A stretch of 64,000 nucleotides of DNA, from the NCBI RefSeq assembly GCF_900099675.1, contig NZ_FNDQ01000007.1, positions 1-64,000 of the forward strand, in the 5' to 3' direction. The stretch comes from Myroides phaeus (GTDB lineage: Bacteria; Bacteroidota; Bacteroidia; Flavobacteriales; Flavobacteriaceae). Position numbers and translations under genes: made by a program. Positions 1 through 64,000 of this stretch are shown one piece after another. The notes beneath the pieces were generated by a model. It searched no databases. It saw nothing but the letters and a program-made list of their open reading frames with translations, and was not told the DNA's origin. Position 1 is the stretch's first letter; every line of letters begins with the position of its first letter.

Positions 1-201
1 TTAGCTGAAAGAATTAATGGAATATTAAAACAAGAATTTTTACTCTTTAAAACAAATACTAAACAAGAATTAGAACAACTAATAAAACAAAGTATTTATA
101 TTTATAATAACTTTAGACCTCATTTAGGATTAAATATGCTCACTCCAAATTATGTGCATAAAAAAATCCAGAGAGAAAATCCCTCTGGATGTATTGTTTA
201 A
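1..201 (+). CDS. IS3-family transposase, C-terminal fragment (partial at window edge)
   Basis: The open frame enters from the left edge and stops at 199-201, giving 66 codons. It begins LAERINGILKQEF, which resembles the block around the catalytic glutamate (the E of DDE) in IS3-group integrase-core transposases. It continues with an IYIYNNFRPHLGLNMLTP segment, the usual end of these proteins (YN..RPH..L...TP). Start and N-terminal domain lie outside the window, so I cannot say whether the copy is intact. The last codons overlap a hairpin that serves as terminator for the opposing gene at 244-2640. Confidence 0.85.
   Translation, partial: LAERINGILKQEFLLFKTNTKQELEQLIKQSIYIYNNFRPHLGLNMLTPNYVHKKIQRENPSGCIV
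160..190 (-). terminator. terminator of the erythromycin-esterase-like gene
   Basis: On the minus strand an 8-base stem (ATCCAGAG / CTCTGGAT) is followed by a run of T. It lies 54 bases past the stop of the 244-2640 gene and inside the coding sequence of the opposing IS transposase. Confidence 0.6.
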
Positions 202-206
202 AAACT

Positions 207-234
207 TGTCAATCTATTTTAGGACTAGTCAAAA
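207..234. repeat. possible right inverted repeat of the IS3-family element
   Basis: The bases just after the transposase stop, read on the minus strand, begin TGACTAGTCCTAAAATAGA. IS3-family ends usually begin with TG and lie within a few dozen bases of the orfB stop. The left end is outside the window, so the match between the two ends cannot be tested. Confidence 0.35.
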
Positions 235-243
235 TAAATGGTC

Positions 244-2640
244 TTATTCTTTTGTGTATTTATTTTTTAGCACAAAGTCTGGATGTTCTTGAAAGAAGTT
301 GTCCCAGAAAACTTTATCGTAGGTCGCTCTATCAAATCGGGTCAGGTCTTTTACTCTATGCTCATAAGGGATTACATCTATATTCTCATTTGTAAAATCG
401 TATGCATAAGAGTCGGTCAAATAAACATTGCTTCCTTTTTTATTCTCCTTATTAGTATATTCATTGAAGGCACGATTAAAGTAGCTATTAGCATAATATT
501 TATTGTCATCTAACACTTTGGCAAAAGAAGTGATATTCTCCTCTTTAGAGACAAATTGTATGACATCTGCAAACCGAGGATAGCCTTTAAATCTTTTAGC
601 TATTTCAACTTCGTTTAGCGTTATTTCCCAATTCTCGATAACTTTTATAATAGCAAAACTCTCTTTGTCGATGTATAGAACACCTGAATATTTCGTTGGA
701 TAAGTTCTATTGGTGTAATTCCATTTGTTGCGATCTGTTTCAAAAGCAATGATGTATAAATTGTCTTCGTTTGCATCTTTAGATTCCATAAAGTTTAGTT
801 TGAATTTCTTGTATTTTCGCTTGTGTAAGATATTTGCATAGCGAATTGGGTTTTCTCTAAATTGTAATAATTGAGAAACGTATTTTAAGTTTTTATCTTT
901 TTTATTGTTCCAATTAATTTGTTCAAGGCGTTGAGTCGTAATAAAAGAAGATAAATACCCTTGGTCGTAATCTTTGGTGATAAGCTCTAAATCTAAGGTG
1001 TTTTTATCGTTTACATTTTCTATCGTTCTGCTATATCTCATAAAGTTATACGGACTATCAGGGTGGTTTTTACCTTTATTTGCAATTGCCGCTTTGACAA
1101 TCTCCTTGGCACTGAGTTGTTTTTTGATAACAATTTCAGCTAACTCCTCGTAGTTTGGCTCTACCAATTCTGTTTTTTGTAGCTTGTGGAGTGACACAAG
1201 AAGTGGGTTATAGCCCATAGCTTGTACTTCAAAAGTAGCATTAGCTTGAGTACTTGGTACGAACGGTAATTCATAATACCCATTTTCATCGGTTACTCTA
1301 TATAACTCGAGATCCTTCAGAATTATCGTAGCATAAGCAATCGGTTGATTTGTGTATTTGTCAATCAATTGCCCAATGAACTTTTCTGTGGCTATAGTAA
1401 CTTGTTCTATCGTAGTATTTTCAGTTTTTTTTGCTGCGCTTTTTCTTTTGTTAAAGTCTATGTATGGGCTACTTACCTTGTGTATAAATAAGTAACCATC
1501 GTGAAATAAATCAAGCCTTTCTGCAGAGAAATCAACATAATGCAACAATCGAGTCGATTTAGGTTGGTGCATTGCCTCTTGATTAGAGGAGATAAACAGG
1601 TTAGGAGTACCAAGCTGAACTAATTCCCCTTCAAAAGAATTTGCAGCAATAGGTGCTTCATGCCATATTTTTGTAGAAGAGTCAAATATGGAGTCGTTAG
1701 CGTGTAATGTTGCCAAACTATACACCTTGTCTTGTAACGCATCTTGAATGTGTTTACCCATTGATACAAACTCGCGTGCATACACATTACCACTATTAGG
1801 GTTGCTGTACATTACGTGGATGTTATCACCCCAAACCGCAATCTTTTCAGTAGGATGTCTTTTGTTATAGCTCAATAAGTTGTCGGCCATTTGTTTATCT
1901 CTAATATTGAGGTCTTTAGTTGCGAAATCACTTGTTAGTATTGGTTCTTTAGTAGTAATAGCGTCTTCTGCTACCGCTAAAACTCCTTTGGTAAACTGTT
2001 GCCAATGATAAGTCGTATCAGAATCAGGTAGAAGCTCTATTTGTTTGATAATGCGGTTCATTTCTTTCAAAAAAGCAGTTGCTTTAATATCCGAGTTGTC
2101 GTATTTCGCATTTTCAAGTAGTCCTTCTAATACAATGCCTAAGTCGTCTTGGTCCAGTTTAATCGCTATTTTGTGTTGGTCACAAAAGTCAAAGAAGTCC
2201 TCTATAAAATTAGCCGAATTTTGAACCTGAGAGTCGAAACCAATTACCTTTATGTTATTTGTTTCAATATACTGTACAAGTTCTTGAAATGCATCATCTT
2301 GGCTCCAAATACCCCAGATAGCATTGTTAAACACATCAGCATCAAATCCTTGTTGATTCATTTTATAAATGTCATACATCGGAGATTCGATAGCAAAGGT
2401 GTTAAATCCTAACTCTTGGTGTAAATATTGAAATACTCTGATTTTAGCTTCAAAAATAGTAGTATACGCGTGGGTAAGTTCACCTAACATAACCATTTGC
2501 TTGTTTTGCAATTCTTCTTTTAAAAAAGACAAATCAGAAAGGTCTTTAGAATTAGGGGGAAATAAAGGCTTTGTTTGTAGCTCTTGTGCGTTTGCTAAGG
2601 TCAGCATAAAACAAGAGATAAAGGTCATAAGTAATCTCAT
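244..2640 (-). CDS. secreted erythromycin esterase family protein with C-terminal carboxypeptidase-regulatory-like domain
   Basis: 798 residues. A signal peptide ends near LANAQ (about residue 19). Residues about 45-400 have the erythromycin esterase-like fold: GELTHA (about 53-58) and AIESP (about 83-87) are the family's conserved glutamate and histidine blocks, and a VWGDNIHVMY segment follows. Residues about 420-500 (FIGQLIDKYTNQPIAYATI ... DENGYYELPF) form a CarboxypepD_reg-like beta-sandwich, normally seen at the N-terminus of TonB receptors. About 300 further residues are unassigned. The esterase family includes macrolide esterases, but most members have unknown substrates, so resistance should not be inferred. 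It is exported to the periplasm or outside. The gene stands alone, with its terminator inside the IS fragment. Confidence 0.8.
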   Translation of the reverse strand: MRLLMTFISCFMLTLANAQELQTKPLFPPNSKDLSDLSFLKEELQNKQMVMLGELTHAYTTIFEAKIRVFQYLHQELGFNTFAIESPMYDIYKMNQQGFDADVFNNAIWGIWSQDDAFQELVQYIETNNIKVIGFDSQVQNSANFIEDFFDFCDQHKIAIKLDQDDLGIVLEGLLENAKYDNSDIKATAFLKEMNRIIKQIELLPDSDTTYHWQQFTKGVLAVAEDAITTKEPILTSDFATKDLNIRDKQMADNLLSYNKRHPTEKIAVWGDNIHVMYSNPNSGNVYAREFVSMGKHIQDALQDKVYSLATLHANDSIFDSSTKIWHEAPIAANSFEGELVQLGTPNLFISSNQEAMHQPKSTRLLHYVDFSAERLDLFHDGYLFIHKVSSPYIDFNKRKSAAKKTENTTIEQVTIATEKFIGQLIDKYTNQPIAYATIILKDLELYRVTDENGYYELPFVPSTQANATFEVQAMGYNPLLVSLHKLQKTELVEPNYEELAEIVIKKQLSAKEIVKAAIANKGKNHPDSPYNFMRYSRTIENVNDKNTLDLELITKDYDQGYLSSFITTQRLEQINWNNKKDKNLKYVSQLLQFRENPIRYANILHKRKYKKFKLNFMESKDANEDNLYIIAFETDRNKWNYTNRTYPTKYSGVLYIDKESFAIIKVIENWEITLNEVEIAKRFKGYPRFADVIQFVSKEENITSFAKVLDDNKYYANSYFNRAFNEYTNKENKKGSNVYLTDSYAYDFTNENIDVIPYEHRVKDLTRFDRATYDKVFWDNFFQEHPDFVLKNKYTKE

Positions 2641-3017
2641 TATATGTATTTTGTTAGTTGGTAATCATATATATAACAAGTAAAAATATTTTTTATTGCA
2701 TACTTGATTAAATGCAATAGTCGTTTTACAGATAGAAAAGACAATAATTGCAAGGAGACTTTTGTATTATTGTTTAGAACAATCGTTAAGATAAGAGAGG
2801 GGGTAGGCAATATAATTGTTTGCTTTTTAAACTTTATAACTAAGAAAATACAACAAAGAAAATTAGATTTTAAATATAAGTTTTATTTGTTTTAGTTCTA
2901 TTGCTAAAAAGAAAGATGTTTTTGTTTTGTTTCTTTTTAACCTTAAACAACATTTTAATACACTATATTTGTTCAAGCTCATTTGAGTCAATTATAGCCA
3001 AAAAAAGAAATCATCTA
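2641..3017. other. divergent intergenic region between the esterase and MutS-like genes
   Basis: 377 bases, AT-rich, with short frames that show no protein character. The only recognisable signal is a TATATTTG box at 2964-2971 facing the MutS-like gene. Confidence 0.6.
2964..2971 (+). promoter_or_regulatory. -7 box of the MutS-like gene
   Basis: TATATTTG fits the Bacteroidetes -7 consensus TAnnTTTG. It lies 46 bases before the ATG at 3018. A frame opening with TTG at 2901 would put this promoter inside the coding sequence, which argues for the later start. No good -33 TTG is visible at the right distance. Confidence 0.5.
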
Positions 3018-4793
3018 ATGGAGATTTATAGCAAAAGAAAAAAAGTTTTTGAAGAGAAATACAACTCAATTCGAAGTAAGTATAAGATAGTTGGAGCGAT
3101 TAGATTAATTGTTTTTTTAATGATTATTTATTTCTTCTATCTATCAGTTTCTAATGCAGACTATTTTTATCTTTATATAGCAGGGGGTATTGTAGTCTTG
3201 TTTTTAGCACTGCTTAGATTACACGCATCATATTCTTGGCGTATGCGATATATGCAGGCGTTGATGGATATTAATAAAGATGAATTAGCCTTTTTAGATG
3301 AAGATGCGAGACCATTTGAAGGAGGAGATGAGTTTAAAACAACAGACCATCCTTACGCATTTGACTTAGATATTTTTGGAGCAAAATCGCTTTTTCAATA
3401 TTTGAATAGAACAGCCTCTTTTATTGGGAAACAGAAATTAGCAGACTTGCTAAAAGGGCATTTAGACACTAAGACTATTTTATTAAATCAAGAAGCAATC
3501 AAAGAGTTGTCTCAAAAAGTAGAATGGCGTCAGGAGATTAATGCGTATAGTAAAATCTCTAATTTAGATGAAGCTGCTTTCAAGCGATTAAAAGCTTGGA
3601 GTGAGTCAGAGGTAGTTAAGATGAGTAAAATGACTCGTGTGTTGAGTTATGTAGTACCGGCTATTTTACTTGTTTCATCAATCCTATACTTGATTACAGA
3701 TAGTACTGTTTACGGTTATATTGTATCTACTTCCTTTACGTTTAACTTAATCTTTGCAATGTCTAAAATACGCTATATACAAGCAGAGTTAGGCGGAGCT
3801 GATAAGGTACACGAAACGATAGATAGTTACAGTGCCATTATTAAGAGAATTGAAAAAGAGCCTTTCGCAACAGAAAAGATGAAAGGATATATCAAGCAAT
3901 TGAGAAAAGACTCGTTTCAGGCCAGTAAGGAGTTAAAGGTATTATCTCGTTTGTTTGAGCAAATGGAAACAGTAGCCAATTTATTTGTGATGGTTATTTT
4001 TAACGGATTGGGGCAGTTTCACGTTCACGTGTTACACCGTTTTTTGGAGTGGAAACGCGAGAAAGCGCAGTTGGTTCCAATTGCAATTGAGGTAATCGGA
4101 GAAGTAGAAGCTTTAAATTCGCTGGCAAACTTTTCATATAACAACAGAACGTATAGTTTTCCAACCTTAAATGAAGATGGAGAAATGAGTTTTGCAGAAC
4201 TTGGACATCCGCTGTTAAATGAAAAGAAAAGAGTTTGTAACGACATTAGTTTTAGTGACCAACGCTTTGTAATCTTAACGGGGTCTAATATGTCAGGTAA
4301 GAGTACTTTTTTACGTACCGTAGGAGTAAACTTAGTATTGGCAGGAGTAGGAGCTCCAGTTTGTGCTTCACAAGCGTCTTTCTTCCCATTGCCATTATTT
4401 GTTTCTATGCGTTTAACGGACTCGTTAGAAGACAGTGAGTCTTATTTCTATGCAGAGGTGAAGCGATTGAAGATGATTATAGAAAAGGTACAGCAAGAGC
4501 CTTGTTTTGTGTTGTTAGATGAGATTTTAAGAGGAACAAACTCAGATGACAAACAAAGTGGTACAATTGGAGTTATTATGAAGTTAATTCGCGAGAAAAC
4601 GTATGGTGTAATTGCTACACACGATTTAGAGGTTTGTAATACGACAGATGAGTATCCAGAGATATTGATTAATAAGTGTTTTGAAGTAGAGATTAAACAA
4701 GACGATTTGTACTTTGACTACAAAATAAGAGATGGTGTGTGTCAGAATAAGAACGCTACATTCATTATGAAGAAAATGCAGATTATTGATTAA
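3018..4793 (+). CDS. membrane-anchored MutS-family ATPase
   Basis: 591 residues from the ATG at 3018. The frame opens at TTG 2901, but those 39 residues are low-complexity and overlap the promoter. Two hydrophobic segments occur near residues 20-70 and two more near 207-245, so the protein probably sits in the inner membrane. The C-terminal half is a MutS core/ATPase: Walker A GSNMSGKST (about 422-430), Walker B CFVLLDEILRGTN, and a THDLE switch. The DNA-lesion-binding N-terminal domains of true MutS are absent. Related proteins in Bacteroidetes are annotated only as MutS-like or mismatch repair ATPase, with no proven function. Monocistronic, followed by a strong terminator. Confidence 0.8.
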   Translation: MEIYSKRKKVFEEKYNSIRSKYKIVGAIRLIVFLMIIYFFYLSVSNADYFYLYIAGGIVVLFLALLRLHASYSWRMRYMQALMDINKDELAFLDEDARPFEGGDEFKTTDHPYAFDLDIFGAKSLFQYLNRTASFIGKQKLADLLKGHLDTKTILLNQEAIKELSQKVEWRQEINAYSKISNLDEAAFKRLKAWSESEVVKMSKMTRVLSYVVPAILLVSSILYLITDSTVYGYIVSTSFTFNLIFAMSKIRYIQAELGGADKVHETIDSYSAIIKRIEKEPFATEKMKGYIKQLRKDSFQASKELKVLSRLFEQMETVANLFVMVIFNGLGQFHVHVLHRFLEWKREKAQLVPIAIEVIGEVEALNSLANFSYNNRTYSFPTLNEDGEMSFAELGHPLLNEKKRVCNDISFSDQRFVILTGSNMSGKSTFLRTVGVNLVLAGVGAPVCASQASFFPLPLFVSMRLTDSLEDSESYFYAEVKRLKMIIEKVQQEPCFVLLDEILRGTNSDDKQSGTIGVIMKLIREKTYGVIATHDLEVCNTTDEYPEILINKCFEVEIKQDDLYFDYKIRDGVCQNKNATFIMKKMQIID

Positions 4794-4811
4794 CTGCATT
4801 CTTAAAAAACA

Positions 4812-4838
4812 GAACACCCTTTATAGGGTGTTTTTTTA
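4812..4838 (+). terminator. terminator of the MutS-like gene
   Basis: Stem AACACCCT / AGGGTGTT with a 4-base loop and seven T, 19 bases after the stop. Confidence 0.85.
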
Positions 4839-5030
4839 TGTCCTAATGTGTGTGAAAGTACTCTTTTGAAAGTAGAAATAGGTAAGCTGTTTAAAAAATG
4901 AAGCTTGAATTGCTGATATAAGATGCTCAAAAGTATATAAAAGCAGAAAATGTGGGTTGTTTTTAAATAAAGGCGAATTAGCAGGAAGGTAGCAAATACG
5001 GGGCTTTCCAGAGTTTTAAACGGAGGTTAA

Positions 5031-5122
5031 TCGTAAATGAGTCGTAGATAAGTCGTATTTTGTTCGCGAAAAAGGCCTTTAGGTGAGGTATCTACGACTT
5101 ATCTCCGAGTTATCTCCGACTA
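5031..5122. repeat. palindrome built from 11-base CG modules (copy 1)
   Basis: The left arm has TCG at 5031, 5042 and 5053, exactly 11 apart. The right arm has CGA at 5095, 5106 and 5117, also 11 apart. The arms are imperfect reverse complements and enclose a centre of about 35 bases containing the palindromes TTCGCGAA and AAGGCCTTT. A related palindrome lies at 33571-33671. No named element family recognised. Confidence 0.75.
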
Positions 5123-5245
5123 ATGTACATATGAGGTTATGTCAATCCCTTTGTTTATAAGGGATTGCGGAGGTTGGAGTAAAAAAGTGGTACGGAGTTA
5201 ATAGTGCATTTGATAGCAAATGATGTCAAAATAACCACTTGTCGG
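5031..5245 (+). repeat. interspersed composite repeat, copy 1
   Basis: The palindrome is followed by AATCCCTTTGTTTATAAGGG (5143-5162), an AGTGG block, ATAGTGCA, and GATAGCAAATGATGTCAAAA (5212-5231). The same blocks in the same order occur on the opposite strand at about 33440-33671. The shared centre matches over 29 bases without a mismatch by eye. Confidence 0.7.
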
Positions 5246-5281
5246 TTTTTGCTAAAATTAAATTCATTATAAGTAAAAGAA

Positions 5282-5312
5282 AAAGGGCTATCCTCTGGTA
5301 GAATAGCCCTTT
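5282..5312 (-). terminator. terminator of purine nucleoside phosphorylase
   Basis: Stem AAAGGGCTAT / ATAGCCCTTT, followed on the minus strand by a short T-rich stretch. It lies 20 bases past the stop of the gene at 5333-6145. Confidence 0.8.
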
Positions 5313-5332
5313 AACAATATAAAAAAGTACAA

Positions 5333-6145
5333 TTAAATTTGTGCAATTAACTCGTTGATTAATCCACGAGCGATAGGTTCTGCAGCTTGCACAGCTTTAA
5401 GAACTTCTTCGTGATGTGCTTCAACAATTCCTTCTTCGTTACCCATATCAGAGATAACAGAGATACCGAATACTTCCATATCCATATGGCGAGCAACGAT
5501 TACTTCTGGTACAGTAGACATACCAACACAGTCAGCACCTACAACGCGAACCATTCTGTATTCAGCTAATGTTTCAAATGTAGGTCCTTGTAATCCGTAA
5601 TAAACACCTTGTTTGATATCGTATTGTTTATCTTTAGCAATCACTAAAGCTTTGTCGATTAACGTTCTTGTGTAAGCATCGTTCATATTTACGAAACGAG
5701 GCCCGAAACGCTCATCATTTGCTCCACGTAATGGGTGGTCTGGGAAAGCGTTAATATGGTCAGTGATAATCATAATATCTCCAACTTTGAAAGAAGGGTT
5801 AACACCTCCTGAAGCGTTAGAAACGATTAATGTTTCAACTCCCATATATTTCATAACGCGGATAGGGAAAACAGTTTTAGCCATTTCATACCCTTCGTAG
5901 TAATGGAAACGCCCTTGCATAGCCACTACTTTTTTACCTCCAATAGTACCAAAGATTAAAGCTCCTTTATGTCCTTTAACAGTAGACACAGGAAAGTTAG
6001 GAATTTCAGAATATGGAATTTCATATTCAATAGTAATATCTGCTGTTAGATTCCCTAATCCTGAACCTAAAACAATTCCGATTTCTGGTTTAAAATTTGT
6101 TTTTTCAGATAGATACTTAACCGTTTCTTGTACTTGATCCCACAT
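5333..6145 (-). CDS. punA: purine-nucleoside phosphorylase (trimeric class)
   Basis: 270 residues, normal length for the trimeric PNP class, which phosphorolyses inosine and guanosine to free base plus ribose-1-phosphate in purine salvage. Visible blocks: GSGLG near residue 28 (phosphate loop), KGHKG, GRFHYYEG, the SNASGG signature (about 114-119), GPTFET and GMSTVPE. The start overlaps the end of lpxK by 29 bases, so the two are probably co-transcribed and translationally coupled. Gene naming varies between punA and deoD-like; the fold class is clear. Confidence 0.92.
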   Translation of the reverse strand: MWDQVQETVKYLSEKTNFKPEIGIVLGSGLGNLTADITIEYEIPYSEIPNFPVSTVKGHKGALIFGTIGGKKVVAMQGRFHYYEGYEMAKTVFPIRVMKYMGVETLIVSNASGGVNPSFKVGDIMIITDHINAFPDHPLRGANDERFGPRFVNMNDAYTRTLIDKALVIAKDKQYDIKQGVYYGLQGPTFETLAEYRMVRVVGADCVGMSTVPEVIVARHMDMEVFGISVISDMGNEEGIVEAHHEEVLKAVQAAEPIARGLINELIAQI

Positions 6146-7142
6146 AGTTTAAAATTGTTTTGTCAAATTCCTCGTTGTTATTAATAAAGGAAGTTTGAAT
6201 TGGTAAATAATATAATTTCTCAGAAGGGATTACATCTTTTAATCGAACATAGTCCTTTTCTGTTGTAATAATTTTATGCTCTTTTGCAGTATTCAAAATT
6301 AACTCAATATCTGCTTTAGAAAAATGATGATGGTCAGGGTAAGTTAAACAAGTTGTTTGTTCACTTTTTAAGTGGTCAAAGAAACTTTGTGGTTTAGCAA
6401 TACCAGCTACCATTATAAATTCTTCTTTTTTCAAGTCATCAACAGAGATTGTATCTGTCTTTGAATATGCAAGTTTACTGAATTCAATATACGTAAAAAA
6501 AGACAATTGTCCTGATTTTAAATTTAATTCTTTTCTGATGATATTCTGATTATCAATACTTAAATCTTTCGGACACTTAGTTACAATAACTACATTAGCT
6601 CTCTTAGCTCCTTTGCGTGATTCTCTAAGATTACCTGTTGGCAACATATAATCTTTAAAGTATGGTTCGTCATAGGTAGTTAGTAAAATATAAAATCCCC
6701 CTTGAACAGCCAAGTGTTGAAAAGCATCATCAAGTACAATCGCTTGTGTTTGTGGTTTTAGTTTTAGTATATTTTGGATTCCGTTTACCCTTTTTGCATC
6801 TACAGCTACATTGATGCTTTCAAATTTATGGTGGTATTGAAAAGGTTCGTCACCAATTTGTTCCATTGTAGTGTTTTCATCTGCTAAAAAGAAACCTTCA
6901 CTTTTGCGTTTGTATCCTCTACTCAAGGTAGCTACCTTAAAGTCGTTTTGCAATAAGCGAATAATATATTCTACCATTGGAGTTTTTCCTGTACCACCTA
7001 CACTAAGATTTCCGACTACAATAGTGGGAATAGAAAAAGAGGTACGTTTAAATAGCCCAATTGTATAAAACCAATTGCGTATAGATGTGATTATGCCATA
7101 TAAGATGGCAAAGGGAAATAGTAAGTTTCGAAGTAGATTCAT
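6117..7142 (-). CDS. lpxK: tetraacyldisaccharide 4'-kinase
   Basis: 341 residues from the ATG at 7142. An in-frame ATG at 7193 would add 17 residues, but the family usually begins MNLLR.LLFPFA as here. LpxK phosphorylates the lipid A disaccharide at the inner membrane. The N-terminal stretch is the hydrophobic membrane helix. The Walker A-like GNLSVGGTGKTP (about 44-55) is diagnostic, followed by LSRGYKR and DDAFQHL. The 3' end overlaps the PNP gene; lpxK-PNP order is common in flavobacteria. Confidence 0.93.
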   Translation of the reverse strand: MNLLRNLLFPFAILYGIITSIRNWFYTIGLFKRTSFSIPTIVVGNLSVGGTGKTPMVEYIIRLLQNDFKVATLSRGYKRKSEGFFLADENTTMEQIGDEPFQYHHKFESINVAVDAKRVNGIQNILKLKPQTQAIVLDDAFQHLAVQGGFYILLTTYDEPYFKDYMLPTGNLRESRKGAKRANVVIVTKCPKDLSIDNQNIIRKELNLKSGQLSFFTYIEFSKLAYSKTDTISVDDLKKEEFIMVAGIAKPQSFFDHLKSEQTTCLTYPDHHHFSKADIELILNTAKEHKIITTEKDYVRLKDVIPSEKLYYLPIQTSFINNNEEFDKTILNYVGSSTRNG

Positions 7143-7165
7143 AGGTACGAAATTACCAAATTTTT

Positions 7166-7173
7166 TATCTTTG
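7166..7173 (+). promoter_or_regulatory. -7 box of the Nif3-like gene
   Basis: TATCTTTG matches TAnnTTTG and lies 40 bases before the ATG at 7214, in the divergent gap with lpxK. No clear -33 element. Confidence 0.45.
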
Positions 7174-7213
7174 AGAAAATATAATAACTTCAAGGAAAAT
7201 TATACTTAGTAAG

Positions 7214-8308
7214 ATGAAGATAAAAGAGATTATTCCGGTGTTAGAAGAGTTGGCACCGTTGGCCTATGCAGAGGATTTTGACAACGTAGGATTGTTAGTT
7301 GGCGATTATGATAGTGAGGTAACAGGTATATTAGTTTGTCACGATGCCTTAGAAGCTGTGGTTGACGAGGCAATTGAAAACAAGTGTAATATGATTGTTT
7401 GTTTTCATCCGATTCTATTTTCTGGTTTAAAGAAAATAACGGGTAAGAATTATGTAGAGCGTGCAGTGATTAAAGCGATAAAGAACGATATAGCTATTTA
7501 CGCAATTCACACTGCTTTGGATAATCACCAAGAAGGGGTAAACAAGATATTTTGTGATACATTAGGTGTTACAAACTGCAAGATATTGATTCCGAAAAGT
7601 AATTATATTCAAAAGTTAGTTACTTATGCACCTCTTAATAAATTAGAAGAAATTAGAACAGCCTTGTTTGATGCAGGGGCAGGGGCACTTGGTAATTATG
7701 ACAATTGCAGTTTTGTTTCTACAGGAGAGGGGAGTTTTAAAGGAAACGAAAAGAGTAATCCTACTATTGGAGAAAAGCACGTATTGGAGAAAGTACAGGA
7801 AAATAAGATTGAAGTTACATTTGAAAGACACTTACAAGGAAAGATTTTAAACGCTTTGTTTAATGCACACGATTATGAAGAGGTGGCTTATGAGATTTAC
7901 AATCTTGAGAATAAGTTGCAGAACGTGGGAATGGGGATGATAGGAGAGTTAGAAGAGGCGATGGATGAAATAGCGTTCTTGAAAATGGTGAAAGAAAAAA
8001 CAGGAACAGGGGGAATTCGCCACAGTGCATTACTTGGTAAGAAGATTAAGCGAGTTGCTGTTTTAGGAGGTTCAGGAAGTTTTGCTATAAAAGCAGCATT
8101 AAGCCAAAAAGCAGATGCATTTATTACGGCAGATTTAAAATATCATCAGTTTTATGAGGCTGAAAATCAAATGGTTTTAGCCGATATAGGCCACTTTGAA
8201 AGTGAAAGGTATATAAAAAATTATATAGTTAGACAACTTTCGGAAAAATTGACTACTTTTGCAGTTATTTTATCAACAGTAAATACGAATCCAGTTAACT
8301 ACTTATAA
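7214..8308 (+). CDS. Nif3-like dinuclear metal centre protein
   Basis: 364 residues, the long form of the Nif3/YbgI family with a PII-like insert between the two halves of the metal-binding fold. Metal-site blocks are visible: CFHPILFSG (about residue 64), AIHTALDN (about 96-103) and the C-terminal ADIGHFESER. Biochemical role unsettled; often labelled GTP cyclohydrolase 1 type 2 homolog without proof. The DUF164 gene starts 2 bases after its stop, a pairing common in Bacteroidetes and suggesting joint expression. Confidence 0.9.
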   Translation: MKIKEIIPVLEELAPLAYAEDFDNVGLLVGDYDSEVTGILVCHDALEAVVDEAIENKCNMIVCFHPILFSGLKKITGKNYVERAVIKAIKNDIAIYAIHTALDNHQEGVNKIFCDTLGVTNCKILIPKSNYIQKLVTYAPLNKLEEIRTALFDAGAGALGNYDNCSFVSTGEGSFKGNEKSNPTIGEKHVLEKVQENKIEVTFERHLQGKILNALFNAHDYEEVAYEIYNLENKLQNVGMGMIGELEEAMDEIAFLKMVKEKTGTGGIRHSALLGKKIKRVAVLGGSGSFAIKAALSQKADAFITADLKYHQFYEAENQMVLADIGHFESERYIKNYIVRQLSEKLTTFAVILSTVNTNPVNYL

Positions 8309-8310
8309 AG

Positions 8311-9090
8311 ATGACAAAGAAAAAAGAATTAACCGTTGAAGAGAAGTTAAGAGCATTATACGACTTGCAATTAATCGACTCAAGAATTGACGAAATTAGA
8401 AACATGCGAGGAGAATTACCTCTGGAAGTTGAAGACTTACAAGATGAGGTTGCTGGACTGAACAAACGCTTAGAAAAGTTAAATGTAGACTTAAGTGATA
8501 TCGAAGCGAGTATTAAAGATAAAAAATCTTCAATCGAAGAGTTTAAAGCTGCTATTGCAAGATATACTGAGCAACAAAACGAGGTTAAAAACAATAGAGA
8601 GTACACTTCTTTAGAGAAAGAGATTGAGTTTCAAAAATTAGAAATCGAACTTGCTGAAAAGAACATTAAGGAAATGAAAGCAAGTATTGAACATAAAAAA
8701 TCTTCTATCACTGAAACTGATTCAAAATTAACAGCAAGAAAAGAGCACTTAGCTCACAAAGAAGCTGAATTGAACAGTATCATGGCTGAAACTGAACGTG
8801 AAGAAAAAGTTCTTTTAGAGAAATCAGAAGAATTTAAAGCTGATATTGAAGAGCGTTTAATGGTTGCTTACAACAGAATTAGAAATGGAGTTCGCAATGG
8901 TTTAGCAGTTGTTTCTATTGAGCGTGGTGCTTCAGGAGGTTCTTACTTCACTATTCCGCCTCAAACACAGGTAGAAATTGCAGCTCGTAAGAAAATTATT
9001 ACAGATGAGCACAGTGGACGTATCTTAGTTGATAGTGCATTAGCAGAAGAAGAAAGAGAAAAAATTGACGCTATTATAGCTAAATTATAA
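8311..9090 (+). CDS. DUF164 / zinc-ribbon family coiled-coil protein lacking all ribbon cysteines
   Basis: 259 residues. Residues about 35-175 are a long, highly charged antiparallel coiled coil. The C-terminal segment RGASGGSYFTIPPQ ... DEHSGRILVD aligns with the C4 zinc ribbon of the family, where cysteine pairs normally stand at CxGC and CxxCGRIL. Here they are Ala/Gly/Ser and His/Ser, and the whole protein has no cysteine. It therefore probably keeps the fold without zinc. Function unknown; some relatives have been linked to secretion or nucleic-acid binding. In an operon with the Nif3-like gene. Confidence 0.85.
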   Translation: MTKKKELTVEEKLRALYDLQLIDSRIDEIRNMRGELPLEVEDLQDEVAGLNKRLEKLNVDLSDIEASIKDKKSSIEEFKAAIARYTEQQNEVKNNREYTSLEKEIEFQKLEIELAEKNIKEMKASIEHKKSSITETDSKLTARKEHLAHKEAELNSIMAETEREEKVLLEKSEEFKADIEERLMVAYNRIRNGVRNGLAVVSIERGASGGSYFTIPPQTQVEIAARKKIITDEHSGRILVDSALAEEEREKIDAIIAKL

Positions 9091-9094
9091 TCTA

Positions 9095-9127
9095 AGGCCT
9101 CTTAATTTATTAAGAGGCTTTTTTTAT
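9095..9127 (+). terminator. terminator of the Nif3-DUF164 operon
   Basis: Stem GCCTCTTAAT / ATTAAGAGGC followed by seven T, just after the stop at 9090. Confidence 0.85.
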
Positions 9128-9135
9128 TTATTAAG

Positions 9136-9969
9136 ATGAAGAAGTTTGTAGGATTTATTGTGAATGTAATTTCCCTGTTTTCAGTGGAACGCGCTGTTGC
9201 TATATCCTACAAGTTTCTTACTTCTCCCCGTAAGGGACAGATTAAACTTGATGAGGTATTTCCTTTTTTAAATTCTGCTGCACAAACGCAGTTGCCTTAT
9301 AAGGATTCTTATATACAAACGTATCAGTGGAATGCTGAGCGTACTGATTTACCTATTATTCTTTTTTTTCACGGTTGGGAAAGTAATTCTAATCGATGGG
9401 AAGCAATGGTTACGTATTTTGGAAACAATTATCGTTATATTGCTGTTGACGCTATAGGCCTTGGGCTATCGCCAGGTAAGAAGATTACCATTGTTGGTTA
9501 TGCTGATATGATTGACTTCTGTTTAAATGCTTTTCAGCCAACGTATGTTATTTCACATTCTTTAGGGTCGTTTTCATTATTAAATCGATTAGCAGTTGAT
9601 CAATACCCTTCTGTTGAGAAAGCGGTTTTGTTAGGGTGTTTAGATGAGTATAGTAGTGTTGTAAAGAACTATGTGGCTATGATGGGGTATCGATCAGTGA
9701 TTCACAAAAGGTTAATTCAGAAAGTAGAACAGATAATTAAAATGCCAATACAAGCTTATGCAAGTTATTTGTTGGTAGAAAAGTGTACAGTTCCCTTATT
9801 ACTTGTACACGATAGAGGTGATGATGTCATTTACGAAAGCGACTGTGTGAAGTTTCATCAAAAGATGGTTGATTTAAACCAAAATATCGTTGCTACAGAA
9901 GGATTAGGACATTCCTTACAAGACAAAGTTGTCTATCAATCAATCTTAGATTTTATAGAAGGCAATTAG
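9136..9969 (+). CDS. alpha/beta hydrolase
   Basis: 277 residues of alpha/beta-hydrolase type, substrate unknown. Oxyanion block FFHGWESN near residues 76-83, nucleophile elbow SHSLG with Ser near 140, acid in HDRGDD, and catalytic His in GLGHSL near the C-terminus. The N-terminus is mildly hydrophobic but has no clear cleavage site. The start lies immediately after the preceding terminator, so its own promoter would have to overlap that hairpin. Cytosolic or membrane-peripheral. Confidence 0.82.
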   Translation: MKKFVGFIVNVISLFSVERAVAISYKFLTSPRKGQIKLDEVFPFLNSAAQTQLPYKDSYIQTYQWNAERTDLPIILFFHGWESNSNRWEAMVTYFGNNYRYIAVDAIGLGLSPGKKITIVGYADMIDFCLNAFQPTYVISHSLGSFSLLNRLAVDQYPSVEKAVLLGCLDEYSSVVKNYVAMMGYRSVIHKRLIQKVEQIIKMPIQAYASYLLVEKCTVPLLLVHDRGDDVIYESDCVKFHQKMVDLNQNIVATEGLGHSLQDKVVYQSILDFIEGN

Positions 9970-9980
9970 TTTGCAACCAA

Positions 9981-10013
9981 TTGTTTTATCGTTGAGAAAA
10001 ATACTTATTTTTG
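9981..10013 (+). promoter_or_regulatory. promoter of rluF, possibly giving a leaderless mRNA
   Basis: TTG at 9981-9983, 22 bases, then TATTTTTG at 10006-10013. The ATG of rluF is only 5 bases past the -7 box, so transcription would begin at or next to the start codon. Confidence 0.55.
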
Positions 10014-10017
10014 CGCT

Positions 10018-10923
10018 ATGGAAAAAGTACAAACACGTTTAAATAAATATCTATCTGAAGTTGGATATTGCTCAAGAAGAGAGGCTGATCGTCTAATAGA
10101 AGAGGGTCGTATTACTGTAAATGGTGTTGTTCCAGAAATGGGATTAAAAGTCAGTGAAGATGATGTTATTAGAGTAAACGGTCAATTGATTAAGAATAAT
10201 GATGAGGAGAATGTTTATTTAGCATTCTACAAACCTGTTGGTATTGAGTGTACAACAAATTCTACTGTTAGAGATAATATCGTTGATTATATAAACTATC
10301 CAAAAAGAATATTTCCGGTAGGACGTTTGGATAAGGATAGTGAGGGGTTAATTATTATGACGAATGATGGAGACATCGTTAATAAGATTTTACGTCAGAA
10401 AAACAACCACGAGAAAGAATATATCGTTACGGTAAATAAACCTGTTACAGAGCGTTTTTTACAACGTATGGGGGCTGGTGTGCCTATCTTAGACACAATT
10501 ACAAAAAAGTGTAGAGTAGAGCCTATTAGTAAAACTGTATTTAGAATATTTTTAACGCAGGGGTTAAACCGTCAAATTCGCCGTATGTGTGAGTTTTTTG
10601 GTTATGACGTTGTAGCGTTAAAGCGTATTCGAATTATCAATATCTCATTAGATATTCCGGTTGGAACGTATAGAGATTTGACAAAAGAAGAACTTGCAGA
10701 ATTGAATCGATTGATTGAGCCGTCAGTTATGACTGAAGAGGCAAGTTTAAATCAAGATGAAGAGAGTCAGCAAAGTATTAGAAAGAGAATGACTTCTGAG
10801 AGTTCTGGACAAAGAGATGAGAGACGCCCACGTAGGAACTTTGATCGTGAAAAGACAAGCAGTAAGCCAAGAGAAATAAAGCTTAAAAATGAGCGTTTAA
10901 GTAAAAGAAGAAGAGAGAATTAA
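10018..10923 (+). CDS. rluF: 23S rRNA pseudouridine synthase, RluF type
   Basis: 301 residues. An S4 RNA-binding domain (about 5-60: [19 protein letters not shown]) is followed by the RsuA/RluB/RluF catalytic domain. The catalytic Asp is in [10 protein letters not shown] near residue 105. [13 protein letters not shown] and [15 protein letters not shown] are close to E. coli RluF, which modifies U2604 of 23S rRNA. The last 60 residues are a basic, disordered tail (RRPRRN..., SKRRRE), also seen in RluF. The stop codon lies inside the terminator stem. Confidence 0.88.
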
Positions 10924-10944
10924 ACTAATTCTCTCTTTTTTTGT
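10912..10944 (+). terminator. terminator of rluF
   Basis: Perfect 11-bp stem AGAGAGAATTA / TAATTCTCTCT with a 3-base loop, followed by T. It overlaps the last codons of the gene. Confidence 0.8.
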
Positions 10945-11223
10945 TTTAGAGGGATGTGTTCACGAGAAACACTTAAATGTTTTTCAATAACTAAGAGATA
11001 CTAAACTATACTGCAAAGAAAGGAGCCACTAAATAGTGATTCCTTTTTGTCGGGGGTATGAGTATTTGAACTAATCCTTGTAAATGTTTTTAAAACACTT
11101 ACTTGTCTTATTTGTAAAAACTAACAATCTAATATCTCTCCTTAGTAAATTAGGTTAAAATCAAGTATACCTATTTTAAATGATGTTTTATTCTCTATGT
11201 GTGGCATTTTTGTAGATTAAGTC
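10945..11223. other. gene-free boundary between rluF and the tRNA-Pro island
   Basis: 279 bases with no reading frame. It contains the left 37-base direct repeat and its hairpin (11019-11055), which probably terminates the msrAB operon arriving on the minus strand. Confidence 0.6.
11019..11055. repeat. left direct repeat: tRNA-Pro 3' tip plus terminator
   Basis: 35 of 37 bases match 14947-14983 in the same orientation. In the right copy these bases are the terminator and the last 6 bases of a tRNA-Pro gene; here only the 6-base tip (TCGGGG) survives and the rest of the tRNA is absent. The hairpin (GGAGCCACT / AGTGATTCC, imperfect) has T runs on both sides, so it can act as terminator for msrAB. 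Confidence 0.7.
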
Positions 11224-12318
11224 TTATTGTTTTTTACTTATCAATGGCAGGTATTTATCATATCCTTCTGCTTTCATTTCTGCTTTTGGGATAAAGCGGA
11301 GAGAGGCTCCATTAATGCAATAACGCAAACCTCCCAATTCTTCAGGACCGTCGTTAAAAACGTGTCCTAAATGTGCATCTCCTGTTGTACTTCTCACTTC
11401 TGTTCGATGCATACCCAAGGTGTTGTCTTGTTTTTCTTTAATTAATTTTTTGTCAATAGGTTTTGAGAAGCTAGGCCAGCCACAACCAGCATCAAATTTA
11501 TCTGTAGAAATAAATAAGGGTTCTCCCGTAGTAATGTCTACGTATATTCCCTCTCGAAATTCGTTCCATAATTCATTGCTAAAGGCTCTTTCTGTCGCAT
11601 TGTTTTGTGTTACCTCATATTGTAATGCGGTTAATTTGCTTTTAAGCATTTCTTTGTCTTTACGTGTGTACTCTTTTGGCTTTTCAGGGTTAGCTTTTCG
11701 CGCCAATTCAAATAAATCTGGTCCAATGTGACAATAACCTCCTGGATTCTTATCTAAGTATTCTTGGTGATAAGTTTCCGCATCATAGAAGTTGCGTAAG
11801 GGCTCCACTTCAACCACAATTTTTTGGGTATATTGTTTTGCTAAGGCTTGTATTTTCTTATCAATAATGGCTTTATCTTCTGCATTTACATAGTATATTC
11901 CAGAACGATATTGTGTTCCAATGTCATTAGCTTGACGATTTAAACTTGTTGGATCGATGGTTTTAAAGAATAAATCAATAAGTAAATCAAAATCTACAAT
12001 AGTAGGATCGTACGTTACTTTAACTGTTTCTGTGAAACCAGTGTCTCCAGTTGAAACTTCTCGATATGAAGGGTTTACTGTATTTCCATTGGCATAGCCT
12101 ACTTCTGTTGCGGTAACACCTCTTACTTGCTTAAAGAAGTGCTCTGTTCCCCAAAAGCATCCTCCTGCAAAGTAGATATCTTTCATTTCTTTACTTTGTT
12201 TTATATTCATTTGTGGCGTATTGATTTTCGTTGTTTTCTCTTTATCAGTTAGGATATTATTATTTGCCAGTAGTAAACCACTACAAGCTATTATGATTAA
12301 GGCTATTCGTTTTTTCAT
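11224..12318 (-). CDS. msrAB: peptide-methionine sulfoxide reductase MsrA-MsrB fusion, exported
   Basis: 364 residues. A hydrophobic N-terminus (about 5-20) suggests export or membrane anchoring. The MsrA domain follows with [11 protein letters not shown] (nucleophilic Cys near 54) and [15 protein letters not shown]. The MsrB domain starts near 215: [26 protein letters not shown] and [11 protein letters not shown] with catalytic Cys near 333. The fusion repairs both diastereomers of methionine sulfoxide in envelope proteins. It overlaps the RclC-like gene by 4 bases and ends the sigma-factor operon, suggesting induction by oxidants such as hypochlorous acid. Confidence 0.92.
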
Positions 12319-12764
12319 ACTGTTTGTTTTTGGGTTGATTCTAATAAGGATATTCCAAAACCTAAATACATTAAGTCTTTTAGAATGAAGAAATCAGTTA
12401 ATGGAAATCCGTCTACTGTTTTCCAAACACCTGGTGTAGTAAATAAATAACTAATAGTCATTAAGAATATGATACATAATCCGATACCTGCATACTTTTT
12501 AAAAGCATCATATTTTAATGTTAACACGAGGGTTAAAGCAACAAGTAGTTCTACTATACCAACGACAATGGAAACTGCCTGTACACTTAAGACGTTGTAC
12601 ATCCAGTATGACAAGGGGTGATTTTCAATTAATGGCACAATTGCTTTAGCTTCGGTAGGTGTAAATTTATATGCCCCTACCCATATTAGGATTAATACAG
12701 TGCCCCATAGGGAAATATAATATCCAAATGTGTGTTTTTTCGTTGAAAATGATTTTAGCTTCAT
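12315..12764 (-). CDS. RclC/YkgB-like (DUF417) membrane protein
   Basis: 149 residues with four predicted membrane segments. [20 protein letters not shown] followed by PLSYWMY is the DUF417 signature seen in E. coli RclC, part of the reactive-chlorine resistance operon. Biochemical role unknown. The neighbours (msrAB downstream with a 4-base overlap, anti-sigma and sigma upstream) fit a reactive-chlorine stress function. A 74-base gap upstream may hold an additional promoter. DoxX-type membrane proteins are the alternative reading. Confidence 0.8.
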
Positions 12765-12802
12765 TTTTTAGATTTTAAATAGTTAAACTTGTTTTTCTAT
12801 TT

Positions 12803-12829
12803 GGTCGTTTTACTTTTAAAATCCTGACA
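12803..12829 (-). promoter_or_regulatory. possible ECF-sigma promoter before the RclC-like gene
   Basis: Minus strand: TGTCAGG, 15 bases, then CGACC, 38 bases before the start at 12764. The shape resembles ECF promoters (-35 with GTCA/GG, -10 with CGWC). No matching pair was found before the sigma gene itself, so this is tentative. Confidence 0.3.
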
Positions 12830-12838
12830 AAATAAAAA

Positions 12839-13111
12839 CTAAATCTTCAATTTATTTTTTATTTTGTTTTTAAAGTCTTGTATATCAGTATCATTTAGTT
12901 CATTTGAAGAACTGTTTTGTGTCATTTTTTTTAGGATATTATCTAAGAAAGTTACTTTTTGATAGTAATTTTCACAGCATTTACATAGCCATAAATGTTT
13001 TTTTAATCTTTGTTTTTGCCACCAAGATAACTCTTGACTATTTTGTTTTTCGATATATAAAGTAGCTTGACAGCAAGGCATAATCAGCCAATGTATAATT
13101 TTATTTATCAT
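12839..13111 (-). CDS. small zinc-binding anti-sigma factor (ZAS type, soluble)
   Basis: 90 residues with no membrane segment. The motif HLWLCKCC is the H-x3-C-x2-C core of zinc-binding anti-sigma domains, and an upstream MPCCQATLYIEKQ resembles the leading CREAT.L segment. It begins 17 bases after the sigma-factor stop, the usual partner arrangement. Such zinc sites can release the sigma factor when cysteines are oxidised; that is known for the family and is only inferred here. Confidence 0.75.
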   Translation of the reverse strand: MINKIIHWLIMPCCQATLYIEKQNSQELSWWQKQRLKKHLWLCKCCENYYQKVTFLDNILKKMTQNSSSNELNDTDIQDFKNKIKNKLKI

Positions 13112-13128
13112 AATTACAATTGGATTAA

Positions 13129-13680
13129 TTAGTTTGTTTTAAACCAGTTTGACTCTAGACACGCTCTAAGTTGCAAGCGACTTCGTTGGAGTATTTTCCA
13201 TAAGTTAGTCGTACTAATACCTGTTTCCTGACAAACAGTAGTTGCTTTTTTTTCTTCTAAATAGTATAGTTTTACAGGTATTAACCACTTAGCAGGTAAA
13301 TTATCTAAGCAATGTGTTAAGGTAGTTCTGAATGTTGCATCGTCAAGTAAAAGTTCTTGGTCATCTTGCCACTCGCCAATAACACTGTCGTCTTTCCATT
13401 GACCTGAGGCATCAAAAAAATGGTCTAATTTGATTTTTCCTGTGCTTTTGTATTTTTTTCGATAATAATCAGCTACCTTATACTTAAGGATATTCATTAA
13501 CCAAGTTTTAGGATGACTTTCGCCTCTGAAAGAGTCGTAATATTCAAAGGCCGCAATAAAGACATCTTGTACCATATCTTCCGCATCTTCGCGGTTAGAT
13601 AGCAAGTAGATGGCTCTATTTAATAAAGATAGACTATAATTATCAATCCAAGATTGTAAGTCTTCAGATTTCTTATTCAT
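13129..13680 (-). CDS. ECF RNA polymerase sigma factor
   Basis: 183 residues, normal for ECF sigma-70 proteins. Region 2 contains NREDAEDMVQDVFIAAFEYYDSF and KTWLMNILKYKVADYYRK. Region 4 contains LPAKWLIPVKLYYLEEKKAT and a helix-turn-helix CQETGISTTNLWKILQRSR. It is the first gene of the sigma / anti-sigma / RclC-like / msrAB run, likely the stress-response regulator of that run. No consensus housekeeping promoter seen upstream. Confidence 0.9.
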   Translation of the reverse strand: MNKKSEDLQSWIDNYSLSLLNRAIYLLSNREDAEDMVQDVFIAAFEYYDSFRGESHPKTWLMNILKYKVADYYRKKYKSTGKIKLDHFFDASGQWKDDSVIGEWQDDQELLLDDATFRTTLTHCLDNLPAKWLIPVKLYYLEEKKATTVCQETGISTTNLWKILQRSRLQLRACLESNWFKTN

Positions 13681-14151
13681 AAGGCATTCAAAATTTTAAA
13701 GGTTTTAGAAAACTAGTGTAGAATATATTGATAGCGTTTTTAAACTGTATATTTCTTGATGTATGAATAAGTACCATTACTTTTTTTCTTTGTAAGAAAA
13801 TTGATACTAATAGCTAATTTAGTTTATTGTATTTAATTATTATGCATACTTTTTTGTAAAATATCCATAAATAATTGCAGAGATGGACTAATCTACTTCT
13901 GATGATGATGTGTTGCAATTATAGCAATAGTAGAGGTAAAGATTTTAATTGGTATTTCAATAATTAGCCTTTTTCTAATTCATCTTTTACAACAAAATGA
14001 GGTAAACACGCAATATTTATTTGGGTTATAATACTTCCTTTGATGATTTGAATGCTTCAACTTTCAATGTTTTGACTCAGTAGAATATATACACTTTGAA
14101 GTATATTTGATATCCTTCACCCTGGATTATTGTTTATTACAGAGTAGTTTT
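13681..14151. other. gene-free region between the sigma factor and the integrase relic
   Basis: 471 bases without a credible gene. Minus-strand fragments of 15-20 codons without stops occur near 13960-14100 and may be further decayed remains of the integrase or its neighbour. I cannot identify them. Confidence 0.5.
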
Positions 14152-14428
14152 TCATTTGATTTTTTGTTGGACTAATTGATGATAGGCATCTGTAATGGGT
14201 GCAGCGTACAGGCTCAATATGTGTACTGATTCGAACCGTGTCCTCATTTTTTCCTTTTCCTTTAATGTTATCCCAAGAAATAGGGGATATTTTTAGTTTT
14301 AAAGAAATTTCTGTACGTTGGCCATTTACCGCTATCCTTGCGTATATAAGGGATGGAACTGTTTTGTTTGAATTAGAAACACGTATAATGACGTGTATTT
14401 CAAATGTGTTCTTTGTGTTTATATCAAT
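14152..14428 (-). pseudogene. tyrosine recombinase (integrase) N-terminal relic, frameshifted
   Basis: On the minus strand, the frame open from 14428 reads NTKNTFEIHVIIRVS ... IYARIAVNGQRTEIS ... SPISWDNIKGKGKN. This is the arm-type DNA-binding domain that opens Bacteroidetes mobile-element integrases. The similarity continues in another frame as ITDAYHQLVQQKI and ends at a stop at 14152-14154, so a frameshift lies near 14185-14200. No SAM-like or catalytic domain follows, and no ATG begins the frame. It lies 78 bases from a tRNA-Pro, a typical integration target. Confidence 0.75.
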
Positions 14429-14451
14429 TTATTATAATATATAACAAAAAA

Positions 14452-14482
14452 AAAACCGTAAATACCAAGTATTTACGGTTTT
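14452..14482 (-). terminator. terminator of tRNA-Pro copy 1
   Basis: 14-bp stem AAAACCGTAAATAC / GTATTTACGGTTTT with a 3-base loop. The minus strand continues into a T run (complement of 14446-14455). A smaller hairpin GAGCAT/ATGCTC sits at 14485-14499. Confidence 0.85.
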
Positions 14483-14505
14483 ATGAGCATTTTATGCTCT
14501 TAAAG

Positions 14506-14580
14506 TCGGGGTGGCAGGATTCGAACCTGCGACCTCCTGGTCCCAAACCAGGCGCGATGACCGGGCTACGCTACACCCCG
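14506..14580 (-). tRNA. tRNA-Pro (anticodon TGG), copy 1
   Basis: 75 bases. Minus strand begins CGGGGTGTAGCGTAGCC, anticodon loop TTTGGGA between CCTGG and CCAGG, T-arm GGTTCGAATCC, acceptor CACCCCG plus A; CCA is not encoded. Identical by eye to copy 2 at 14978-15052. About 35 bases of upstream sequence are also shared, so the duplication included the promoter-proximal region. Confidence 0.95.
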
Positions 14581-14946
14581 CTTTAGACTTATTTTGTCCT
14601 TGCGAGTGCAAATATAAAACATAATTTTAATTAATCAGTGCTATTTGCTTGTTTTTTTTAATTAAAAATAACTTAACCGGTAACTTTTTGAATATTAGAC
14701 GGAAAGGTTGTGCAATAAGTAAGGGAAGTGAAAAATTTTATATACGTAGTCAGTGTTTTGGGAAACTTATAAGCTATATACAATTAGATGTTGCGTTGTA
14801 CGAACTTGATGTTTTTTAATTTTTCGGTTTATAATGACAAAAAAAAGATAGGGGAGAATACTTTAAAATGTAAAGGATTGCTTATTTCTAAGTAGAAACT
14901 TTTACTTCCTATTAATAATTACATTGCTTAAGTAAAGTGTATAAAA
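14581..14946. other. spacer between the two tRNA-Pro genes
   Basis: 366 bases. Apart from the upstream sequence of copy 1 and the terminator of copy 2 I see nothing in it. Confidence 0.5.
14609..14616 (-). promoter_or_regulatory. -7 box of tRNA-Pro copy 1
   Basis: Minus strand TATATTTG, 28 bases before the mature 5' end. The second copy has TAAATTTG at the same distance. Confidence 0.5.
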
Positions 14947-14975
14947 AAAGGAACCACTAAATAGTGATTCCTTTC
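14945..14975 (-). terminator. terminator of tRNA-Pro copy 2
   Basis: Minus strand AAAGGAATCACTATTTAGTGG followed by TTCC and a T run; the stem pairs AAAGGAATCACT with AGTGGTTCCTTT. Confidence 0.8.
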
Positions 14976-14983
14976 TGTCGGGG
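14947..14983. repeat. right direct repeat: tRNA-Pro 3' tip plus terminator
   Basis: Counterpart of 11019-11055 (35/37 bases). It spans the terminator hairpin of tRNA-Pro copy 2 and the last 6 bases of the tRNA gene. With the left repeat it brackets 3.9 kb containing the sigma-msrAB operon, the integrase relic and tRNA-Pro copy 1. Confidence 0.7.
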
Positions 14984-15052
14984 TGGCAGGATTCGAACCT
15001 GCGACCTCCTGGTCCCAAACCAGGCGCGATGACCGGGCTACGCTACACCCCG
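14978..15052 (-). tRNA. tRNA-Pro (anticodon TGG), copy 2
   Basis: 75 bases, same sequence as copy 1, with the same anticodon loop TTTGGGA and acceptor stem CGGGGTG/CACCCCG. Its 3' end coincides with the right 37-base direct repeat, so this copy may be the original integration target. Confidence 0.95.
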
Positions 15053-15394
15053 CTTAGACTTATTTTGTCCTTGCGAGTGCAAATTTAGAATATTTTTTTT
15101 ATTGAAAAGCATATTTTGTAAAAAAATATTGATTTTTTTTGAAGGATTATTTTATTCCTCTTATACACAGTGTAATAAATTGTTTTATGATAACTCTTTC
15201 ACCATAAAACGACCTCTTATATGCTTTACGTAATACATAAATGCAATAATAGTTTGTACCTTTTATGTAAATGAACTGCAATTTACTGATATACTAACTC
15301 ACAAAGATTATCTCTGTACAGTTAAAATGACCATTTTATCACAATACAATAAATAAAAATGATTCGGCTATTTGTTATTTCTTTCATAACCTAT
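15053..15394. other. gene-free region between tRNA-Pro and trxB
   Basis: 342 bases. It holds the tRNA-Pro copy 2 upstream region, with a minus-strand TAAATTTG at 15080-15087. No other feature recognised. Confidence 0.5.
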
Positions 15395-15424
15395 TTTGAA
15401 AAGGCAATAAAAAAGGTATTTTTG
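15395..15424 (+). promoter_or_regulatory. promoter of trxB
   Basis: TTTG at 15395-15398, an 18-base spacer, then TATTTTTG at 15417-15424. This is a full match to the Bacteroidetes vegetative consensus. Transcription should start near 15430, supporting the ATG at 15451. Confidence 0.75.
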
Positions 15425-15450
15425 TTTATATAATATAAAACTGATTGATT

Positions 15451-16392
15451 ATGTCTAATATAGAAAGAGTAAAGTGTTTGATTATTGGTTCTGGACCTGC
15501 AGGTTATACTGCTGCTATTTATGCGGCTCGTGCTAATATGAACCCGGTATTATACCAAGGGATGCAACCTGGAGGACAATTAACTACTACAAATGAAGTA
15601 GAAAACTTCCCTGGATATCCAGAAGGAGTAACAGGTCCTGAAATGATGATGCAATTACAAGCTCAAGCACAACGTTTTGGAGCAGATATCCGCGACGGTT
15701 GGGCTACTAAAGTAGATTTAAGTGGTGATGTAAAGAAAGTGTGGATTAATGAAACTACTGAAGTACACGCTGATACAGTGATTATTTCTACAGGTGCTAC
15801 TGCTAAATATTTAAACTTACCATCAGAGCAACACTACCTATCATTAGGAGGTGGAGTTTCTGCTTGTGCAGTATGTGACGGATTTTTCTACAGAAATCAA
15901 GAGGTAGTGATTGTTGGAGCAGGTGATTCTGCTTGTGAGGAAGCTCACTATCTATCTCAATTGTGTAAAAAAGTTACTATGCTTGTGCGTAGTGAAAAAT
16001 TCCGTGCTTCTGTTATTATGGAAGAGCGTGTTCGCAACACTGAGAATATCGAAATATTAATGAACACAGTTACAGAAGAAGTTTTAGGAGACGGAAATGT
16101 AGTTACTGGTATTCGTGTTAAAAACAATGAAACAGGTGAGGTTAAAGAAATTCCTGCTACTGGATTCTTCGTTGCTATTGGTCATAAACCAAATACTGAC
16201 ATCTTCAAAGGTCAGTTAAATATGGATGAGACGGGTTATTTGTTAACAGAAGGAAAAACAAGTAAAACGAATATTCCAGGTGTATTTGCTTGTGGAGATG
16301 TTCAAGATAAAGACTATCGCCAAGCGATTACTGCTGCAGGTTCTGGTTGTATTGCTGCCTTAGATGCTGAGCGTTATATGGCTTCAAAATAA
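15451..16392 (+). CDS. trxB: thioredoxin-disulfide reductase
   Basis: 313 residues from ATG 15451; a TTG two codons earlier is also in frame but less likely. FAD-binding GSGPAGYTAAIYAARA at the N-terminus, redox-active CAVC near residues 138-141, NADPH-binding GAGDSACEEAHYL, and a C-terminal FACGDVQD block. It reduces thioredoxin with NADPH in the cytosol and would supply electrons to MsrAB-type enzymes. Monocistronic. Confidence 0.96.
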   Translation: MSNIERVKCLIIGSGPAGYTAAIYAARANMNPVLYQGMQPGGQLTTTNEVENFPGYPEGVTGPEMMMQLQAQAQRFGADIRDGWATKVDLSGDVKKVWINETTEVHADTVIISTGATAKYLNLPSEQHYLSLGGGVSACAVCDGFFYRNQEVVIVGAGDSACEEAHYLSQLCKKVTMLVRSEKFRASVIMEERVRNTENIEILMNTVTEEVLGDGNVVTGIRVKNNETGEVKEIPATGFFVAIGHKPNTDIFKGQLNMDETGYLLTEGKTSKTNIPGVFACGDVQDKDYRQAITAAGSGCIAALDAERYMASK

Positions 16393-16418
16393 GCTTAATC
16401 TACATTAAATTATATTTT

Positions 16419-16454
16419 AAGTCCTGATAGATATTTCTTTCAGGACTTTTTTTG
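16419..16454 (+). terminator. terminator of trxB
   Basis: Stem AAGTCCTGA / TCAGGACTT followed by T. Confidence 0.85.
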
Positions 16455-16537
16455 GTTAAAATTATTATAATAAAAAATAGTATGGTCTTGATTTAATTAG
16501 TAAGTTCGGTATTTGTAACCAAAAAAATAATCAAATT

Positions 16538-17038
16538 ATGAAAATTAAGCGTTTATTTATGTCATTGTTGCTTGTGGGAATGATGTTTTCTTGTAGTAAT
16601 GATGATGGATTGCCATTTACTGTTGCTGATAAAGTTGTTGAAACACCTGTAGATGAAGAACCAGTAGTAAAAGATGTTTTAGAAGGTAATTGGACTGTTG
16701 CAGCTTTAATTTTAAATGATATGGACTTAGGTTTAAATGAGTGTGAAACTCAGTCTACCATTTCGTTTTTACCAGAAGGTGTCTTAGAAGAAGTAGTTGT
16801 TAATTTCCGATGTGAAAGAGAAGAAGAGAAAAGAAAAGGAACATGGAAGGCTTTAGGAGATAATAAGTATCAAGTTAGAGCGGATGCTGAAAGTCCAAAT
16901 GCTTTTTTTAATGATGTTGAGTATTCTACATTGATTGTAGAAGAAGAGCAAGTTGTCTTAAGACACAAAATTCAACACGAAGGCGAAAACCCTTATACTT
17001 TAGACTTGGTTTTAAAGAAAGAGCAAGTAAAAGAATAA
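16538..17038 (+). CDS. lipoprotein with lipocalin-like domain, function unknown
   Basis: 166 residues. A type II signal peptide ends at the lipobox MMFSC (Cys20), and the mature start CSNDDG is acidic, as in surface-exported Bacteroidetes lipoproteins. The remainder (GNWTVAALILND ... STISFLPEG ... GTWKALGDNKYQV) has the strand pattern of the small lipocalin-like domains common in this phylum. A single gene between trxB and the ABC ATPase; role unknown. Confidence 0.75.
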   Translation: MKIKRLFMSLLLVGMMFSCSNDDGLPFTVADKVVETPVDEEPVVKDVLEGNWTVAALILNDMDLGLNECETQSTISFLPEGVLEEVVVNFRCEREEEKRKGTWKALGDNKYQVRADAESPNAFFNDVEYSTLIVEEEQVVLRHKIQHEGENPYTLDLVLKKEQVKE

Positions 17039-17120
17039 ATTATTTCTGTTTTTTAGTACATAGAGAGTTTTCTGGAGCTTATTTTATCTATTAATCTGAA
17101 AAACTTAGAGAAGTAAATCA

Positions 17121-17150
17121 AAAGATCACCAATTTAGGTGGTCTTTTTTT
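17121..17150 (+). terminator. terminator of the lipocalin-like lipoprotein
   Basis: Stem AAAGATCACC / GGTGGTCTTT (one mismatch or G-T pair) followed by T. Confidence 0.75.
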
Positions 17151-17193
17151 ATTTTATAAAGTTAATATTTTAGAGTGCTTGTACGGATATTGT

Positions 17194-17201
17194 TATATTT
17201 G
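17194..17201 (+). promoter_or_regulatory. -7 box of the ABC ATPase gene
   Basis: TATATTTG, 19 bases before the ATG at 17221. A TTG at 17179-17181 is too close to be a normal -33 element. Confidence 0.5.
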
Positions 17202-17220
17202 CGGTTCATAAAAATAAAAA

Positions 17221-18183
17221 ATGCTTTTACTTAAAAATATATCATTCAGCTATACGGAGGGAAAACGTGTTATAAACGAATTAGACCTTGTAATTGAGAA
17301 AGGAAAACATATTGCACTTTTAGGAGAGAGTGGGTGTGGAAAGAGTACTTTATTAAAGTTGATTTATGGATTGCATGATTTAGATGAAGGTGAAATCTAT
17401 TGGAATGAAAAACAAGTTTTAGGACCTGCTTATCATTTAGTGCCAGGTATGGATGAAATGAGATACTTAGCACAAGATTTTGACTTAATGCCTCATACTA
17501 CGGTTGCTGAAAACGTAGGGAAGTTTTTGTCTAATTTTGATATGGAAGGCAAAAAACACAGAACAAAAGAGTTAATCGAATTGGTTGATTTAACTGATTT
17601 TGCTGATGTGAAGGTTAAACATTTAAGTGGTGGACAACAACAAAGAGTGGCTATTGCTCGTGTTTTGGCATTAGAACCTGAAGTGTTGTTATTAGATGAA
17701 CCGTTTAGTCATATTGATTACTCTCGTCGTAGCTTGTTGAGAAGAAACCTTTTTGCTTATTTAAAAGAGAAAGGAATTACTTGTATTGTGGCTACTCACG
17801 ATAGTGTTGATGCTTTGAGTTTTGCGGATGAAACTATTGTGCTTAGAGAGGGGATTGTTGTTGATATGGGGGAAACAAAAGAGTTATACGAGTTTCCAAA
17901 TGATAAATATGTAGCTTCTTTATTTGGAGAGGTAAACGAATTGTATATTTCTGACTTTGCTCCTAAGGTTGAAATGGACGAAATGTTATTGGTTTACCCA
18001 CATCAGTTAATGGTGTCTAAGCAAAAAGGACAAATAGAAGTAGAGGTAATCGACTCGTATTTTAAAGGAGATGGTTATCTAATTAAGTCTTTCTTTGGCA
18101 ATGAGAGAGTGGTTTTCTTTGACCACCCGTTTGATATCGAAAAGAAAACAAAGATTAAATTAGCACTTAAAAAGTTTCAATAA
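17221..18183 (+). CDS. orphan ABC transporter ATP-binding protein
   Basis: 320 residues. Walker A GESGCGKST (about 36-44), Q-loop LAQDFDL, signature LSGGQQQRVAIAR, Walker B VLLLDEPFSHID and switch THDSVDAL. About 80 residues follow the ATPase core and resemble a TOBE-like regulatory extension. This layout is typical of importers of polyamine, iron or sulfate type, but no permease or binding-protein gene is adjacent, so the substrate cannot be assigned. Monocistronic. Confidence 0.88.
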   Translation: MLLLKNISFSYTEGKRVINELDLVIEKGKHIALLGESGCGKSTLLKLIYGLHDLDEGEIYWNEKQVLGPAYHLVPGMDEMRYLAQDFDLMPHTTVAENVGKFLSNFDMEGKKHRTKELIELVDLTDFADVKVKHLSGGQQQRVAIARVLALEPEVLLLDEPFSHIDYSRRSLLRRNLFAYLKEKGITCIVATHDSVDALSFADETIVLREGIVVDMGETKELYEFPNDKYVASLFGEVNELYISDFAPKVEMDEMLLVYPHQLMVSKQKGQIEVEVIDSYFKGDGYLIKSFFGNERVVFFDHPFDIEKKTKIKLALKKFQ

Positions 18184-18187
18184 TATA

Positions 18188-18217
18188 GAAGGGATACAGT
18201 AATGTGTCCCTTTTTTT
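18188..18217 (+). terminator. terminator of the ABC ATPase
   Basis: AGGGATAC / GTGTCCCT stem with one mismatch, followed by seven T. Confidence 0.75.
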
Positions 18218-18227
18218 GTTTTAAATA

Positions 18228-18268
18228 GTTATGCGTGATAGGTTATGCGTGATAGGTTATGCGTGATG
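18228..18268. repeat. tandem 14-base repeat, three copies
   Basis: Units begin at 18228, 18242 and 18256 with consensus GTTATGCGTGATAG; the third is altered at its end. The repeat lies between a plus-strand and a minus-strand terminator, outside any gene. Confidence 0.8.
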
Positions 18269-18330
18269 TGTGATAATTTTATAAGAGACGAAAGATAAAT
18301 AGAACATAATATAATATTGTACGAAATAAA

Positions 18331-18361
18331 AAAGGCGCTAACTTCATAGGTTAGCGCCTTT
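18331..18361 (-). terminator. terminator of the S9 peptidase
   Basis: 12-bp stem AAAGGCGCTAAC / GTTAGCGCCTTT with a 7-base loop; T-rich on the minus strand. Confidence 0.85.
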
Positions 18362-18367
18362 TGTCTA

Positions 18368-20788
18368 TTATTTTTTATTCTTTAAATGTTTTTCTAAGAA
18401 CTGATCTTGTTCCCAAAGTAAGTGAAGAATATTTTCTTTTGCTACATAACTGTGGCTTTCTTTCGGTAAGATAACCATTCTAACAGGAGCACCTAAACCT
18501 TTTAAAGCTTGGAAGTAACGCTCTGTTTGTAACGTAAACGTTCCAGGGTTGTTATCTGCTTCACCGTGAACTAACAACATCGGTGTTTTCATTTTTTCAG
18601 CATTCATAAACGGAGACATTGTGTTGTATACTTCTGGTACTTCCCAATAGTTTCTCTGTTCTGTTTGGAAACCAAAAGGAGTCAATGTTCTGTTGTAAGC
18701 TCCACTACGTGCAATACCTACCGCAAATAAATCTGAATATGTCAATAAGTTTGCTGTCATAAACGCTCCGTATGAGTGTCCACCTACACCAACTCTTTTT
18801 CTATCGATAAATCCTAATTTGTCTACTGCGTCAATAGCTGCTTTACCGTTTGCAACTAATTGTTGTACATAAGTATCATTCGGTTCTTCAGTTCCTTCTC
18901 CTACAATTGGGAAAGAAGCATCGTCTAATACAGCATATCCTTTAGATACCCAGTAAACAAAAGAACCATAGTATGGGAATGTAAATTCATTCGGGTTGTT
19001 TGTAACCTGTCCAGCACTGTTTTTATCTTTAAACTCTCTTGGATAAGCCCAGATTAATAAAGGTAATTTCTCAGCTTTTTTCTTTCTGTCATATCCTTTA
19101 GGTAAGTATAAAGTACCTGAAAGTTCTAATCCATCCTCACGCTTGTAAGTGATTACTTCTTTATAAACACCATTTAAACTCTCAAATGGGTTTTTAAAAT
19201 GTGTAATTGCTTTTAAGTCGTTTTTCTTTTTAATATTTCTGAAGTAATAGTTAGGGTATTCAGTTGGCGACTGAATAGACACTAATACAAGTCCTTTTTT
19301 AATATCTTCAATCGATTGGATAGATTCTTTTTTATCTGTGTAATTCGATTGATATAATCTTTTTTTGTTTTTCGTTTTGATGTCAAACTCATCAATGAAT
19401 GGGAATTGTCCTTTAGAAGTATATCCATCACCGATTAAGTACATTTTGTTGTCGTTAATCGCTAAAACATATCTTCCATATTCATTGCGTTTTAATTCAA
19501 AGTTTCCTGGATCACTATAAGCATCTTGAGAGTTTCTATCTTCAATTTTAACTGGGTTCTCATTGCTTGTAGATGGATTAATCATAAAAGTACGCACATT
19601 TCTTGTGTCATACCATTGGTCAGATACAAGTGCGATATCGTCATTCCCCCAAGTAATTCCTCCATAGCGTTGCGTTAGCTTAACTATAGAAGTTGGAGCA
19701 TTGTTAAATGGTGCTTCCCAGTTAAAAACTTCATCTCTATATGCTACTTCATTAGCTGGATCTCCTCCATCTAAAGCTTCTACAAAGTATAAAGTAGCTG
19801 GTTTGTCAGCTCTCCATCCCATATTTCTTTTCCCTTCGCGAACTGCCATAAATCCTTTTGGCATCACTTCGTTTAACGGAATATCGTTTACCTCTTTTAC
19901 TTCTTTTCCTTCTTTAGTGTAAACTACAGATTTCATTGGGAAACGGTTTAAAGCTACTAAGTAAGAAAACGGTTTTTGTAATGTTGTAAGCATTAAATAC
20001 TCTCCATCTGGTGAAAAAGAAGTACCTACATATAAATCACCTTTTTTGAAAAGCGTTTTGTTTCCGTTTAAGTCAATTTTATACAATTCAGAAGTAACTA
20101 AAGTTTCAAAGTTAGTTTCGTCTGCTTTGTTTTTCAATAAGTCTTGATATGTTCTATTTTGAGAAACAACTCCTTCACTCACAGAAACAATTGGTCCTGT
20201 TGGAATGTTCTTAGATGTATCAATTAAGTTTGGTCTATTAGCAGGAATTTGATTAATTAAGATGCTTTGTCCATCTCTAAACCAGGTAATAGGGTTACCA
20301 ATATTTGCGTTTAAGTTCGCTTCAGTTAACTTTGTAGCTTGAGCAGATTTTACATCAAGTACCCAAAGTTCTACTCCATTTTCAATAGTATTTGTAAAAG
20401 CAAGTTTAGACTGATCTGGAGACCAAGTAATATTTGTAATACGTGGATTAGCCGGTAGTCCTTTTACTTGAACTTCTTGTGTGTCCTTAACTTTTCTAAC
20501 TTTTAAGTTAGTGATATAAGTAACCGTACTTGAAATATTCGTGTTTACGTCAATTCGCAAACCAGCTAATCTCATTTCGTTTACGTTTAAATCCATTAAT
20601 GTTTTATATGTACTTCTGTAAGTAAGTAACATATAATCAAGTTTGCTGTCCATTGAAATAGACGGAGCTCTTTCGAAGTCAGCAAGTTCTAAGATTTCTT
20701 GAGATGGTTTCTGGAACGTAATGTTTTCTTGTGCGTACATAGATGTAATCAAAAAAAGAGACAATAATGTTGTTTTGATGATTTTCAT
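18368..20788 (-). CDS. secreted prolyl oligopeptidase family (S9) serine peptidase
   Basis: 806 residues with a signal peptide ending near MYAQ (residue 20). The N-terminal two thirds form a beta-propeller-like region with WSPDQSKLAF and FSPDGEYLM repeats. The C-terminal alpha/beta hydrolase domain carries GGHSYGAFM (catalytic Ser), HGEADNN (Asp) and ESHSY (His). The lid-region sequence resembles S9D glutamyl-peptidase-like members more than dipeptidyl peptidase IV, but the specificity is a guess. Probably periplasmic, in peptide use. Monocistronic and convergent with the ABC ATPase. Confidence 0.88.
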   Translation of the reverse strand: MKIIKTTLLSLFLITSMYAQENITFQKPSQEILELADFERAPSISMDSKLDYMLLTYRSTYKTLMDLNVNEMRLAGLRIDVNTNISSTVTYITNLKVRKVKDTQEVQVKGLPANPRITNITWSPDQSKLAFTNTIENGVELWVLDVKSAQATKLTEANLNANIGNPITWFRDGQSILINQIPANRPNLIDTSKNIPTGPIVSVSEGVVSQNRTYQDLLKNKADETNFETLVTSELYKIDLNGNKTLFKKGDLYVGTSFSPDGEYLMLTTLQKPFSYLVALNRFPMKSVVYTKEGKEVKEVNDIPLNEVMPKGFMAVREGKRNMGWRADKPATLYFVEALDGGDPANEVAYRDEVFNWEAPFNNAPTSIVKLTQRYGGITWGNDDIALVSDQWYDTRNVRTFMINPSTSNENPVKIEDRNSQDAYSDPGNFELKRNEYGRYVLAINDNKMYLIGDGYTSKGQFPFIDEFDIKTKNKKRLYQSNYTDKKESIQSIEDIKKGLVLVSIQSPTEYPNYYFRNIKKKNDLKAITHFKNPFESLNGVYKEVITYKREDGLELSGTLYLPKGYDRKKKAEKLPLLIWAYPREFKDKNSAGQVTNNPNEFTFPYYGSFVYWVSKGYAVLDDASFPIVGEGTEEPNDTYVQQLVANGKAAIDAVDKLGFIDRKRVGVGGHSYGAFMTANLLTYSDLFAVGIARSGAYNRTLTPFGFQTEQRNYWEVPEVYNTMSPFMNAEKMKTPMLLVHGEADNNPGTFTLQTERYFQALKGLGAPVRMVILPKESHSYVAKENILHLLWEQDQFLEKHLKNKK

Positions 20789-20897
20789 AAAGGTTAGTTT
20801 TTCGTTATGTGGGCTAATATACTTGAAAATACCGAGTGTTCAAGAAGTTATCTGTGCTTTTTGTGCCAAAAATGATATTACTATTTACTTAATAGTG

Positions 20898-20905
20898 TAT
20901 TTTTG
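20898..20905 (+). promoter_or_regulatory. -7 box of the FabH-type gene
   Basis: TATTTTTG, 27 bases before the ATG at 20933. A frame opening at 20903 would lie inside this box, which supports the later start. Confidence 0.5.
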
Positions 20906-20932
20906 CACCACGTGAAACAAGAATTTAATAAT

Positions 20933-21940
20933 ATGTTTAAATCAAAAATAAGTGGGTTAGGGTATTACGTTCCTGAGAATGTGGTAACAAATGACGACCT
21001 ATCAAAAGTGATGGATACGAATCACGAATGGATTGTTGAAAGAACAGGTATTCATGAAAGAAGACATAAGAAGTTAGAAGAAGACACTACTTCAGGAATG
21101 GGAGTGAAGGCCGCTCGTATTGCGATGGAAAGAGCAGGGGTAGAGGCAAAAGATATTGACTTTGTAGTATTTGCTACGTTAAGTCCTGATTACTACTTCC
21201 CAGGTCCTGGTGTTTTATTACAAAGAGAATTAGGGTTAAATACAGTAGCTGCATTAGATATTAGAGCACAGTGTTCTGGTTTTATCTACGCTTTGTCTAT
21301 TGCAGATCAATACATTAAAACAGGTATGTATAAGAATGTTTTAGTTGTAGGGTCTGAGGTACATTCTGCTGGATTAGATATGACTACAAGAGGACGTGGT
21401 GTATCTGTTATTTTTGGAGATGGAGCAGGAGCGGCAGTATTGACACGATCTGAAAATGAGAATCAAGGTATTTTATCTACTCATATTCACTCACAAGGAG
21501 AGCACGCTGAAGAATTAGCGTTAATCGCTCCAGGAATGGGAGGTAGATGGGTAACGGATATTTTAGAGGACAACAATCCAGATGATATTAGTTACACACC
21601 TTATATGAACGGACAGTTTGTATTTAAAAATGCAGTAGTTCGCTTTAGTGAGGTTATTAATGAAGGATTAGAAGCAAACAACTTGGGAGTAGAAGATATT
21701 GATATGTTAATTCCACACCAAGCTAATTTGCGTATTTCACAATATATCCAACACAAATTTGGATTACCAGACGATAAAGTGTTTAACAACATTCAGAAAT
21801 ACGGTAATACAACAGCTGCATCAATTCCTATTGCCTTAACAGAAGCGTGGGAAGCAGGGAAAATTAAAGAAGGAGATTTAGTAGTTTTAGCAGCTTTCGG
21901 AAGTGGATTTACTTGGGGAAGTGTTATGTTAAGATGGTGA
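20933..21940 (+). CDS. 3-oxoacyl-ACP synthase III family protein (FabH type)
   Basis: 335 residues from ATG 20933 (MFKSKISGLGYYVPENVVTN, the normal family start). Catalytic triad visible: Cys in RAQCSGF (about 115), His in IPHQANLR and Asn in YGNTTAAS. FabH enzymes condense acyl-CoA with malonyl-ACP to start fatty acid synthesis; related paralogs act in other lipid pathways. The gene after it encodes a fatty acid hydroxylase-like protein 37 bases downstream, so a role in a modified lipid is possible. Housekeeping FabH versus paralog cannot be decided from this window. Confidence 0.85.
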   Translation: MFKSKISGLGYYVPENVVTNDDLSKVMDTNHEWIVERTGIHERRHKKLEEDTTSGMGVKAARIAMERAGVEAKDIDFVVFATLSPDYYFPGPGVLLQRELGLNTVAALDIRAQCSGFIYALSIADQYIKTGMYKNVLVVGSEVHSAGLDMTTRGRGVSVIFGDGAGAAVLTRSENENQGILSTHIHSQGEHAEELALIAPGMGGRWVTDILEDNNPDDISYTPYMNGQFVFKNAVVRFSEVINEGLEANNLGVEDIDMLIPHQANLRISQYIQHKFGLPDDKVFNNIQKYGNTTAASIPIALTEAWEAGKIKEGDLVVLAAFGSGFTWGSVMLRW

Positions 21941-21977
21941 AAATTAATATATTAGCTTTAATGTAAAGTTAATATAT

Positions 21978-22655
21978 ATGAAATTTGATAAGATTCATAA
22001 CAAAGGTCAAGCGCAACTTTTCAAGAATCCTTATTTAGAAATGTTGACTAAGGGACATCCTGCTATTATATGGGGGATGTATATTCCTATATTATCTTAC
22101 ATTGTTTATGTAGGATATAAAGACTATTCATTAAGTGTTCAAAGTATCATTCTTCTCTTTTTGGGAGGTATGTTATTTTGGACATTTTTTGAATATATAG
22201 CTCACAGATATATTTTTCACTGGATAAGTGATAAACCCAATATTCAGCGGTTTGCTTATGTGATGCATGGTAATCATCATCATTATCCGAGAGATAGACA
22301 GCGACTGTTTATGCCTCCCGTACCCAGTATTATTTTGGCGTCAGTGTTGTTTATCCTATTTTATGTTTTATTAGGACAATATACTTTTGGCTTTTATCCC
22401 GGATTTATAATCGGTTATTTGCTGTATGCTTCTATGCATTATGCTATTCACGCTTTTGCACCTCCATTTAAGTTTATGAAACCCTTATGGCGCAATCATC
22501 ATTTGCATCATTATAAAGATGAGGCAATGGGCTTTGGTGTAAGTAATACGTTTTGGGATAGAGTGTTTGGAACTATGTTCGACTTAGCAAAAGAGAAAGA
22601 AGATAAGGAGAAGGTAAAGGAGCTGATGTTTGAGAAAAAGAAGAGTAAGATGTAA
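21978..22655 (+). CDS. fatty acid hydroxylase superfamily membrane protein
   Basis: 225 residues with four to five hydrophobic segments. The diiron-binding histidine clusters of the sterol desaturase / fatty acid hydroxylase superfamily are visible: HRYIFH, HGNHHHYP, HYAIH and HHLHHY. This arrangement resembles FA2H-type 2-hydroxylases. In sphingolipid-producing Bacteroidetes such an enzyme could hydroxylate the amide-linked acyl chain; that is inference. Likely co-transcribed with the FabH-type gene. Confidence 0.82.
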   Translation: MKFDKIHNKGQAQLFKNPYLEMLTKGHPAIIWGMYIPILSYIVYVGYKDYSLSVQSIILLFLGGMLFWTFFEYIAHRYIFHWISDKPNIQRFAYVMHGNHHHYPRDRQRLFMPPVPSIILASVLFILFYVLLGQYTFGFYPGFIIGYLLYASMHYAIHAFAPPFKFMKPLWRNHHLHHYKDEAMGFGVSNTFWDRVFGTMFDLAKEKEDKEKVKELMFEKKKSKM

Positions 22656-22659
22656 ATAA

Positions 22660-22695
22660 AAAAAGGTGATCTATTGTTTTAGATCACCTTTTTTG
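22660..22695. terminator. bidirectional terminator
   Basis: AAAAGGTGATCTA / TAGATCACCTTTT stem with A and T runs on either side. It serves the hydroxylase (plus) and endonuclease 1 (minus). Confidence 0.85.
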
Positions 22696-22697
22696 TG

Positions 22698-23720
22698 TTA
22701 TTTCTGGTCAGGTTTTACTTCTGTCCAAATATTTTTAGCGTTGAATTTTTTATCATTATGAGTCCCCCAAATTAAGTTTGCTAAATGTGGGTTGTCAATA
22801 AATGGGTTTCTATTTCCTTGTGAATAATAGTTGCTTGGATCACCGTGATACTCATTTCTTCTTCTTTCAATCTCAGATACAGGGTCTTCTGCATTCCATT
22901 TCATAAAAATACTGATCATTCCATCTCTTTCACCAGTTTGAGGGTTGATTATAGTATTTCCTACACCAATTCGATTAGGTATACATTGCTCTCCATAGCG
23001 AACATACATATACATCATCATACGTGCTACATCACCTTTCCATTCTTCTCCTGGGAACCATCCATTTGCAACAGGACCTGAATTACCACTTCCTTCAGCA
23101 AATTTTTTATTAGAACGTATGTAATTCCATTCTCCATTGATAGGTCTAAGGTTGTGAGCATCATGTCCTGCTATTTCTTGTATATTTTGAGGTATATGGT
23201 ATTTGTTATTAATAGCAATTAGCACAGGCATAGCACGAGATTTTGCAAATACGTGCTCTCTTTCCCATTTTTTATGTCTTTCATATTCATTTGTGTACCT
23301 TTCTTTTTTAGGAAAAGATCTAAGTTTAGTGATATCTCCTTTATCTTGTCCTTCAGGCCAACCATAAATTAATAATACATTATCTGAGTTTTCAGGATCT
23401 TCATCAGTAATTACACTTGAATCCCATATTCCAGGCGTGTAAGAAAGAGGATTATGTGTTCTCTCTACAAGCTCGTGTAGATCCTTTTTTAGATCTTTCC
23501 CTCTTTTTCTAAAATCAATATCTTTATAGTACGCTTGTTGGTCTTGATCAACTGGAATATAGTTAAATCCTTTATTATTTTCAGGAGCAGGTCCTGGTAC
23601 AGTAGGCTTAGACGGGTTGTCAATAATTGGTTTGTCGATAGGAGAACTATCGTCAGAAGAACTACAGCTTGCTGTTAGTGCAAGAAATGCAGCAAAAATG
23701 ATAAGACTATATTTTTTCAT
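22698..23720 (-). CDS. lipoprotein endonuclease I family protein, paralog 1
   Basis: 340 residues with lipobox LTASC (Cys19) and a serine/aspartate-rich mature start. A proline-rich linker is followed by the endonuclease I (EndA/Vvn-like, beta-beta-alpha metal) domain. The general-base His is in WEREHVFAKS, the metal-ligand Asn in DAHNLRPINGEWN, then GDVARMMMYMYVRY and RNPFIDNPHLANLIWG. It should be a sugar-nonspecific nuclease held on the envelope. First of five paralogs on the minus strand; groups with paralogs 2 and 3 by its WEREH and ITDEDPEN blocks. Confidence 0.9.
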   Translation of the reverse strand: MKKYSLIIFAAFLALTASCSSSDDSSPIDKPIIDNPSKPTVPGPAPENNKGFNYIPVDQDQQAYYKDIDFRKRGKDLKKDLHELVERTHNPLSYTPGIWDSSVITDEDPENSDNVLLIYGWPEGQDKGDITKLRSFPKKERYTNEYERHKKWEREHVFAKSRAMPVLIAINNKYHIPQNIQEIAGHDAHNLRPINGEWNYIRSNKKFAEGSGNSGPVANGWFPGEEWKGDVARMMMYMYVRYGEQCIPNRIGVGNTIINPQTGERDGMISIFMKWNAEDPVSEIERRRNEYHGDPSNYYSQGNRNPFIDNPHLANLIWGTHNDKKFNAKNIWTEVKPDQK

Positions 23721-23782
23721 ATAGGATTATATAACTTGTATGGTGTTAATAAATAATTTCGTCTTGTAAAGATAGGGCAACT

Positions 23783-23835
23783 ATTTCAAATACAAATAGC
23801 ATTTGACACAATCAGTTGCTATTTGTATTTGAAAT
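23783..23835. other. long perfect hairpin between endonuclease paralogs 1 and 2
   Basis: A 19-bp perfect stem (23783-23801 with 23817-23835) and a 15-base loop. There is no T run on the minus side. It lies 15 bases after the stop of paralog 2 and may act as a terminator or mRNA-stabilising structure. Confidence 0.7.
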
Positions 23836-23849
23836 AAATGGCAGTTAGT

Positions 23850-24827
23850 TTATTGCCATTTGTTTTCTGCTTGTGGTCCTCCCCAAATAGCAGTTGCCAA
23901 ATAAGGATTATCTATAAACGGATTCCTATTTCCTTGTGCGTGTCGCTTAGTTGAGTTACCGTGGTATTCATTTCTCTTTCTTTCAATATCAGACACGGGA
24001 TCTTCTGCATTCCACTGTAAGAATAGCTTTAGCATTTTTTCATTTCCACCTTGCGTATTGTTTTCAAAAGCACCCGTACCCACTAAGTTAGGAGCACATT
24101 GTTTGCCGTATCTAACATACATATACATCACCATACGCGCTACATCACCTTTCCACTCATCACCAGGATACCAAGCTGGTTCACGTCCAACAGTTACCAC
24201 ACCTGCATTTCCACTACCTTGCGTAAAACGCTTATTTCCGCGTTCTTCATTCCACTCCCCATTAATAGCTCTAAGGTTATGAGCATCCACACCCGCAATT
24301 AGTCCTTCTGGCGTAAAAGCATAATCATCTTCTCTTGTTACTAATTTAGGTTTGGCTAACGATTTAGCAAAGATGTGTTCTCTTTCCCATTTCTTATCTC
24401 GATCAGCATTTACATTTCTGTTGTTCTGATCATATTTGCTCATAGAAGGGCGGTGCTTAGGAAGTTTAGCATCAGTTGCAGGCCAACTATACATTAGTAT
24501 TAAGTTGTTTTTATTAGCCGGATCAGCATCAGTTACTTTACACGCTTCCCAAATATCCGGAGTATATTGCAACTGCTTATGTGTTTTTACTAATAAATCG
24601 TGTAAGTCATTTTTTAAGCTTTCTCCTGTTTTAGTCAAGTCGATATTACTGTAATATTCCTTTTCATATTTATCTGCAATAACAAGATTAGCCTTGTGGT
24701 TTGTGTCCACAATCGGATTAAAACCTTGGTTTGCTTCTATGATAGGAGTAGGGGCTTCTGCATTCTTTTTACAACTTGTAAATGCTACAAAAAAGGTAGC
24801 AATAGCTACAAACGTATATTTATTCAT
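23850..24827 (-). CDS. lipoprotein endonuclease I family protein, paralog 2
   Basis: 325 residues from ATG 24827. An in-frame ATG at 24893 would place 22 hydrophobic residues in front of a complete lipoprotein signal, so it is unlikely. Lipobox FVAFTSC (Cys near 19). Catalytic blocks: WEREHIFAKS, DAHNLRAINGEWN, ERGNKRF, GDVARMVMYMYVRY and RNPFIDNPYLATAIWG. The R-x-N spacing of ERGNKRF follows the Vvn-type metal motif. No proline-rich repeat linker of the type seen in paralogs 3-5. Confidence 0.88.
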   Translation of the reverse strand: MNKYTFVAIATFFVAFTSCKKNAEAPTPIIEANQGFNPIVDTNHKANLVIADKYEKEYYSNIDLTKTGESLKNDLHDLLVKTHKQLQYTPDIWEACKVTDADPANKNNLILMYSWPATDAKLPKHRPSMSKYDQNNRNVNADRDKKWEREHIFAKSLAKPKLVTREDDYAFTPEGLIAGVDAHNLRAINGEWNEERGNKRFTQGSGNAGVVTVGREPAWYPGDEWKGDVARMVMYMYVRYGKQCAPNLVGTGAFENNTQGGNEKMLKLFLQWNAEDPVSDIERKRNEYHGNSTKRHAQGNRNPFIDNPYLATAIWGGPQAENKWQ

Positions 24828-24885
24828 TCTATGGGATGTGATTATTATTTTAAGAAGTGTAAAGATACAAATTACTCCAAACAAG

Positions 24886-24914
24886 AAGAGCATCTGAAGT
24901 AATCAGATGCTCTT
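24886..24914 (-). terminator. terminator of endonuclease paralog 3
   Basis: AAGAGCATCTG / CAGATGCTCTT stem, 11 bp, 23 bases after the stop. Confidence 0.75.
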
Positions 24915-24936
24915 TAGTATTATGGATTGGAAAAGA

Positions 24937-25983
24937 TTATTTCCATTTATTAACTCCTGGATATTCTTTCATACCCCAAATGCGGTTAGCCAACTCAGGG
25001 TTGTCAATAAATGGGTTTCTATTCCCTTGCGCTCCTGGATTTGATTTATTACCGTGGTATGTATTTCTTTTTTGTTCAAAAGGAGATACAGGATCTTCTG
25101 CATTCCATTTTAAGAACAAGTCAATCATCTCATCAGATAAGATACCTGTTTTATCATTTAAAGGCATTCCAACTTTAGTTGCTTTTGTATAGCCACCACC
25201 GTTTTCATTTTCATATCTGATATGCATATACATCATCATACGCGCTACATCACCTTTCCATTCATCACCAGGGTACCAGTATTCTTTTCCAATAGTATGT
25301 GAATTACCTTTTCCATCAACAAATTTTCTGTTTCCTCTTGAGCTATTACGAGATCTATTGATAGGTCTTAGGTTATGGGCATCGTGTCCTGCAATTGCTT
25401 CGATATTAGTTGGAGGAATTGGAGAACGTCCGTTAGCTTCTAATGCTAGTTGTTTTTTTGAATTATCAACTGCTAATGATTGAGCAAATACGTGTTCTCT
25501 TTCCCATAATTGAGTTACAGGTTTTGAAGAATTACCATTGTTTTTATCAATCTTAGGTACAGAACGTTTCTCGTGTATTTGTTTGGCATCTTTATCTGCC
25601 CATCCGTAAATCTGAAGTACGTTGTCAGGATTATCTGGATCTTCATCTGTAATCTCTGATGCGTCCCATATACCTGGGGTATAAGAAAGAGAGTTGTGGG
25701 TATTAGTAACTAACTTAGCTAATTGTTTTTTTAACGCCATTCCTTCTTGCGTAAAGTCCATTCCTTTATAATAGTCTTTATATTCAGCAGGAATAAGGTA
25801 ATCACCCATATTTGGTGTAACAGGTACTTCTGGTTCCTCAGGCTTACCCGGTTCACCTGGTTCATTAGGATTAGTTGGTTTTTCAACCGGAGTTAAATCT
25901 GGTTCTGTTACAATTGGATCTTTCGTACAACTGAAAGTAATTAATGAAAGTCCAAGTAAAAAGAGTAATGATCTTTTCTTCAT
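24937..25983 (-). CDS. lipoprotein endonuclease I family protein, paralog 3
   Basis: 348 residues. Lipobox LITFSC (Cys19) followed by CTKDPIVTEPDLTPVEKP, shared nearly word for word with paralog 4, then a Pro/Glu/Gly-rich linker. Nuclease domain: WEREHVFAQS, GHDAHNLRPINRSRN, SRGNRKFVDG, GDVARMMMYMHIRY and RNPFIDNPELANRIWG. Its body groups with paralogs 1 and 2 while its leader matches paralogs 4 and 5, which suggests exchange of segments between the copies. Confidence 0.9.
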   Translation of the reverse strand: MKKRSLLFLLGLSLITFSCTKDPIVTEPDLTPVEKPTNPNEPGEPGKPEEPEVPVTPNMGDYLIPAEYKDYYKGMDFTQEGMALKKQLAKLVTNTHNSLSYTPGIWDASEITDEDPDNPDNVLQIYGWADKDAKQIHEKRSVPKIDKNNGNSSKPVTQLWEREHVFAQSLAVDNSKKQLALEANGRSPIPPTNIEAIAGHDAHNLRPINRSRNSSRGNRKFVDGKGNSHTIGKEYWYPGDEWKGDVARMMMYMHIRYENENGGGYTKATKVGMPLNDKTGILSDEMIDLFLKWNAEDPVSPFEQKRNTYHGNKSNPGAQGNRNPFIDNPELANRIWGMKEYPGVNKWK

Positions 25984-26087
25984 ATTAGAGTGATTTAATG
26001 TTTATGTGATTTATTAAAGTGTGTTTGTGTGAATGTTTGATTTGTGTCAATTTCCGCTAAGGTACAGCTTAAATTAAGATAAAAAAA

Positions 26088-26112
26088 AGAGCTACTTTAT
26101 GAAGTAGCTCTT
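26088..26112 (-). terminator. terminator of endonuclease paralog 4
   Basis: AAGAGCTACTT / AAGTAGCTCTT stem with a 3-base loop; minus-strand T run from the A-rich stretch at 26080-26088. Confidence 0.85.
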
Positions 26113-26135
26113 TGTGTATAAAAAAGTAATTTTAT

Positions 26136-27092
26136 TTATTTCCAACGGTTTTCAGCTTCCGGACCTCCCCAAATTTGAGTAGCTAAGTACGGATTGTCAA
26201 TAAATGGGTTTCTATTCCCTTGTCCAGCCGGATTATTAGCATTACCAAGATATTCGTTTCTTGTTTTTTCTCTTTCAGAAACAGGCACTTCAGCATTCCA
26301 TTTCAAGAATAGGTCAATCATACCATCTGGAGTACTGGTTGTAGAACCCACTCCAATTTTAGAAGGTAAACATTGCTCTCCATAACGAACATACATATAC
26401 ATCATCATACGCGCTACATCACCTTTCCATTCATCGCCAGGATACCATCCACCAGTAACAGGACCTGAATAACCATTACCTGGTGCAAATTTTAGATTAT
26501 CCCTTTTTCCATTCCAATTTGTATCTGCAGGTCTAATGTTATGTGCATCAGTTCCAGGACCAGGAGGATTGGTGTTAAAACCACCTGCATCTTGTGTATA
26601 AACGTGTTCTCTATTCCAAGTGTCATTACTGCTTCCACCTGATGCTTGTTTGCTTATAGCTCTTGTATAAGCTTGCATTTCGGCAGAGCTTCCTTTTTCC
26701 TTATGACCATAAACTAAATATACTTCAGTAGGGTTTCCTGTTGTAACAGGAACGTAATCTGCAGCCTTAACAGCATCCCATACTTGTTTATATGTTATTT
26801 TTTTAGTGTGTGTTTTTGTAATCTTATCAGTTAAGTCAGCTTTAAGAGCAGTTCCTTTTTTTGTAAAGTCCACACCTGCGTAGTAAGCCTTTTGTGCTTC
26901 AGGTATATTTGAAAAATCACCTGGCTTCACAGGATCAGTTGTTCCCGGATCAGTTGGATCAGTAGTAGGTGGAGTAGGTTTAGACGGTTTTTCAACCGGT
27001 GTTAAATCAGGCTCCGTTATAATTGGGTCTTTGGTACAAGCATTTAATGCCAGTAAGGAAACCCCTAATAAGAGGAATAATTTATTTTTCAT
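26136..27092 (-). CDS. lipoprotein endonuclease I family protein, paralog 4
   Basis: 318 residues. Lipobox LALNAC (Cys19) then CTKDPIITEPDLTPVEKP, and a Thr/Pro/Asp linker. The nuclease domain belongs to a second subgroup shared with paralog 5: EVYLVYGHKEKG instead of LLIYGWP, WNREHVYTQD, DAHNIRPADTNWN and RDNLKFAPGNGYSG. Then GDVARMMMYMYVRY and RNPFIDNPYLATQIWG. Catalytic His and Asn are retained. Confidence 0.9.
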   Translation of the reverse strand: MKNKLFLLLGVSLLALNACTKDPIITEPDLTPVEKPSKPTPPTTDPTDPGTTDPVKPGDFSNIPEAQKAYYAGVDFTKKGTALKADLTDKITKTHTKKITYKQVWDAVKAADYVPVTTGNPTEVYLVYGHKEKGSSAEMQAYTRAISKQASGGSSNDTWNREHVYTQDAGGFNTNPPGPGTDAHNIRPADTNWNGKRDNLKFAPGNGYSGPVTGGWYPGDEWKGDVARMMMYMYVRYGEQCLPSKIGVGSTTSTPDGMIDLFLKWNAEVPVSEREKTRNEYLGNANNPAGQGNRNPFIDNPYLATQIWGGPEAENRWK

Positions 27093-27150
27093 ATAATTTT
27101 ATTTTATAATATTGACTATTAATTACATAGTATTAAAGTTACGACAAAAA

Positions 27151-27175
27151 AAACTACTCCAAAGTAGAGTAGTTT
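27151..27175 (-). terminator. terminator of endonuclease paralog 5
   Basis: AAACTACTC / GAGTAGTTT stem with an A-rich plus-strand flank that gives a T run on the minus strand. Confidence 0.75.
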
Positions 27176-27200
27176 TAAATTATATGAAAATTTATGTTAT

Positions 27201-28784
27201 CTATTTCCAAAGGTTTTTAGCTTCCGGACCTCCCCAAATTTGAGTAGCTAAGTACGGATTGTCAATAAATGGGTTTCTATTCCCTTGCGCATACTGGTTA
27301 GCAGTATTTGCGTGGTATTTATTTCTGTTTCTTTCAATTTCTGATACTGGATCAGCTGCATTCCATTCTAATAAGATAGCAACCATATTATTATCCTCTT
27401 TAGTAGTAGAACCAACGGCAACTCCTGTAGGTAAACATCTGTTGTTGTATCTAACATACATATACATCATCATACGTGCTACATCACCTCTCCATTCATC
27501 ACCAGGATACCATCCACCAGATACAGGACCAGAAAATCCTGAACCTTTTGCAAATTTCAAGTTTCCTCTTGTTGAGTTCCAATTAACATCAGCAGGACGT
27601 AAGTGGTGTCCATCAGCACCTGGACCAGATTCACCTAAATTAGGCGTACCTAACGATTTAGCATACGTATGCTCTCTATTCCATTGTCCTTGACCACCTC
27701 CATTAGATTGCTTACCTCTTGTGTAAGCTTTTGAACCCGTAGTAGTCCCTTTATGTCCATACAATAAATACACTTCATTTCCAGCAGGTGTCAAATCAGT
27801 TGCTTTAGAAGCTTCCCAAATGTCACCATAAGACAATGTTTTAGTATGTGTACTACTCACAAGCTTAGCTAACTCTTCTTTTAGCGCTATTCCTGTTTTC
27901 TTGAAATCAACTCCCTTATAGTAATTAGCCTGATCACTTGGAATATTAAATTCACCTGGTTTATTTGGTGTAGTAGGTTGTTCTGGCTCTGTAGGTTCAG
28001 TTGGCGTTGTCGGTTGGTTATTGTCAAAAACAATACTATCAATCAATAAATTGTAGTTTCCGTTTTTACCAACTTTAAAAGCAAACACAGATCCTTTACC
28101 ACTTTTGTTGTAATCAACACCAGTTAAATCTAAAGTAACTTTAATCCAATTTGTAGCATTAATATTAACCCCTACATAGTTGTTAGCAAATGCTGTATTA
28201 CTATCATTCATTGTGATAGCAGTTTTCTTTAAAACGATATCCTTAGATAAAATAATATCTGTTTTACTATTAATCTCTGCATCCGTTCTTAAATTGAAAA
28301 CATTATAAGAACCATCCGCTTTATACACATTAAAAGAAAGCGATTGATTAGCTGTTCCTTTAAGGAAGAAAGTGATTGTTTTAGCATTTGCGTTTACAGT
28401 CTGGTTTTCAGTTGTAAATACATAATCATTTTTAGTAGTAGCTCCTTTAATGCTTAAAGCATTCTTACCATCTTTGCCTTGCCCCGCAGCTAAAGTTGCA
28501 TAAGGTTGAAGTTTGAATGTATTAAGCGAATTTTTAAAGCTTTCAAAATTGTTGAAATCAGCTACCGTATTTGGTTTGTTGGTATCAACACCTGCATCCC
28601 CACTTGGTTTTGAAGGATCTGTTGGTTTACCACCATTATCTCCTGGTTTATTTTCACCTGGATTTGTTGGTTTAGGTTTTTCTACTTTCGTATTAGTAGG
28701 CTCTGTAATAATAGGATCTTTTGTACATCCTAAAACAGATAGCATAAAACCTGCAATTAAAACAAGTAATGTGTTTTTTTTCAT
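27201..28784 (-). CDS. lipoprotein endonuclease I family protein with extra beta-sandwich domain, paralog 5
   Basis: 527 residues, about 180 more than its neighbours. Lipobox VLGC (Cys20), CTKDPIITEP, a Pro/Gly/Lys linker, then a domain at about 75-255 (FESFKNSLNTFKLQPYATLA ... DSIVFDN) with the look of a galactose-binding or carbohydrate-binding beta-sandwich. A TEPTEPEQPTTPNKP linker leads to the nuclease domain (WNREHTYAKS, DGHHLRPADVNWN, RGNLKFAKGSGFSG, GDVARMMMYMYVRY). DGHHLRP replaces DAHNLRP, but the later Asn (NWN) is kept. Furthest upstream of the array. Confidence 0.88.
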   Translation of the reverse strand: MKKNTLLVLIAGFMLSVLGCTKDPIITEPTNTKVEKPKPTNPGENKPGDNGGKPTDPSKPSGDAGVDTNKPNTVADFNNFESFKNSLNTFKLQPYATLAAGQGKDGKNALSIKGATTKNDYVFTTENQTVNANAKTITFFLKGTANQSLSFNVYKADGSYNVFNLRTDAEINSKTDIILSKDIVLKKTAITMNDSNTAFANNYVGVNINATNWIKVTLDLTGVDYNKSGKGSVFAFKVGKNGNYNLLIDSIVFDNNQPTTPTEPTEPEQPTTPNKPGEFNIPSDQANYYKGVDFKKTGIALKEELAKLVSSTHTKTLSYGDIWEASKATDLTPAGNEVYLLYGHKGTTTGSKAYTRGKQSNGGGQGQWNREHTYAKSLGTPNLGESGPGADGHHLRPADVNWNSTRGNLKFAKGSGFSGPVSGGWYPGDEWRGDVARMMMYMYVRYNNRCLPTGVAVGSTTKEDNNMVAILLEWNAADPVSEIERNRNKYHANTANQYAQGNRNPFIDNPYLATQIWGGPEAKNLWK

Positions 28785-28833
28785 TAGGTAAGTGTAGTGT
28801 ATTATGTTTTGTAAGTATTTCTATGAAAAAAAA

Positions 28834-30051
28834 TTACTTGTTTTTTCTTTCCAATAAAGCCATATAGAATCCGTCAAATCCAGACTCGTGCGACAATACT
28901 TTTCTATCTTCAATGAAAGTAAAGTCTTGACCAGCTTCACTGTTTAAGAATTTCTCAATTTGCTTTTCGTTTTCAGAAGGCAAGATTGAACAAGTAGCGT
29001 AAACCATTTTACCACCTGGTTTTAATATCTTAGAGTAGTCCTGTAATACTTGTTGTTGAACAGCTTTAATTTCTTCAACAAATTCAGGTCTTAATTTCCA
29101 TTTGCTATCAGGGTTTCTCTTTAAAACACCTAAACCACTACAAGGAGCATCAATTAAAACACGGTCTGCTTTTTCGTGTAATTTTTTAATTGTTTTTGTT
29201 CCCTCAATGATGCGGTATTCAATGTTGAATGCCCCATTACGTTTAGCACGTAATTTCAATTGTTTTTGTTTGCTTTCGTAGATATCCATAGCAATAATCT
29301 GCCCTTTGTTTTCCATTAAAGCAGCAATGTGCAATGTTTTACCACCAGCACCAGCACAAGTATCAACAACTCTCATACCTGGTTTCACGTCAAGTAAACG
29401 CGCCACAAGTTGAGAAGAAGCATCTTGTACTTCAAACAATCCTTCTTTAAAAGCGTCTGTCATAAAAACATTAGCTCTTTCTTTTAAAACTAAAGCATCA
29501 GGATATTCCTCAGGCATAATAGTTTCAATATCTAAGTCAAACAAGATTGCGTGTAACTTCTCACGTGTCGTTTTTAACGTATTCACACGTAAAATAACGC
29601 TTGCTTGTTGGTTTTGAGCAGCGATTTCTTTCTCCCAAACTTCTTTTCCAAGTTCTTGTAATCCAAGTTCGTCAATCCAATCAGGAATAGACTCTTTGAA
29701 TTTTCTTATTTTAGTAAGCTCATCAAATCTACCTTTGATTCTACGAACAGGAGTGTTTTCAAAATATTTCCAATCAGGAAGTGTATAACCTCTTAAAACA
29801 GCCCATACTGCAAAAATACGCCAAGCGTCATCTCTGGTATAAGGTTCTTTTACTTCTGCAATTTCAGCATATAATCTTTTCCATCTCGTGATTTCATAAA
29901 TAGTTTCAGCAACGAATTTACGATCCGCGCTTCCCCAACGTTTGTCCTTTTTTAAGGCTCTCGCCACCATTTTATCGGCATACTCTCCGTCGTTGAAAAT
30001 TGCTAAAATAGAGTCGATTACTGTAAATACAAGGTTTCTGTGTAGTCTCAT
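28834..30051 (-). CDS. RsmB/NOP-family rRNA m5C methyltransferase
   Basis: 405 residues. The N-terminal NusB-like region (about 1-150) is followed by the SAM-binding domain: DTCAGAGGKTLH, motif IV DAPCSGLGVL and motif VI YATCSILPSEN. These supply the two catalytic cysteines of RNA cytosine-5 methyltransferases. The closest characterised relative is RsmB (C967 of 16S rRNA); the exact target base is not provable here. It lies downstream of the sigma / anti-sigma / Spy-like run but is separated by a terminator. Confidence 0.88.
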   Translation of the reverse strand: MRLHRNLVFTVIDSILAIFNDGEYADKMVARALKKDKRWGSADRKFVAETIYEITRWKRLYAEIAEVKEPYTRDDAWRIFAVWAVLRGYTLPDWKYFENTPVRRIKGRFDELTKIRKFKESIPDWIDELGLQELGKEVWEKEIAAQNQQASVILRVNTLKTTREKLHAILFDLDIETIMPEEYPDALVLKERANVFMTDAFKEGLFEVQDASSQLVARLLDVKPGMRVVDTCAGAGGKTLHIAALMENKGQIIAMDIYESKQKQLKLRAKRNGAFNIEYRIIEGTKTIKKLHEKADRVLIDAPCSGLGVLKRNPDSKWKLRPEFVEEIKAVQQQVLQDYSKILKPGGKMVYATCSILPSENEKQIEKFLNSEAGQDFTFIEDRKVLSHESGFDGFYMALLERKNK

Positions 30052-30068
30052 TAATATAATATAATAAA

Positions 30069-30100
30069 ATAGCCTACAAATATACGTCTTTGTAGGCTAT
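30069..30100 (-). terminator. hairpin between the Spy-like gene and the rRNA methyltransferase
   Basis: 12-bp stem ATAGCCTACAAA / TTTGTAGGCTAT with only a short T stretch after it. The minus strand of the same hairpin contains TATATTTG (30077-30084), a possible -7 box for the methyltransferase 25 bases upstream of its ATG. Confidence 0.6.
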
Positions 30101-30129
30101 ATGTTTAACTATAGAATGTTATTTTATCT

Positions 30130-30561
30130 TTATTTCTTCTCTTTGTATTTTTTTAAGAGCTTTTTGTTAAAATCATCTTCTGCTTTCTTTAAAATCAAGA
30201 TTTTTTTATCTCCAATGATCTTTTTAGCATCATCGATAAACTTTTTACGAGTAGAGAAATACGAGTTTTCAAACTCTACTAATTCTTTTAAGCGCTTAGA
30301 AGCATCGCTTTCACTGATTTGATTTAGGTCTTCAATACTACTTCCTTTGATGTATTTTACAATTTCATTATGTCTTAATTCACCCATCTTTTTGTCGTAA
30401 GCAGTATAAACAGGCCAAAACTTCTCAGCTTCTTTATCACTTAGATTTAACTGTGTTGTAAGGTGTGCTATTTTTAGCGATCTAATTTGTTCGTGTTTAT
30501 CTTGTGCAAATGAAGAATGACAAACGAAAAGGATAAGTAGAAAAGGAATTATTTTTTTCAT
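30130..30561 (-). CDS. exported Spy/CpxP-like protein of an ECF sigma operon
   Basis: 143 residues from ATG 30561 (MKKIIPFLL...); an ATG at 30573 adds four residues and is also possible. Signal peptide ending near SSFAQ. The mature protein is helical and charged: KIAHLTTQLNLSDKEAEKFWPVY resembles the L-S/T-x-x-E helices of Spy/CpxP chaperones. Such genes follow ECF sigma / anti-sigma pairs in flavobacteria and are labelled sensor of ECF sigma factor. Role as periplasmic stress sensor or chaperone is inferred. About 5 bases from the anti-sigma gene. Confidence 0.7.
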   Translation of the reverse strand: MKKIIPFLLILFVCHSSFAQDKHEQIRSLKIAHLTTQLNLSDKEAEKFWPVYTAYDKKMGELRHNEIVKYIKGSSIEDLNQISESDASKRLKELVEFENSYFSTRKKFIDDAKKIIGDKKILILKKAEDDFNKKLLKKYKEKK

Positions 30562-30565
30562 ATTA

Positions 30566-30970
30566 TTATTCATTTAAGTAATACTCAATGTCAATATGTG
30601 ATAAAACATAATGGTCAATTTGAGTTTGGTTAATGTTTATTGAGTTTTCAATTTCTTGAATATCGTCTTCATCTAAAGCATTGATGATATCATTAGAAAG
30701 AGAATATGATTGGTTATATTCTAAGTAATTTTCTAAAGATTCTTTTTCAATCTTAGTAGATTTTTCAAATTTAAAAGTTAATGTCAAAGCAAGCAATGCC
30801 ACTACGGATGCAGCAGCTACCCATATAAATCTATTGCGTTTTAGAGGAATTACTTTTGACTCTTTAGGTGCATTTTCCAACTGATCAAAAACACGTTGTT
30901 CTAAATTCTTAAAGTAGTCCTCTGGCACTTTAAAAACCTTTTTAGCATCTGTATTTTGTAACTGTTTCAT
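30566..30970 (-). CDS. putative membrane anti-sigma factor
   Basis: 134 residues. The N-terminal 45 residues (VFKVPEDYFKNLEQRVFDQLE) are cytosolic, one membrane helix at about 48-65 (FIWVAAASVVALLALTLTF), and an acidic outer domain follows (NALDEDDIQEIENS). The form and its place directly after an ECF sigma gene match the short single-pass anti-sigma proteins of flavobacteria. No zinc motif, unlike the anti-sigma at 12839-13111. Sequence similarity is weak, so the call rests mainly on context. Confidence 0.65.
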   Translation of the reverse strand: MKQLQNTDAKKVFKVPEDYFKNLEQRVFDQLENAPKESKVIPLKRNRFIWVAAASVVALLALTLTFKFEKSTKIEKESLENYLEYNQSYSLSNDIINALDEDDIQEIENSININQTQIDHYVLSHIDIEYYLNE

Positions 30971-31010
30971 ATTACTCCTTTTTCTTTAGACGATATAAAT
31001 GTCTAAAGGT

Positions 31011-31553
31011 TTAATTGCTATTAATAAAATTTTCTATTTTCTTGACTGCGTGGTGATAAGATGCTTTTAAAGCTCCGACACTGGTATCTACAATTTCTGA
31101 TATTGTTTGATAGTCGAGCTCCTGAAAATACTTCATCTTAAACACCAATTGTTGTTTTTCTGGCAAGGTGGCTATGGCCTTTTGTAAGAGTATTTCAGCT
31201 TCATCTCCGTCAAACAAGCTATCGGCTTCTAATTGTTCTATTAAAAAGTCGTTTAGTTCTTCTGAATTAACCTTCATTTTATTCTTGCGCTGTTTCAAAA
31301 AATCCAGTGCTTGATTTGTCGCAATCCGATACATCCAAGAAAATAGTTTACTGTCGCCTTTAAACTTATCTATATTTTGAAATATTTTGATAAATGTTTC
31401 TTGAAGCACATCATCTGTATCGTCGTGATTAAGAACTAACGTACGAATATGCAAATACAGTCGCTCTTGATAGAGAGACATCAACTCGCGAAAAGCTTCG
31501 TGTTTGGTAACGCTATTTTTTAGTCTTTCAACTAATTCGTTTTCGTCAGTCAA
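31011..31553 (-). CDS. ECF RNA polymerase sigma factor
   Basis: 180 residues. Region 2: NHDDTDDVLQETFIKIFQNI and SWMYRIATNQALDFLKQRK; region 4: LPEKQQLVFKMKYFQELDY with helix-turn-helix ISEIVDTSVGALKASYHHAVKKI. The start appears to be TTG at 31553; the first in-frame ATG lies about 25 codons later, inside the conserved region. First gene of a sigma / anti-sigma / Spy-like operon that probably answers envelope stress. Confidence 0.88.
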   Translation of the reverse strand: MTDENELVERLKNSVTKHEAFRELMSLYQERLYLHIRTLVLNHDDTDDVLQETFIKIFQNIDKFKGDSKLFSWMYRIATNQALDFLKQRKNKMKVNSEELNDFLIEQLEADSLFDGDEAEILLQKAIATLPEKQQLVFKMKYFQELDYQTISEIVDTSVGALKASYHHAVKKIENFINSN

Positions 31554-31634
31554 TTTGTATTGCTTTAGTTTAGTTCGTTTTTTTGGTAAGAGGTAAAAAT
31601 ATGTATTTATATCGGTTTATTGAACGAAAGCTGT

Positions 31635-31642
31635 TATTTTTG
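31635..31642 (+). promoter_or_regulatory. -7 box of the HAD phosphatase gene
   Basis: TATTTTTG, 9 bases before the ATG at 31652, so the leader is nearly absent. Its position rules out the longer frame opening at 31583. Confidence 0.45.
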
Positions 31643-31651
31643 TGGGAAAAA

Positions 31652-32311
31652 ATGGTAAAGACAGTAATCTTTGATATGGACGGTGTTATTGTGGACACAG
31701 AACCGGTGCACCGTTATGCATACCACAGTCACTTTGCAGAATTGGGAATTGAAATTTCTGAACACGTTTACAATTCTTTTACAGGACACTCAACTAAGAA
31801 TACGTATGAGCGCATTAAAGAGTTGTATGGAGTAGAGGGAGACGTACAGGAAATGGTGCTTCGCAAGCGAGCTTTGTTTAACGATGCTTTTGATACAAAA
31901 CCTGATTTGGAGCTAATTGACGGGGTGAGAGATTTGATTGAAGGGCTTTATCAAAAAGGTGTAGAATTAGTTGTGGGGTCTTCTGCTTCTAAAAGTACGA
32001 TAGATCGCGTATTTAAACGCTTTAACCTATATCCTTATTTTACACATATCGTAAGTGGAGAAGACTTGCCTAAGTCTAAACCCGATCCTGCTATTTTCTT
32101 AAAAGCGGCTTCGTTGGCTAAACACAATGCAAAAGACGAATGTATTGTGATTGAGGATAGTACAAACGGAATCAAAGCAGCTAATGCAGCGGGTATTCGA
32201 GTGATCGGATATAAGAGTGCTAATTCAAAGCAACAAGATTATACGGGAGCAAATTATATAGTGCGCGATTTTACAGCGATAGACGCGGATTATATTCTTA
32301 ATTTGGAGTAG
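31652..32311 (+). CDS. HAD-family phosphatase, beta-phosphoglucomutase-like subgroup
   Basis: 219 residues from ATG 31652. The frame is open from 31583, but the -7 box lies in between. Motif I DMDGVIVDTEP at the N-terminus, motif II VGSSASKS, motif III Lys in KSKPDPAIF, motif IV VIEDSTNGIKAA. A four-helix cap follows motif I. Members hydrolyse sugar phosphates or other small phosphoesters; the substrate is unassigned. It is divergent from the ECF sigma gene, with less than 100 bases between them. Confidence 0.88.
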   Translation: MVKTVIFDMDGVIVDTEPVHRYAYHSHFAELGIEISEHVYNSFTGHSTKNTYERIKELYGVEGDVQEMVLRKRALFNDAFDTKPDLELIDGVRDLIEGLYQKGVELVVGSSASKSTIDRVFKRFNLYPYFTHIVSGEDLPKSKPDPAIFLKAASLAKHNAKDECIVIEDSTNGIKAANAAGIRVIGYKSANSKQQDYTGANYIVRDFTAIDADYILNLE

Positions 32312-32390
32312 TTATTTGCTACGGTTTATTTTTATAATGCTAAGTTTTTACTAACTTTGCTTTCTTTATAACAAACGTTAATTTACATAG

Positions 32391-32906
32391 ATGTTTCATA
32401 GATATATTAAATTAGGTATAGCTGGGCTATTGTTTGCAACAGCGATTTGGCAATTTGTAGAAGGAGGAATTGGAAATGGAATTTTCTTATTGCTTTTAAT
32501 GGCAATCGTAATATTGCTTTACTACAAAAATGAGTTTATCCTGTTAGCTTTCTTAAAATTGAGAAAACAAGACTTTGACGGAGCTCAAAAATGGTTGAAT
32601 AAAATTAAGAATCCTGAAACAGCTTTAGTTCGCAAACAGAATGGTTACTATAACTATTTAATGGGAATTATGACATCTCAAACTAACTTAAATGCTTCTG
32701 AAAAATATATGAAGAAAGCAGTAGAGTTAGGATTGAATATGGATCAAGATTTAGCAATGGCTAAATTACAGTTAGCAGGTATTGCAATGACTAAACGCAG
32801 AAAGCTTGAGGCTCAAAAATTATTGGGTGAAGCTCAAAAATTAGACAAGCAAGGAATGCTAAAAGATCAAATCAAAATGATGAAAGAACAAATGAAGAGA
32901 TTTTAA
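32391..32906 (+). CDS. membrane protein with TPR-like C-terminus, unknown function
   Basis: 171 residues. Two adjacent hydrophobic helices (about 8-25 and 28-48) are followed by a cytosolic helical region with TPR-like spacing (DFDGAQKWLNKIKNPETA, YYNYLMGIMTSQTNLNASEKYMKKAVELG, AKLQLAGIAMTKRRKLEAQKLL). Conserved hypothetical of flavobacterial type. A TAACTTTG box at 32352-32359 may drive it. No partner evident. Confidence 0.7.
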   Translation: MFHRYIKLGIAGLLFATAIWQFVEGGIGNGIFLLLLMAIVILLYYKNEFILLAFLKLRKQDFDGAQKWLNKIKNPETALVRKQNGYYNYLMGIMTSQTNLNASEKYMKKAVELGLNMDQDLAMAKLQLAGIAMTKRRKLEAQKLLGEAQKLDKQGMLKDQIKMMKEQMKRF

Positions 32907-32931
32907 TTAAATCACTCATTTTAAGATATCG

Positions 32932-32964
32932 AAAGCCGTACATTTTATGTGCGGCTTTTTTTTA
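32932..32964 (+). terminator. terminator of the TPR-like membrane protein
   Basis: AAAGCCGTAC / GTGCGGCTTT stem followed by T. Confidence 0.85.
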
Positions 32965-33179
32965 TGCCTATACTTGCTTGTTGTAATTAATAACAATAGC
33001 AAGTAGCAGTGCTATGTGAATAAACTAAAAACAAGGGATAGGCTTATATTAACTTTTGTGCTCTCGCCTTTATGACAACAAAATACTTGTTGTTTTCCAC
33101 TTAAATATAGTTGTTTAGTGTACAAATGCTGTTTTCTGTATCACAGTAAACACGGGGCTTACAGGAGTTTTAATTGCAC

Positions 33180-33286
33180 CATGTACCACACTAGTACCAC
33201 ACAACGCCCACATTCGCTCGGAAACAGGGGGTGTTTTCCGAACATCTCTCGAACTTGTGTGGTGTCAGTGTCGAACATGGTACGAC
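33180..33286. repeat. large palindrome of 11-base CGAAC modules
   Basis: The centre is a tight hairpin (CGGAAAC, 7-base loop, GTTTTCCG). In the right arm CGAAC-type pentamers start at 33239, 33250, 33261 (here GGTGT), 33272 and 33283, all 11 apart. The left arm pairs imperfectly with it (GTACCACACTA, GTACCACACAA units). Same architecture as the palindromes at 5031-5122 and 33571-33671, but different hexamer spacers. Confidence 0.75.
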
Positions 33287-33439
33287 TATGATTAAAACCA
33301 CAGTTGAGTTATAATAAACGGATATTGCTGTTTTACAAGGATATCAAAGAACTTAGCAAGCTTGTATGAGGGTGATAAGCAGAACAAATGTCTGTTATAT
33401 CTAATGCAAAAGTAGAATAGCCCTAACAAAGAAATTGGC

Positions 33440-33671
33440 AAAGCGGTTATTTTGACATCATTTGCTATCAAATGACATCATCTGCACTATAAACTATGTC
33501 CCACTTTTGTACTCAATCCTCTCTGAACCCTTATATATAAAGGGATTGAGATGGTTTTAAATGACATTTAGTCGCAAATAAGCCGTAAATAAGTCGTAAT
33601 TACCTCACCTAAAGGCCTTTTTCGCGAACGAATTACGACTTAATTCCGAGGTAATTCCGACTTAATGCCGT
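33440..33671 (-). repeat. interspersed composite repeat, copy 2 (inverted relative to copy 1)
   Basis: Read on the minus strand it gives the same block order as 5031-5245: palindrome, AATCCCTTTATATATAAGGG, AGTGG, ATAGTGCA, GATAGCAAATGATGTCAAAA, AATAACC. Divergent between blocks but nearly exact within them. Confidence 0.7.
33571..33671. repeat. palindrome built from 11-base CG modules (copy 2)
   Basis: The right arm has CG at 33636, 33647, 33658 and 33669, 11 apart, with spacer hexamers TTAATTC/TAATTC-like. The left arm has TCG/CCG units at the same period. The centre (about 33600-33630) holds AAAGGCCTTT and TTCGCGAA, identical to copy 1 but in the opposite direction. Confidence 0.75.
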
Positions 33672-33738
33672 TTGAGATAGTAACGAATACAGGTTAAGGC
33701 CAGTGGTTATAAGGGTTTGAAGCAATTTTGTTTAAAAA

Positions 33739-33850
33739 GTATAAACAACAAAACGCTTGAATATTATACCCAAGCGTTTTGTTGTTTTATAAAAAATGTA
33801 TTATTTAATTTCTTCAGCTATAAATATTTATTTTACTGAAGGGGATTTTT
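33739..33850 (-). repeat. duplicate of the prfC 3' end and terminator (decayed copy)
   Basis: Gapless 112-base match to 34786-34897, about 12 mismatches by eye. In the functional copy these bases encode the last residues of release factor 3 (VKLRFTSEEIK) and its terminator; here the reading frame is broken. The 17-bp hairpin AAACAACAAAACGCTTG / CAAGCGTTTTGTTGTTT (33743-33787) survives and probably terminates the gene at 33871. Confidence 0.8.
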
Positions 33851-33870
33851 TTGAAAAAGGTAACAAATGA

Positions 33871-34554
33871 CTAGCGCATAGGAATAGCATTAAAAGCGAC
33901 TGTTTCGTCTGCTGCTGTTATATACTTTAAGATGAGTTTCTTAAAGGTTTCAAGAATATAGATTTCTTGTGCTGTAAAGTTATAATTGCTGTCTTTTATT
34001 TCTGATATATACTTTTTTAGAAATTCTTTTCTATGTGCTTCTTTCAGAGAATCGAAAATAAAAGTTAACTGTGAATTATTTTCGTCAAGTGCTTCAATTT
34101 CAATACTCCATTGCAGTAGTCCGTTTTTGTAAAAGCTATCGTCGAGGTACGGTTTTATAGGATGATTGGACATTTCAGCTTTTAACTCAGCTTGCGTCAA
34201 GATTAATATATCTGCCGAATTTCTTTTCTCTTGAATGGCTTTATTATATTTTTTTCTATTGGTAACAATTTGGGCAGCTTCGTATTGTTTGTATTCAGAT
34301 AAGTGTATGGTCATACCTCGTTCTTTTTGAACAATTGAATCTACAGTCGTTTTTTTTAAAGCGGGAATTAATGGATAATTAGAATGATTAGCATCGTTAA
34401 AGTATTCAAAGTAGGTTTTTAAATTATCAAGCGATATAGGAATCTTTTTAACTTGATTGTTATTGCTTACTTTTTGTCCGTAAATAAGAATTGGAAAAAC
34501 TAATAGTAAAAATAAGAGTGGAGTTTTGATGTTTTTAATCATAATAAATTTCAT
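33871..34554 (-). CDS. exported protein of unknown function
   Basis: 227 residues, or 223 if the second ATG (34542) is used. The N-terminal signal peptide has the hydrophobic run TPLLFLLLVFPILI and a cleavage site near YGQ. The rest is lysine- and glutamate-rich, mostly helical, with no recognised motif. The gene sits between two copies of the prfC tail, so it looks like an insertion into the prfC downstream region. Not recognised as any family. Confidence 0.65.
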   Translation of the reverse strand: MKFIMIKNIKTPLLFLLLVFPILIYGQKVSNNNQVKKIPISLDNLKTYFEYFNDANHSNYPLIPALKKTTVDSIVQKERGMTIHLSEYKQYEAAQIVTNRKKYNKAIQEKRNSADILILTQAELKAEMSNHPIKPYLDDSFYKNGLLQWSIEIEALDENNSQLTFIFDSLKEAHRKEFLKKYISEIKDSNYNFTAQEIYILETFKKLILKYITAADETVAFNAIPMR

Positions 34555-34785
34555 TTCACGTGTTTTAAATATTGAAATACAGTGTTGCTTGTAGCAGAGC
34601 CTACATTGTATTTCAGATAACTGAATAGCTTGTAAAAGACTGACAAGGTAGTTATTAAAAACGATTATTGGTACTTCGTTTTTAAGAGAAATAGCAATAC
34701 CTCAGAATAGCTTGCTCTTTTATGAGAATTGAAAAGAAACATATTGTTGTGTTTGCTATTTTAAGAGGAAAGAAAAATATGGAAA

Positions 34786-34897
34786 GTGTAAACAAAAAAA
34801 CGCTTGAGTATTATACCCAAGCGTTTTGTTGTTTTATAAAAAACGTATTATTTAATCTCTTCAGATGTAAATCTTAATTTTACTGAAGGGAATTTAC
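34786..34897 (-). repeat. prfC 3' end and terminator (parent copy of the duplication)
   Basis: Contains the last 16 or so codons of prfC and its terminator; partner of 33739-33850. The pair of direct repeats brackets about 0.94 kb. Confidence 0.8.
34790..34834 (-). terminator. terminator of prfC
   Basis: AAACGCTTG / CAAGCGTTTT core stem extended by AACAAA/TTGTT pairs, 14 bases after the stop, with a T run on the minus strand. Confidence 0.85.
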
Positions 34898-36440
34898 TTT
34901 GTGTCATTTGAATAGAGAATTCACTATCCGCTAAGAATACCAATTGCCCTGATTTATCAATCGCAAGGAATTTCTGTTTGATACGTTTGAACTCTTTAAA
35001 CTCCTCGTTCTTCGGATCGTCAGGACGTACCCAACAAGCTTTATGAGCAGGGAAGTTTTCATACGTACATTTAGCACCATATTCGTGTTCTAAACGGTAT
35101 TGGATAACCTCATATTGTAATGCACCAACCGTACCAATTACTTTACGGCCGTTCATTTCAAGTGTAAACAACTGTGCTACCCCTTCATCCATTAACTGGT
35201 CGATACCTTTTTCTAATTGCTTAGATTTCATCGGATCAGCATTGTTGATGTAACGGAAGTGCTCAGGAGAGAAGTTAGGAATTCCTTTGAAATTCATTAA
35301 CTCACCTTCTGTCAGTGTATCTCCAATTTTGAAGTTACCTGTATCGTGTAAACCAACAATATCTCCAGCATAAGAAATATCAACAATTTCTTTCTTCTCT
35401 GCAAAGAATGCATTTGGACTTGAGAACTTCAATTTCTTACCTTGTCTTACGTGTAGGTAAGGCGTATTACGTTCAAAAGTACCAGAAACGATTTTGATAA
35501 ACGCTAAACGGTCACGGTGTTTAGGGTCCATATTCGCGTGAATTTTAAATACAAATCCAGCAAATGTTTTCTCTGTTGGTTCTACAACTCTTGTGTCAGA
35601 TTCTTTTGCTCTTGGAGATGGTGCGATTTGAATAAAACAATCCAATAACTCACGTACCCCAAAGTTGTTTAAAGCAGAACCGAAGAATACCGGTTGTAAT
35701 TCACCTCTTACATATTCGTCTCTGTCAAAAGCAGGATAGATACCTTCAATGATTTCTAACTCTTCACGTAGCGTATCAGCAGCTTTAGCTCCAACTATTT
35801 TATCTAATTCAGGAGATTCTAAGTCAGAAATACTAATTGTTTCATCAATGTTTTTTCTACTATCCTCACTGAATAAGTTGATGTTTTTTTCCCAGATATT
35901 ATAGATACCTTTAAAGTCGTATCCCATTCCAATAGGGAAACTCAAAGGAGTAACTCTTAATTGTAGTTTTTGCTCAACTTCATCCATTAATTCGAATGCA
36001 TCACGACCTTCACGGTCTAATTTGTTGATGAATACAATCATTGGAATATTACGCATTCTACAAACTTCAACTAATTTTTCTGTTTGTTCCTCAACCCCTT
36101 TTGCAACGTCGATTACTACGATAACACTATCTACAGCAGTTAGTGTTCTAAACGTATCTTCAGCGAAGTCCTTGTGTCCAGGTGTATCTAAAATATTGAT
36201 TTTTTTGTCTTTATAATTGAACGCAAGTACAGATGTAGCAACAGAGATACCACGTTGACGCTCAATTTCCATAAAATCGGAAGTAGCTCCTTTTTTAATT
36301 TTGTTGTTTTTTACAGCCCCAGCTTCTTGAATAGCTCCACCAAAAAGAAGTAACTTTTCTGTAAGTGTAGTTTTACCAGCATCCGGGTGAGCAATAACAC
36401 CAAATGTACGTCTACGATCAATTTCTTTTAAAAAACTCAT
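34848..36440 (-). CDS. prfC: peptide chain release factor 3
   Basis: 530 residues, standard RF3 length. GTPase motifs: G1 AHPDAGKTT (about 17-25), G3 DTPGHKDF, G4 NKLD. RF3-specific blocks include ATSDFMEIERQRGISV and the C-terminal FLADSEFSIQMTQSKFPSVKL. RF3 recycles RF1/RF2 after termination using GTP. Monocistronic. Its 3' end has been duplicated about 1 kb downstream. Confidence 0.96.
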   Translation of the reverse strand: MSFLKEIDRRRTFGVIAHPDAGKTTLTEKLLLFGGAIQEAGAVKNNKIKKGATSDFMEIERQRGISVATSVLAFNYKDKKINILDTPGHKDFAEDTFRTLTAVDSVIVVIDVAKGVEEQTEKLVEVCRMRNIPMIVFINKLDREGRDAFELMDEVEQKLQLRVTPLSFPIGMGYDFKGIYNIWEKNINLFSEDSRKNIDETISISDLESPELDKIVGAKAADTLREELEIIEGIYPAFDRDEYVRGELQPVFFGSALNNFGVRELLDCFIQIAPSPRAKESDTRVVEPTEKTFAGFVFKIHANMDPKHRDRLAFIKIVSGTFERNTPYLHVRQGKKLKFSSPNAFFAEKKEIVDISYAGDIVGLHDTGNFKIGDTLTEGELMNFKGIPNFSPEHFRYINNADPMKSKQLEKGIDQLMDEGVAQLFTLEMNGRKVIGTVGALQYEVIQYRLEHEYGAKCTYENFPAHKACWVRPDDPKNEEFKEFKRIKQKFLAIDKSGQLVFLADSEFSIQMTQSKFPSVKLRFTSEEIK

Positions 36441-36779
36441 TATTAAAAATTTTAGGCTACAAAAGTACTTATTATTTGTATAAAAAAAAGCTGTTTTTTG
36501 TGTTATAGCGGTGTCTTGACTTGTTAAGTAGGTTATTTTATGCTTATTTTTAAAGCTTACTTTTATTATTCAGGTACAATTAGTTTGAATTTGTCCCCTT
36601 TTTTATGAGGAATAGCGTCGAGAAAAGCGAATAGAAACTTTTTCTAACAGCAAGACAATTATATTGCCAATATAGAGTTAAGATATAGTTCTGTTTTGTA
36701 AGAGTAGTTGTATTATTGTGTTACGGCTGTTCTTTTTTAGAAACCTTTTGTTGTAAATAGGTGATTAATAAAAGAAAGA
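36441..36779. other. divergent intergenic region between prfC and the chaperone operon
   Basis: 339 bases up to the candidate promoter. No gene or repeat recognised. Confidence 0.5.
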
Positions 36780-36812
36780 TTGCTAAGAACTAACTTTAAA
36801 TAAGTATTTTTG
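36780..36812 (+). promoter_or_regulatory. promoter of the parvulin-chaperone operon
   Basis: TTG at 36780-36782, a 22-base spacer, TATTTTTG at 36805-36812, then 34 bases to the ATG at 36847. Confidence 0.5.
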
Positions 36813-36846
36813 AAAATTAGTTTGATAAAAGTCAAAATGTATTGGT

Positions 36847-37716
36847 ATGAAAAACCGTAATATTCTAAGCTATTGTTTGATTTTACTGGCGAGTTGTACA
36901 GTTTTGACTTCTTGTGGAAACAATGGGGATGCTGGAGATAAGAAGAATGCTGTGGCAAGGGTAAACAACAATTACTTACAAAAAGAGGAATTAAATAGCA
37001 TTGTTCCGTTAGGGGCAACACAAAAAGATAGTTTAGCAATTGTAACTCGATTTATTGATAAGTGGGCAAGTAAGCGACTGTTATTAGATGCGGCAGAGTT
37101 TAACTTATCAGATGATAAAGTAGAGGAAATTGATAAATTGGTAGCTCAGTTTAAAAGCGATTTGCTGATTAAAGCGTATTTAGAAAAGTTAGTGCAACAG
37201 CAAATTGATACCGTAGTCAAAGAAAAAGATTTGGAAGCGTACTATAATAAGTATAAGCAGAATTTTTTGATTGATGATATGCTGGTAAAGTTGTCTTACG
37301 TTAATGTAATGAATGACAATAGCAATTTTAAGACTATTAAAAAGTACTTTACATCGTCTAAAAAAGAAGATTTGACCAAGTTAGAAGATATGTCATTACA
37401 TATGAAATCTTATGCTTTGAACGATTCGATATGGGTAGATGTAAAACAAATTTATGAGAAATTACCGTTTATAGAGCGAGGAAATAGGGATAGTTATTTA
37501 AAAAACAACTATTTTTTTGAGGAAGACGGAGAAAATAGTACTTATTTTGTGAAAGTAAAATCAGTTATAGGTAGAGGAAAAGTGATACCGTATGACTTTA
37601 TGAAAAAATCATTGCGATTGATGGTAATAAACGATCGTAAAATGGAGTTATTAAAACAATTTGAAGAAGATATTTTAAAGGATGCTAAAAACAATAAGAG
37701 ATATGAAGTTTTTTAA
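36847..37716 (+). CDS. lipoprotein of the SurA/PpiC chaperone group (no intact PPIase domain)
   Basis: 289 residues. Lipobox LTSC (Cys22). Residues about 35-130 (VARVNNNYLQKEELNSI ... FIDKWASKRLLLDAA ... LVKAYLEKLVQQ-like) match the helical N-terminal chaperone domain of SurA-type proteins. The parvulin signature is not visible, so it is likely a chaperone without isomerase activity. It overlaps the next gene by 14 bases and is coupled to it. Likely works in outer-membrane protein folding. Confidence 0.75.
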   Translation: MKNRNILSYCLILLASCTVLTSCGNNGDAGDKKNAVARVNNNYLQKEELNSIVPLGATQKDSLAIVTRFIDKWASKRLLLDAAEFNLSDDKVEEIDKLVAQFKSDLLIKAYLEKLVQQQIDTVVKEKDLEAYYNKYKQNFLIDDMLVKLSYVNVMNDNSNFKTIKKYFTSSKKEDLTKLEDMSLHMKSYALNDSIWVDVKQIYEKLPFIERGNRDSYLKNNYFFEEDGENSTYFVKVKSVIGRGKVIPYDFMKKSLRLMVINDRKMELLKQFEEDILKDAKNNKRYEVF

Positions 37717-39076
37717 TAAGAAGATGATAATGGCTTTAGGGCTGTCGTTGTCTTTTGTAGGTTTCGCACAAGCGCAGACTAAGCCAGGAAGAAAGATTGA
37801 TGGTGTAGTGGGAGTAGTAGGAGATTATGTTATTTTGGAGTCTGAAATTGACAAAACGTTGATTGAGTTAAAAGCACAGCGCATTCCTGTTGGAGATTTG
37901 TCGAGATGTGACTTGTTCGAAAAATTATTAGAGGACAAACTTTTTGCGCACCAAGCAGTACAAGACAGTTTAGAGGTTACGGATGCTGAGATTACGAGTT
38001 TTATGACTGACCAGGTAAACCGAATGGTTGAAGAGGTAGGTTCAATGGATAAAATATTGAAGTTTTACAACAAAAAGAATGAAGAGGAATTCCGCGAGTA
38101 CTTTTTTGATATTGTAAAGCAAAACAAATTGACACAAAATATGCAACAGCACATTGTGTCTAAGGTTACAATTACTCCTGAAGAAGTACGTTCGTTCTTT
38201 AACGAAATTCCAAAAGACGAATTGCCAATGGTAGGTGATGAGGTTGAATTGGCTGAGATTGTTATTAAACCTGTTATTTCAAAAGAGCAAAAACAATTGG
38301 TGATTGACCGTTTGAAAGAGATGAAAAAAGACGTTCTTGAAAATGGGGCAAGCTTTTTTAGTAAAGCTGTATTGTTTACAGATGACCCTGGATCTGCGCC
38401 AAATGGAGGATTCTATTCTATTACAAAGAAAACACCTTTCGTAAAAGAGTTTAAAGATGTTGCTTTCAGTACGGCAGAAGGAGATATTTCTGAGCCATTT
38501 GAAACAGAGTATGGTTATCACATTATTCAGGTTGAAAAAATTAGAGGACAATATGTGGACTTGCGCCATATTTTGTTAATTCCTAAACCAACGGATGAGG
38601 CAGTAGCTGAAGCTAAGAAAAAATTAGAGGGAATTAGAGAGAAAATTATCAATAAGGAGATCACTTTTGCAGAAGCAGCAGCAGCGTCTTCTGATGAAAA
38701 AGAAACAAGACAAAATGGGGGAATTATGAAAGACCCAATGACAATGGACCCACGTTTTGAGTTGAATAATATGGATGATAGAGAGTTATATTTCTTAGTA
38801 TCTGGATTAAAAGAAGGAGAGGTTTCTCCTATTGCTACAAAAACAGATATGCAAACAAGAGGAAAGAATTTCCGTATTGTAACTGTAAATAAGAAGTTTC
38901 CTGAGCACAAAATTGACTTTGTAGAAGATTATACTAAGGTTAAGAATATGGCTTTGAACAAAAAGCAAGCTGAAGAAGTAGAAAAATGGGTGTCTGTTAA
39001 GATAAAAGACGCTTATATCAATATTCAGGGTGATTTTCGCAATTGTAAATTTCGCAATAATTGGCTGAAAAAATAA
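37703..39076 (+). CDS. surA: periplasmic peptidyl-prolyl isomerase/chaperone, SurA type
   Basis: 457 residues from ATG 37703. A frame seven codons longer has no merit. Signal peptide ending at AQAQ. SurA N-domain (VVGVVGDYVILESEID), then two parvulin domains: the first near 180-285 (ELAEIVIKP ... GGFYSITKKTPFVKEFKDVAFS) and the second near 290-390 (YVDLRHILLIPKPT ... NGGIMKD). It assists outer-membrane protein folding in the periplasm. Overlap with the upstream lipoprotein indicates a two-gene operon. Confidence 0.87.
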   Translation: MKFFNKKMIMALGLSLSFVGFAQAQTKPGRKIDGVVGVVGDYVILESEIDKTLIELKAQRIPVGDLSRCDLFEKLLEDKLFAHQAVQDSLEVTDAEITSFMTDQVNRMVEEVGSMDKILKFYNKKNEEEFREYFFDIVKQNKLTQNMQQHIVSKVTITPEEVRSFFNEIPKDELPMVGDEVELAEIVIKPVISKEQKQLVIDRLKEMKKDVLENGASFFSKAVLFTDDPGSAPNGGFYSITKKTPFVKEFKDVAFSTAEGDISEPFETEYGYHIIQVEKIRGQYVDLRHILLIPKPTDEAVAEAKKKLEGIREKIINKEITFAEAAAASSDEKETRQNGGIMKDPMTMDPRFELNNMDDRELYFLVSGLKEGEVSPIATKTDMQTRGKNFRIVTVNKKFPEHKIDFVEDYTKVKNMALNKKQAEEVEKWVSVKIKDAYINIQGDFRNCKFRNNWLKK

Positions 39077-39099
39077 GAAAATAATAATCACAGAGATTG

Positions 39100-39139
39100 A
39101 AAACGACATTTTGACAATAGGTTGAAATGTCGTTTTTTT
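39100..39139 (+). terminator. terminator of the chaperone operon
   Basis: AAACGACATTT / AAATGTCGTTT stem with a 14-base loop, followed by T. Confidence 0.8.
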
Positions 39140-39665
39140 ATTAATTAAAGAGTTTATTTTCTAAAATGATATTTTAAGCATTAAAAAATAATCAATTTGA
39201 GTAAAGTAGGTTTTATTCTTTAAAATTATTAGCTAATTATCATTACAATAGAATGTTTATAAATAATCTTATTTGTATTTGTAGGAAACATTAAAAACTT
39301 TTGAAAATTAATTAGTTTGCGTAAATTTGTGATGACAAAAAATTAAATACAAGTTAGACTTTTTTAAGGATAAGGTGTTTGGTTTCTAATTACTTAAAAA
39401 GCGTAGTATGCTATGGTTTATTTACACCACAAATAAGTGTAAGAGGATAGTGTTTATTCGTTAGCTATTAATATGGGATTTTAAAGGTGATTGAGTTAAT
39501 AATCACAAAGGGGATTTTATCTAAAAGTGAAGTAATCTAAAGGGAGCAAGGGCTTGTGCTTTTTGAAGGCATAGCGAGTATTAAAACTAAAAACAAAATA
39601 ACATTAATAGGTTGATAAGAATGTCAAAATTACTTTGTCAGCCTTAGATTTAATAGATATTAATT
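39140..39665. other. long leader/intergenic region upstream of acnB
   Basis: 526 bases. Besides the promoter at 39300-39329 I recognise no riboswitch motif and no upstream gene. GTGATTGAGTTAATAATCAC at 39487-39506 is an inverted repeat in the leader. Confidence 0.5.
39300..39329 (+). promoter_or_regulatory. promoter of acnB
   Basis: TTTG at 39300-39303, an 18-base spacer, TAAATTTG at 39322-39329: a full consensus match. Transcription would start near 39335, leaving a 5' leader of about 330 bases before the ATG at 39666. Confidence 0.65.
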
Positions 39666-42428
39666 ATGAGCCTTTATAAGGATTACTTAAACGAAATTGA
39701 AGAAAGAAAAGGGTTAGGACTTAGCCCGAAACCAATTGATGGTGCTGAACTATTAAGTGAAATTATTGAACAAGTTAAAGATGCTGCTAATGAATATCAC
39801 GCAGAGTCTTTAAAACTTTTTGTTTATAATGTTTTACCTGGTACTACAAGTGCTGCTGGTGTTAAAGCAAATTTTTTAAAAGAGATTATTTTAGGAACTG
39901 CTGTAGTTAAAGAAATTACTCCAGCTTATGCTTTTGAATTATTATCTCATATGAAAGGTGGACCTTCTATTGAAGTTCTTCTTGATTTAGCTTTAGGTAA
40001 TGATGTTGCAACTGCTGAGGAAGCTGCAAAAGTACTTAAAACACAAGTTTTCTTATACGACGCAGATACTGATCGTTTAAAAGAAGCTTTCTTAAAAGGA
40101 AACGTAATTGCTAAGGATATCTTAGAGAGCTACGCAAAAGCTGAGTTCTTTACTAAATTACCTGAAGTAGCTGAAAAAATTGAAGTAGTTACATTTATCG
40201 CTGGAGAAGGTGATATTTCTACCGACTTATTATCTCCAGGTAATCAAGCTCACTCTCGTTCTGACCGTGAATTACACGGACAGTGTATGATTACTCCTGA
40301 GGCACAAAAAGAAATTAAAGCGTTACAAGAATTACACCCAGGAAAAAGTGTAATGTTAATCGCTGAAAAAGGTACAATGGGAGTTGGATCTTCAAGAATG
40401 TCTGGAGTAAACAACGTTGCTCTTTGGACAGGAAAACAAGCGAGTCCTTATGTACCGTTTGTAAATATTGCTCCAATTGTTGGTGGTACTAATGGTATTT
40501 CTCCAATTTTCTTAACTACTGTTGATGTAACTGGTGGTATTGGTCTTGACCTTAAAAACTGGGTTAAAAAGACTGACGCTAACGGAGAAGTAGTTCGCAA
40601 CGAAAAAGGAGAGCCAGTATTAGAAGAAGTTTACTCTGTAGCTACAGGTACTGTTCTTACAATTGATACAAAAGCGAAAAAACTTTATAATGGAGACCAA
40701 GAGTTAATTGATATTGCAAAAGCTCTTACACCTCAAAAATTAGAGTTTATCAAAGCTGGTGGTTCTTATGCTATCGTATTTGGTAAAAAAATCCAAACTT
40801 TTGCGGCTAAAACATTAGGAATTGAAGCTCCTGTAGTTTTTGCTCCGTCAAAAGAAATTTCTATCGAAGGTCAAGGGCTTACTGCTGTTGAAAAAATCTT
40901 CAATAGAAATGCAGTTGGAGTAACAGAAGGAAAAGTGTTACACGCTGGTTCTGACGTTCGTGTTGAGGTTAATATCGTTGGATCTCAAGATACAACTGGA
41001 TTGATGACTTCTCAAGAGTTAGAGGCAATGGCTGCTACAGTTATTTCTCCTATCGTTGATGGTGCATACCAATCAGGATGTCACACTGCATCGGTTTGGG
41101 ATAAAAAAGCGCAAGCTAACATCCCTAAATTAATGAAGTTTATGAATGACTTCGGATTGATCACTGCACGTGACCCTAAAGGAGAATACCATTCAATGAC
41201 TGACGTTATCCACAAAGTATTAAACGACATTACTATTGACGATTGGGCTATCATTATCGGTGGTGACTCACACACAAGAATGTCTAAAGGTGTTGCTTTT
41301 GGAGCGGATTCAGGTACAGTAGCTCTTGCTTTAGCTACAGGTGAGGCGTCTATGCCAATTCCAGAATCTGTAAAAGTTACATTTAAAGGAGAGATGAAAC
41401 CTCATATGGATTTCCGTGATGTGGTTCACGCTACTCAATCTCAAATGTTGAAACAATTTGGTGGTGAAAACGTATTCCAAGGTAGAATTATCGAGGTTCA
41501 TATCGGTACTCTTCTTGCTGACCAAGCGTTTACATTTACTGACTGGACTGCTGAGATGAAAGCGAAAGCGTCTATCTGTATTTCTCAAGATGACACGTTA
41601 ATCGAGTCTTTAGAGATTGCTAAAAACCGTATCCAAATCATGATTGATAAAGGTATGGATAATAAAAACCACGTATTACAAGGTTTAATTAATAAAGCGA
41701 ATAAGAGAATTGAAGAGATTAAATCTGGTGATAAACCAGCTTTAGCTCCAGATGCTAACGCTAAATATTATGCTGAGGTAGTGGTTGATTTAGATATCAT
41801 TGAAGAACCAATGATTGCTGACCCAGACGTTAATAATGATGATATTTCTAAACGCTATACACACGATACTATTAGAGAGCTTTCTTTCTACGGTGGAGAT
41901 AAAAAAGTAGATTTAGGATTTGTAGGGTCTTGTATGGTTCACAAAGATGACTTAAAAATTGTTTCTCAAATGCTTAAAAACATTGAAAAACAAAATGGTG
42001 AAGTTAAATTCAACGCACCTTTAGTTGTTGCTGCGCCTACTTACAACATCATTGACGAGTTAAAAGCTGAAGGAGATTGGGAATATTTACAAAAATACTC
42101 TGGTTTCGAATTTAGCGACCTTTTACCTAAAAACAATGCTCGTACAGAATATGAAAATATTATGTATTTAGAGCGTCCTGGTTGTAACTTATGTATGGGT
42201 AACCAAGAGAAAGCTGCAAAAGGAGATACAGTAATGGCTACTTCAACTCGTTTGTTCCAAGGACGTGTAGTAGAAGATTCAGAACGCAAAAAAGGAGAGT
42301 CTTTATTGGCATCAACTCCAGTTGTAGTTCTTTCAGCTATTTTAGGTAGAATTCCGACAATTGAAGAGTATAAAGCTTCAGTAGAAGGTATCAACTTAAC
42401 AAAATTTGCTCCTATTTCAACTAAGTAA
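39666..42428 (+). CDS. acnB: bifunctional aconitate hydratase 2 / 2-methylisocitrate dehydratase
   Basis: 920 residues, AcnB length. The N-terminal HEAT-like domain (about 1-160) precedes the swivel domain, the order that distinguishes AcnB from AcnA. Iron-sulfur ligands are in VGSCMVHKDD and the RPGCNLCMGN block near the C-terminus; IIGGDSHTRMSKGVAFGADSG is the AcnB substrate block. It interconverts citrate and isocitrate in the TCA cycle and can act on 2-methylisocitrate. Followed by a terminator, then osmC on the other strand, then a second aconitase. Confidence 0.95.
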   Translation: MSLYKDYLNEIEERKGLGLSPKPIDGAELLSEIIEQVKDAANEYHAESLKLFVYNVLPGTTSAAGVKANFLKEIILGTAVVKEITPAYAFELLSHMKGGPSIEVLLDLALGNDVATAEEAAKVLKTQVFLYDADTDRLKEAFLKGNVIAKDILESYAKAEFFTKLPEVAEKIEVVTFIAGEGDISTDLLSPGNQAHSRSDRELHGQCMITPEAQKEIKALQELHPGKSVMLIAEKGTMGVGSSRMSGVNNVALWTGKQASPYVPFVNIAPIVGGTNGISPIFLTTVDVTGGIGLDLKNWVKKTDANGEVVRNEKGEPVLEEVYSVATGTVLTIDTKAKKLYNGDQELIDIAKALTPQKLEFIKAGGSYAIVFGKKIQTFAAKTLGIEAPVVFAPSKEISIEGQGLTAVEKIFNRNAVGVTEGKVLHAGSDVRVEVNIVGSQDTTGLMTSQELEAMAATVISPIVDGAYQSGCHTASVWDKKAQANIPKLMKFMNDFGLITARDPKGEYHSMTDVIHKVLNDITIDDWAIIIGGDSHTRMSKGVAFGADSGTVALALATGEASMPIPESVKVTFKGEMKPHMDFRDVVHATQSQMLKQFGGENVFQGRIIEVHIGTLLADQAFTFTDWTAEMKAKASICISQDDTLIESLEIAKNRIQIMIDKGMDNKNHVLQGLINKANKRIEEIKSGDKPALAPDANAKYYAEVVVDLDIIEEPMIADPDVNNDDISKRYTHDTIRELSFYGGDKKVDLGFVGSCMVHKDDLKIVSQMLKNIEKQNGEVKFNAPLVVAAPTYNIIDELKAEGDWEYLQKYSGFEFSDLLPKNNARTEYENIMYLERPGCNLCMGNQEKAAKGDTVMATSTRLFQGRVVEDSERKKGESLLASTPVVVLSAILGRIPTIEEYKASVEGINLTKFAPISTK

Positions 42429-42447
42429 TAGAAAGTAATAAATATAT

Positions 42448-42486
42448 AAAGCGAGGTAGTCTATATAGATTACCTCGCTTTTTTTA
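42448..42486. terminator. terminator between acnB and osmC (both directions)
   Basis: AAAGCGAGGTA / TACCTCGCTTT stem, T run on the plus side; A-rich on the left, so usable by both convergent genes. Confidence 0.85.
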
Positions 42487-42490
42487 TGGT

Positions 42491-42961
42491 TTATTCTTTG
42501 TTAAAGCATTGTGCGTGATGTTCTATTTCAAAATTACAGGAATTAGCAATAAAGCAAAGTTTGTTAGCTTGTAGGTGCAGTTGTAGTGCTAACGCTTTTT
42601 GTGATTTATCCCTGATGTGCACTATCGGATTTAAAACTACTTTGGTTATACGCCCGCTGCCATCAGCATTTAGTATTAATGTAGCTTCTGAATTGTCTTC
42701 ATAAGCAAGTACTTCAATATTGTGTTGTTGGCATACATACAAATACGACATCATATGGCACGATGTAAGGGCACTCAACAATAAATCTTCCGGATTTAGC
42801 AATGTTGGGTCTCCTTTAAAGGCTTTAGCAGCAGAAATCGCTAAAATATCTTTTCCTTCTATTTTTATGGTGTGGCTTTTAGCATATACTTTTTCGTTTG
42901 ATTTTTTTGGCTTATCGGTAGCAATCCAATTTAGTGCTGCTTTAAAAAGATGTTTGTACAT
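42491..42961 (-). CDS. OsmC family protein
   Basis: 156 residues from ATG 42961; the frame opens 14 codons earlier at 43003, but those residues are not part of the family. OsmC fold with the two expected cysteines: LTSCHMMSYL (about 80) and the second near NSCNFEIEHHAQCF. OsmC/Ohr proteins reduce organic hydroperoxides, and several members act on other thiol-reactive compounds. It sits alone between the two aconitases, whose Fe-S clusters are oxidant-sensitive; a protective link is only a thought. Confidence 0.85.
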   Translation of the reverse strand: MYKHLFKAALNWIATDKPKKSNEKVYAKSHTIKIEGKDILAISAAKAFKGDPTLLNPEDLLLSALTSCHMMSYLYVCQQHNIEVLAYEDNSEATLILNADGSGRITKVVLNPIVHIRDKSQKALALQLHLQANKLCFIANSCNFEIEHHAQCFNKE

Positions 42962-43270
42962 AGTGGTTGTTTTTAAATAAGAGGATGAATTCACAAATAG
43001 CATTTGCTACCTAATAGGTATTAGTCGGTGAGTTTAGATAAGGGATGTGTAATACTTGCCTTTATTTTTTTCAAAATTAAACAAAATACTCGGCGAATTA
43101 CCTTTAACCCTATCCTTGTTAAACTTTGTATTAATGTGTTTTTCATCAACTTTCTACATTTAAGTAGAATGGTTTTAAATTGAGGCTATTAGCATTATTT
43201 TAAAAAATTAGTACGAAAATAATTAGTAATTTGGGAAGACGTAATTAATGTAGAATCAAATAAAATTAAT
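42962..43270. other. divergent region between osmC and the second aconitase
   Basis: 309 bases, AT-rich, no gene. No full-consensus promoter was found in either direction. Confidence 0.5.
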
Positions 43271-45532
43271 ATGGCTTTTGATATTGAAATGATTAAAAAA
43301 GTGTACGAGAAAATGCCAGATAGAGTTGAAAAAGCTCGTCAATTGGTAGGTCGTCCGTTAACACTTTCTGAGAAAATTTTATATACGCATTTATGGGAAG
43401 GACAACCTTCACAAGCGTTTGAAAGAGGAAAAGATTATGTTGACTTTGCTCCAGATAGAGTAGCTTGTCAAGATGCAACTGCACAGATGGCTTTATTGCA
43501 ATTTATGCACGCTGGAAAAGAGAAAGTAGCAGTACCGACGACAGTGCACTGTGACCACTTAATTCAAGCAAAAGTTGGCGCTGCAACAGATTTAAAAGTT
43601 GCAGAAACGCAATCTTCAGAAGTATTTAATTTCTTATCATCGGTATCAAATAAATACGGAATTGGTTTCTGGAAACCAGGAGCTGGTATTATTCACCAAA
43701 TTGTCTTAGAGAATTATGCTTTCCCAGGAGGTATGATGATTGGTACTGACTCTCACACAGTAAATGCTGGTGGTTTAGGTATGTTGGCAATTGGTGTAGG
43801 TGGAGCTGATGCTGTTGACGTAATGTCTGGTATGGCTTGGGAGTTGAAATTCCCTAAATTAATTGGTGTTAAGTTGACGGGTAAATTAAACGGATGGACT
43901 GCACCTAAAGACGTTATCTTGAAAGTAGCTGATATTCTTACTGTAAAAGGTGGAACGGGAGCTATTGTTGAGTATTTCGGTGAAGGAGCTACTTCTATGT
44001 CTTGTACTGGTAAAGGTACAATTTGTAATATGGGTGCTGAAATCGGAGCTACAACTTCTACTTTCGGATATGATGATTCAATGAGAAGATATTTAGCTGC
44101 AACAGGTCGTCAGGATGTAGTTGATGCTGCTGATAAAGTAGCAGAACATTTAACTGCGGATGCTGAAGTGTATGCTAATCCATCACAATACTTTGATGAG
44201 TTAATCGAAATTAACTTGTCTGAATTAGAACCACATATTAACGGACCATTTACTCCGGATAGAGGTACTCCAGTTTCTAAAATGAAAGAGGAGGCTGATA
44301 AAAACGGATGGCCATTAAAAGTGGAATGGGGATTAATTGGATCTTGTACAAACTCTTCTTATGAGGATATGTCAAGAGCGGCTTCTATTGTTGAGCAAGC
44401 TGTTAAACACGGTATTACTCCAAAAGCTGAATTTGGTATTAACCCAGGTTCTGAGCAAATTCGCTTTACTATTGAAAGAGATGGTATCATTGATACTTTC
44501 GAGAAAATGGGAACGAAAGTGTTTACTAATGCTTGTGGACCTTGTATCGGACAATGGGATCGCGAGGGAGCTGACAAAGGAGAGAAAAACACAATTGTTC
44601 ACTCGTTTAACCGTAACTTCTCTAAACGTGCGGATGGTAACCCAAATACACACGCTTTCGTAACGTCTCCAGAAATGGTGGCTGCTTTAGCCATTGCGGG
44701 TGATTTGAGCTTTAACCCAATCACAGACACGTTAATTAATGACAACGGAGAAGAGGTGAAATTACTTCCACCAACAGGTGATGAGTTACCGAAAAGAGGA
44801 TTTGATGTAGATGATCCAGGTTATCAAGCGCCAGCAGAAGATGGTTCAAACGTTAAAGTTGAAGTATCTGCTGACTCTAAACGTCTTCAATTGTTAGATC
44901 CATTTACTCCTTGGGATGGTAAGAATATTACAGGAGCTAAATTGTTGATTAAGGCTTTTGGTAAATGTACTACTGACCACATTTCTATGGCTGGTCCTTG
45001 GTTGCGTTTCCGCGGTCACTTAGACAACATTTCTGATAATATGTTAATTGGTGCTGAAAATGCGTTTAACCATTTGACAAACAACGTTAAGAATACATTG
45101 ACTGGAGAGTATGGTCCTGTACCTGCTGTTCAAAGAGCATATAAAGCGGCTGGTGTTCCTACTATTGTTGTGGGAGACCAAAACTACGGAGAAGGATCTT
45201 CTCGTGAGCACGCAGCTATGGAGCCACGTCATTTAGGAGTTAGAGCGGTATTAGTAAAATCATTTGCTCGTATTCACGAAACTAACTTGAAAAAACAAGG
45301 GATGTTAGCATTGACTTTTGCTAATGAAGCAGATTATGATAAAATCCAAGAAGACGATACAATCAACTTCTTAGACTTAACTGATTTTGCTCCTGGTAAA
45401 CCGTTGCATATTGAGTTCGTACACGCTGACGGATCTAAAGATGTAATTGAGGCTAACCATACGTATAATGCAAGTCAAATTGAATGGTTTAAAGCTGGTT
45501 CGGCATTAAATTTAATTGCTGCTGGTAAATAG
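43271..45532 (+). CDS. aconitate hydratase, mitochondrial type
   Basis: 753 residues, the length of mitochondrial-type aconitases and shorter than AcnA or AcnB. Cluster ligands: [11 protein letters not shown] (first Cys near 357) and CGPCIGQW (two Cys near 420). [26 protein letters not shown] and [19 protein letters not shown] are typical. It performs the TCA aconitase step. Having this and AcnB within 1 kb means two non-orthologous aconitases share a locus, as in other flavobacteria. Confidence 0.94.
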
Positions 45533-45560
45533 TCATTTGACAATATATAAGAATATAAAG

Positions 45561-45597
45561 AAGAGATCATCTATAATAGGTGGTCTCTTTTTTTTGT
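45561..45597 (+). terminator. terminator of the second aconitase
   Basis: AGAGATCATCTA / TAGGTGGTCTCT stem with G-T pairs, followed by eight T. Confidence 0.8.
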
Positions 45598-45726
45598 TTT
45601 AATGGAAGCAATGTGGCTTGGTTTATGTGTTTTCTTTACAATATGTTCTTGTTTTTTATATAAGATCAAAAGTGAATCATTTAAAAAGTTTAATTTTACG
45701 CAGTTTTAACAAAATGATAAAGAAGT

Positions 45727-47043
45727 ATGACTAAAGAAGAGAAGGCTATTGTACTGGCCGTTGATGAAAAACCAAAATTAGGACAGTGGGTACTATTGAG
45801 TATTCAACATTTATTTGCCATGTTCGGGGCTACCGTTTTGGTTCCTGCATTAACAGGTATGAATCCTGCAATTGCCTTAATATCAAGTGGAATTGGTACT
45901 TTGGTTTTTATTTTTATTACAAAGGGAAAAGTGCCTTCTTATTTAGGTTCTTCATTCGCTTTTATTAACCCTATTATCGCTATGAAAGCATTGGAGGCTG
46001 ATCCTAACTCAGGTATGCCTGTTGGTAGCTTTTTAGTGGGGAGTTTCCTTGTTGGGGTTGTTTATTCCTTAGTGTCTTTAATCATAGCAAAAGCAGGTAC
46101 GAATTGGTTGATGAAACTATTACCGCCAATTGTAGTAGGTCCTGTTATTATGGTTATTGGTCTTGGTTTAGCAAGTACAGCAGTGGGAATGGTTACTAAT
46201 AATCCGGCAGGAGAATACGATTTGACTTATGTGTTGATTGGATTAGTAACACTTTCAATTACGATTATTACAGCTATTTTTACAAGAGGATTTTTAAGTG
46301 TTATTCCCGTATTAGTTGGAATAATCGGAGGATATACTTTTGCTTCTATAATGGGAGTTGTACATTTTGAAGCTGTGGCAAACGCTAAGTGGATTGCAGT
46401 TCCTGAGTTCATGATGCCTTTTATAGATTATGAACCATCTGTTTCTTGGTATGTAATTCTGTTGATGTTACCTGTGGCAATTGTGCCTATTGCAGAACAT
46501 ATTGGACACCAATTGGTGTTGAGTAAAGTAATCGGAAAAGATTTAATCAAAGAACCAGGGTTGGATAGATCTATGTTAGGAGATGGTGTAGCGACAATGT
46601 TAGCGTCTTTAATTGGTGGACCACCTAATACGACTTATGGGGAAAATATTGGAGTATTAGCCATTACAAGAGCTTTTAGTATTTATATTTTTATTGGAGC
46701 AGCGTGTTTTGCTATTCTATTTGGATTCTGTGGCAAGGTAGCAGCCTTGTTAAGTACTATTCCGTCACCAGTAATGGGAGGAGTGTCTATTTTGTTATTC
46801 GGTATTATTGCGTCAAGTGGATTGCGTATGTTGGTAGAGAATAAGGTAGATTTCAAGATTAAGCGTAATTTGATTATTTCGTCTGTCATTTTAATTATCG
46901 GAATTGGTGGAGCTGCTATTCATATTGGAGATTTGTTTTCTTTAGAAGGAATGGCGTTAGCGTCTATCATCGGTATTGTTTTAAACTTAGTTTTACCAGG
47001 TAGGGAGGAAGTAAAGTTTGACGAGATGTTTAAGGATTCTTAA
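45727..47043 (+). CDS. uraA: uracil permease (NCS2 family)
   Basis: 438 residues with about 12-14 hydrophobic segments. Family blocks: QHLFAMFGATVLVPALTGMNP near the N-terminus, SFAFINPI, VGPVIMVIGLGLA, and the substrate block IAEHIGHQLVLS with the conserved Glu, followed by GGPPNTTYGENIGVLA. It imports uracil with a cation across the inner membrane. A xanthine permease is unlikely given the uracil-type GGPPNTTYGEN block. Single gene. Confidence 0.9.
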   Translation: MTKEEKAIVLAVDEKPKLGQWVLLSIQHLFAMFGATVLVPALTGMNPAIALISSGIGTLVFIFITKGKVPSYLGSSFAFINPIIAMKALEADPNSGMPVGSFLVGSFLVGVVYSLVSLIIAKAGTNWLMKLLPPIVVGPVIMVIGLGLASTAVGMVTNNPAGEYDLTYVLIGLVTLSITIITAIFTRGFLSVIPVLVGIIGGYTFASIMGVVHFEAVANAKWIAVPEFMMPFIDYEPSVSWYVILLMLPVAIVPIAEHIGHQLVLSKVIGKDLIKEPGLDRSMLGDGVATMLASLIGGPPNTTYGENIGVLAITRAFSIYIFIGAACFAILFGFCGKVAALLSTIPSPVMGGVSILLFGIIASSGLRMLVENKVDFKIKRNLIISSVILIIGIGGAAIHIGDLFSLEGMALASIIGIVLNLVLPGREEVKFDEMFKDS

Positions 47044-47129
47044 ATAGTGTTAAAAAACTTATTTTTTACAATTATTATTGGTTATCCCGTTTGTTTTGTT
47101 CTATTTTTAATATTTAGAAGCTTTAGTAC

Positions 47130-47137
47130 TATATTTG
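47130..47137 (+). promoter_or_regulatory. -7 box of the TlpA-like gene
   Basis: TATATTTG, 25 bases before the ATG at 47163; no clear -33 element. Confidence 0.45.
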
Positions 47138-47162
47138 TACAAGTTTATTTTAAGCGATTACT

Positions 47163-47729
47163 ATGAAAGAGAAGAAAAAGGGGAAAGGTTGGATATCTAA
47201 TATTCTATTTATAATATTTATTGGGGTAGTATTTTTTACGCCACTTGGAACGAGTTTTAAAGTATGGATAAATAGGCTTGTGGCTATGAGTCCGTCTTTA
47301 GAGAAGCAAGAGGATGTGAAGAAGGTAAGTTTTGAAGACTGGATAGTTGTAGATGAAGAGGGGAAACCTTTTGATTTTACTACCGTAGAGGGTAAGGTTG
47401 TTATTATCAACTTTTGGGCTACGTGGTGTCCTCCTTGTATTGCGGAGAAACCGAGTTTCCAAGAGCTTTACAACGATTATAAGGATAAGGTTGTGTTTAT
47501 GTTTGTAACGAATGATCCGGTGGATAAGGTGAAGGCGTTTAAAGAAAAGAATGAATATACCTTGCCTGTGTATTATGAAAAGAATAGTGCGCCAACAGAA
47601 TTATATTCTACTTCACTTCCGTCATCGTATGTGATTGATAAAAAAGGAAATATAGTGGTTAAGAAATTTAGAGCAGCTGATTGGAATAGCTCTAAGTTTA
47701 GAGTTATGTTAGACGAATTGCTGAAATAG
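47163..47729 (+). CDS. TlpA-family membrane-anchored thioredoxin-like oxidoreductase
   Basis: 188 residues. A basic N-terminus, one membrane helix (about 12-30), then a periplasmic thioredoxin fold with active site WCPPC (about 93-97) in NFWATWCPPCIAEKPSF, and cis-Pro in SLPSSYVIDKKG. TlpA/ResA-type proteins reduce disulfides in the periplasm, for example in cytochrome c maturation. No cytochrome genes are adjacent, so the target is unknown. Confidence 0.88.
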   Translation: MKEKKKGKGWISNILFIIFIGVVFFTPLGTSFKVWINRLVAMSPSLEKQEDVKKVSFEDWIVVDEEGKPFDFTTVEGKVVIINFWATWCPPCIAEKPSFQELYNDYKDKVVFMFVTNDPVDKVKAFKEKNEYTLPVYYEKNSAPTELYSTSLPSSYVIDKKGNIVVKKFRAADWNSSKFRVMLDELLK

Positions 47730-47748
47730 CATTTTATATAGAAAAGAA

Positions 47749-47787
47749 AAAACCTCTGAGCGCATTGCTTTCAGAGGTTTTTTTGTT
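47749..47787 (+). terminator. terminator of the TlpA-like gene
   Basis: AAACCTCTGA / TCAGAGGTTT stem followed by seven T. Confidence 0.85.
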
Positions 47788-47814
47788 TTAGAGAGAAATG
47801 AGGTTTTGAAAACC

Positions 47815-47871
<57 letters not shown>

Positions 47872-47905
47872 TTAAACGTGATGCGTATAAGAATTATAAA
47901 CAAAA

Positions 47906-47936
47906 AAAGCCCGTTGTAATTGTTACAACGGGCTTT
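47906..47936 (-). terminator. terminator of the GAPDH gene
   Basis: 14-bp stem AAAGCCCGTTGTAA / TTACAACGGGCTTT with a 3-base loop and a minus-strand T run. Confidence 0.9.
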
Positions 47937-47959
47937 ATTATATTATAAAAGACTATCTA

Positions 47960-49408
47960 CTAATAGTAAGTATAACGTCTAACTTGAGCTACATATTTAG
48001 CTAAACGGATAACTTGGTGGCTATAACCATATTCGTTATCATACCAAACGTACATAACAACGTTTTTACCGTCAGCAGAAACAATAGTTGCTTTACTATC
48101 AAAGATAGATGGAGCAGAAGTACCAACGATATCAGAAGATACTAATTCATTGTTGATTGAATATTTGATTTGCTCTACTAAATCACCATTTAAAGCAGCT
48201 TTACGCATAACTTCGTTTAATTCGTCAACTGAAGTTGTTTTTTCAACTTCTAAGTTTAATACTACTAATGAACCATTTGGAACTGGTACACGAATAGCGT
48301 TAGAAGTTAATTTACCAGCTAATGATGGTAATGCTTTAGCAACAGCACTTCCAGCACCTGTTTCAGTAATAACCATGTTTAACGCAGCAGCTCTACCACG
48401 ACGGTATTTTTTGTGCATATTGTCAACCAAGTTTTGGTCATTTGTGTAAGCGTGGATAGTTTCTAAGTGTCCTTTTACTACTCCGAAATTATCTTCCATT
48501 ACTTTAAGAATTGGAGTAATTGCGTTTGTTGTACAAGAAGCAGCAGACCAAATATCAACTTCCTCTGGGTTGTATTCAGTGTGGTTAACACCGTGTACGA
48601 TGTTTGGAACACCTTTACCTGGAGCAGTTAATAATACTTTAGAAGCTCCTTTAGCAGTTAAGTGTCTCTTAAGGTCTTCATCAGTTTTGAAAGCTCCTGT
48701 ATTGTCAATGATAAGTGCATTGTCAATATCGTAAGCAGTATAATCAATCTCTTCTGGAGAGTTAGCAGAAATCATATGAACAGTAGTTCCGTTGATGATT
48801 AAAGCATTGTTTTCTGGGTCAGCGATAACTGAACCTTCGAAATCTCCGTGTACAGAGTCATATTTTAATAAAGAAGCACGTTTTTCTAACAAAGTAGCAT
48901 CGTTTTTATCACGAGTTACAATGGCTCTTAAACGCATTTGTTGTCCTTTACCGATTTTGTTCATTAACTCACGAGCTAATAATCTACCGATACGTCCAAA
49001 TCCGTATAATACAACGTCTTTTGGTACTAATTCTTCAGTTTCTTTAGCATCTTTTAACTTCGCGTTTACGAAAGCTAAAGCGTTACTGTGTTGGTTATCT
49101 TCTAAGTGGTATTCGTAAGTCAAACGACCGATATCAATTCTTGACGGTGGTAAGTCTGCTTTTTGAATAGCTTCAGCGATTTCTACTGAATCGAAAATGT
49201 TGATTGGTTTTCCAACAAATTTTGCAGCGTATTCGTGTAAGTTGATGATATCGCTTACGCTACGGTCGATTAGTTGATTACGGAACATTAATAATTCGAT
49301 AGACTTATCATACCATAAGTCACTAACGATTTTAATGAATTCTACACAAGCCTTTCTGCGGTCTGCTTGAAATGCTAATTCCTTTTCGTATAAGCTATTG
49401 TTCTTCAT
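47960..49408 (-). CDS. gap: glyceraldehyde-3-phosphate dehydrogenase with N-terminal extension
   Basis: 482 residues, about 140 more than classical GAPDH. The extension (residues 1 to about 125) precedes the NAD-binding GFGRIGRLLARE near 132. Catalytic Cys in SAASCTTNAITP; HAYTNDQNLVDN, RRGRAAALNM and the C-terminal WYDNEYGYSHQV are classical. This long form occurs in Bacteroidetes and in some other groups; whether it serves glycolysis or gluconeogenesis is not visible here. Monocistronic. Confidence 0.92.
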   Translation of the reverse strand: MKNNSLYEKELAFQADRRKACVEFIKIVSDLWYDKSIELLMFRNQLIDRSVSDIINLHEYAAKFVGKPINIFDSVEIAEAIQKADLPPSRIDIGRLTYEYHLEDNQHSNALAFVNAKLKDAKETEELVPKDVVLYGFGRIGRLLARELMNKIGKGQQMRLRAIVTRDKNDATLLEKRASLLKYDSVHGDFEGSVIADPENNALIINGTTVHMISANSPEEIDYTAYDIDNALIIDNTGAFKTDEDLKRHLTAKGASKVLLTAPGKGVPNIVHGVNHTEYNPEEVDIWSAASCTTNAITPILKVMEDNFGVVKGHLETIHAYTNDQNLVDNMHKKYRRGRAAALNMVITETGAGSAVAKALPSLAGKLTSNAIRVPVPNGSLVVLNLEVEKTTSVDELNEVMRKAALNGDLVEQIKYSINNELVSSDIVGTSAPSIFDSKATIVSADGKNVVMYVWYDNEYGYSHQVIRLAKYVAQVRRYTYY

Positions 49409-49441
49409 ATTTAGATTGTGTTGTGATAAATTCCTGCAAAA

Positions 49442-49476
49442 GTCCGTTTTTTTAATGAATTAATCAAATTCAAAAT
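49442..49476 (-). promoter_or_regulatory. candidate promoter of GAPDH
   Basis: Minus strand: TTTG, about 20 bases, then GACTTTTG, which is 7 of 8 positions of TAnnTTTG counting the free ones. Lies about 35-65 bases before the start codon. Confidence 0.4.
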
Positions 49477-49520
49477 GACAAATTGGACTTTTTCTTCGAT
49501 ATTTTGGGTGAACACCTATT

Positions 49521-50924
49521 TTATATTAGTAAACGCAAATGTTCTCCTTTCAAAGTGATAATATCTGCCTTTATTTTTTGAGAAAGCCCTACTTGATTTA
49601 AGATGTTTTTTGCTTGATTTATCGACATAATTTTAATTCCATTGATAGAAATAAGCAAGCTACCCTCTAATTCTCTCTTGTAATTTGACAGTTCTTTGTC
49701 GGTAATTCGCACTATTTTGATGCCGTAATTAACGTTGTTTTCCTCTCGTTCTTCATCACTTAATTCTTCGAATTCAATTCCCTTGTAGGCAAATTGCTGA
49801 TTTTCTCGTTTGATTAAGGCAATTTTTGTTTCTTGTGGTTCATTATCTCTAATAAAATGAATATCAACTAAATCATTTGGTCTTTTGGTGTTGAGCACGG
49901 ATTTAATATCTACAAATGTTTTGATGTCTTTGTTGTTGATTTTTGTTATGATATCTCCCGTTTTTATTCCTGCCTTTTCAGCTCCGGAATTAGGAACAAT
50001 CTCTTTGACATAAAAACCGTTTTTCGTGTTTTTTAGGTTTAGTTCTGCTATGAGCTGTTGGTTTACCTCAAAACCACTTACCCCAAGTACCCCTTGTTGT
50101 ACGTTTCCATACTCTAACAAATCCTCAACTATTTTACGGGTTACATTAGACGGAACTGCAAAGGCATAACCGACATAAGAACCGGTGTTGGATGAAATCA
50201 TTGTGTTGATACCAATTAGTTCTCCACGCGTGTTTACCAAAGCACCTCCACTATTACCTGGGTTGATAGCTGCATCAGTTTGTATAAACGATTGAATGCC
50301 TGTTTTAGATAAGTTTCTTGCTTTAGCAGATACAATTCCCGCCGTAACTGTTGAGGTTAAGTTAAACGGATTACCAACAGCCAATACCCATTCTCCTAAT
50401 TGAATATTGTCAGAATCTCCAAATACGATGTAGGGCAGTTTGTCTTTAGGTTCTATTTTTAGCAGGGCAATGTCCATTTGCTTATCTGTACCAATGAGTT
50501 TTGCTTTATAAGTTTCATCGTTATTTAAAGTAACCTCTAATTCAGACGAATTAGCAATTACGTGGTTGTTGGTTACAATATAGCCATCTTCCGTAATGAT
50601 AACTCCAGAACCTGTACCGACTTGTGCTTGTGTACCTCCTTTATAACCGTAAAAAAATTCTAATAACGGATTAGAACGTGTAGTGATATAGCTTAGGTTT
50701 TTAACGTGAACTACTGCATTTACGGTGCTTTCTGCCGATTTTGTAAAGTCAAGACTGCCTGTAATAGGAGTAATGCGCGATGCCTGAGTAGTGTTTGGCA
50801 ACGCATTTTCAGTAGTAATTTGCTCTTGCGCTTGTTGTTTGTTTTCAAATAAAATTTTATATCCTCCTAATGTTAGAGCACCACTAAGAAGACTGATAAA
50901 GAATATACTAAGAGTTTTCTTCAT
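49521..50924 (-). CDS. DegP/HtrA-like serine protease
   Basis: 467 residues. N-terminal hydrophobic helix (signal or anchor), then a trypsin-like domain with His in VTNNHVI, Asp in MDIALLKI and Ser in PGNSGGALV. Two PDZ-like regions follow: GVLGVSGFEV ... SGAEKAGIKTGDIITKIN (about 285-380) and a weaker C-terminal one (LEGSLLISINGIKI). Periplasmic quality-control protease. Single gene, divergent from dapF. Confidence 0.92.
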   Translation of the reverse strand: MKKTLSIFFISLLSGALTLGGYKILFENKQQAQEQITTENALPNTTQASRITPITGSLDFTKSAESTVNAVVHVKNLSYITTRSNPLLEFFYGYKGGTQAQVGTGSGVIITEDGYIVTNNHVIANSSELEVTLNNDETYKAKLIGTDKQMDIALLKIEPKDKLPYIVFGDSDNIQLGEWVLAVGNPFNLTSTVTAGIVSAKARNLSKTGIQSFIQTDAAINPGNSGGALVNTRGELIGINTMISSNTGSYVGYAFAVPSNVTRKIVEDLLEYGNVQQGVLGVSGFEVNQQLIAELNLKNTKNGFYVKEIVPNSGAEKAGIKTGDIITKINNKDIKTFVDIKSVLNTKRPNDLVDIHFIRDNEPQETKIALIKRENQQFAYKGIEFEELSDEEREENNVNYGIKIVRITDKELSNYKRELEGSLLISINGIKIMSINQAKNILNQVGLSQKIKADIITLKGEHLRLLI

Positions 50925-51061
50925 AATAGAATATTATTTAACTGTTTAAGAGTAAAAATAAGAAACTAAAATTTATAGATTAAATGCTTTAACCAACACT
51001 TAACAATGTGAACTAACCCACAATTATTTGTAAATTTACCCCTTTAATAAATAAAAGGTAT

Positions 51062-51847
51062 ATGATTAAGTTTTATAAATATCAAGGAACAGGGAACGAC
51101 TTTGTGATGATTGACAATAGAAGTGGGTTCTTTCCAAAACAAGACAAAGCGTTAGTTGCTTTTTTATGTCACCGTCGTTTTGGTGTAGGAGGAGATGGAT
51201 TGATATTATTAGAAAACGATGAACAGTACGACTTTAGAATGGTTTACTTTAACGCAGATGGTAGCGAGAGTACAATGTGTGGTAATGGAGGGAGATGTTT
51301 AGTTGCTTTTGCAAAGCAGTTGGGAATAATAACAAATGATAAATGCCGTTTTATTGCTATTGACGGAGAGCACAATGCTACGATAGATAAGGATAACAAA
51401 GTGTCGTTGCAGATGATTGACGTACAAGAAATCACCGTCAATAAAGAATATTGCTTTTTAAATACGGGTTCACCTCATCACGTGGAGTTGGTTAGAAATG
51501 TGAAAGAGTACGATGTTTTTAACAACGGAAAGGAGATTCGCGAAAGTGAACTATATGCACCTGGAGGTACTAATGTGAACTTTGTAGAGCAAGAAGGTCC
51601 TAATCATTTTAGAATAAGAACGTTTGAAAGAGGAGTAGAAGATGAGACTTTATCTTGTGGGACGGGAGCAACAGCAGTGGCTATCTCAATGTATTTAACA
51701 GGAAAGGCAGATGATACTACTATTAAGATTGACGTGGAAGGTGGAAACTTAAAGGTTGCTTTTGAAGTAGATGAAAACAACAAGTTTAGCAGGGTATTCT
51801 TAAGTGGTCCGGCTGAATTAGTGTTTGAAGGAACAATTGAAATTTAA
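51062..51847 (+). CDS. dapF: diaminopimelate epimerase
   Basis: 261 residues. The two catalytic cysteines are in STMCGNGGRC (about 73) and LSCGTGATAVA (about 202). YQGTGNDFVMID at the N-terminus is the family start. It converts LL- to meso-diaminopimelate for lysine and peptidoglycan. The next gene begins 4 bases after its stop: first gene of a dapF / acetyltransferase / mltG operon, two of whose members serve the cell wall. Confidence 0.95.
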   Translation: MIKFYKYQGTGNDFVMIDNRSGFFPKQDKALVAFLCHRRFGVGGDGLILLENDEQYDFRMVYFNADGSESTMCGNGGRCLVAFAKQLGIITNDKCRFIAIDGEHNATIDKDNKVSLQMIDVQEITVNKEYCFLNTGSPHHVELVRNVKEYDVFNNGKEIRESELYAPGGTNVNFVEQEGPNHFRIRTFERGVEDETLSCGTGATAVAISMYLTGKADDTTIKIDVEGGNLKVAFEVDENNKFSRVFLSGPAELVFEGTIEI

Positions 51848-51851
51848 AGAG

Positions 51852-52376
51852 ATGTTGCATATTCAAGGAGAAACGATTTACCTGCGTGCTTTAGAGCCAG
51901 AAGATTTAGAGTTTATATATCAGATTGAAAACGATATGTCGCTGTGGGAGGTTAGTAATACGCAAACACCGTACAGTCGATTTTTAATTCACCAGTATTT
52001 AGAAAATGCCCATTTAGATATTTATGAGGCAAAGCAATTGCGCTTGGTAATTTGTGATAAAGACGACAAGGCGACACTTGGGTTGATAGACTTGTTTGAC
52101 TTTGACCCTAAGAACAATAAAGCGGGGGTTGGAATTGTTATTCAAGACCTTAATGAACGCAATAGGGGTATTGGTTCAGAAGCATTAGAATTGGTTATAA
52201 ATTACAGCCAACAGTATTTGGGATTAAACCAATTGTATGCTAATATTGCAACTGATAATACGGCAAGCACACACTTGTTTACCAAGTATGGTTTTGAACT
52301 AATTGGCGTTAAAAAACAATGGAATAAAGTTGGCTCTGTCTATAAAGATGAGGCTATGTATCAATTAATATTTTAA
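51852..52376 (+). CDS. GNAT-family N-acetyltransferase (RimJ/RimL-like)
   Basis: 174 residues from ATG 51852. A TTG at 51825 inside dapF would add nine residues but is unneeded. GNAT features: ETIYLRALEPEDLEFIY at the start, the acetyl-CoA loop ERNRGIGSEALELV, and the C-terminal ANIATDNTASTHLFTKYGFELIG. Substrate unknown; the RimJ/L subgroup acts on protein N-termini or small molecules. It sits between dapF (4 bases) and mltG (9 bases). Confidence 0.88.
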   Translation: MLHIQGETIYLRALEPEDLEFIYQIENDMSLWEVSNTQTPYSRFLIHQYLENAHLDIYEAKQLRLVICDKDDKATLGLIDLFDFDPKNNKAGVGIVIQDLNERNRGIGSEALELVINYSQQYLGLNQLYANIATDNTASTHLFTKYGFELIGVKKQWNKVGSVYKDEAMYQLIF

Positions 52377-52385
52377 AGAGTAGTT

Positions 52386-53423
52386 ATGAAATTAAAGAAC
52401 ATCTTAGTTTTACTTGTAGTATTAGGAGGATTCGGTTTATTAGGATATCTGTACGTTTGGTACGGAAAGGCATTTTCTCCAAACCTGCACGGATGGGATG
52501 AAAACGAATATGTGTACTTAACAGAGGGAGATAATTTTCAAACTGTGGTTAAGAAGTTAGAGCCATATTTGAATGATGTGAATGGTTTTGAGGAGATTGC
52601 AGAGCAAAGAAGCTACTCTGGAAATATTATGGGGGGAAAGTTCAAGTTGAGAAACGGAATGAACAGTTATGACCTTATTCAAGCTTTGAGAGACAATGTG
52701 CCTGTTCGTTTGACGTTTAACAATATGGAACGCGTTGAAAACTTAGCAGGACGTATGGCGGCGCAAGTTGAACCAGATAGTTTGGCTTTCTTACAATCGT
52801 TTTACGACGAGAGCTTCTTGAAAGAAACAGGGTTTACGAAAGAGAATGTATTGGCGTGTTTTTTACCTGAAACGTATGAGTTCTACTGGAATGTAAATCC
52901 GTTGAAAATTAGAAATAGAGTACATAAAGAGTATATCCGTTTTTGGAATGCTGAGCGTGAGGAGAAAGCAAAAGCATTGGGATTAACCCCTATTGAAGTG
53001 TCTATTTTAGCATCTATCGTACAAAAAGAAACTTCTAAAAATGACGAAAAGTCTAAAGTAGCTGGTGTATATCTTAATCGCTTAAGAATGGGAATGCCTT
53101 TACAAGCTGATCCAACTGTGGTGTATGCTAAGAAATTATATACAGGTGATTTTGATCAAGTAATCAAAAGAGTGTACTTAAAAGATACGGAAATACCCTC
53201 TCCGTATAATACGTATCAAAATACAGGATTGCCTCCAGGGCCTATTTTTATGGCAGATAAGAATACAATTGACGCTGTGTTAAATGCAGAGAAACACGAT
53301 TATGTGTACTTCTGTGCAAGCGTTGAGAAAATGGGGTATCACGAGTTTGCTGTTACTTTAGCGCAACACAATGCTAATAGTAGAAAATACAGTACTTGGT
53401 TAAACCAAAATGGAATAAAATAA
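52386..53423 (+). CDS. mltG: endolytic murein transglycosylase
   Basis: 345 residues. One N-terminal membrane helix (about 5-25), a LysM-like subdomain (about 40-110), then the YceG catalytic region with the active Glu in ILASIVQKETSKNDEKS (about 218) and GVYLNRLRMGMPLQADPTVVYA. ETYEFYWN and PSPYNTYQNTGLPPGPI are the remaining signature blocks. It cleaves nascent glycan strands at the inner membrane and sets their length. Last gene of the dapF operon. Confidence 0.95.
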   Translation: MKLKNILVLLVVLGGFGLLGYLYVWYGKAFSPNLHGWDENEYVYLTEGDNFQTVVKKLEPYLNDVNGFEEIAEQRSYSGNIMGGKFKLRNGMNSYDLIQALRDNVPVRLTFNNMERVENLAGRMAAQVEPDSLAFLQSFYDESFLKETGFTKENVLACFLPETYEFYWNVNPLKIRNRVHKEYIRFWNAEREEKAKALGLTPIEVSILASIVQKETSKNDEKSKVAGVYLNRLRMGMPLQADPTVVYAKKLYTGDFDQVIKRVYLKDTEIPSPYNTYQNTGLPPGPIFMADKNTIDAVLNAEKHDYVYFCASVEKMGYHEFAVTLAQHNANSRKYSTWLNQNGIK

Positions 53424-53442
53424 ACAGTTTGTTTTTAAACGT

Positions 53443-53478
53443 AAAAGAGGATGTCTATATAGGCATCCTCTTTTTTTG
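53443..53478 (+). terminator. terminator of the dapF-mltG operon
   Basis: AAAGAGGATG / CATCCTCTTT stem followed by seven T. Confidence 0.85.
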
Positions 53479-53765
53479 ACTTTTTGTGTAGTTTATTGTA
53501 TTAGTTTTTTAATTCTTTGGGAGTAAGATTAGACTAACAATATGTAAGTAGTTTTGTTGTTTTTAGAGGGGCGAGAAAGATGTGATGGTAGAATAAGGGT
53601 ACTTTAGTTTTGGTAAACACTTCTTGTTTTTAGAGAAACAAGTTTATTAGAATGAAGAGATAATAAATGGTTTTGATTTCATTGCGTTAAGAAGTTGAGT
53701 TTAAATGCAATTGTAAAAAAGGGAATGAAAGTACAAGGAGGTAGCGTAGTGTCGGTATATAAAAG
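53479..53765. other. gene-free region between convergent operons
   Basis: 287 bases between the two terminators; nothing recognised. Confidence 0.5.
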
Positions 53766-53798
53766 AAAAGGGAGAACATCGCAATGTTCTCCCTTTTA
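53766..53798 (-). terminator. terminator of the RND efflux operon
   Basis: AAAAGGGAGAACAT / ATGTTCTCCCTTTT stem, 14 bp with a 3-base loop. Confidence 0.85.
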
Positions 53799-53841
53799 GG
53801 TTTTTCTATTTAAAGTTTGGCTACTTTACTTGTTTTGTAAA

Positions 53842-55314
53842 CTATTTCCAACCTCCACCAAGAGATTTGTATAGCTTAACTCTCGATAGTAATTTGTTTT
53901 GTTTAAGTTTATTCAAATTCAACTCACTATCAAGCATATTTTTTTGAGCGTTGATTACCTCAATATAAGTTGCATATCCACTATTGAATAATAAGTTAGA
54001 TTGCTTAACACCTAACCTTGATGTAGAAACTTGTTCTTCTGCAATGTCAATTTGCTCTCTCACAGTTTCAGATGTAATCAAAGCATCAGTTACTTCTGTA
54101 ATTGCTGTGTAAACTGTTTTCTGAAAGTCAATCTCTGACTTCGTTCTTTCAATTTTAGCTACCTCAAAGTCTGTTTTTAGTTTCTTTTTGTTGAAAATAG
54201 GTGCGGTAAGCTTACCTACTAAACCACCGAAAAGAGAACCAGGAATATTAAACCAATTAGAGCCTAACATACTGTTTACTCCTCCTGTAAGGTCTATTTG
54301 TAATGATGGATATCTACTTGTTTGCGTCACCCCTACAATAGCATTTTTAGCTTGTAACTCTAATTCTGCTGCTTGTACATCAGGTCTTTGGCTAACCATA
54401 TATAACGGAATACCAGTTGTCAGGGTTTCGTCGTATTTTACATCAGCTAATTTGGTGTCCCTTTCAATATCATTAGGCAACTGACCAGTAAGTAATGACA
54501 AGGCGTTTTCTTGAATAGCAATCTGTTGTTTCAAAGAAGGAATTAACGCTTTGGCTACCAACATTTGGTTACGCGTTTGCTGAATTGCCAAGGAAGTGAT
54601 TTGTCCCGCATCGCGTTGTAATTCTACAATCTTCAGGGTGTTTTTAGTCAACTCATAGTTAGTTTCAGCTACTTCCATTTGTGCGTCTAACAACAGTAAG
54701 TTGTAATATCCCTCAGCAATATTGGCAATTAAAGTAGTTTGTACTGCTTTCTTAGCCTCATTGGTCTGTAAGTACCTTGCTAATGCTTCTGTACTTTTAC
54801 TTTTTATCTTTCCCCATATATCTATCTCCCAGCTCAATCCTAAACCAGAGATGTATTGTGCCGAGTTTACATACATATTATCTGGAGCCTCTTTTCCCTT
54901 GTCAGCATAGTACTTAGAAGAAGGCGAACCGTAGTAATTTTGAGATTTATATTGATAAGAAACACTTCCCATATCCATATTAATTGAAGGCAACCATTCT
55001 AATTTAGCTTGGCCAGCTTTCATATTAGCAATTTCAATGTTTTTGACTGCATTTTGCATATCAAAGTTGTGTTCTAACCCCTTTTCAATTAATTGGATTA
55101 ACGTTTCATCTTCAAAGAAGGTTCTCCAATCAATATCAGCAATACCAACAGAGTCGTTTGCTGTTCTAATTGAATCACTTTGTCCTCTATAACTTTCAGG
55201 CAAGTCTAATTGAGGTGCTCTGTATTTCGATTGTGGCGCACAAGACTGTAATGCCACCAAAGCAGAAACCATAGAAGCATATAAAGTGTATGTTAATATT
55301 CTTTTTGTATTCAT
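53842..55314 (-). CDS. outer-membrane efflux lipoprotein (TolC/NodT type)
   Basis: 490 residues. Lipobox LQSC (Cys25) then CAPQSKYRAP. The two TolC-type repeats of coiled-coil helices are visible: WWEID-like DWRTFFEDETLIQLIEKGLEHNFDMQNAV and the LLTGQLP / RPDVQAAELELQAKNA segments. It forms the outer-membrane channel of the tripartite pump encoded upstream, 12 bases from the RND gene. Confidence 0.9.
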   Translation of the reverse strand: MNTKRILTYTLYASMVSALVALQSCAPQSKYRAPQLDLPESYRGQSDSIRTANDSVGIADIDWRTFFEDETLIQLIEKGLEHNFDMQNAVKNIEIANMKAGQAKLEWLPSINMDMGSVSYQYKSQNYYGSPSSKYYADKGKEAPDNMYVNSAQYISGLGLSWEIDIWGKIKSKSTEALARYLQTNEAKKAVQTTLIANIAEGYYNLLLLDAQMEVAETNYELTKNTLKIVELQRDAGQITSLAIQQTRNQMLVAKALIPSLKQQIAIQENALSLLTGQLPNDIERDTKLADVKYDETLTTGIPLYMVSQRPDVQAAELELQAKNAIVGVTQTSRYPSLQIDLTGGVNSMLGSNWFNIPGSLFGGLVGKLTAPIFNKKKLKTDFEVAKIERTKSEIDFQKTVYTAITEVTDALITSETVREQIDIAEEQVSTSRLGVKQSNLLFNSGYATYIEVINAQKNMLDSELNLNKLKQNKLLSRVKLYKSLGGGWK

Positions 55315-55326
55315 AGGTTTCTATTT

Positions 55327-58300
55327 TTAGTCGTTAGTAAATTTTGCTTTAAGTTTTTCATCCCACGTTTGGAAAATGAAGAATAGTACTGGGATAATAA
55401 AAATCCCTACGACTACTCCACATACCATACCTCCCGCGGCACTAAAACTGATAGAATGGTTACCTTGAGCAGATGGACCAACAGTAAACATCAATGGAAT
55501 TAATCCAGCTACGAAAGCAAATGATGTCATTAAGATTGGTCTTAAACGCATCTTAGACCCCTCTATAGCTGCGTCAAAAATAGATAAGCCATTGCGTCTT
55601 TGTTGTAAAGCAAACTCCACAATTAGAATAGCGTTCTTAGCTAATAAACCAATCAGCATAATCAGTCCTACTTGTACATAAATGTTATTTTGTAATCCCG
55701 CTAAGTTTACAAATAGCGCCACCCCTAATAACCCTGTTGGTACAGTAAGTAAAATTGCAATAGGCAATAAATAACTCTCGTACTGTGCACATAGTAAGAA
55801 GTAAACAAATATAATACTCAAGGCAAAAATTAAGATAGCTTGGTTACCTGAGTCTTTTTCTTCTAAAGACATTCCTGTAAACTCATACGAATAGTTACCT
55901 GGTATTTTCCCTGTTACCTCTTCAATAGCTTTCATAGCATCTCCTGTACTATAACCCGTAGCAGGTGTAGCTTTAATAGAGATAGAATTGTATAAGTTAT
56001 ATCTCGTTACCGTTTGTGGACCTAATGTTTTTTTCAGTTTAATCAATGTGTTGGCGGGTAACATTTCACCGTCTTTGTTTTTCACGTAAATAGAACGGAA
56101 AGACTCTGGATTTTCTCTAAAAGGAATATCTGCTTGCATATACACACGGTATGTACGTCCAAATCTGTTGAAATCACCAGCTTTTATACGACCGTAGTAA
56201 TTCTTAACTGTTGTCATTAAATCTTTTACGCTAACACCTAAAGATTTTGCTTTCACATAATCAATTTCTAATAAGTATTGAGGGTAATTGGCTTTAAAAG
56301 AAGTAAACGCATTTGCAATTTCGTCTCTGCTTTTCAACTCTTTTATCACCTCATCACTAACTTTACTGAATTCGTCAAATCCGCCACCCATACGGTCTTG
56401 AAGAACAAATTCAATACCACCGAAGTCACCAAATCCTGAAATAGTAGGTCTTGGGAATACGTTGAATGACGCCTCGTTAATAACAGATAAGTCGGATTGA
56501 ATTTCCTCAATAATCTTGTCTATATTCTTTGTTTTTCCTCTTTCTTTGTACGGTTTCAAATTAAGGAAACCAACAGCAAATGACGGACTCGCGTTACCAT
56601 CAATGGCGTTATAACCAGAAATAGCAGTCATTCCTTCAATATCCGTACGCTGTTTTAAAATACTATCGGCTTTAGCAAGAACAACTTTTGTACGTGCTAA
56701 CGAAGCACCAGGAGGCATTGCTAAAGAGTATGTGATATAACTGTCGTCTTCTCTTGGAATAAACGAAGAAGGTGTTTTGTATAAGAATACAACTCCTAAT
56801 CCGATGATTAATGCCAATCCAGCAATAGCTACTTTTTTATTGGTGATTAACTTCTTAATTGTAGCTACATATTTTTCAGTGAAACTGTCAAATGCTGTGT
56901 TGAAAGCAAAGAAGAATCTACCGCTTACGCGTTGTATAGTATTTTTATTTTTCTTTGCTACATACTCATCTCCTGAAGGTTGTTTTAAAAACAAAGCACA
57001 TAAAGCAGGACTCAACGTTAATGCGTTTACAGCTGAAATAAGAATAGCAAAGGCAAGGGTATAGGCAAATTGCTTATAGAATATACCAGCAGGACCTTGC
57101 ATAAAACCAACAGGTAAGAACACAGCTGACATTACTAAAGTAATAGAAATAATAGCTCTTGTAATCTCGTTCATCGTTGAGATTGTCGCTTCTTTTGCTT
57201 TCATTCCCGTTTGATGCATTTTCTCGTGTATAGCTTCAACCACTACAATAGCATCATCTACTACAATACCAATGGCGAGTACTAAAGCAAACATTGTTAA
57301 TACGTTAATAGAGAATCCCATTAAGTAGATAAAGAACAACGTACCTACCAAGGAAATAGGAATAGCAATAGCAGGAATAATTGTTGATCTAAAGTCTTGT
57401 AAGAATAAGTAAACGATAATAAACACTAAGAAGAAAGCTTCAAAAAGCGTACTTTTTACTTGGTTAATCGACTCGTCAATCTGATTCTTTACAGAGTAGC
57501 TAATTTCATAGTGAACTCCTTTTGGGAACGACTTAGAAACGCGTTCTAATACTTTTCTAACAGCAATATCAATATCTCTGGCATTTGAACCCGCAGTTTG
57601 CGTAATGTTCATTGTCAACCCAGGGTAACCGTTTACACTGTTATCACTCCCCACGTTAGACGCGCCAAATTCCACTCTTGCTACATCTTTTAATAGTAAA
57701 ACAGAACCATCTTTGTTTGTTTTAATAACAATGTTTTCATATTGTTCAGGTTGACTAAATCTACCTTTGTGTTTTAACGATGTTTCAAATGCCTCATCAG
57801 ATGTTTCTCCAAAAGCACCAGGTGCAATTTCAAAGTTTTGATCTTTAATCGCACTAATGATGTCTTGAGGAGTCAGACTATACAAAGCCAGTTTTTCTGG
57901 GTTTAACCACGTTCTCATAGAGTAATCACGTGCACCAATACGCCCAACCGATGCAACTCCGGGAACCCTTAGCAGTTCACGGTTGATGTTAATCTGTGTG
58001 TACGCTTGTAAGAAAGTTTCATCATATACTTCTTCAGGGTGGTCACTATAGAAGTTAATTGTCATAATGTTACCACTCTGACGAGGAGTAACAGAAATAC
58101 CGTTTTCATTAACTTCAGAGGGCAAATCGCCAGACGCTTTACTTACTCTGTTTTGTACGTTTACAGACGCTTGGTCAGGGTCAGTACCTGCTTTAAAATA
58201 TACGTTTATAGTTCCCGATCCACTGTTACTTGCTTTTGAACTAATGTAACTCATATTATCAACCCCATTGATAGATTCTTCAATCGGTAATAAGACACTT

Positions 58301-58476
58301 TGAGCAACAGTTTCAGCATTTGCACCAGGGTATGAAGTAGAGACAGTAACACTCGGTGGAGCAATCTCTGGGAAACGTGTTATCGGTAATAATGTAAGTC
58401 CAACTAACCCAAGTAATAAAAACATAATTGATATTACTGTAGCCAGGATAGGACGATTTATAATAGCTTTTAACAT
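55327..58476 (-). CDS. HAE1-family RND efflux pump, inner-membrane subunit
   Basis: 1049 residues, standard length. Twelve membrane helices in the 1+5+1+5 pattern. The N-terminus ([26 protein letters not shown]) is typical, and the proton-relay Asp pair is in [28 protein letters not shown] and [14 protein letters not shown] lie in the porter and C-terminal transmembrane parts. Drug-type (AcrB/MexB-like) proton antiporter; substrates cannot be read from sequence. Middle gene of the operon. Confidence 0.94.
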
Positions 58477-58538
58477 ATAAAATTATTTAGTAAGGTGAGT
58501 AAAATAACGCATAGTTCAATTGTTGTTTGACGAGTAAA

Positions 58539-59681
58539 TTAGTTGACAGGTTTTACATACATTCCTTCAGTTAATTTGTCAAAACCAGTTTTAATTACGC
58601 GGTCTCCGATTTTTAATCCTTCAGAAACAATATAGTTTGTTCCAGATACCCCGTTTAATTCGATTGATTGTAGTTTTACTTTATCCTCGTTGTCTAAGAT
58701 GTAAACAAAAGTTTTATCTTGAATAGAAGTAGTTACTTCTTGTGGAATTAAGATTACGTGAGGATTTGTTTCTTTTAATTTGATTGTTCCAGTGTTACCA
58801 GATCTCATAACATCTTGAGAGTTTGGAAATGAAGCTCTAAGAGAAATAGAACCTGTTGTACGGTTAACTTGTCCATTAATCATATCTACTTTTCCTTTTT
58901 CAGCATATTCGTGTCCGTCAGCTAAAATCAATGCTACGTCTGGTAAGTATTGTCCAGCTGCTGTTGTATCCGTTTTTTTATTTCCTTTGCTGAAGTATAA
59001 AAAGTCAGACTCACTCATTCCGAAGTAAACATAAACTTCACTTACATCAGAAAGTACAGTAAGCGGTTCTTTATCACTTTTAGAAACTAAGTTACCAATA
59101 CGTTTAGGCATACGACCAATGTATCCACTTACAGGAGCTTTGATTACTGTGTAGTCTAAGTTAATCTTAGCACTTGCCACAGCGGCACTTGCTTTCGCTA
59201 ATGAAGCTCTTGCGATTTCGTAGTTAGCTTTTGCTGTTTGCAATTGTACCTCAGCAATTACCTCATTGTCGATCAATGGTTTTAAACGATCTATTTCAAG
59301 CTTTGCATTTTTCAGTTTTGCCTTTTCTACATTTTCCGTAGCTACCATATTGTTTAAAACCTCTTGGTAAGGCTGTGGGTCTACTTTAAAAAGAGGTTGT
59401 CCTTCTTTTACAAAAGCCCCCTCATCTACAAATATTTGTTCTAAAAGACCTTCAACCTGAGGGCGAATCTCTACGTTTACTTTACCCTCTATGTTTCCGA
59501 TATAGTCTTTAATTGTAATTGCAGTTGTTGTATCTACTTGAATGATAGGTAAAGCCAGTGCATTTTCTTTCGGATCTATCGTTTTAGAAGAACCAATATT
59601 ACAGCTATTGATACCTATCAATGTACCTATCATTATCAAAGCTGAGATTGCTACTAAAACTGTTTTTTTACTTGTTATCAT
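58539..59681 (-). CDS. RND efflux periplasmic adaptor (membrane fusion protein)
   Basis: 380 residues. Signal with a cysteine at about 27 (LIGINSC), likely lipid-anchored. Lipoyl halves GNIEGKVNVEIRPQVEGLL and VIKAPVSGYIGRMPKRIG surround a helical hairpin rich in Ala/Lys/Glu; the beta-barrel and membrane-proximal domains follow. It bridges the RND pump and the outer-membrane channel. First gene of the operon. No TetR or other local regulator lies beside it. Confidence 0.92.
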   Translation of the reverse strand: MITSKKTVLVAISALIMIGTLIGINSCNIGSSKTIDPKENALALPIIQVDTTTAITIKDYIGNIEGKVNVEIRPQVEGLLEQIFVDEGAFVKEGQPLFKVDPQPYQEVLNNMVATENVEKAKLKNAKLEIDRLKPLIDNEVIAEVQLQTAKANYEIARASLAKASAAVASAKINLDYTVIKAPVSGYIGRMPKRIGNLVSKSDKEPLTVLSDVSEVYVYFGMSESDFLYFSKGNKKTDTTAAGQYLPDVALILADGHEYAEKGKVDMINGQVNRTTGSISLRASFPNSQDVMRSGNTGTIKLKETNPHVILIPQEVTTSIQDKTFVYILDNEDKVKLQSIELNGVSGTNYIVSEGLKIGDRVIKTGFDKLTEGMYVKPVN

Positions 59682-59992
59682 TTTAAATACTGTTAATTGT
59701 TGAAGGTGAGAAATAATCTACACTGAAGTACTATTCAATACTAATGCCAAAAAAGAGAAAACTAAATCAAAATATTCGGTATGTTTTTTGTAACGTGTTG
59801 ATATGTAGTAAAATACTTGTTGTTTTTGTAATAAATCAAAGTATTTTGAAAAGAAATATAAAACAAATCAAAGATTGTGAAAGTGTTGCATTGTGGGGAT
59901 GTGCTCTACAAAATGAAAATGATATACTATTCTTTAATTTATTAAGTAAACTTTCTTTTTCCACAATTAGCCATTTAAAAAGTAGTGTAAAT
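59682..59992. other. divergent region between the efflux operon and comM
   Basis: 311 bases. A frame open upstream of comM (from 59744) has no similarity to the family. No full-consensus promoter visible. Confidence 0.5.
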
Positions 59993-61534
59993 ATGTTAGA
60001 AAAAGTTTTCGGTAGTGCTGTTTACGGCATTGATGCAACAACAATAACTGTTGAGGTACACATTGACAAAGGAGTGGGGTATCACCTGGTAGGATTACCA
60101 GACAGTGCAATTAAAGAAAGTAGCTATCGGATAGCGGCAGCGTTAAAGAATAACGGTTATCGTATGCCAGGTAGAAAGATAACAATCAATTTAGCACCTG
60201 CCAATTTGCGAAAGGAAGGGTCTTCTTACGACTTGGTTATTGCTATTGGTATATTGGTTTCGTCAAGCCAGATTACTCTTCAAAAGACTTTAGGGGATTA
60301 TGTAATTATGGGAGAGTTGTCATTAGATGGTTCTTTGCAGTGTATCAATGGTACTTTACCTATTGCTATAAAAGCAAAGGAAGAAGGCTTTAAGGGCATT
60401 ATTATTCCCAAGGGAAATGAAAAGGAAGCTGCTATTGTTGAGGGGTTAGATGTTTACGGTGTTAGTAAAATAGATGAGGTAATTGATTTTTTATCAGGTA
60501 AAGTAAACTTAGAGCCTGTGAAGTTAGATTTGAAAGCAATGTTTAACGACGATTCAGAAAACCATTTAGCTATTGACTTTAAGGATGTGAAGGGACAAGA
60601 GAGTATTAAACGGGCAATGGAAATTGCAGCCGCAGGGGGGCATAATATTATATTAATAGGACCACCGGGATCAGGGAAAACGATGTTGGCAAAGCGCTTA
60701 CCAAGTATATTACCTTCAATGACATTGGATGAAGCATTAGAAACTACCAAGATTCACAGTGTAGTAGGCAAGGCAAAAGACAGCGGATTAATCTGCAACC
60801 GACCTTTTAGAAGTCCACACCACACGGCCTCGTCTGTATCTCTTGTTGGCGGAGGCGGATACCCACAGCCAGGTGAAATATCTCTTGCTCATAATGGAGT
60901 ATTGTTTTTAGATGAGTTGCCTGAGTTTAGACGCGATGTATTAGAAGTGATGCGACAACCTTTAGAGGATAGGGAAGTGACCATTTCGAGATCGAGGTTT
61001 ACCATTACATATCCGTCTTCTTTTATGCTTGTGGCAAGTATGAATCCAAGTCCAAGTGGGTATTTCAACGATCCTGATGCGCCTATCAAGTCGTCTCACG
61101 CTGAAATGCAACGTTACCTCAACAAGGTGTCAGGTCCTTTGTTAGATAGAATAGACATTCATATAGAAGTAAATCCTGTGCCTTTTGAAAAGTTGTCTGA
61201 CAAACAGTTGTCTGAACCAAGCAAAGACATCAAAGAAAGAGTAATAGCAGCACGTAATATACAGTCTACGCGTTTTGAACCTCATAAAGGGGTACACTAC
61301 AACGCACAGATGAATACGGCTTTAATAAGAAAGTATTGTAGTTTAGAAGAAGATTCGCTGAGCTTGTTGAAAAGTGCGATGGACAGACTGAATTTATCTG
61401 CTCGTGCCTATGATCGTATATTAAAAGTATCGCGAACAATAGCAGATTTGGATTATAGTGAAAAAATAATGCCCCAGCACATAGCTGAGGCAATACAATA
61501 TCGTAGTTTAGATAGAGAGGGGTGGTTAGGATAA
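59993..61534 (+). CDS. comM: YifB/ComM family AAA+ ATPase (Mg-chelatase-like)
   Basis: 513 residues from ATG 59993; a frame open from 59744 would add 83 residues with no family match. The N-terminal ChlI-like domain (FGSAVYGIDATTITVEV) precedes AAA+ motifs: Walker A GPPGSGKTMLAKRL (about 222-235), Walker B GVLFLDELPEF and sensor VASMNPSPSG. The C-terminal Mg_chelatase_C region contains LSARAYDRILKVSRTIADL. ComM acts as a branch-migration helicase in natural transformation of some bacteria. Its last codons overlap the end of the convergent gene by 9 bases. Confidence 0.9.
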   Translation: MLEKVFGSAVYGIDATTITVEVHIDKGVGYHLVGLPDSAIKESSYRIAAALKNNGYRMPGRKITINLAPANLRKEGSSYDLVIAIGILVSSSQITLQKTLGDYVIMGELSLDGSLQCINGTLPIAIKAKEEGFKGIIIPKGNEKEAAIVEGLDVYGVSKIDEVIDFLSGKVNLEPVKLDLKAMFNDDSENHLAIDFKDVKGQESIKRAMEIAAAGGHNIILIGPPGSGKTMLAKRLPSILPSMTLDEALETTKIHSVVGKAKDSGLICNRPFRSPHHTASSVSLVGGGGYPQPGEISLAHNGVLFLDELPEFRRDVLEVMRQPLEDREVTISRSRFTITYPSSFMLVASMNPSPSGYFNDPDAPIKSSHAEMQRYLNKVSGPLLDRIDIHIEVNPVPFEKLSDKQLSEPSKDIKERVIAARNIQSTRFEPHKGVHYNAQMNTALIRKYCSLEEDSLSLLKSAMDRLNLSARAYDRILKVSRTIADLDYSEKIMPQHIAEAIQYRSLDREGWLG

Positions 61535-62299
61535 TTTATCTTCTTTAGGGTAATAACCAATTGCCTGTCTGTACAGTGCAAAACACACACTGAATAAGAA
61601 CGGAATTGTAAAGAAAACTCCAACTAAGAAAAAGAATAAACCTGCTCCAACCACAAAGTAGCTAAACAATAAGATTAATATAATGGTGAATGGTTGTTTA
61701 TTAACGACCATTACACTGTTTTTTACAGCTTGAATAGGTGATAAATTACCAAAGATAATTAATGGAGTAACAAACACGATAAGTGCGTTTACAAGCCAGT
61801 TAATTGCCATTGCTACCATACCTAATCCTTCCATTTGTAAGAAGAAAACAATCGTAGATAATACAATAGACACTACAAAGTGTATAATTAAAAGATATAA
61901 TCCTTTTACGTTTATAAAGTATTTAAACGCTAAGAATAAGCTTGATCTTTTTCCTTTGTAAGCATTTGCGGCCATTTCTAAAAAGCCAGCCATAAGGATT
62001 GAGCTAAAAGCAGTAAGTCCCGTCATAACCAATAGGTAGATATAAATCTGGTCTAAAGGTAAGTTCATAGGCGAGAATGTTTGTAATTGCTCTAATACAG
62101 CCTCTGTGTCCTCTCCATACATTTTTAAAAGAATAGATGAAAAACCAATAGAAGCTAAAAACGTCAGAAGCATTAAAGCTGCCGATGCTGGGATTACTAT
62201 TTTCTTATAATAAGCAAAGGCTTCAGACATTACGTTGTTCATTTGTAGGTTTAAACCATTTTCAGCAATGTCTTTAAGTCGTTGTTTTGTATTGTCCAT
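61526..62299 (-). CDS. multi-pass membrane protein of unknown function
   Basis: 257 residues with six predicted membrane helices (for example IVIPASAALMLLTFLASIGF and TIILILLFSYFVVGAGLFFF). Conserved hypothetical in flavobacteria, sometimes mislabelled beta-carotene monooxygenase. No catalytic motif seen. It overlaps comM by 9 bases (convergent) and lies 39 bases downstream of the ypfJ-like gene, so likely the second gene of that unit. Confidence 0.7.
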   Translation of the reverse strand: MDNTKQRLKDIAENGLNLQMNNVMSEAFAYYKKIVIPASAALMLLTFLASIGFSSILLKMYGEDTEAVLEQLQTFSPMNLPLDQIYIYLLVMTGLTAFSSILMAGFLEMAANAYKGKRSSLFLAFKYFINVKGLYLLIIHFVVSIVLSTIVFFLQMEGLGMVAMAINWLVNALIVFVTPLIIFGNLSPIQAVKNSVMVVNKQPFTIILILLFSYFVVGAGLFFFLVGVFFTIPFLFSVCFALYRQAIGYYPKEDKLS

Positions 62300-62338
62300 A
62301 AGCTAAGCCATTTGTTTTGGCCTTGTAATTAATTGTTA

Positions 62339-63193
62339 TTATCTCAAGTGGTCGAAAGTATTTCCTTGTTTTATATCTCCAGTATTAAATCCTTTCATAA
62401 ACCATTCTTTTCTTTGTTGAGAAGTACCGTGTGTAAACGAGTCAGGGTTTACTTGTCCTGTAACTCTTTTCTGAATAGCATCATCTCCTACAGCTTGTGC
62501 TGCACTTAAAGCGATATCAATATCTTTAGGCTCTAAGTATTTTTGGTTGTATTTAGCCCAAACCCCAGCGTAGAAGTCAGCTTGTAACTCTAAACCAACT
62601 GAAAGTTTGTTAGCTTCTTTTTTGTTTTTACCTTGTTGTAATTGGTGTACTTTGCTATTTGTACCCAATAGTGTTTGTACGTGGTGTCCTACTTCGTGTG
62701 CAATTACATAAGCAATAGCAAAGTTACCACGTTCAGCACCAAAACGGTTGTGTAGTTCTTCAAAAAAGCGCAAGTCCATATATACAGTCTCGTCAGCCGG
62801 ACAGTAAAAAGGACCAACATCAGCAGTAGCACCACCACATTTAGTGTTTACTTGATCATCAAATAACTCCATTTTAGGTTCGCGATATTGCATTCCGTTT
62901 TCTTGGAAAATTTTGTGCCACGCATCTTCAGTATCAGCAAAAATTACTGCTACCATTTTACCCATTTGTTGTTCTTCTTGAGATAGTTGTCTTGTTTCAA
63001 CTTGCTCAGTTTGCTGACCTGTATTCATTTGTTCTAAAACAGGTGCAATTTGTTTGCCTGTTTCTCCTCCAAACATATATAGCAATACAGCTATAATCCC
63101 CACAAGTCCACCACCTAAAGCAGTTTTACCAGCAGAAGATTTACCTCTACTATCTGTGACGTTTTTACTTTCTCTACGACCTTCCCATTTCAT
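62339..63193 (-). CDS. neutral zinc metallopeptidase family protein (YpfJ-like)
   Basis: 284 residues. Short cytosolic N-terminus, one membrane helix (about 28-43), then an outer domain with the zinc motif HEVGHH (about 166-171) and the third ligand region ELQADFYAGVWA. CPADETVYMDLRFF and HGTSQQRKEWFMKGFNTGD are family blocks. Substrates unknown. Likely anchored in the inner membrane facing the periplasm. Confidence 0.88.
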   Translation of the reverse strand: MKWEGRRESKNVTDSRGKSSAGKTALGGGLVGIIAVLLYMFGGETGKQIAPVLEQMNTGQQTEQVETRQLSQEEQQMGKMVAVIFADTEDAWHKIFQENGMQYREPKMELFDDQVNTKCGGATADVGPFYCPADETVYMDLRFFEELHNRFGAERGNFAIAYVIAHEVGHHVQTLLGTNSKVHQLQQGKNKKEANKLSVGLELQADFYAGVWAKYNQKYLEPKDIDIALSAAQAVGDDAIQKRVTGQVNPDSFTHGTSQQRKEWFMKGFNTGDIKQGNTFDHLR

Positions 63194-63520
63194 ACTTTAA
63201 TGTTTTTTGTGCAAAAATAGCAAAATTTGAGTACTTAATGTTATATATCTATTTTTTAAAGAGAACAGCTAATTGTGGGGTAGATATTTGATGCTTAGGT
63301 GTAATGGGAATGAAAGATAGATTGTGTTGTGGGATTGTTGTTAGTAGAAGTAGCTTTTAGATTGAATAGGGGAACTGCATTGAAAAGTAAATAACAATAG
63401 TTCATTGTAAGTTTACAAAGAATAGGGGGTAATTTAAAACCTTTTAAAGAATGAGTTGGTTAATACTCATTCATTCTATCTATACAGCAAACAAGTATCG
63501 TTGAGGTATCGATATAAAAA
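63194..63520. other. intergenic region between the ypfJ-like gene and yebC
   Basis: 327 bases. A hairpin GAATGAGT / ACTCATTC at 63449-63472 has no T run; otherwise nothing recognised. Confidence 0.5.
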
Positions 63521-63543
63521 AAGAGCCTCCAGTGGAAGCTCTT
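63521..63543 (-). terminator. terminator of yebC
   Basis: AAGAGCCTCC / GGAAGCTCTT stem with one mismatch, T run on the minus strand. Confidence 0.75.
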
Positions 63544-63563
63544 TTAAATATTATAATCGGTGA

Positions 63564-64000
63564 TTACGCCATCGTAGTAAATACGTTTTGTACGTCGTCA
63601 TCTTCTTCAATTTTGTCTAACAATTTATCTACATCAGCTTGTTCTTCTTCTGTAAGTTCTTTTGTTACTTGTGGAATTCTATCAAATCCAGACGATAAGA
63701 TTTCAATTCCTCTACCTTCTAATTCTTTTTGGATAGCTCCAAAGCTTTCGAAAGGTGCGTAAATCATTACACCATCTTCATCTTCAAAGATTTCATCAAT
63801 ACCGAAATCGATAAGTTCTAATTCAAATTCTTCTAAATCTCTACCTTCTTCAGCAGGAATTCTAAAGTTACAAGTGTGGTCAAACATAAACTCAACCGAT
63901 CCTTGTGTACCTAATGTACCGTTACATTTGTTGAAGTAACTTCTGATATTAGCAACTGTTCTATTGTTGTTGTCAGTAGCACATTCGATTAAGAAAGCAA
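63564..64000 (-). CDS. YebC/PmpR family regulator (partial, 5' end outside window)
   Basis: The frame remains open to the right edge (first full codon at 63998), giving about 145 C-terminal residues. An ATG at 63887 is internal, because upstream codons read AFLIECATDNNNRTVANIRSYFNK, the conserved YebC block. GTLGTQGSVEFMFDH follows, then an acidic C-terminus (EELTEEEQADVDKLLDKIEED). YebC proteins act in transcription or in translation of difficult peptide motifs; the role here is not decided. Confidence 0.92.
   Translation of the reverse strand, partial: AFLIECATDNNNRTVANIRSYFNKCNGTLGTQGSVEFMFDHTCNFRIPAEEGRDLEEFELELIDFGIDEIFEDEDGVMIYAPFESFGAIQKELEGRGIEILSSGFDRIPQVTKELTEEEQADVDKLLDKIEEDDDVQNVFTTMA

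What the first reader, a model, noticed from the sequence alone, without database searches (positions are those of the whole stretch)
33180..33286. Long palindrome whose arms are tandem 11-base CGAAC modules
In the right arm the pentamers begin at 33239, 33250, 33261, 33272 and 33283, exactly 11 apart, and the left arm pairs with them. A period near one helical turn suggests one protein face docking on successive modules, or a structured RNA/ssDNA. I do not recognise a named element with this design. Being outside genes and GC-richer than its surroundings, it may be part of a small non-autonomous element.
Basis: seen in the sequence. Interest (0 to 1): 0.72.

Follow-up and report, generated by a model that had tools for sequence, protein, structure and literature searches.

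The report
Spaced 11-bp-phased palindromic DNA arrays
This bacterium and a sister species carry dozens of similar, mostly intergenic palindromes built from 7-base boxes repeated every 11 bases; the boxes change together between species and the known sites lie far apart along the chromosome, which suggests landing pads for an unknown protein with a genome-wide job.

Summary
The palindrome is real and one of a family: 27 distinct BLAST places in its own genome, 31 with later finds, 46 known in sister species G233. Each copy is a dyad-symmetric array: a 25-26-bp core (TTCGGAAAA-N7/8-TTTTCCGAA) with three 11-bp modules per side, each a 7-bp box plus 4-bp spacer. The arms share a consensus with little copy-specific covariation, arguing against RNA or ssDNA structure. 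Between the sister species, box positions 1,3,5,7 differ at 5.6%, spacers at 18.1%; positions 2,4,6 shift one way (own TACCACA-type against TTCGAGA-type, 42 to 4). Of 31 own sites, 28 are occupied in G233, one is a clean 417-bp absence, two undetermined. The closest two of 46 G233 sites are 18.7 kb apart (0 of 50,000 random placements), though the list is incomplete. The exact core occurs in 9 of 398 genus genomes. Best reading: binding arrays for an unidentified oligomeric DNA-binding protein with a chromosome-scale role. No protein was found; a mobile-element origin with target immunity is a serious rival. The papers searched showed no such family.

The parts
33167..33298 (.). HP1: complete palindromic array, outer motif GTTTTAATT ... 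ATTAAAAC
33217..33242 (.). Core: inverted half-sites CTCGGAAAC-N8-TTTTCCGAA (family consensus TTCGGAAAA-N7/8-TTTTCCGAA)
33184..33216 (+). Left arm: three 11-bp modules TACCACACTAG, TACCACACAAC, GCCCACATTCG
33243..33275 (-). Right arm: three 11-bp modules (minus strand, outward) TTCGAGAGATG, CACCACACAAG, TTCGACACTGA
33446..33557 (.). Block next to HP2, repeated in the genome (12 places with the query 33300-33560), containing about 10-bp TGACATCATT/TGCTATCAAA repeats
33559..33673 (.). HP2: second palindrome of 11-bp modules (AGTCGTAAATA type), arms 33559-33601 and 33631-33673
5030..5125 (-). Another HP2-type array in the window (limits approximate) with part of the adjoining block (5139-5240)
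32931..32959 (+). Terminator-like hairpin after the upstream gene, outside the array
33743..33787 (-). Terminator-like hairpin after the convergent downstream gene, outside the array

Best explanation
The palindrome is one of some 30-45 dispersed, dyad-symmetric binding arrays for a dedicated sequence-specific DNA-binding protein, not yet identified. Each arm offers four half-sites at 11-bp pitch (three modules plus the core half-site), and the two core half-sites are 21-22 bp apart, so about eight subunits could line up on nearly one face of the helix. The protein reads box positions 1, 3, 5 and 7 (T-x-C-x-A-x-A) strictly; positions 2, 4 and 6 drifted together from TTCGAGA to TACCACA in this lineage, as expected if the protein's specificity changed. 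The arrays' wide spacing suggests a chromosome-scale task (domain organisation, segregation or nucleoid marking) rather than regulation of neighbouring genes. Shown: family, anatomy, lower divergence at alternate box positions, directional shift, little pairing covariation, wide spacing of the known G233 sites. Inferred: that a protein binds, its stoichiometry, and the chromosomal role.
For: 27 distinct own-genome places; exact core in 9 of 398 genus genomes; register score 0.897 (own) and 0.889 (G233) at offset 0 against at most 0.41 at the other offsets from -5 to +5; 27 orthologous pairs: positions 1,3,5,7 35/624, positions 2,4,6 72/468, spacer 113/624, directional 42:4 with 26 other differences; 25 modules and 15 loci shifted one way against 2 and 2; little copy-specific covariation; 46 known sites on the G233 chromosome, minimum gap 18.7 kb, 0 of 50,000 random placements, analytic P 4.6e-7.
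Against: No protein identified. Palindrome identity between sister species (0.863) is not above that of flanks (0.875 and 0.896), so constraint shows only at box positions. One site is cleanly absent from the sister species. Own-genome spacing is only mildly non-random (670 of 20,000 for HP1). The G233 list is incomplete: if five unseen sites lay at random the spacing P would be about 0.03, and one hit of the HP2-adjoining block at 1,617 kb, not counted, lies about 15 kb from a counted site. Box positions, letter sets and the spacing test were chosen after looking at the data. Arms of the seven more distant genomes are looser (register score 0.731, other offsets up to 0.488). Weak pair-specific matching exists in own modules 1 and 2 and G233 module 1 (10, 13 and 12 of 1000 permutations as high).
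Confidence: 0.5

Rival explanations
1. Remnants of a non-autonomous mobile element whose ends are integrase- or transposase-binding arrays (arm-type repeats). Wide spacing would come from target immunity, and the box shift from adaptation to a changed recombinase.
For: Copies share sequence beyond the palindrome (530-667 bp among four copies, one to a few hundred bp among twelve others). A 417-bp presence/absence difference bounded by imperfect direct repeats beginning GATACCT. Direct TACCACA-N4 or TTCGG-N6 arrays elsewhere can lie next to tyrosine integrases: of 8 neighbouring proteins tested, 4 matched PF00589 (3 over the cut-off), one with a Tn916-type DNA-binding domain (L054); they were partly picked because they looked like integrases.
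Against: 28 of 31 sites occupied in the sister species. Own genome has 3 PF00589 proteins of 298-308 aa, none nearer than about 11 kb to a known array. No terminal inverted repeat or shared target duplication was established. The 26-bp form of the exact core is absent from the viral collection. 4 of the 8 proteins tested beside arrays elsewhere had no integrase domain.
Confidence: 0.27
2. Structured RNA or bidirectional terminator: the palindrome acts as an RNA hairpin, 11 bp being one turn of A-form RNA (recalled).
For: Inverted symmetry; 12 of 31 own sites between convergent genes; DNA fold z -2.45.
Against: Spacers and outer modules do not covary between arms beyond their consensus; the terminator scan did not report HP1, while separate terminator-like hairpins lie on both sides; no Rfam match at E up to 1 overlaps HP1.
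Confidence: 0.1
3. Neutral palindrome family shaped by slippage of 11-bp units and exchange between modules, without function.
For: Exact 11-bp differences at L018/L188, L026/L218 and L029/L223; whole-module swaps; spacers evolve faster than flanks, 18.1% against 9.4%, with an excess of complement flips.
Against: Three-fold lower divergence at box positions 1,3,5,7 than in spacers; 12 of 28 modules with an A/B change, in either direction, kept an identical spacer, so these changed by substitution rather than exchange; the 42:4 direction; the wide spacing.
Confidence: 0.13

Closest known systems
SlmA- and MatP-type chromosomal binding sites (SBS, matS)
   Same: Dispersed, specific sites, tens per chromosome, for a dedicated chromosome protein (SlmA 12-bp palindrome 50 times, matS 13 bp 23 times; passages of PMC3116907)
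   Different: Single short sites there; here about 90-130-bp arrays of eight phased half-sites with species-specific boxes; no binding protein known here
REP/BIME elements with RAYT (TnpA_REP)
   Same: Intergenic, palindromic, species-specific, many copies
   Different: The one RAYT found in the genome with PF01797 (C47:64,611-65,126) is flanked by other REP-like repeats; HP1 is larger and has an 11-bp modular design
Arm-type sites of Tn916-like tyrosine integrases
   Same: TACCACA-N4 direct repeats with 11-bp pitch lie beside an integrase with PF02920 (L054); that they are its arm sites is inference
   Different: Single direct arrays there; here dispersed inverted arrays with a palindromic core and no such integrase found
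11-bp direct-repeat boxes of PhoB/OmpR-type regulators and the parC centromere of plasmid R1 (recalled)
   Same: 7+4 or 11-bp repeated units bound side by side
   Different: Promoter or plasmid loci, direct repeats; not a dispersed dyad-symmetric family

Membership tests
REP/BIME with RAYT | Elements flank the RAYT gene | tested here: not met
   Sequence around the RAYT shows other palindromic repeats and no HP1; nearest known HP1 about 5 kb away
REP/BIME with RAYT | 21-65-nt hairpin with GT[AG]G foot | tested here: not met
   HP1 is a 132-bp array with outer motif GTTTTAATT; arms not held by pairing; the definition is from passages of PMC6006769
Structured RNA | Compensatory covariation between arms | tested here: not met
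   Permutation test on 85 copies from nine genomes (28 of the 31 own copies entered), with weak exceptions in modules 1-2
Intrinsic terminator | Stem followed by T-run | tested here: not met
   HP1 not reported in the scan of 32900-33870; other copies were not scanned
MITE / non-autonomous element | Presence/absence polymorphism with target duplication and terminal inverted repeats | tested here: inconclusive
   One clean 417-bp difference with imperfect direct repeats; no terminal inverted repeat defined
Tyrosine-integrase attachment site | Adjacent integrase with arm-binding domain | tested here: not met
   3 PF00589 proteins in the genome, all on contigs that bear arrays, at about 11 kb (C19), 46-51 kb (C37) and 58 kb (C53) from the nearest known ones; arm domains were not searched in them
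SlmA/MatP-type chromosomal binding sites | Dispersed, specific sites with non-random chromosomal layout | tested here: met
   with the detection caveat; no macrodomain bias was tested
SlmA/MatP-type chromosomal binding sites | Dedicated binding protein and chromosome phenotype | not testable with these tools
   Needs pull-down, ChIP and genetics

The most novel reading that the evidence does not exclude
Probability: 0.33. Interest if true: 0.88.

Novelty: new variant of a known kind. Interest (0 to 1): 0.72.

Why it matters
If it holds, it is a clean natural case of many chromosomal binding sites changing their code together within one short branch, with the intermediates still visible (TTCGACA, TTCCACA, TACCAGA; and the sequences). 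It would also give this group of bacteria, whose chromosome-organising sites are little known (recalled), a set of candidate sites that can be tested directly by pull-down, ChIP and Hi-C.

Tried and rejected
RNA family search: no match at E up to 1 overlaps HP1. RAYT mobilisation: the RAYT has its own repeats. Intrinsic terminator: HP1 not reported. Same modules in other taxa: 21 genome loci and 8 viral loci with three TACCACA boxes, in varied organisms; some lie beside integrases, many do not (by eye). TTCGG arrays in viral contigs: 10 loci, one of them beside an integrase and what looks like a tRNA (L210; the tRNA by eye). Samples without any period-11 array at the criterion used: G010 400 kb and G022 400 kb, G073 200 kb; G138 had 2 in 200 kb. 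Origin avoidance: a 258-kb gap around the GC-skew switch near 965 kb looked special, but an array missed by the first search lies at 967,234, so the idea was dropped. Literature: TAACTGA heptamer repeats (PMC4679880, abstract and passages) differ in sequence and design. Paper searches (listings only, plus passages) showed no description of this family. Searches were for comparison systems.

Dropped or missing rows: three own copies (L014, L029, L034) fail the core finder and are absent; L032 has no flank match and L011 no synteny in G233, so they count as undetermined; 6 of 162 modules with alignment gaps were left out. An earlier count said 23 of 31 orthologous sites; searches show 22, which is used here.

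Full report
Observation. The sequence at 33180-33286 contains an imperfect palindrome with an 11-bp period. CGAAC is exact at 33239, 33250 and 33272, but 33261 reads GGTGT and 33283 reads CGACT. DNA folding is moderately better than shuffles (z -2.45, 3 of 200). Among 27 loci of the own genome, chosen by similarity, stretches self-similar at period 11 numbered 18, against 1 at period 8 and 0 at the other periods 7-19 (24 of 33 positions). In the unselected window the same criterion gives 2 at period 11 (both HP2-type), 2 at period 14 and 1 at period 7; the window's HP1 copy does not pass it.

Family in the own genome. A BLAST search of the whole assembly (2,967,042 bases, 58 contigs) gave 33 matches, which are 27 distinct places because palindromes match on both strands. 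Four more copies came from later searches (L041, L180, L198, L199), so 31 are used. A second family, HP2 (modules of the AGTCGTAAATA type), occurs at 13 places (24 matches). The window element carries HP1 and HP2 about 260 bp apart, and a further HP2 lies near 5030-5125. Four copies (L009-L012) are alike over 530-667 bp (81.7-88.9%), and twelve others share flanks of one to a few hundred bp.

Anatomy. Aligning copies on the core shows TTCGGAAAA-N7/8-TTTTCCGAA, flanked outward by three modules of 11 bp per side: a 7-bp box and a 4-bp spacer. In 28 own copies the common boxes are TACCACA (70 of 168 modules), TTCGAGA (19) and TTCGACA (16); in 24 copies of seven more distant genomes TTCGGAA, TTCGGGA and TTCGGGG lead. 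The two core half-sites stand 21 or 22 bp apart, so the whole stays close to one 11-bp register. Information per position in the own genome alternates: 1.30, 0.56, 1.39, 0.79, 1.45, 0.95, 1.52 bits for the box, then 0.45, 0.86, 0.20, 0.39 for the spacer. In the distant genomes the pattern is weaker and does not alternate in the same way (0.80, 1.37, 0.53, 0.63, 0.57, 0.36, 0.21).

Distribution. The exact core pattern occurs in 9 of 398 sampled genomes of the genus: G000 10, G233 10, G138 6, G311 6, G269 4, G173 2, G142 2, G020 1, G322 1. The control, the same pattern reversed but not complemented, is itself a hairpin and occurs once or twice in about 60 genomes by my count of the listing (2 in G000, 1 in G233), so the genomes with one or two cores are not above control level by number alone; their flanks do show TTCG-type modules by eye. 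A looser scan gave 28 cores in 259 kb of own loci (chosen for arrays), none in 200 kb of G073, and 16 weak ones (2-3 mismatches, without modules by eye) in 800 kb of G010 and G022. None of 39 relatives (24 of the genus, 15 of the order) matched HP1 at E 0.001.

Not a hairpin. If base pairing mattered, a left arm should match its own right arm better than the right arms of other copies. For 28 own, 33 G233 and 24 other copies this was tested by 1000 permutations per segment. Most of the 24 segment tests show no excess. Exceptions are own module 1 (10 of 1000 permutations as high), own module 2 (13), G233 module 1 (12) and, marginally, the G233 module 2 spacer (49). The symmetry is therefore mainly that of half-sites sharing a consensus. 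The terminator scan did not report HP1, and separate terminator-like hairpins flank the element.

Comparison with the sister species. G233 has a single contig of 3,107,673 bases; the 22 syntenic stretches are 84.6-97.5% identical, 18 of 22 at 92% or more. Of 31 own sites, 22 have the array at the same place by flank alignment, five more by a second search (L009, L010, L012, L019, L024) and one more by alignment (L030). L020 is absent there, as a clean 417-bp difference between direct repeats beginning GATACCT. L011 lacks synteny and L032's flank was not found. Thus 28 of 31 are occupied, 1 is empty and 2 are undetermined. The palindrome as a whole is no better conserved than its flanks (0.863 against 0.875 and 0.896; 22 pairs). 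At the window site in more distant genomes, G020 has only 63 bp between the same two genes, G138 has transposase-like ORFs (by eye), and G173 has an 11-bp-modular palindrome of another sequence (GAGTCCATAGT, by eye).

Selection and shift of the code. In 27 pairs with six modules each (156 of 162 modules without gaps), box positions 1,3,5,7 differ at 35 of 624 sites (5.6%), positions 2,4,6 at 72 of 468 (15.4%) and spacers at 113 of 624 (18.1%); flanks differ at 1,414 of 14,975 (9.4%). At positions 2,4,6 the own genome has the TACCACA letter where G233 has the TTCGAGA letter 42 times, the reverse 4 times, with 26 other differences. By module the counts are 25 to 2 and by locus 15 to 2. The letter sets were chosen after seeing some of these pairs, and changes within a module are not independent. 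Twelve of 28 modules with such a change have an identical spacer, so those were substitutions and not exchange of whole modules. Since the other genomes carry TTCG-type boxes, the shift most likely happened on the own lineage; this polarity is an inference. Exact 11-bp differences are seen at three loci, and three neighbouring modules differ in type at L021/L243. Spacers evolve faster than flanks and show more complement flips (46% against 24% of differences), which I cannot fully explain.

Spacing. Known HP1-type sites on the G233 chromosome number 46: 37 distinct places, six further core hits, the window-site orthologue (position approximate), 967,234 and the L030 orthologue (position calculated). 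Some weak BLAST places among them (1,479,677; 2,059,877; 2,276,364; 2,837,749) were not inspected by eye. The smallest gap is 18.7 kb, the mean 67.6 kb and the largest 176 kb. None of 50,000 random placements had so large a minimum, and 22 of 50,000 had so low a coefficient of variation (analytic P 4.6e-7). With only the 37 places the P is 5.6e-6. Random loss of detection would not create this pattern, but the list is incomplete: 1 of 3 HP1 arrays in 540 kb searched with the 27 own copies was missing from it, and if five unseen sites lay at random, P would be about 0.03. HP2-type arrays were not counted; in those 540 kb there are an HP2 hit at 1,036,780 and a hit of the adjoining block at 1,617,176, the latter about 15 kb from a counted site. 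In the fragmented own genome the test gives 670 of 20,000 (HP1, minimum 15.4 kb) and 345 of 20,000 (HP1+HP2, minimum 12.2 kb, HP2 next to HP1 not counted apart). The search tool does report close hits separately (three within 6 kb in G073).

Gene context. By a simple ORF caller, 31 own sites are 12 convergent, 11 tandem, 2 divergent, 4 inside an ORF of 100 aa or more (not checked as real genes) and 2 undetermined; 29 G233 sites are 11, 12, 5 and 1 inside. Background gaps of 150 bp or more are 32 convergent, 71 tandem and 45 divergent. The arrays lean to convergent gaps, unlike promoter operators; no test was made.

Mechanism. The anatomy fits an oligomer docking box by box at 11-bp pitch on both arms of a dyad. 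Alternate-position conservation hints at a regular protein element lying along the groove (inference). The shift of boxes at 15 of 17 changed loci in one direction fits a change of specificity in one trans-acting reader. The spacing fits a chromosome-scale role or, as a rival, insertion with target immunity. A lead for the second view is that 11-bp TACCACA and TTCGG arrays elsewhere can lie beside tyrosine integrases, one with a Tn916-type DNA-binding domain (L054, PF02920 E 3.5e-14; L210, PF00589 E 1.8e-22); of 8 neighbouring proteins tested 4 matched PF00589 and 4 did not. The own genome has three PF00589 proteins of 298-308 aa, two XerC/D-like by eye.

Comparison with the known. SlmA sites (50 copies of a 12-bp palindrome) and matS (23 copies of 13 bp) are the nearest functional analogues (PMC3116907, passages). 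REP/RAYT was tested and not met. PhoB-type 11-bp boxes and the parC repeats of plasmid R1 are recalled likenesses only. Searches of open papers showed no account of this family; subscription journals are largely missing from that library.

Noticed in passing
window 33446-33557; L009/L248 and L012/L253: Block beside HP2 with imperfect 10-bp repeats (TGACATCATT, TGCTATCAAA) that differ by one 10-bp unit between the sister species at two loci.
   Followed up: partly
L037-L040 (contig ends C55, C37, C21, C31): HP2 units or their block sit a few hundred bp from contig ends that share a long common sequence, perhaps beside rRNA operons (a guess, not tested).
   Followed up: no
L164:4612-5127 (own C47:64,611-65,126): A REP-associated tyrosine transposase with its own tandem palindromic repeats (GGGGTAGACC... 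and GGGGGCGAAC...), distinct from the arrays.
   Followed up: partly
L127:11625 and L131:7074 (G138), L159 about 7200 (G173): Another 11-bp-modular palindrome type (GAGTCCGTAGT / GAGTCCATAGT), in G138 next to what looks like an insertion-sequence end; it may be the counterpart of HP2.
   Followed up: partly
L050:1944-2038, L048:3353-3447, L068 and L074: Longer runs of TACCACA-type boxes at 11-bp pitch in viral and genome contigs, without an integrase noticed nearby.
   Followed up: no
palindromes in 27 own/G233 pairs: Complement flips (A-T, C-G) make up 46% of spacer and 64% of box 2,4,6 differences against 24% in flanks.
   Followed up: no
L168 (own C37:84908-85459): A 308-aa third tyrosine recombinase, not obviously XerC or XerD by eye.
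   Followed up: no
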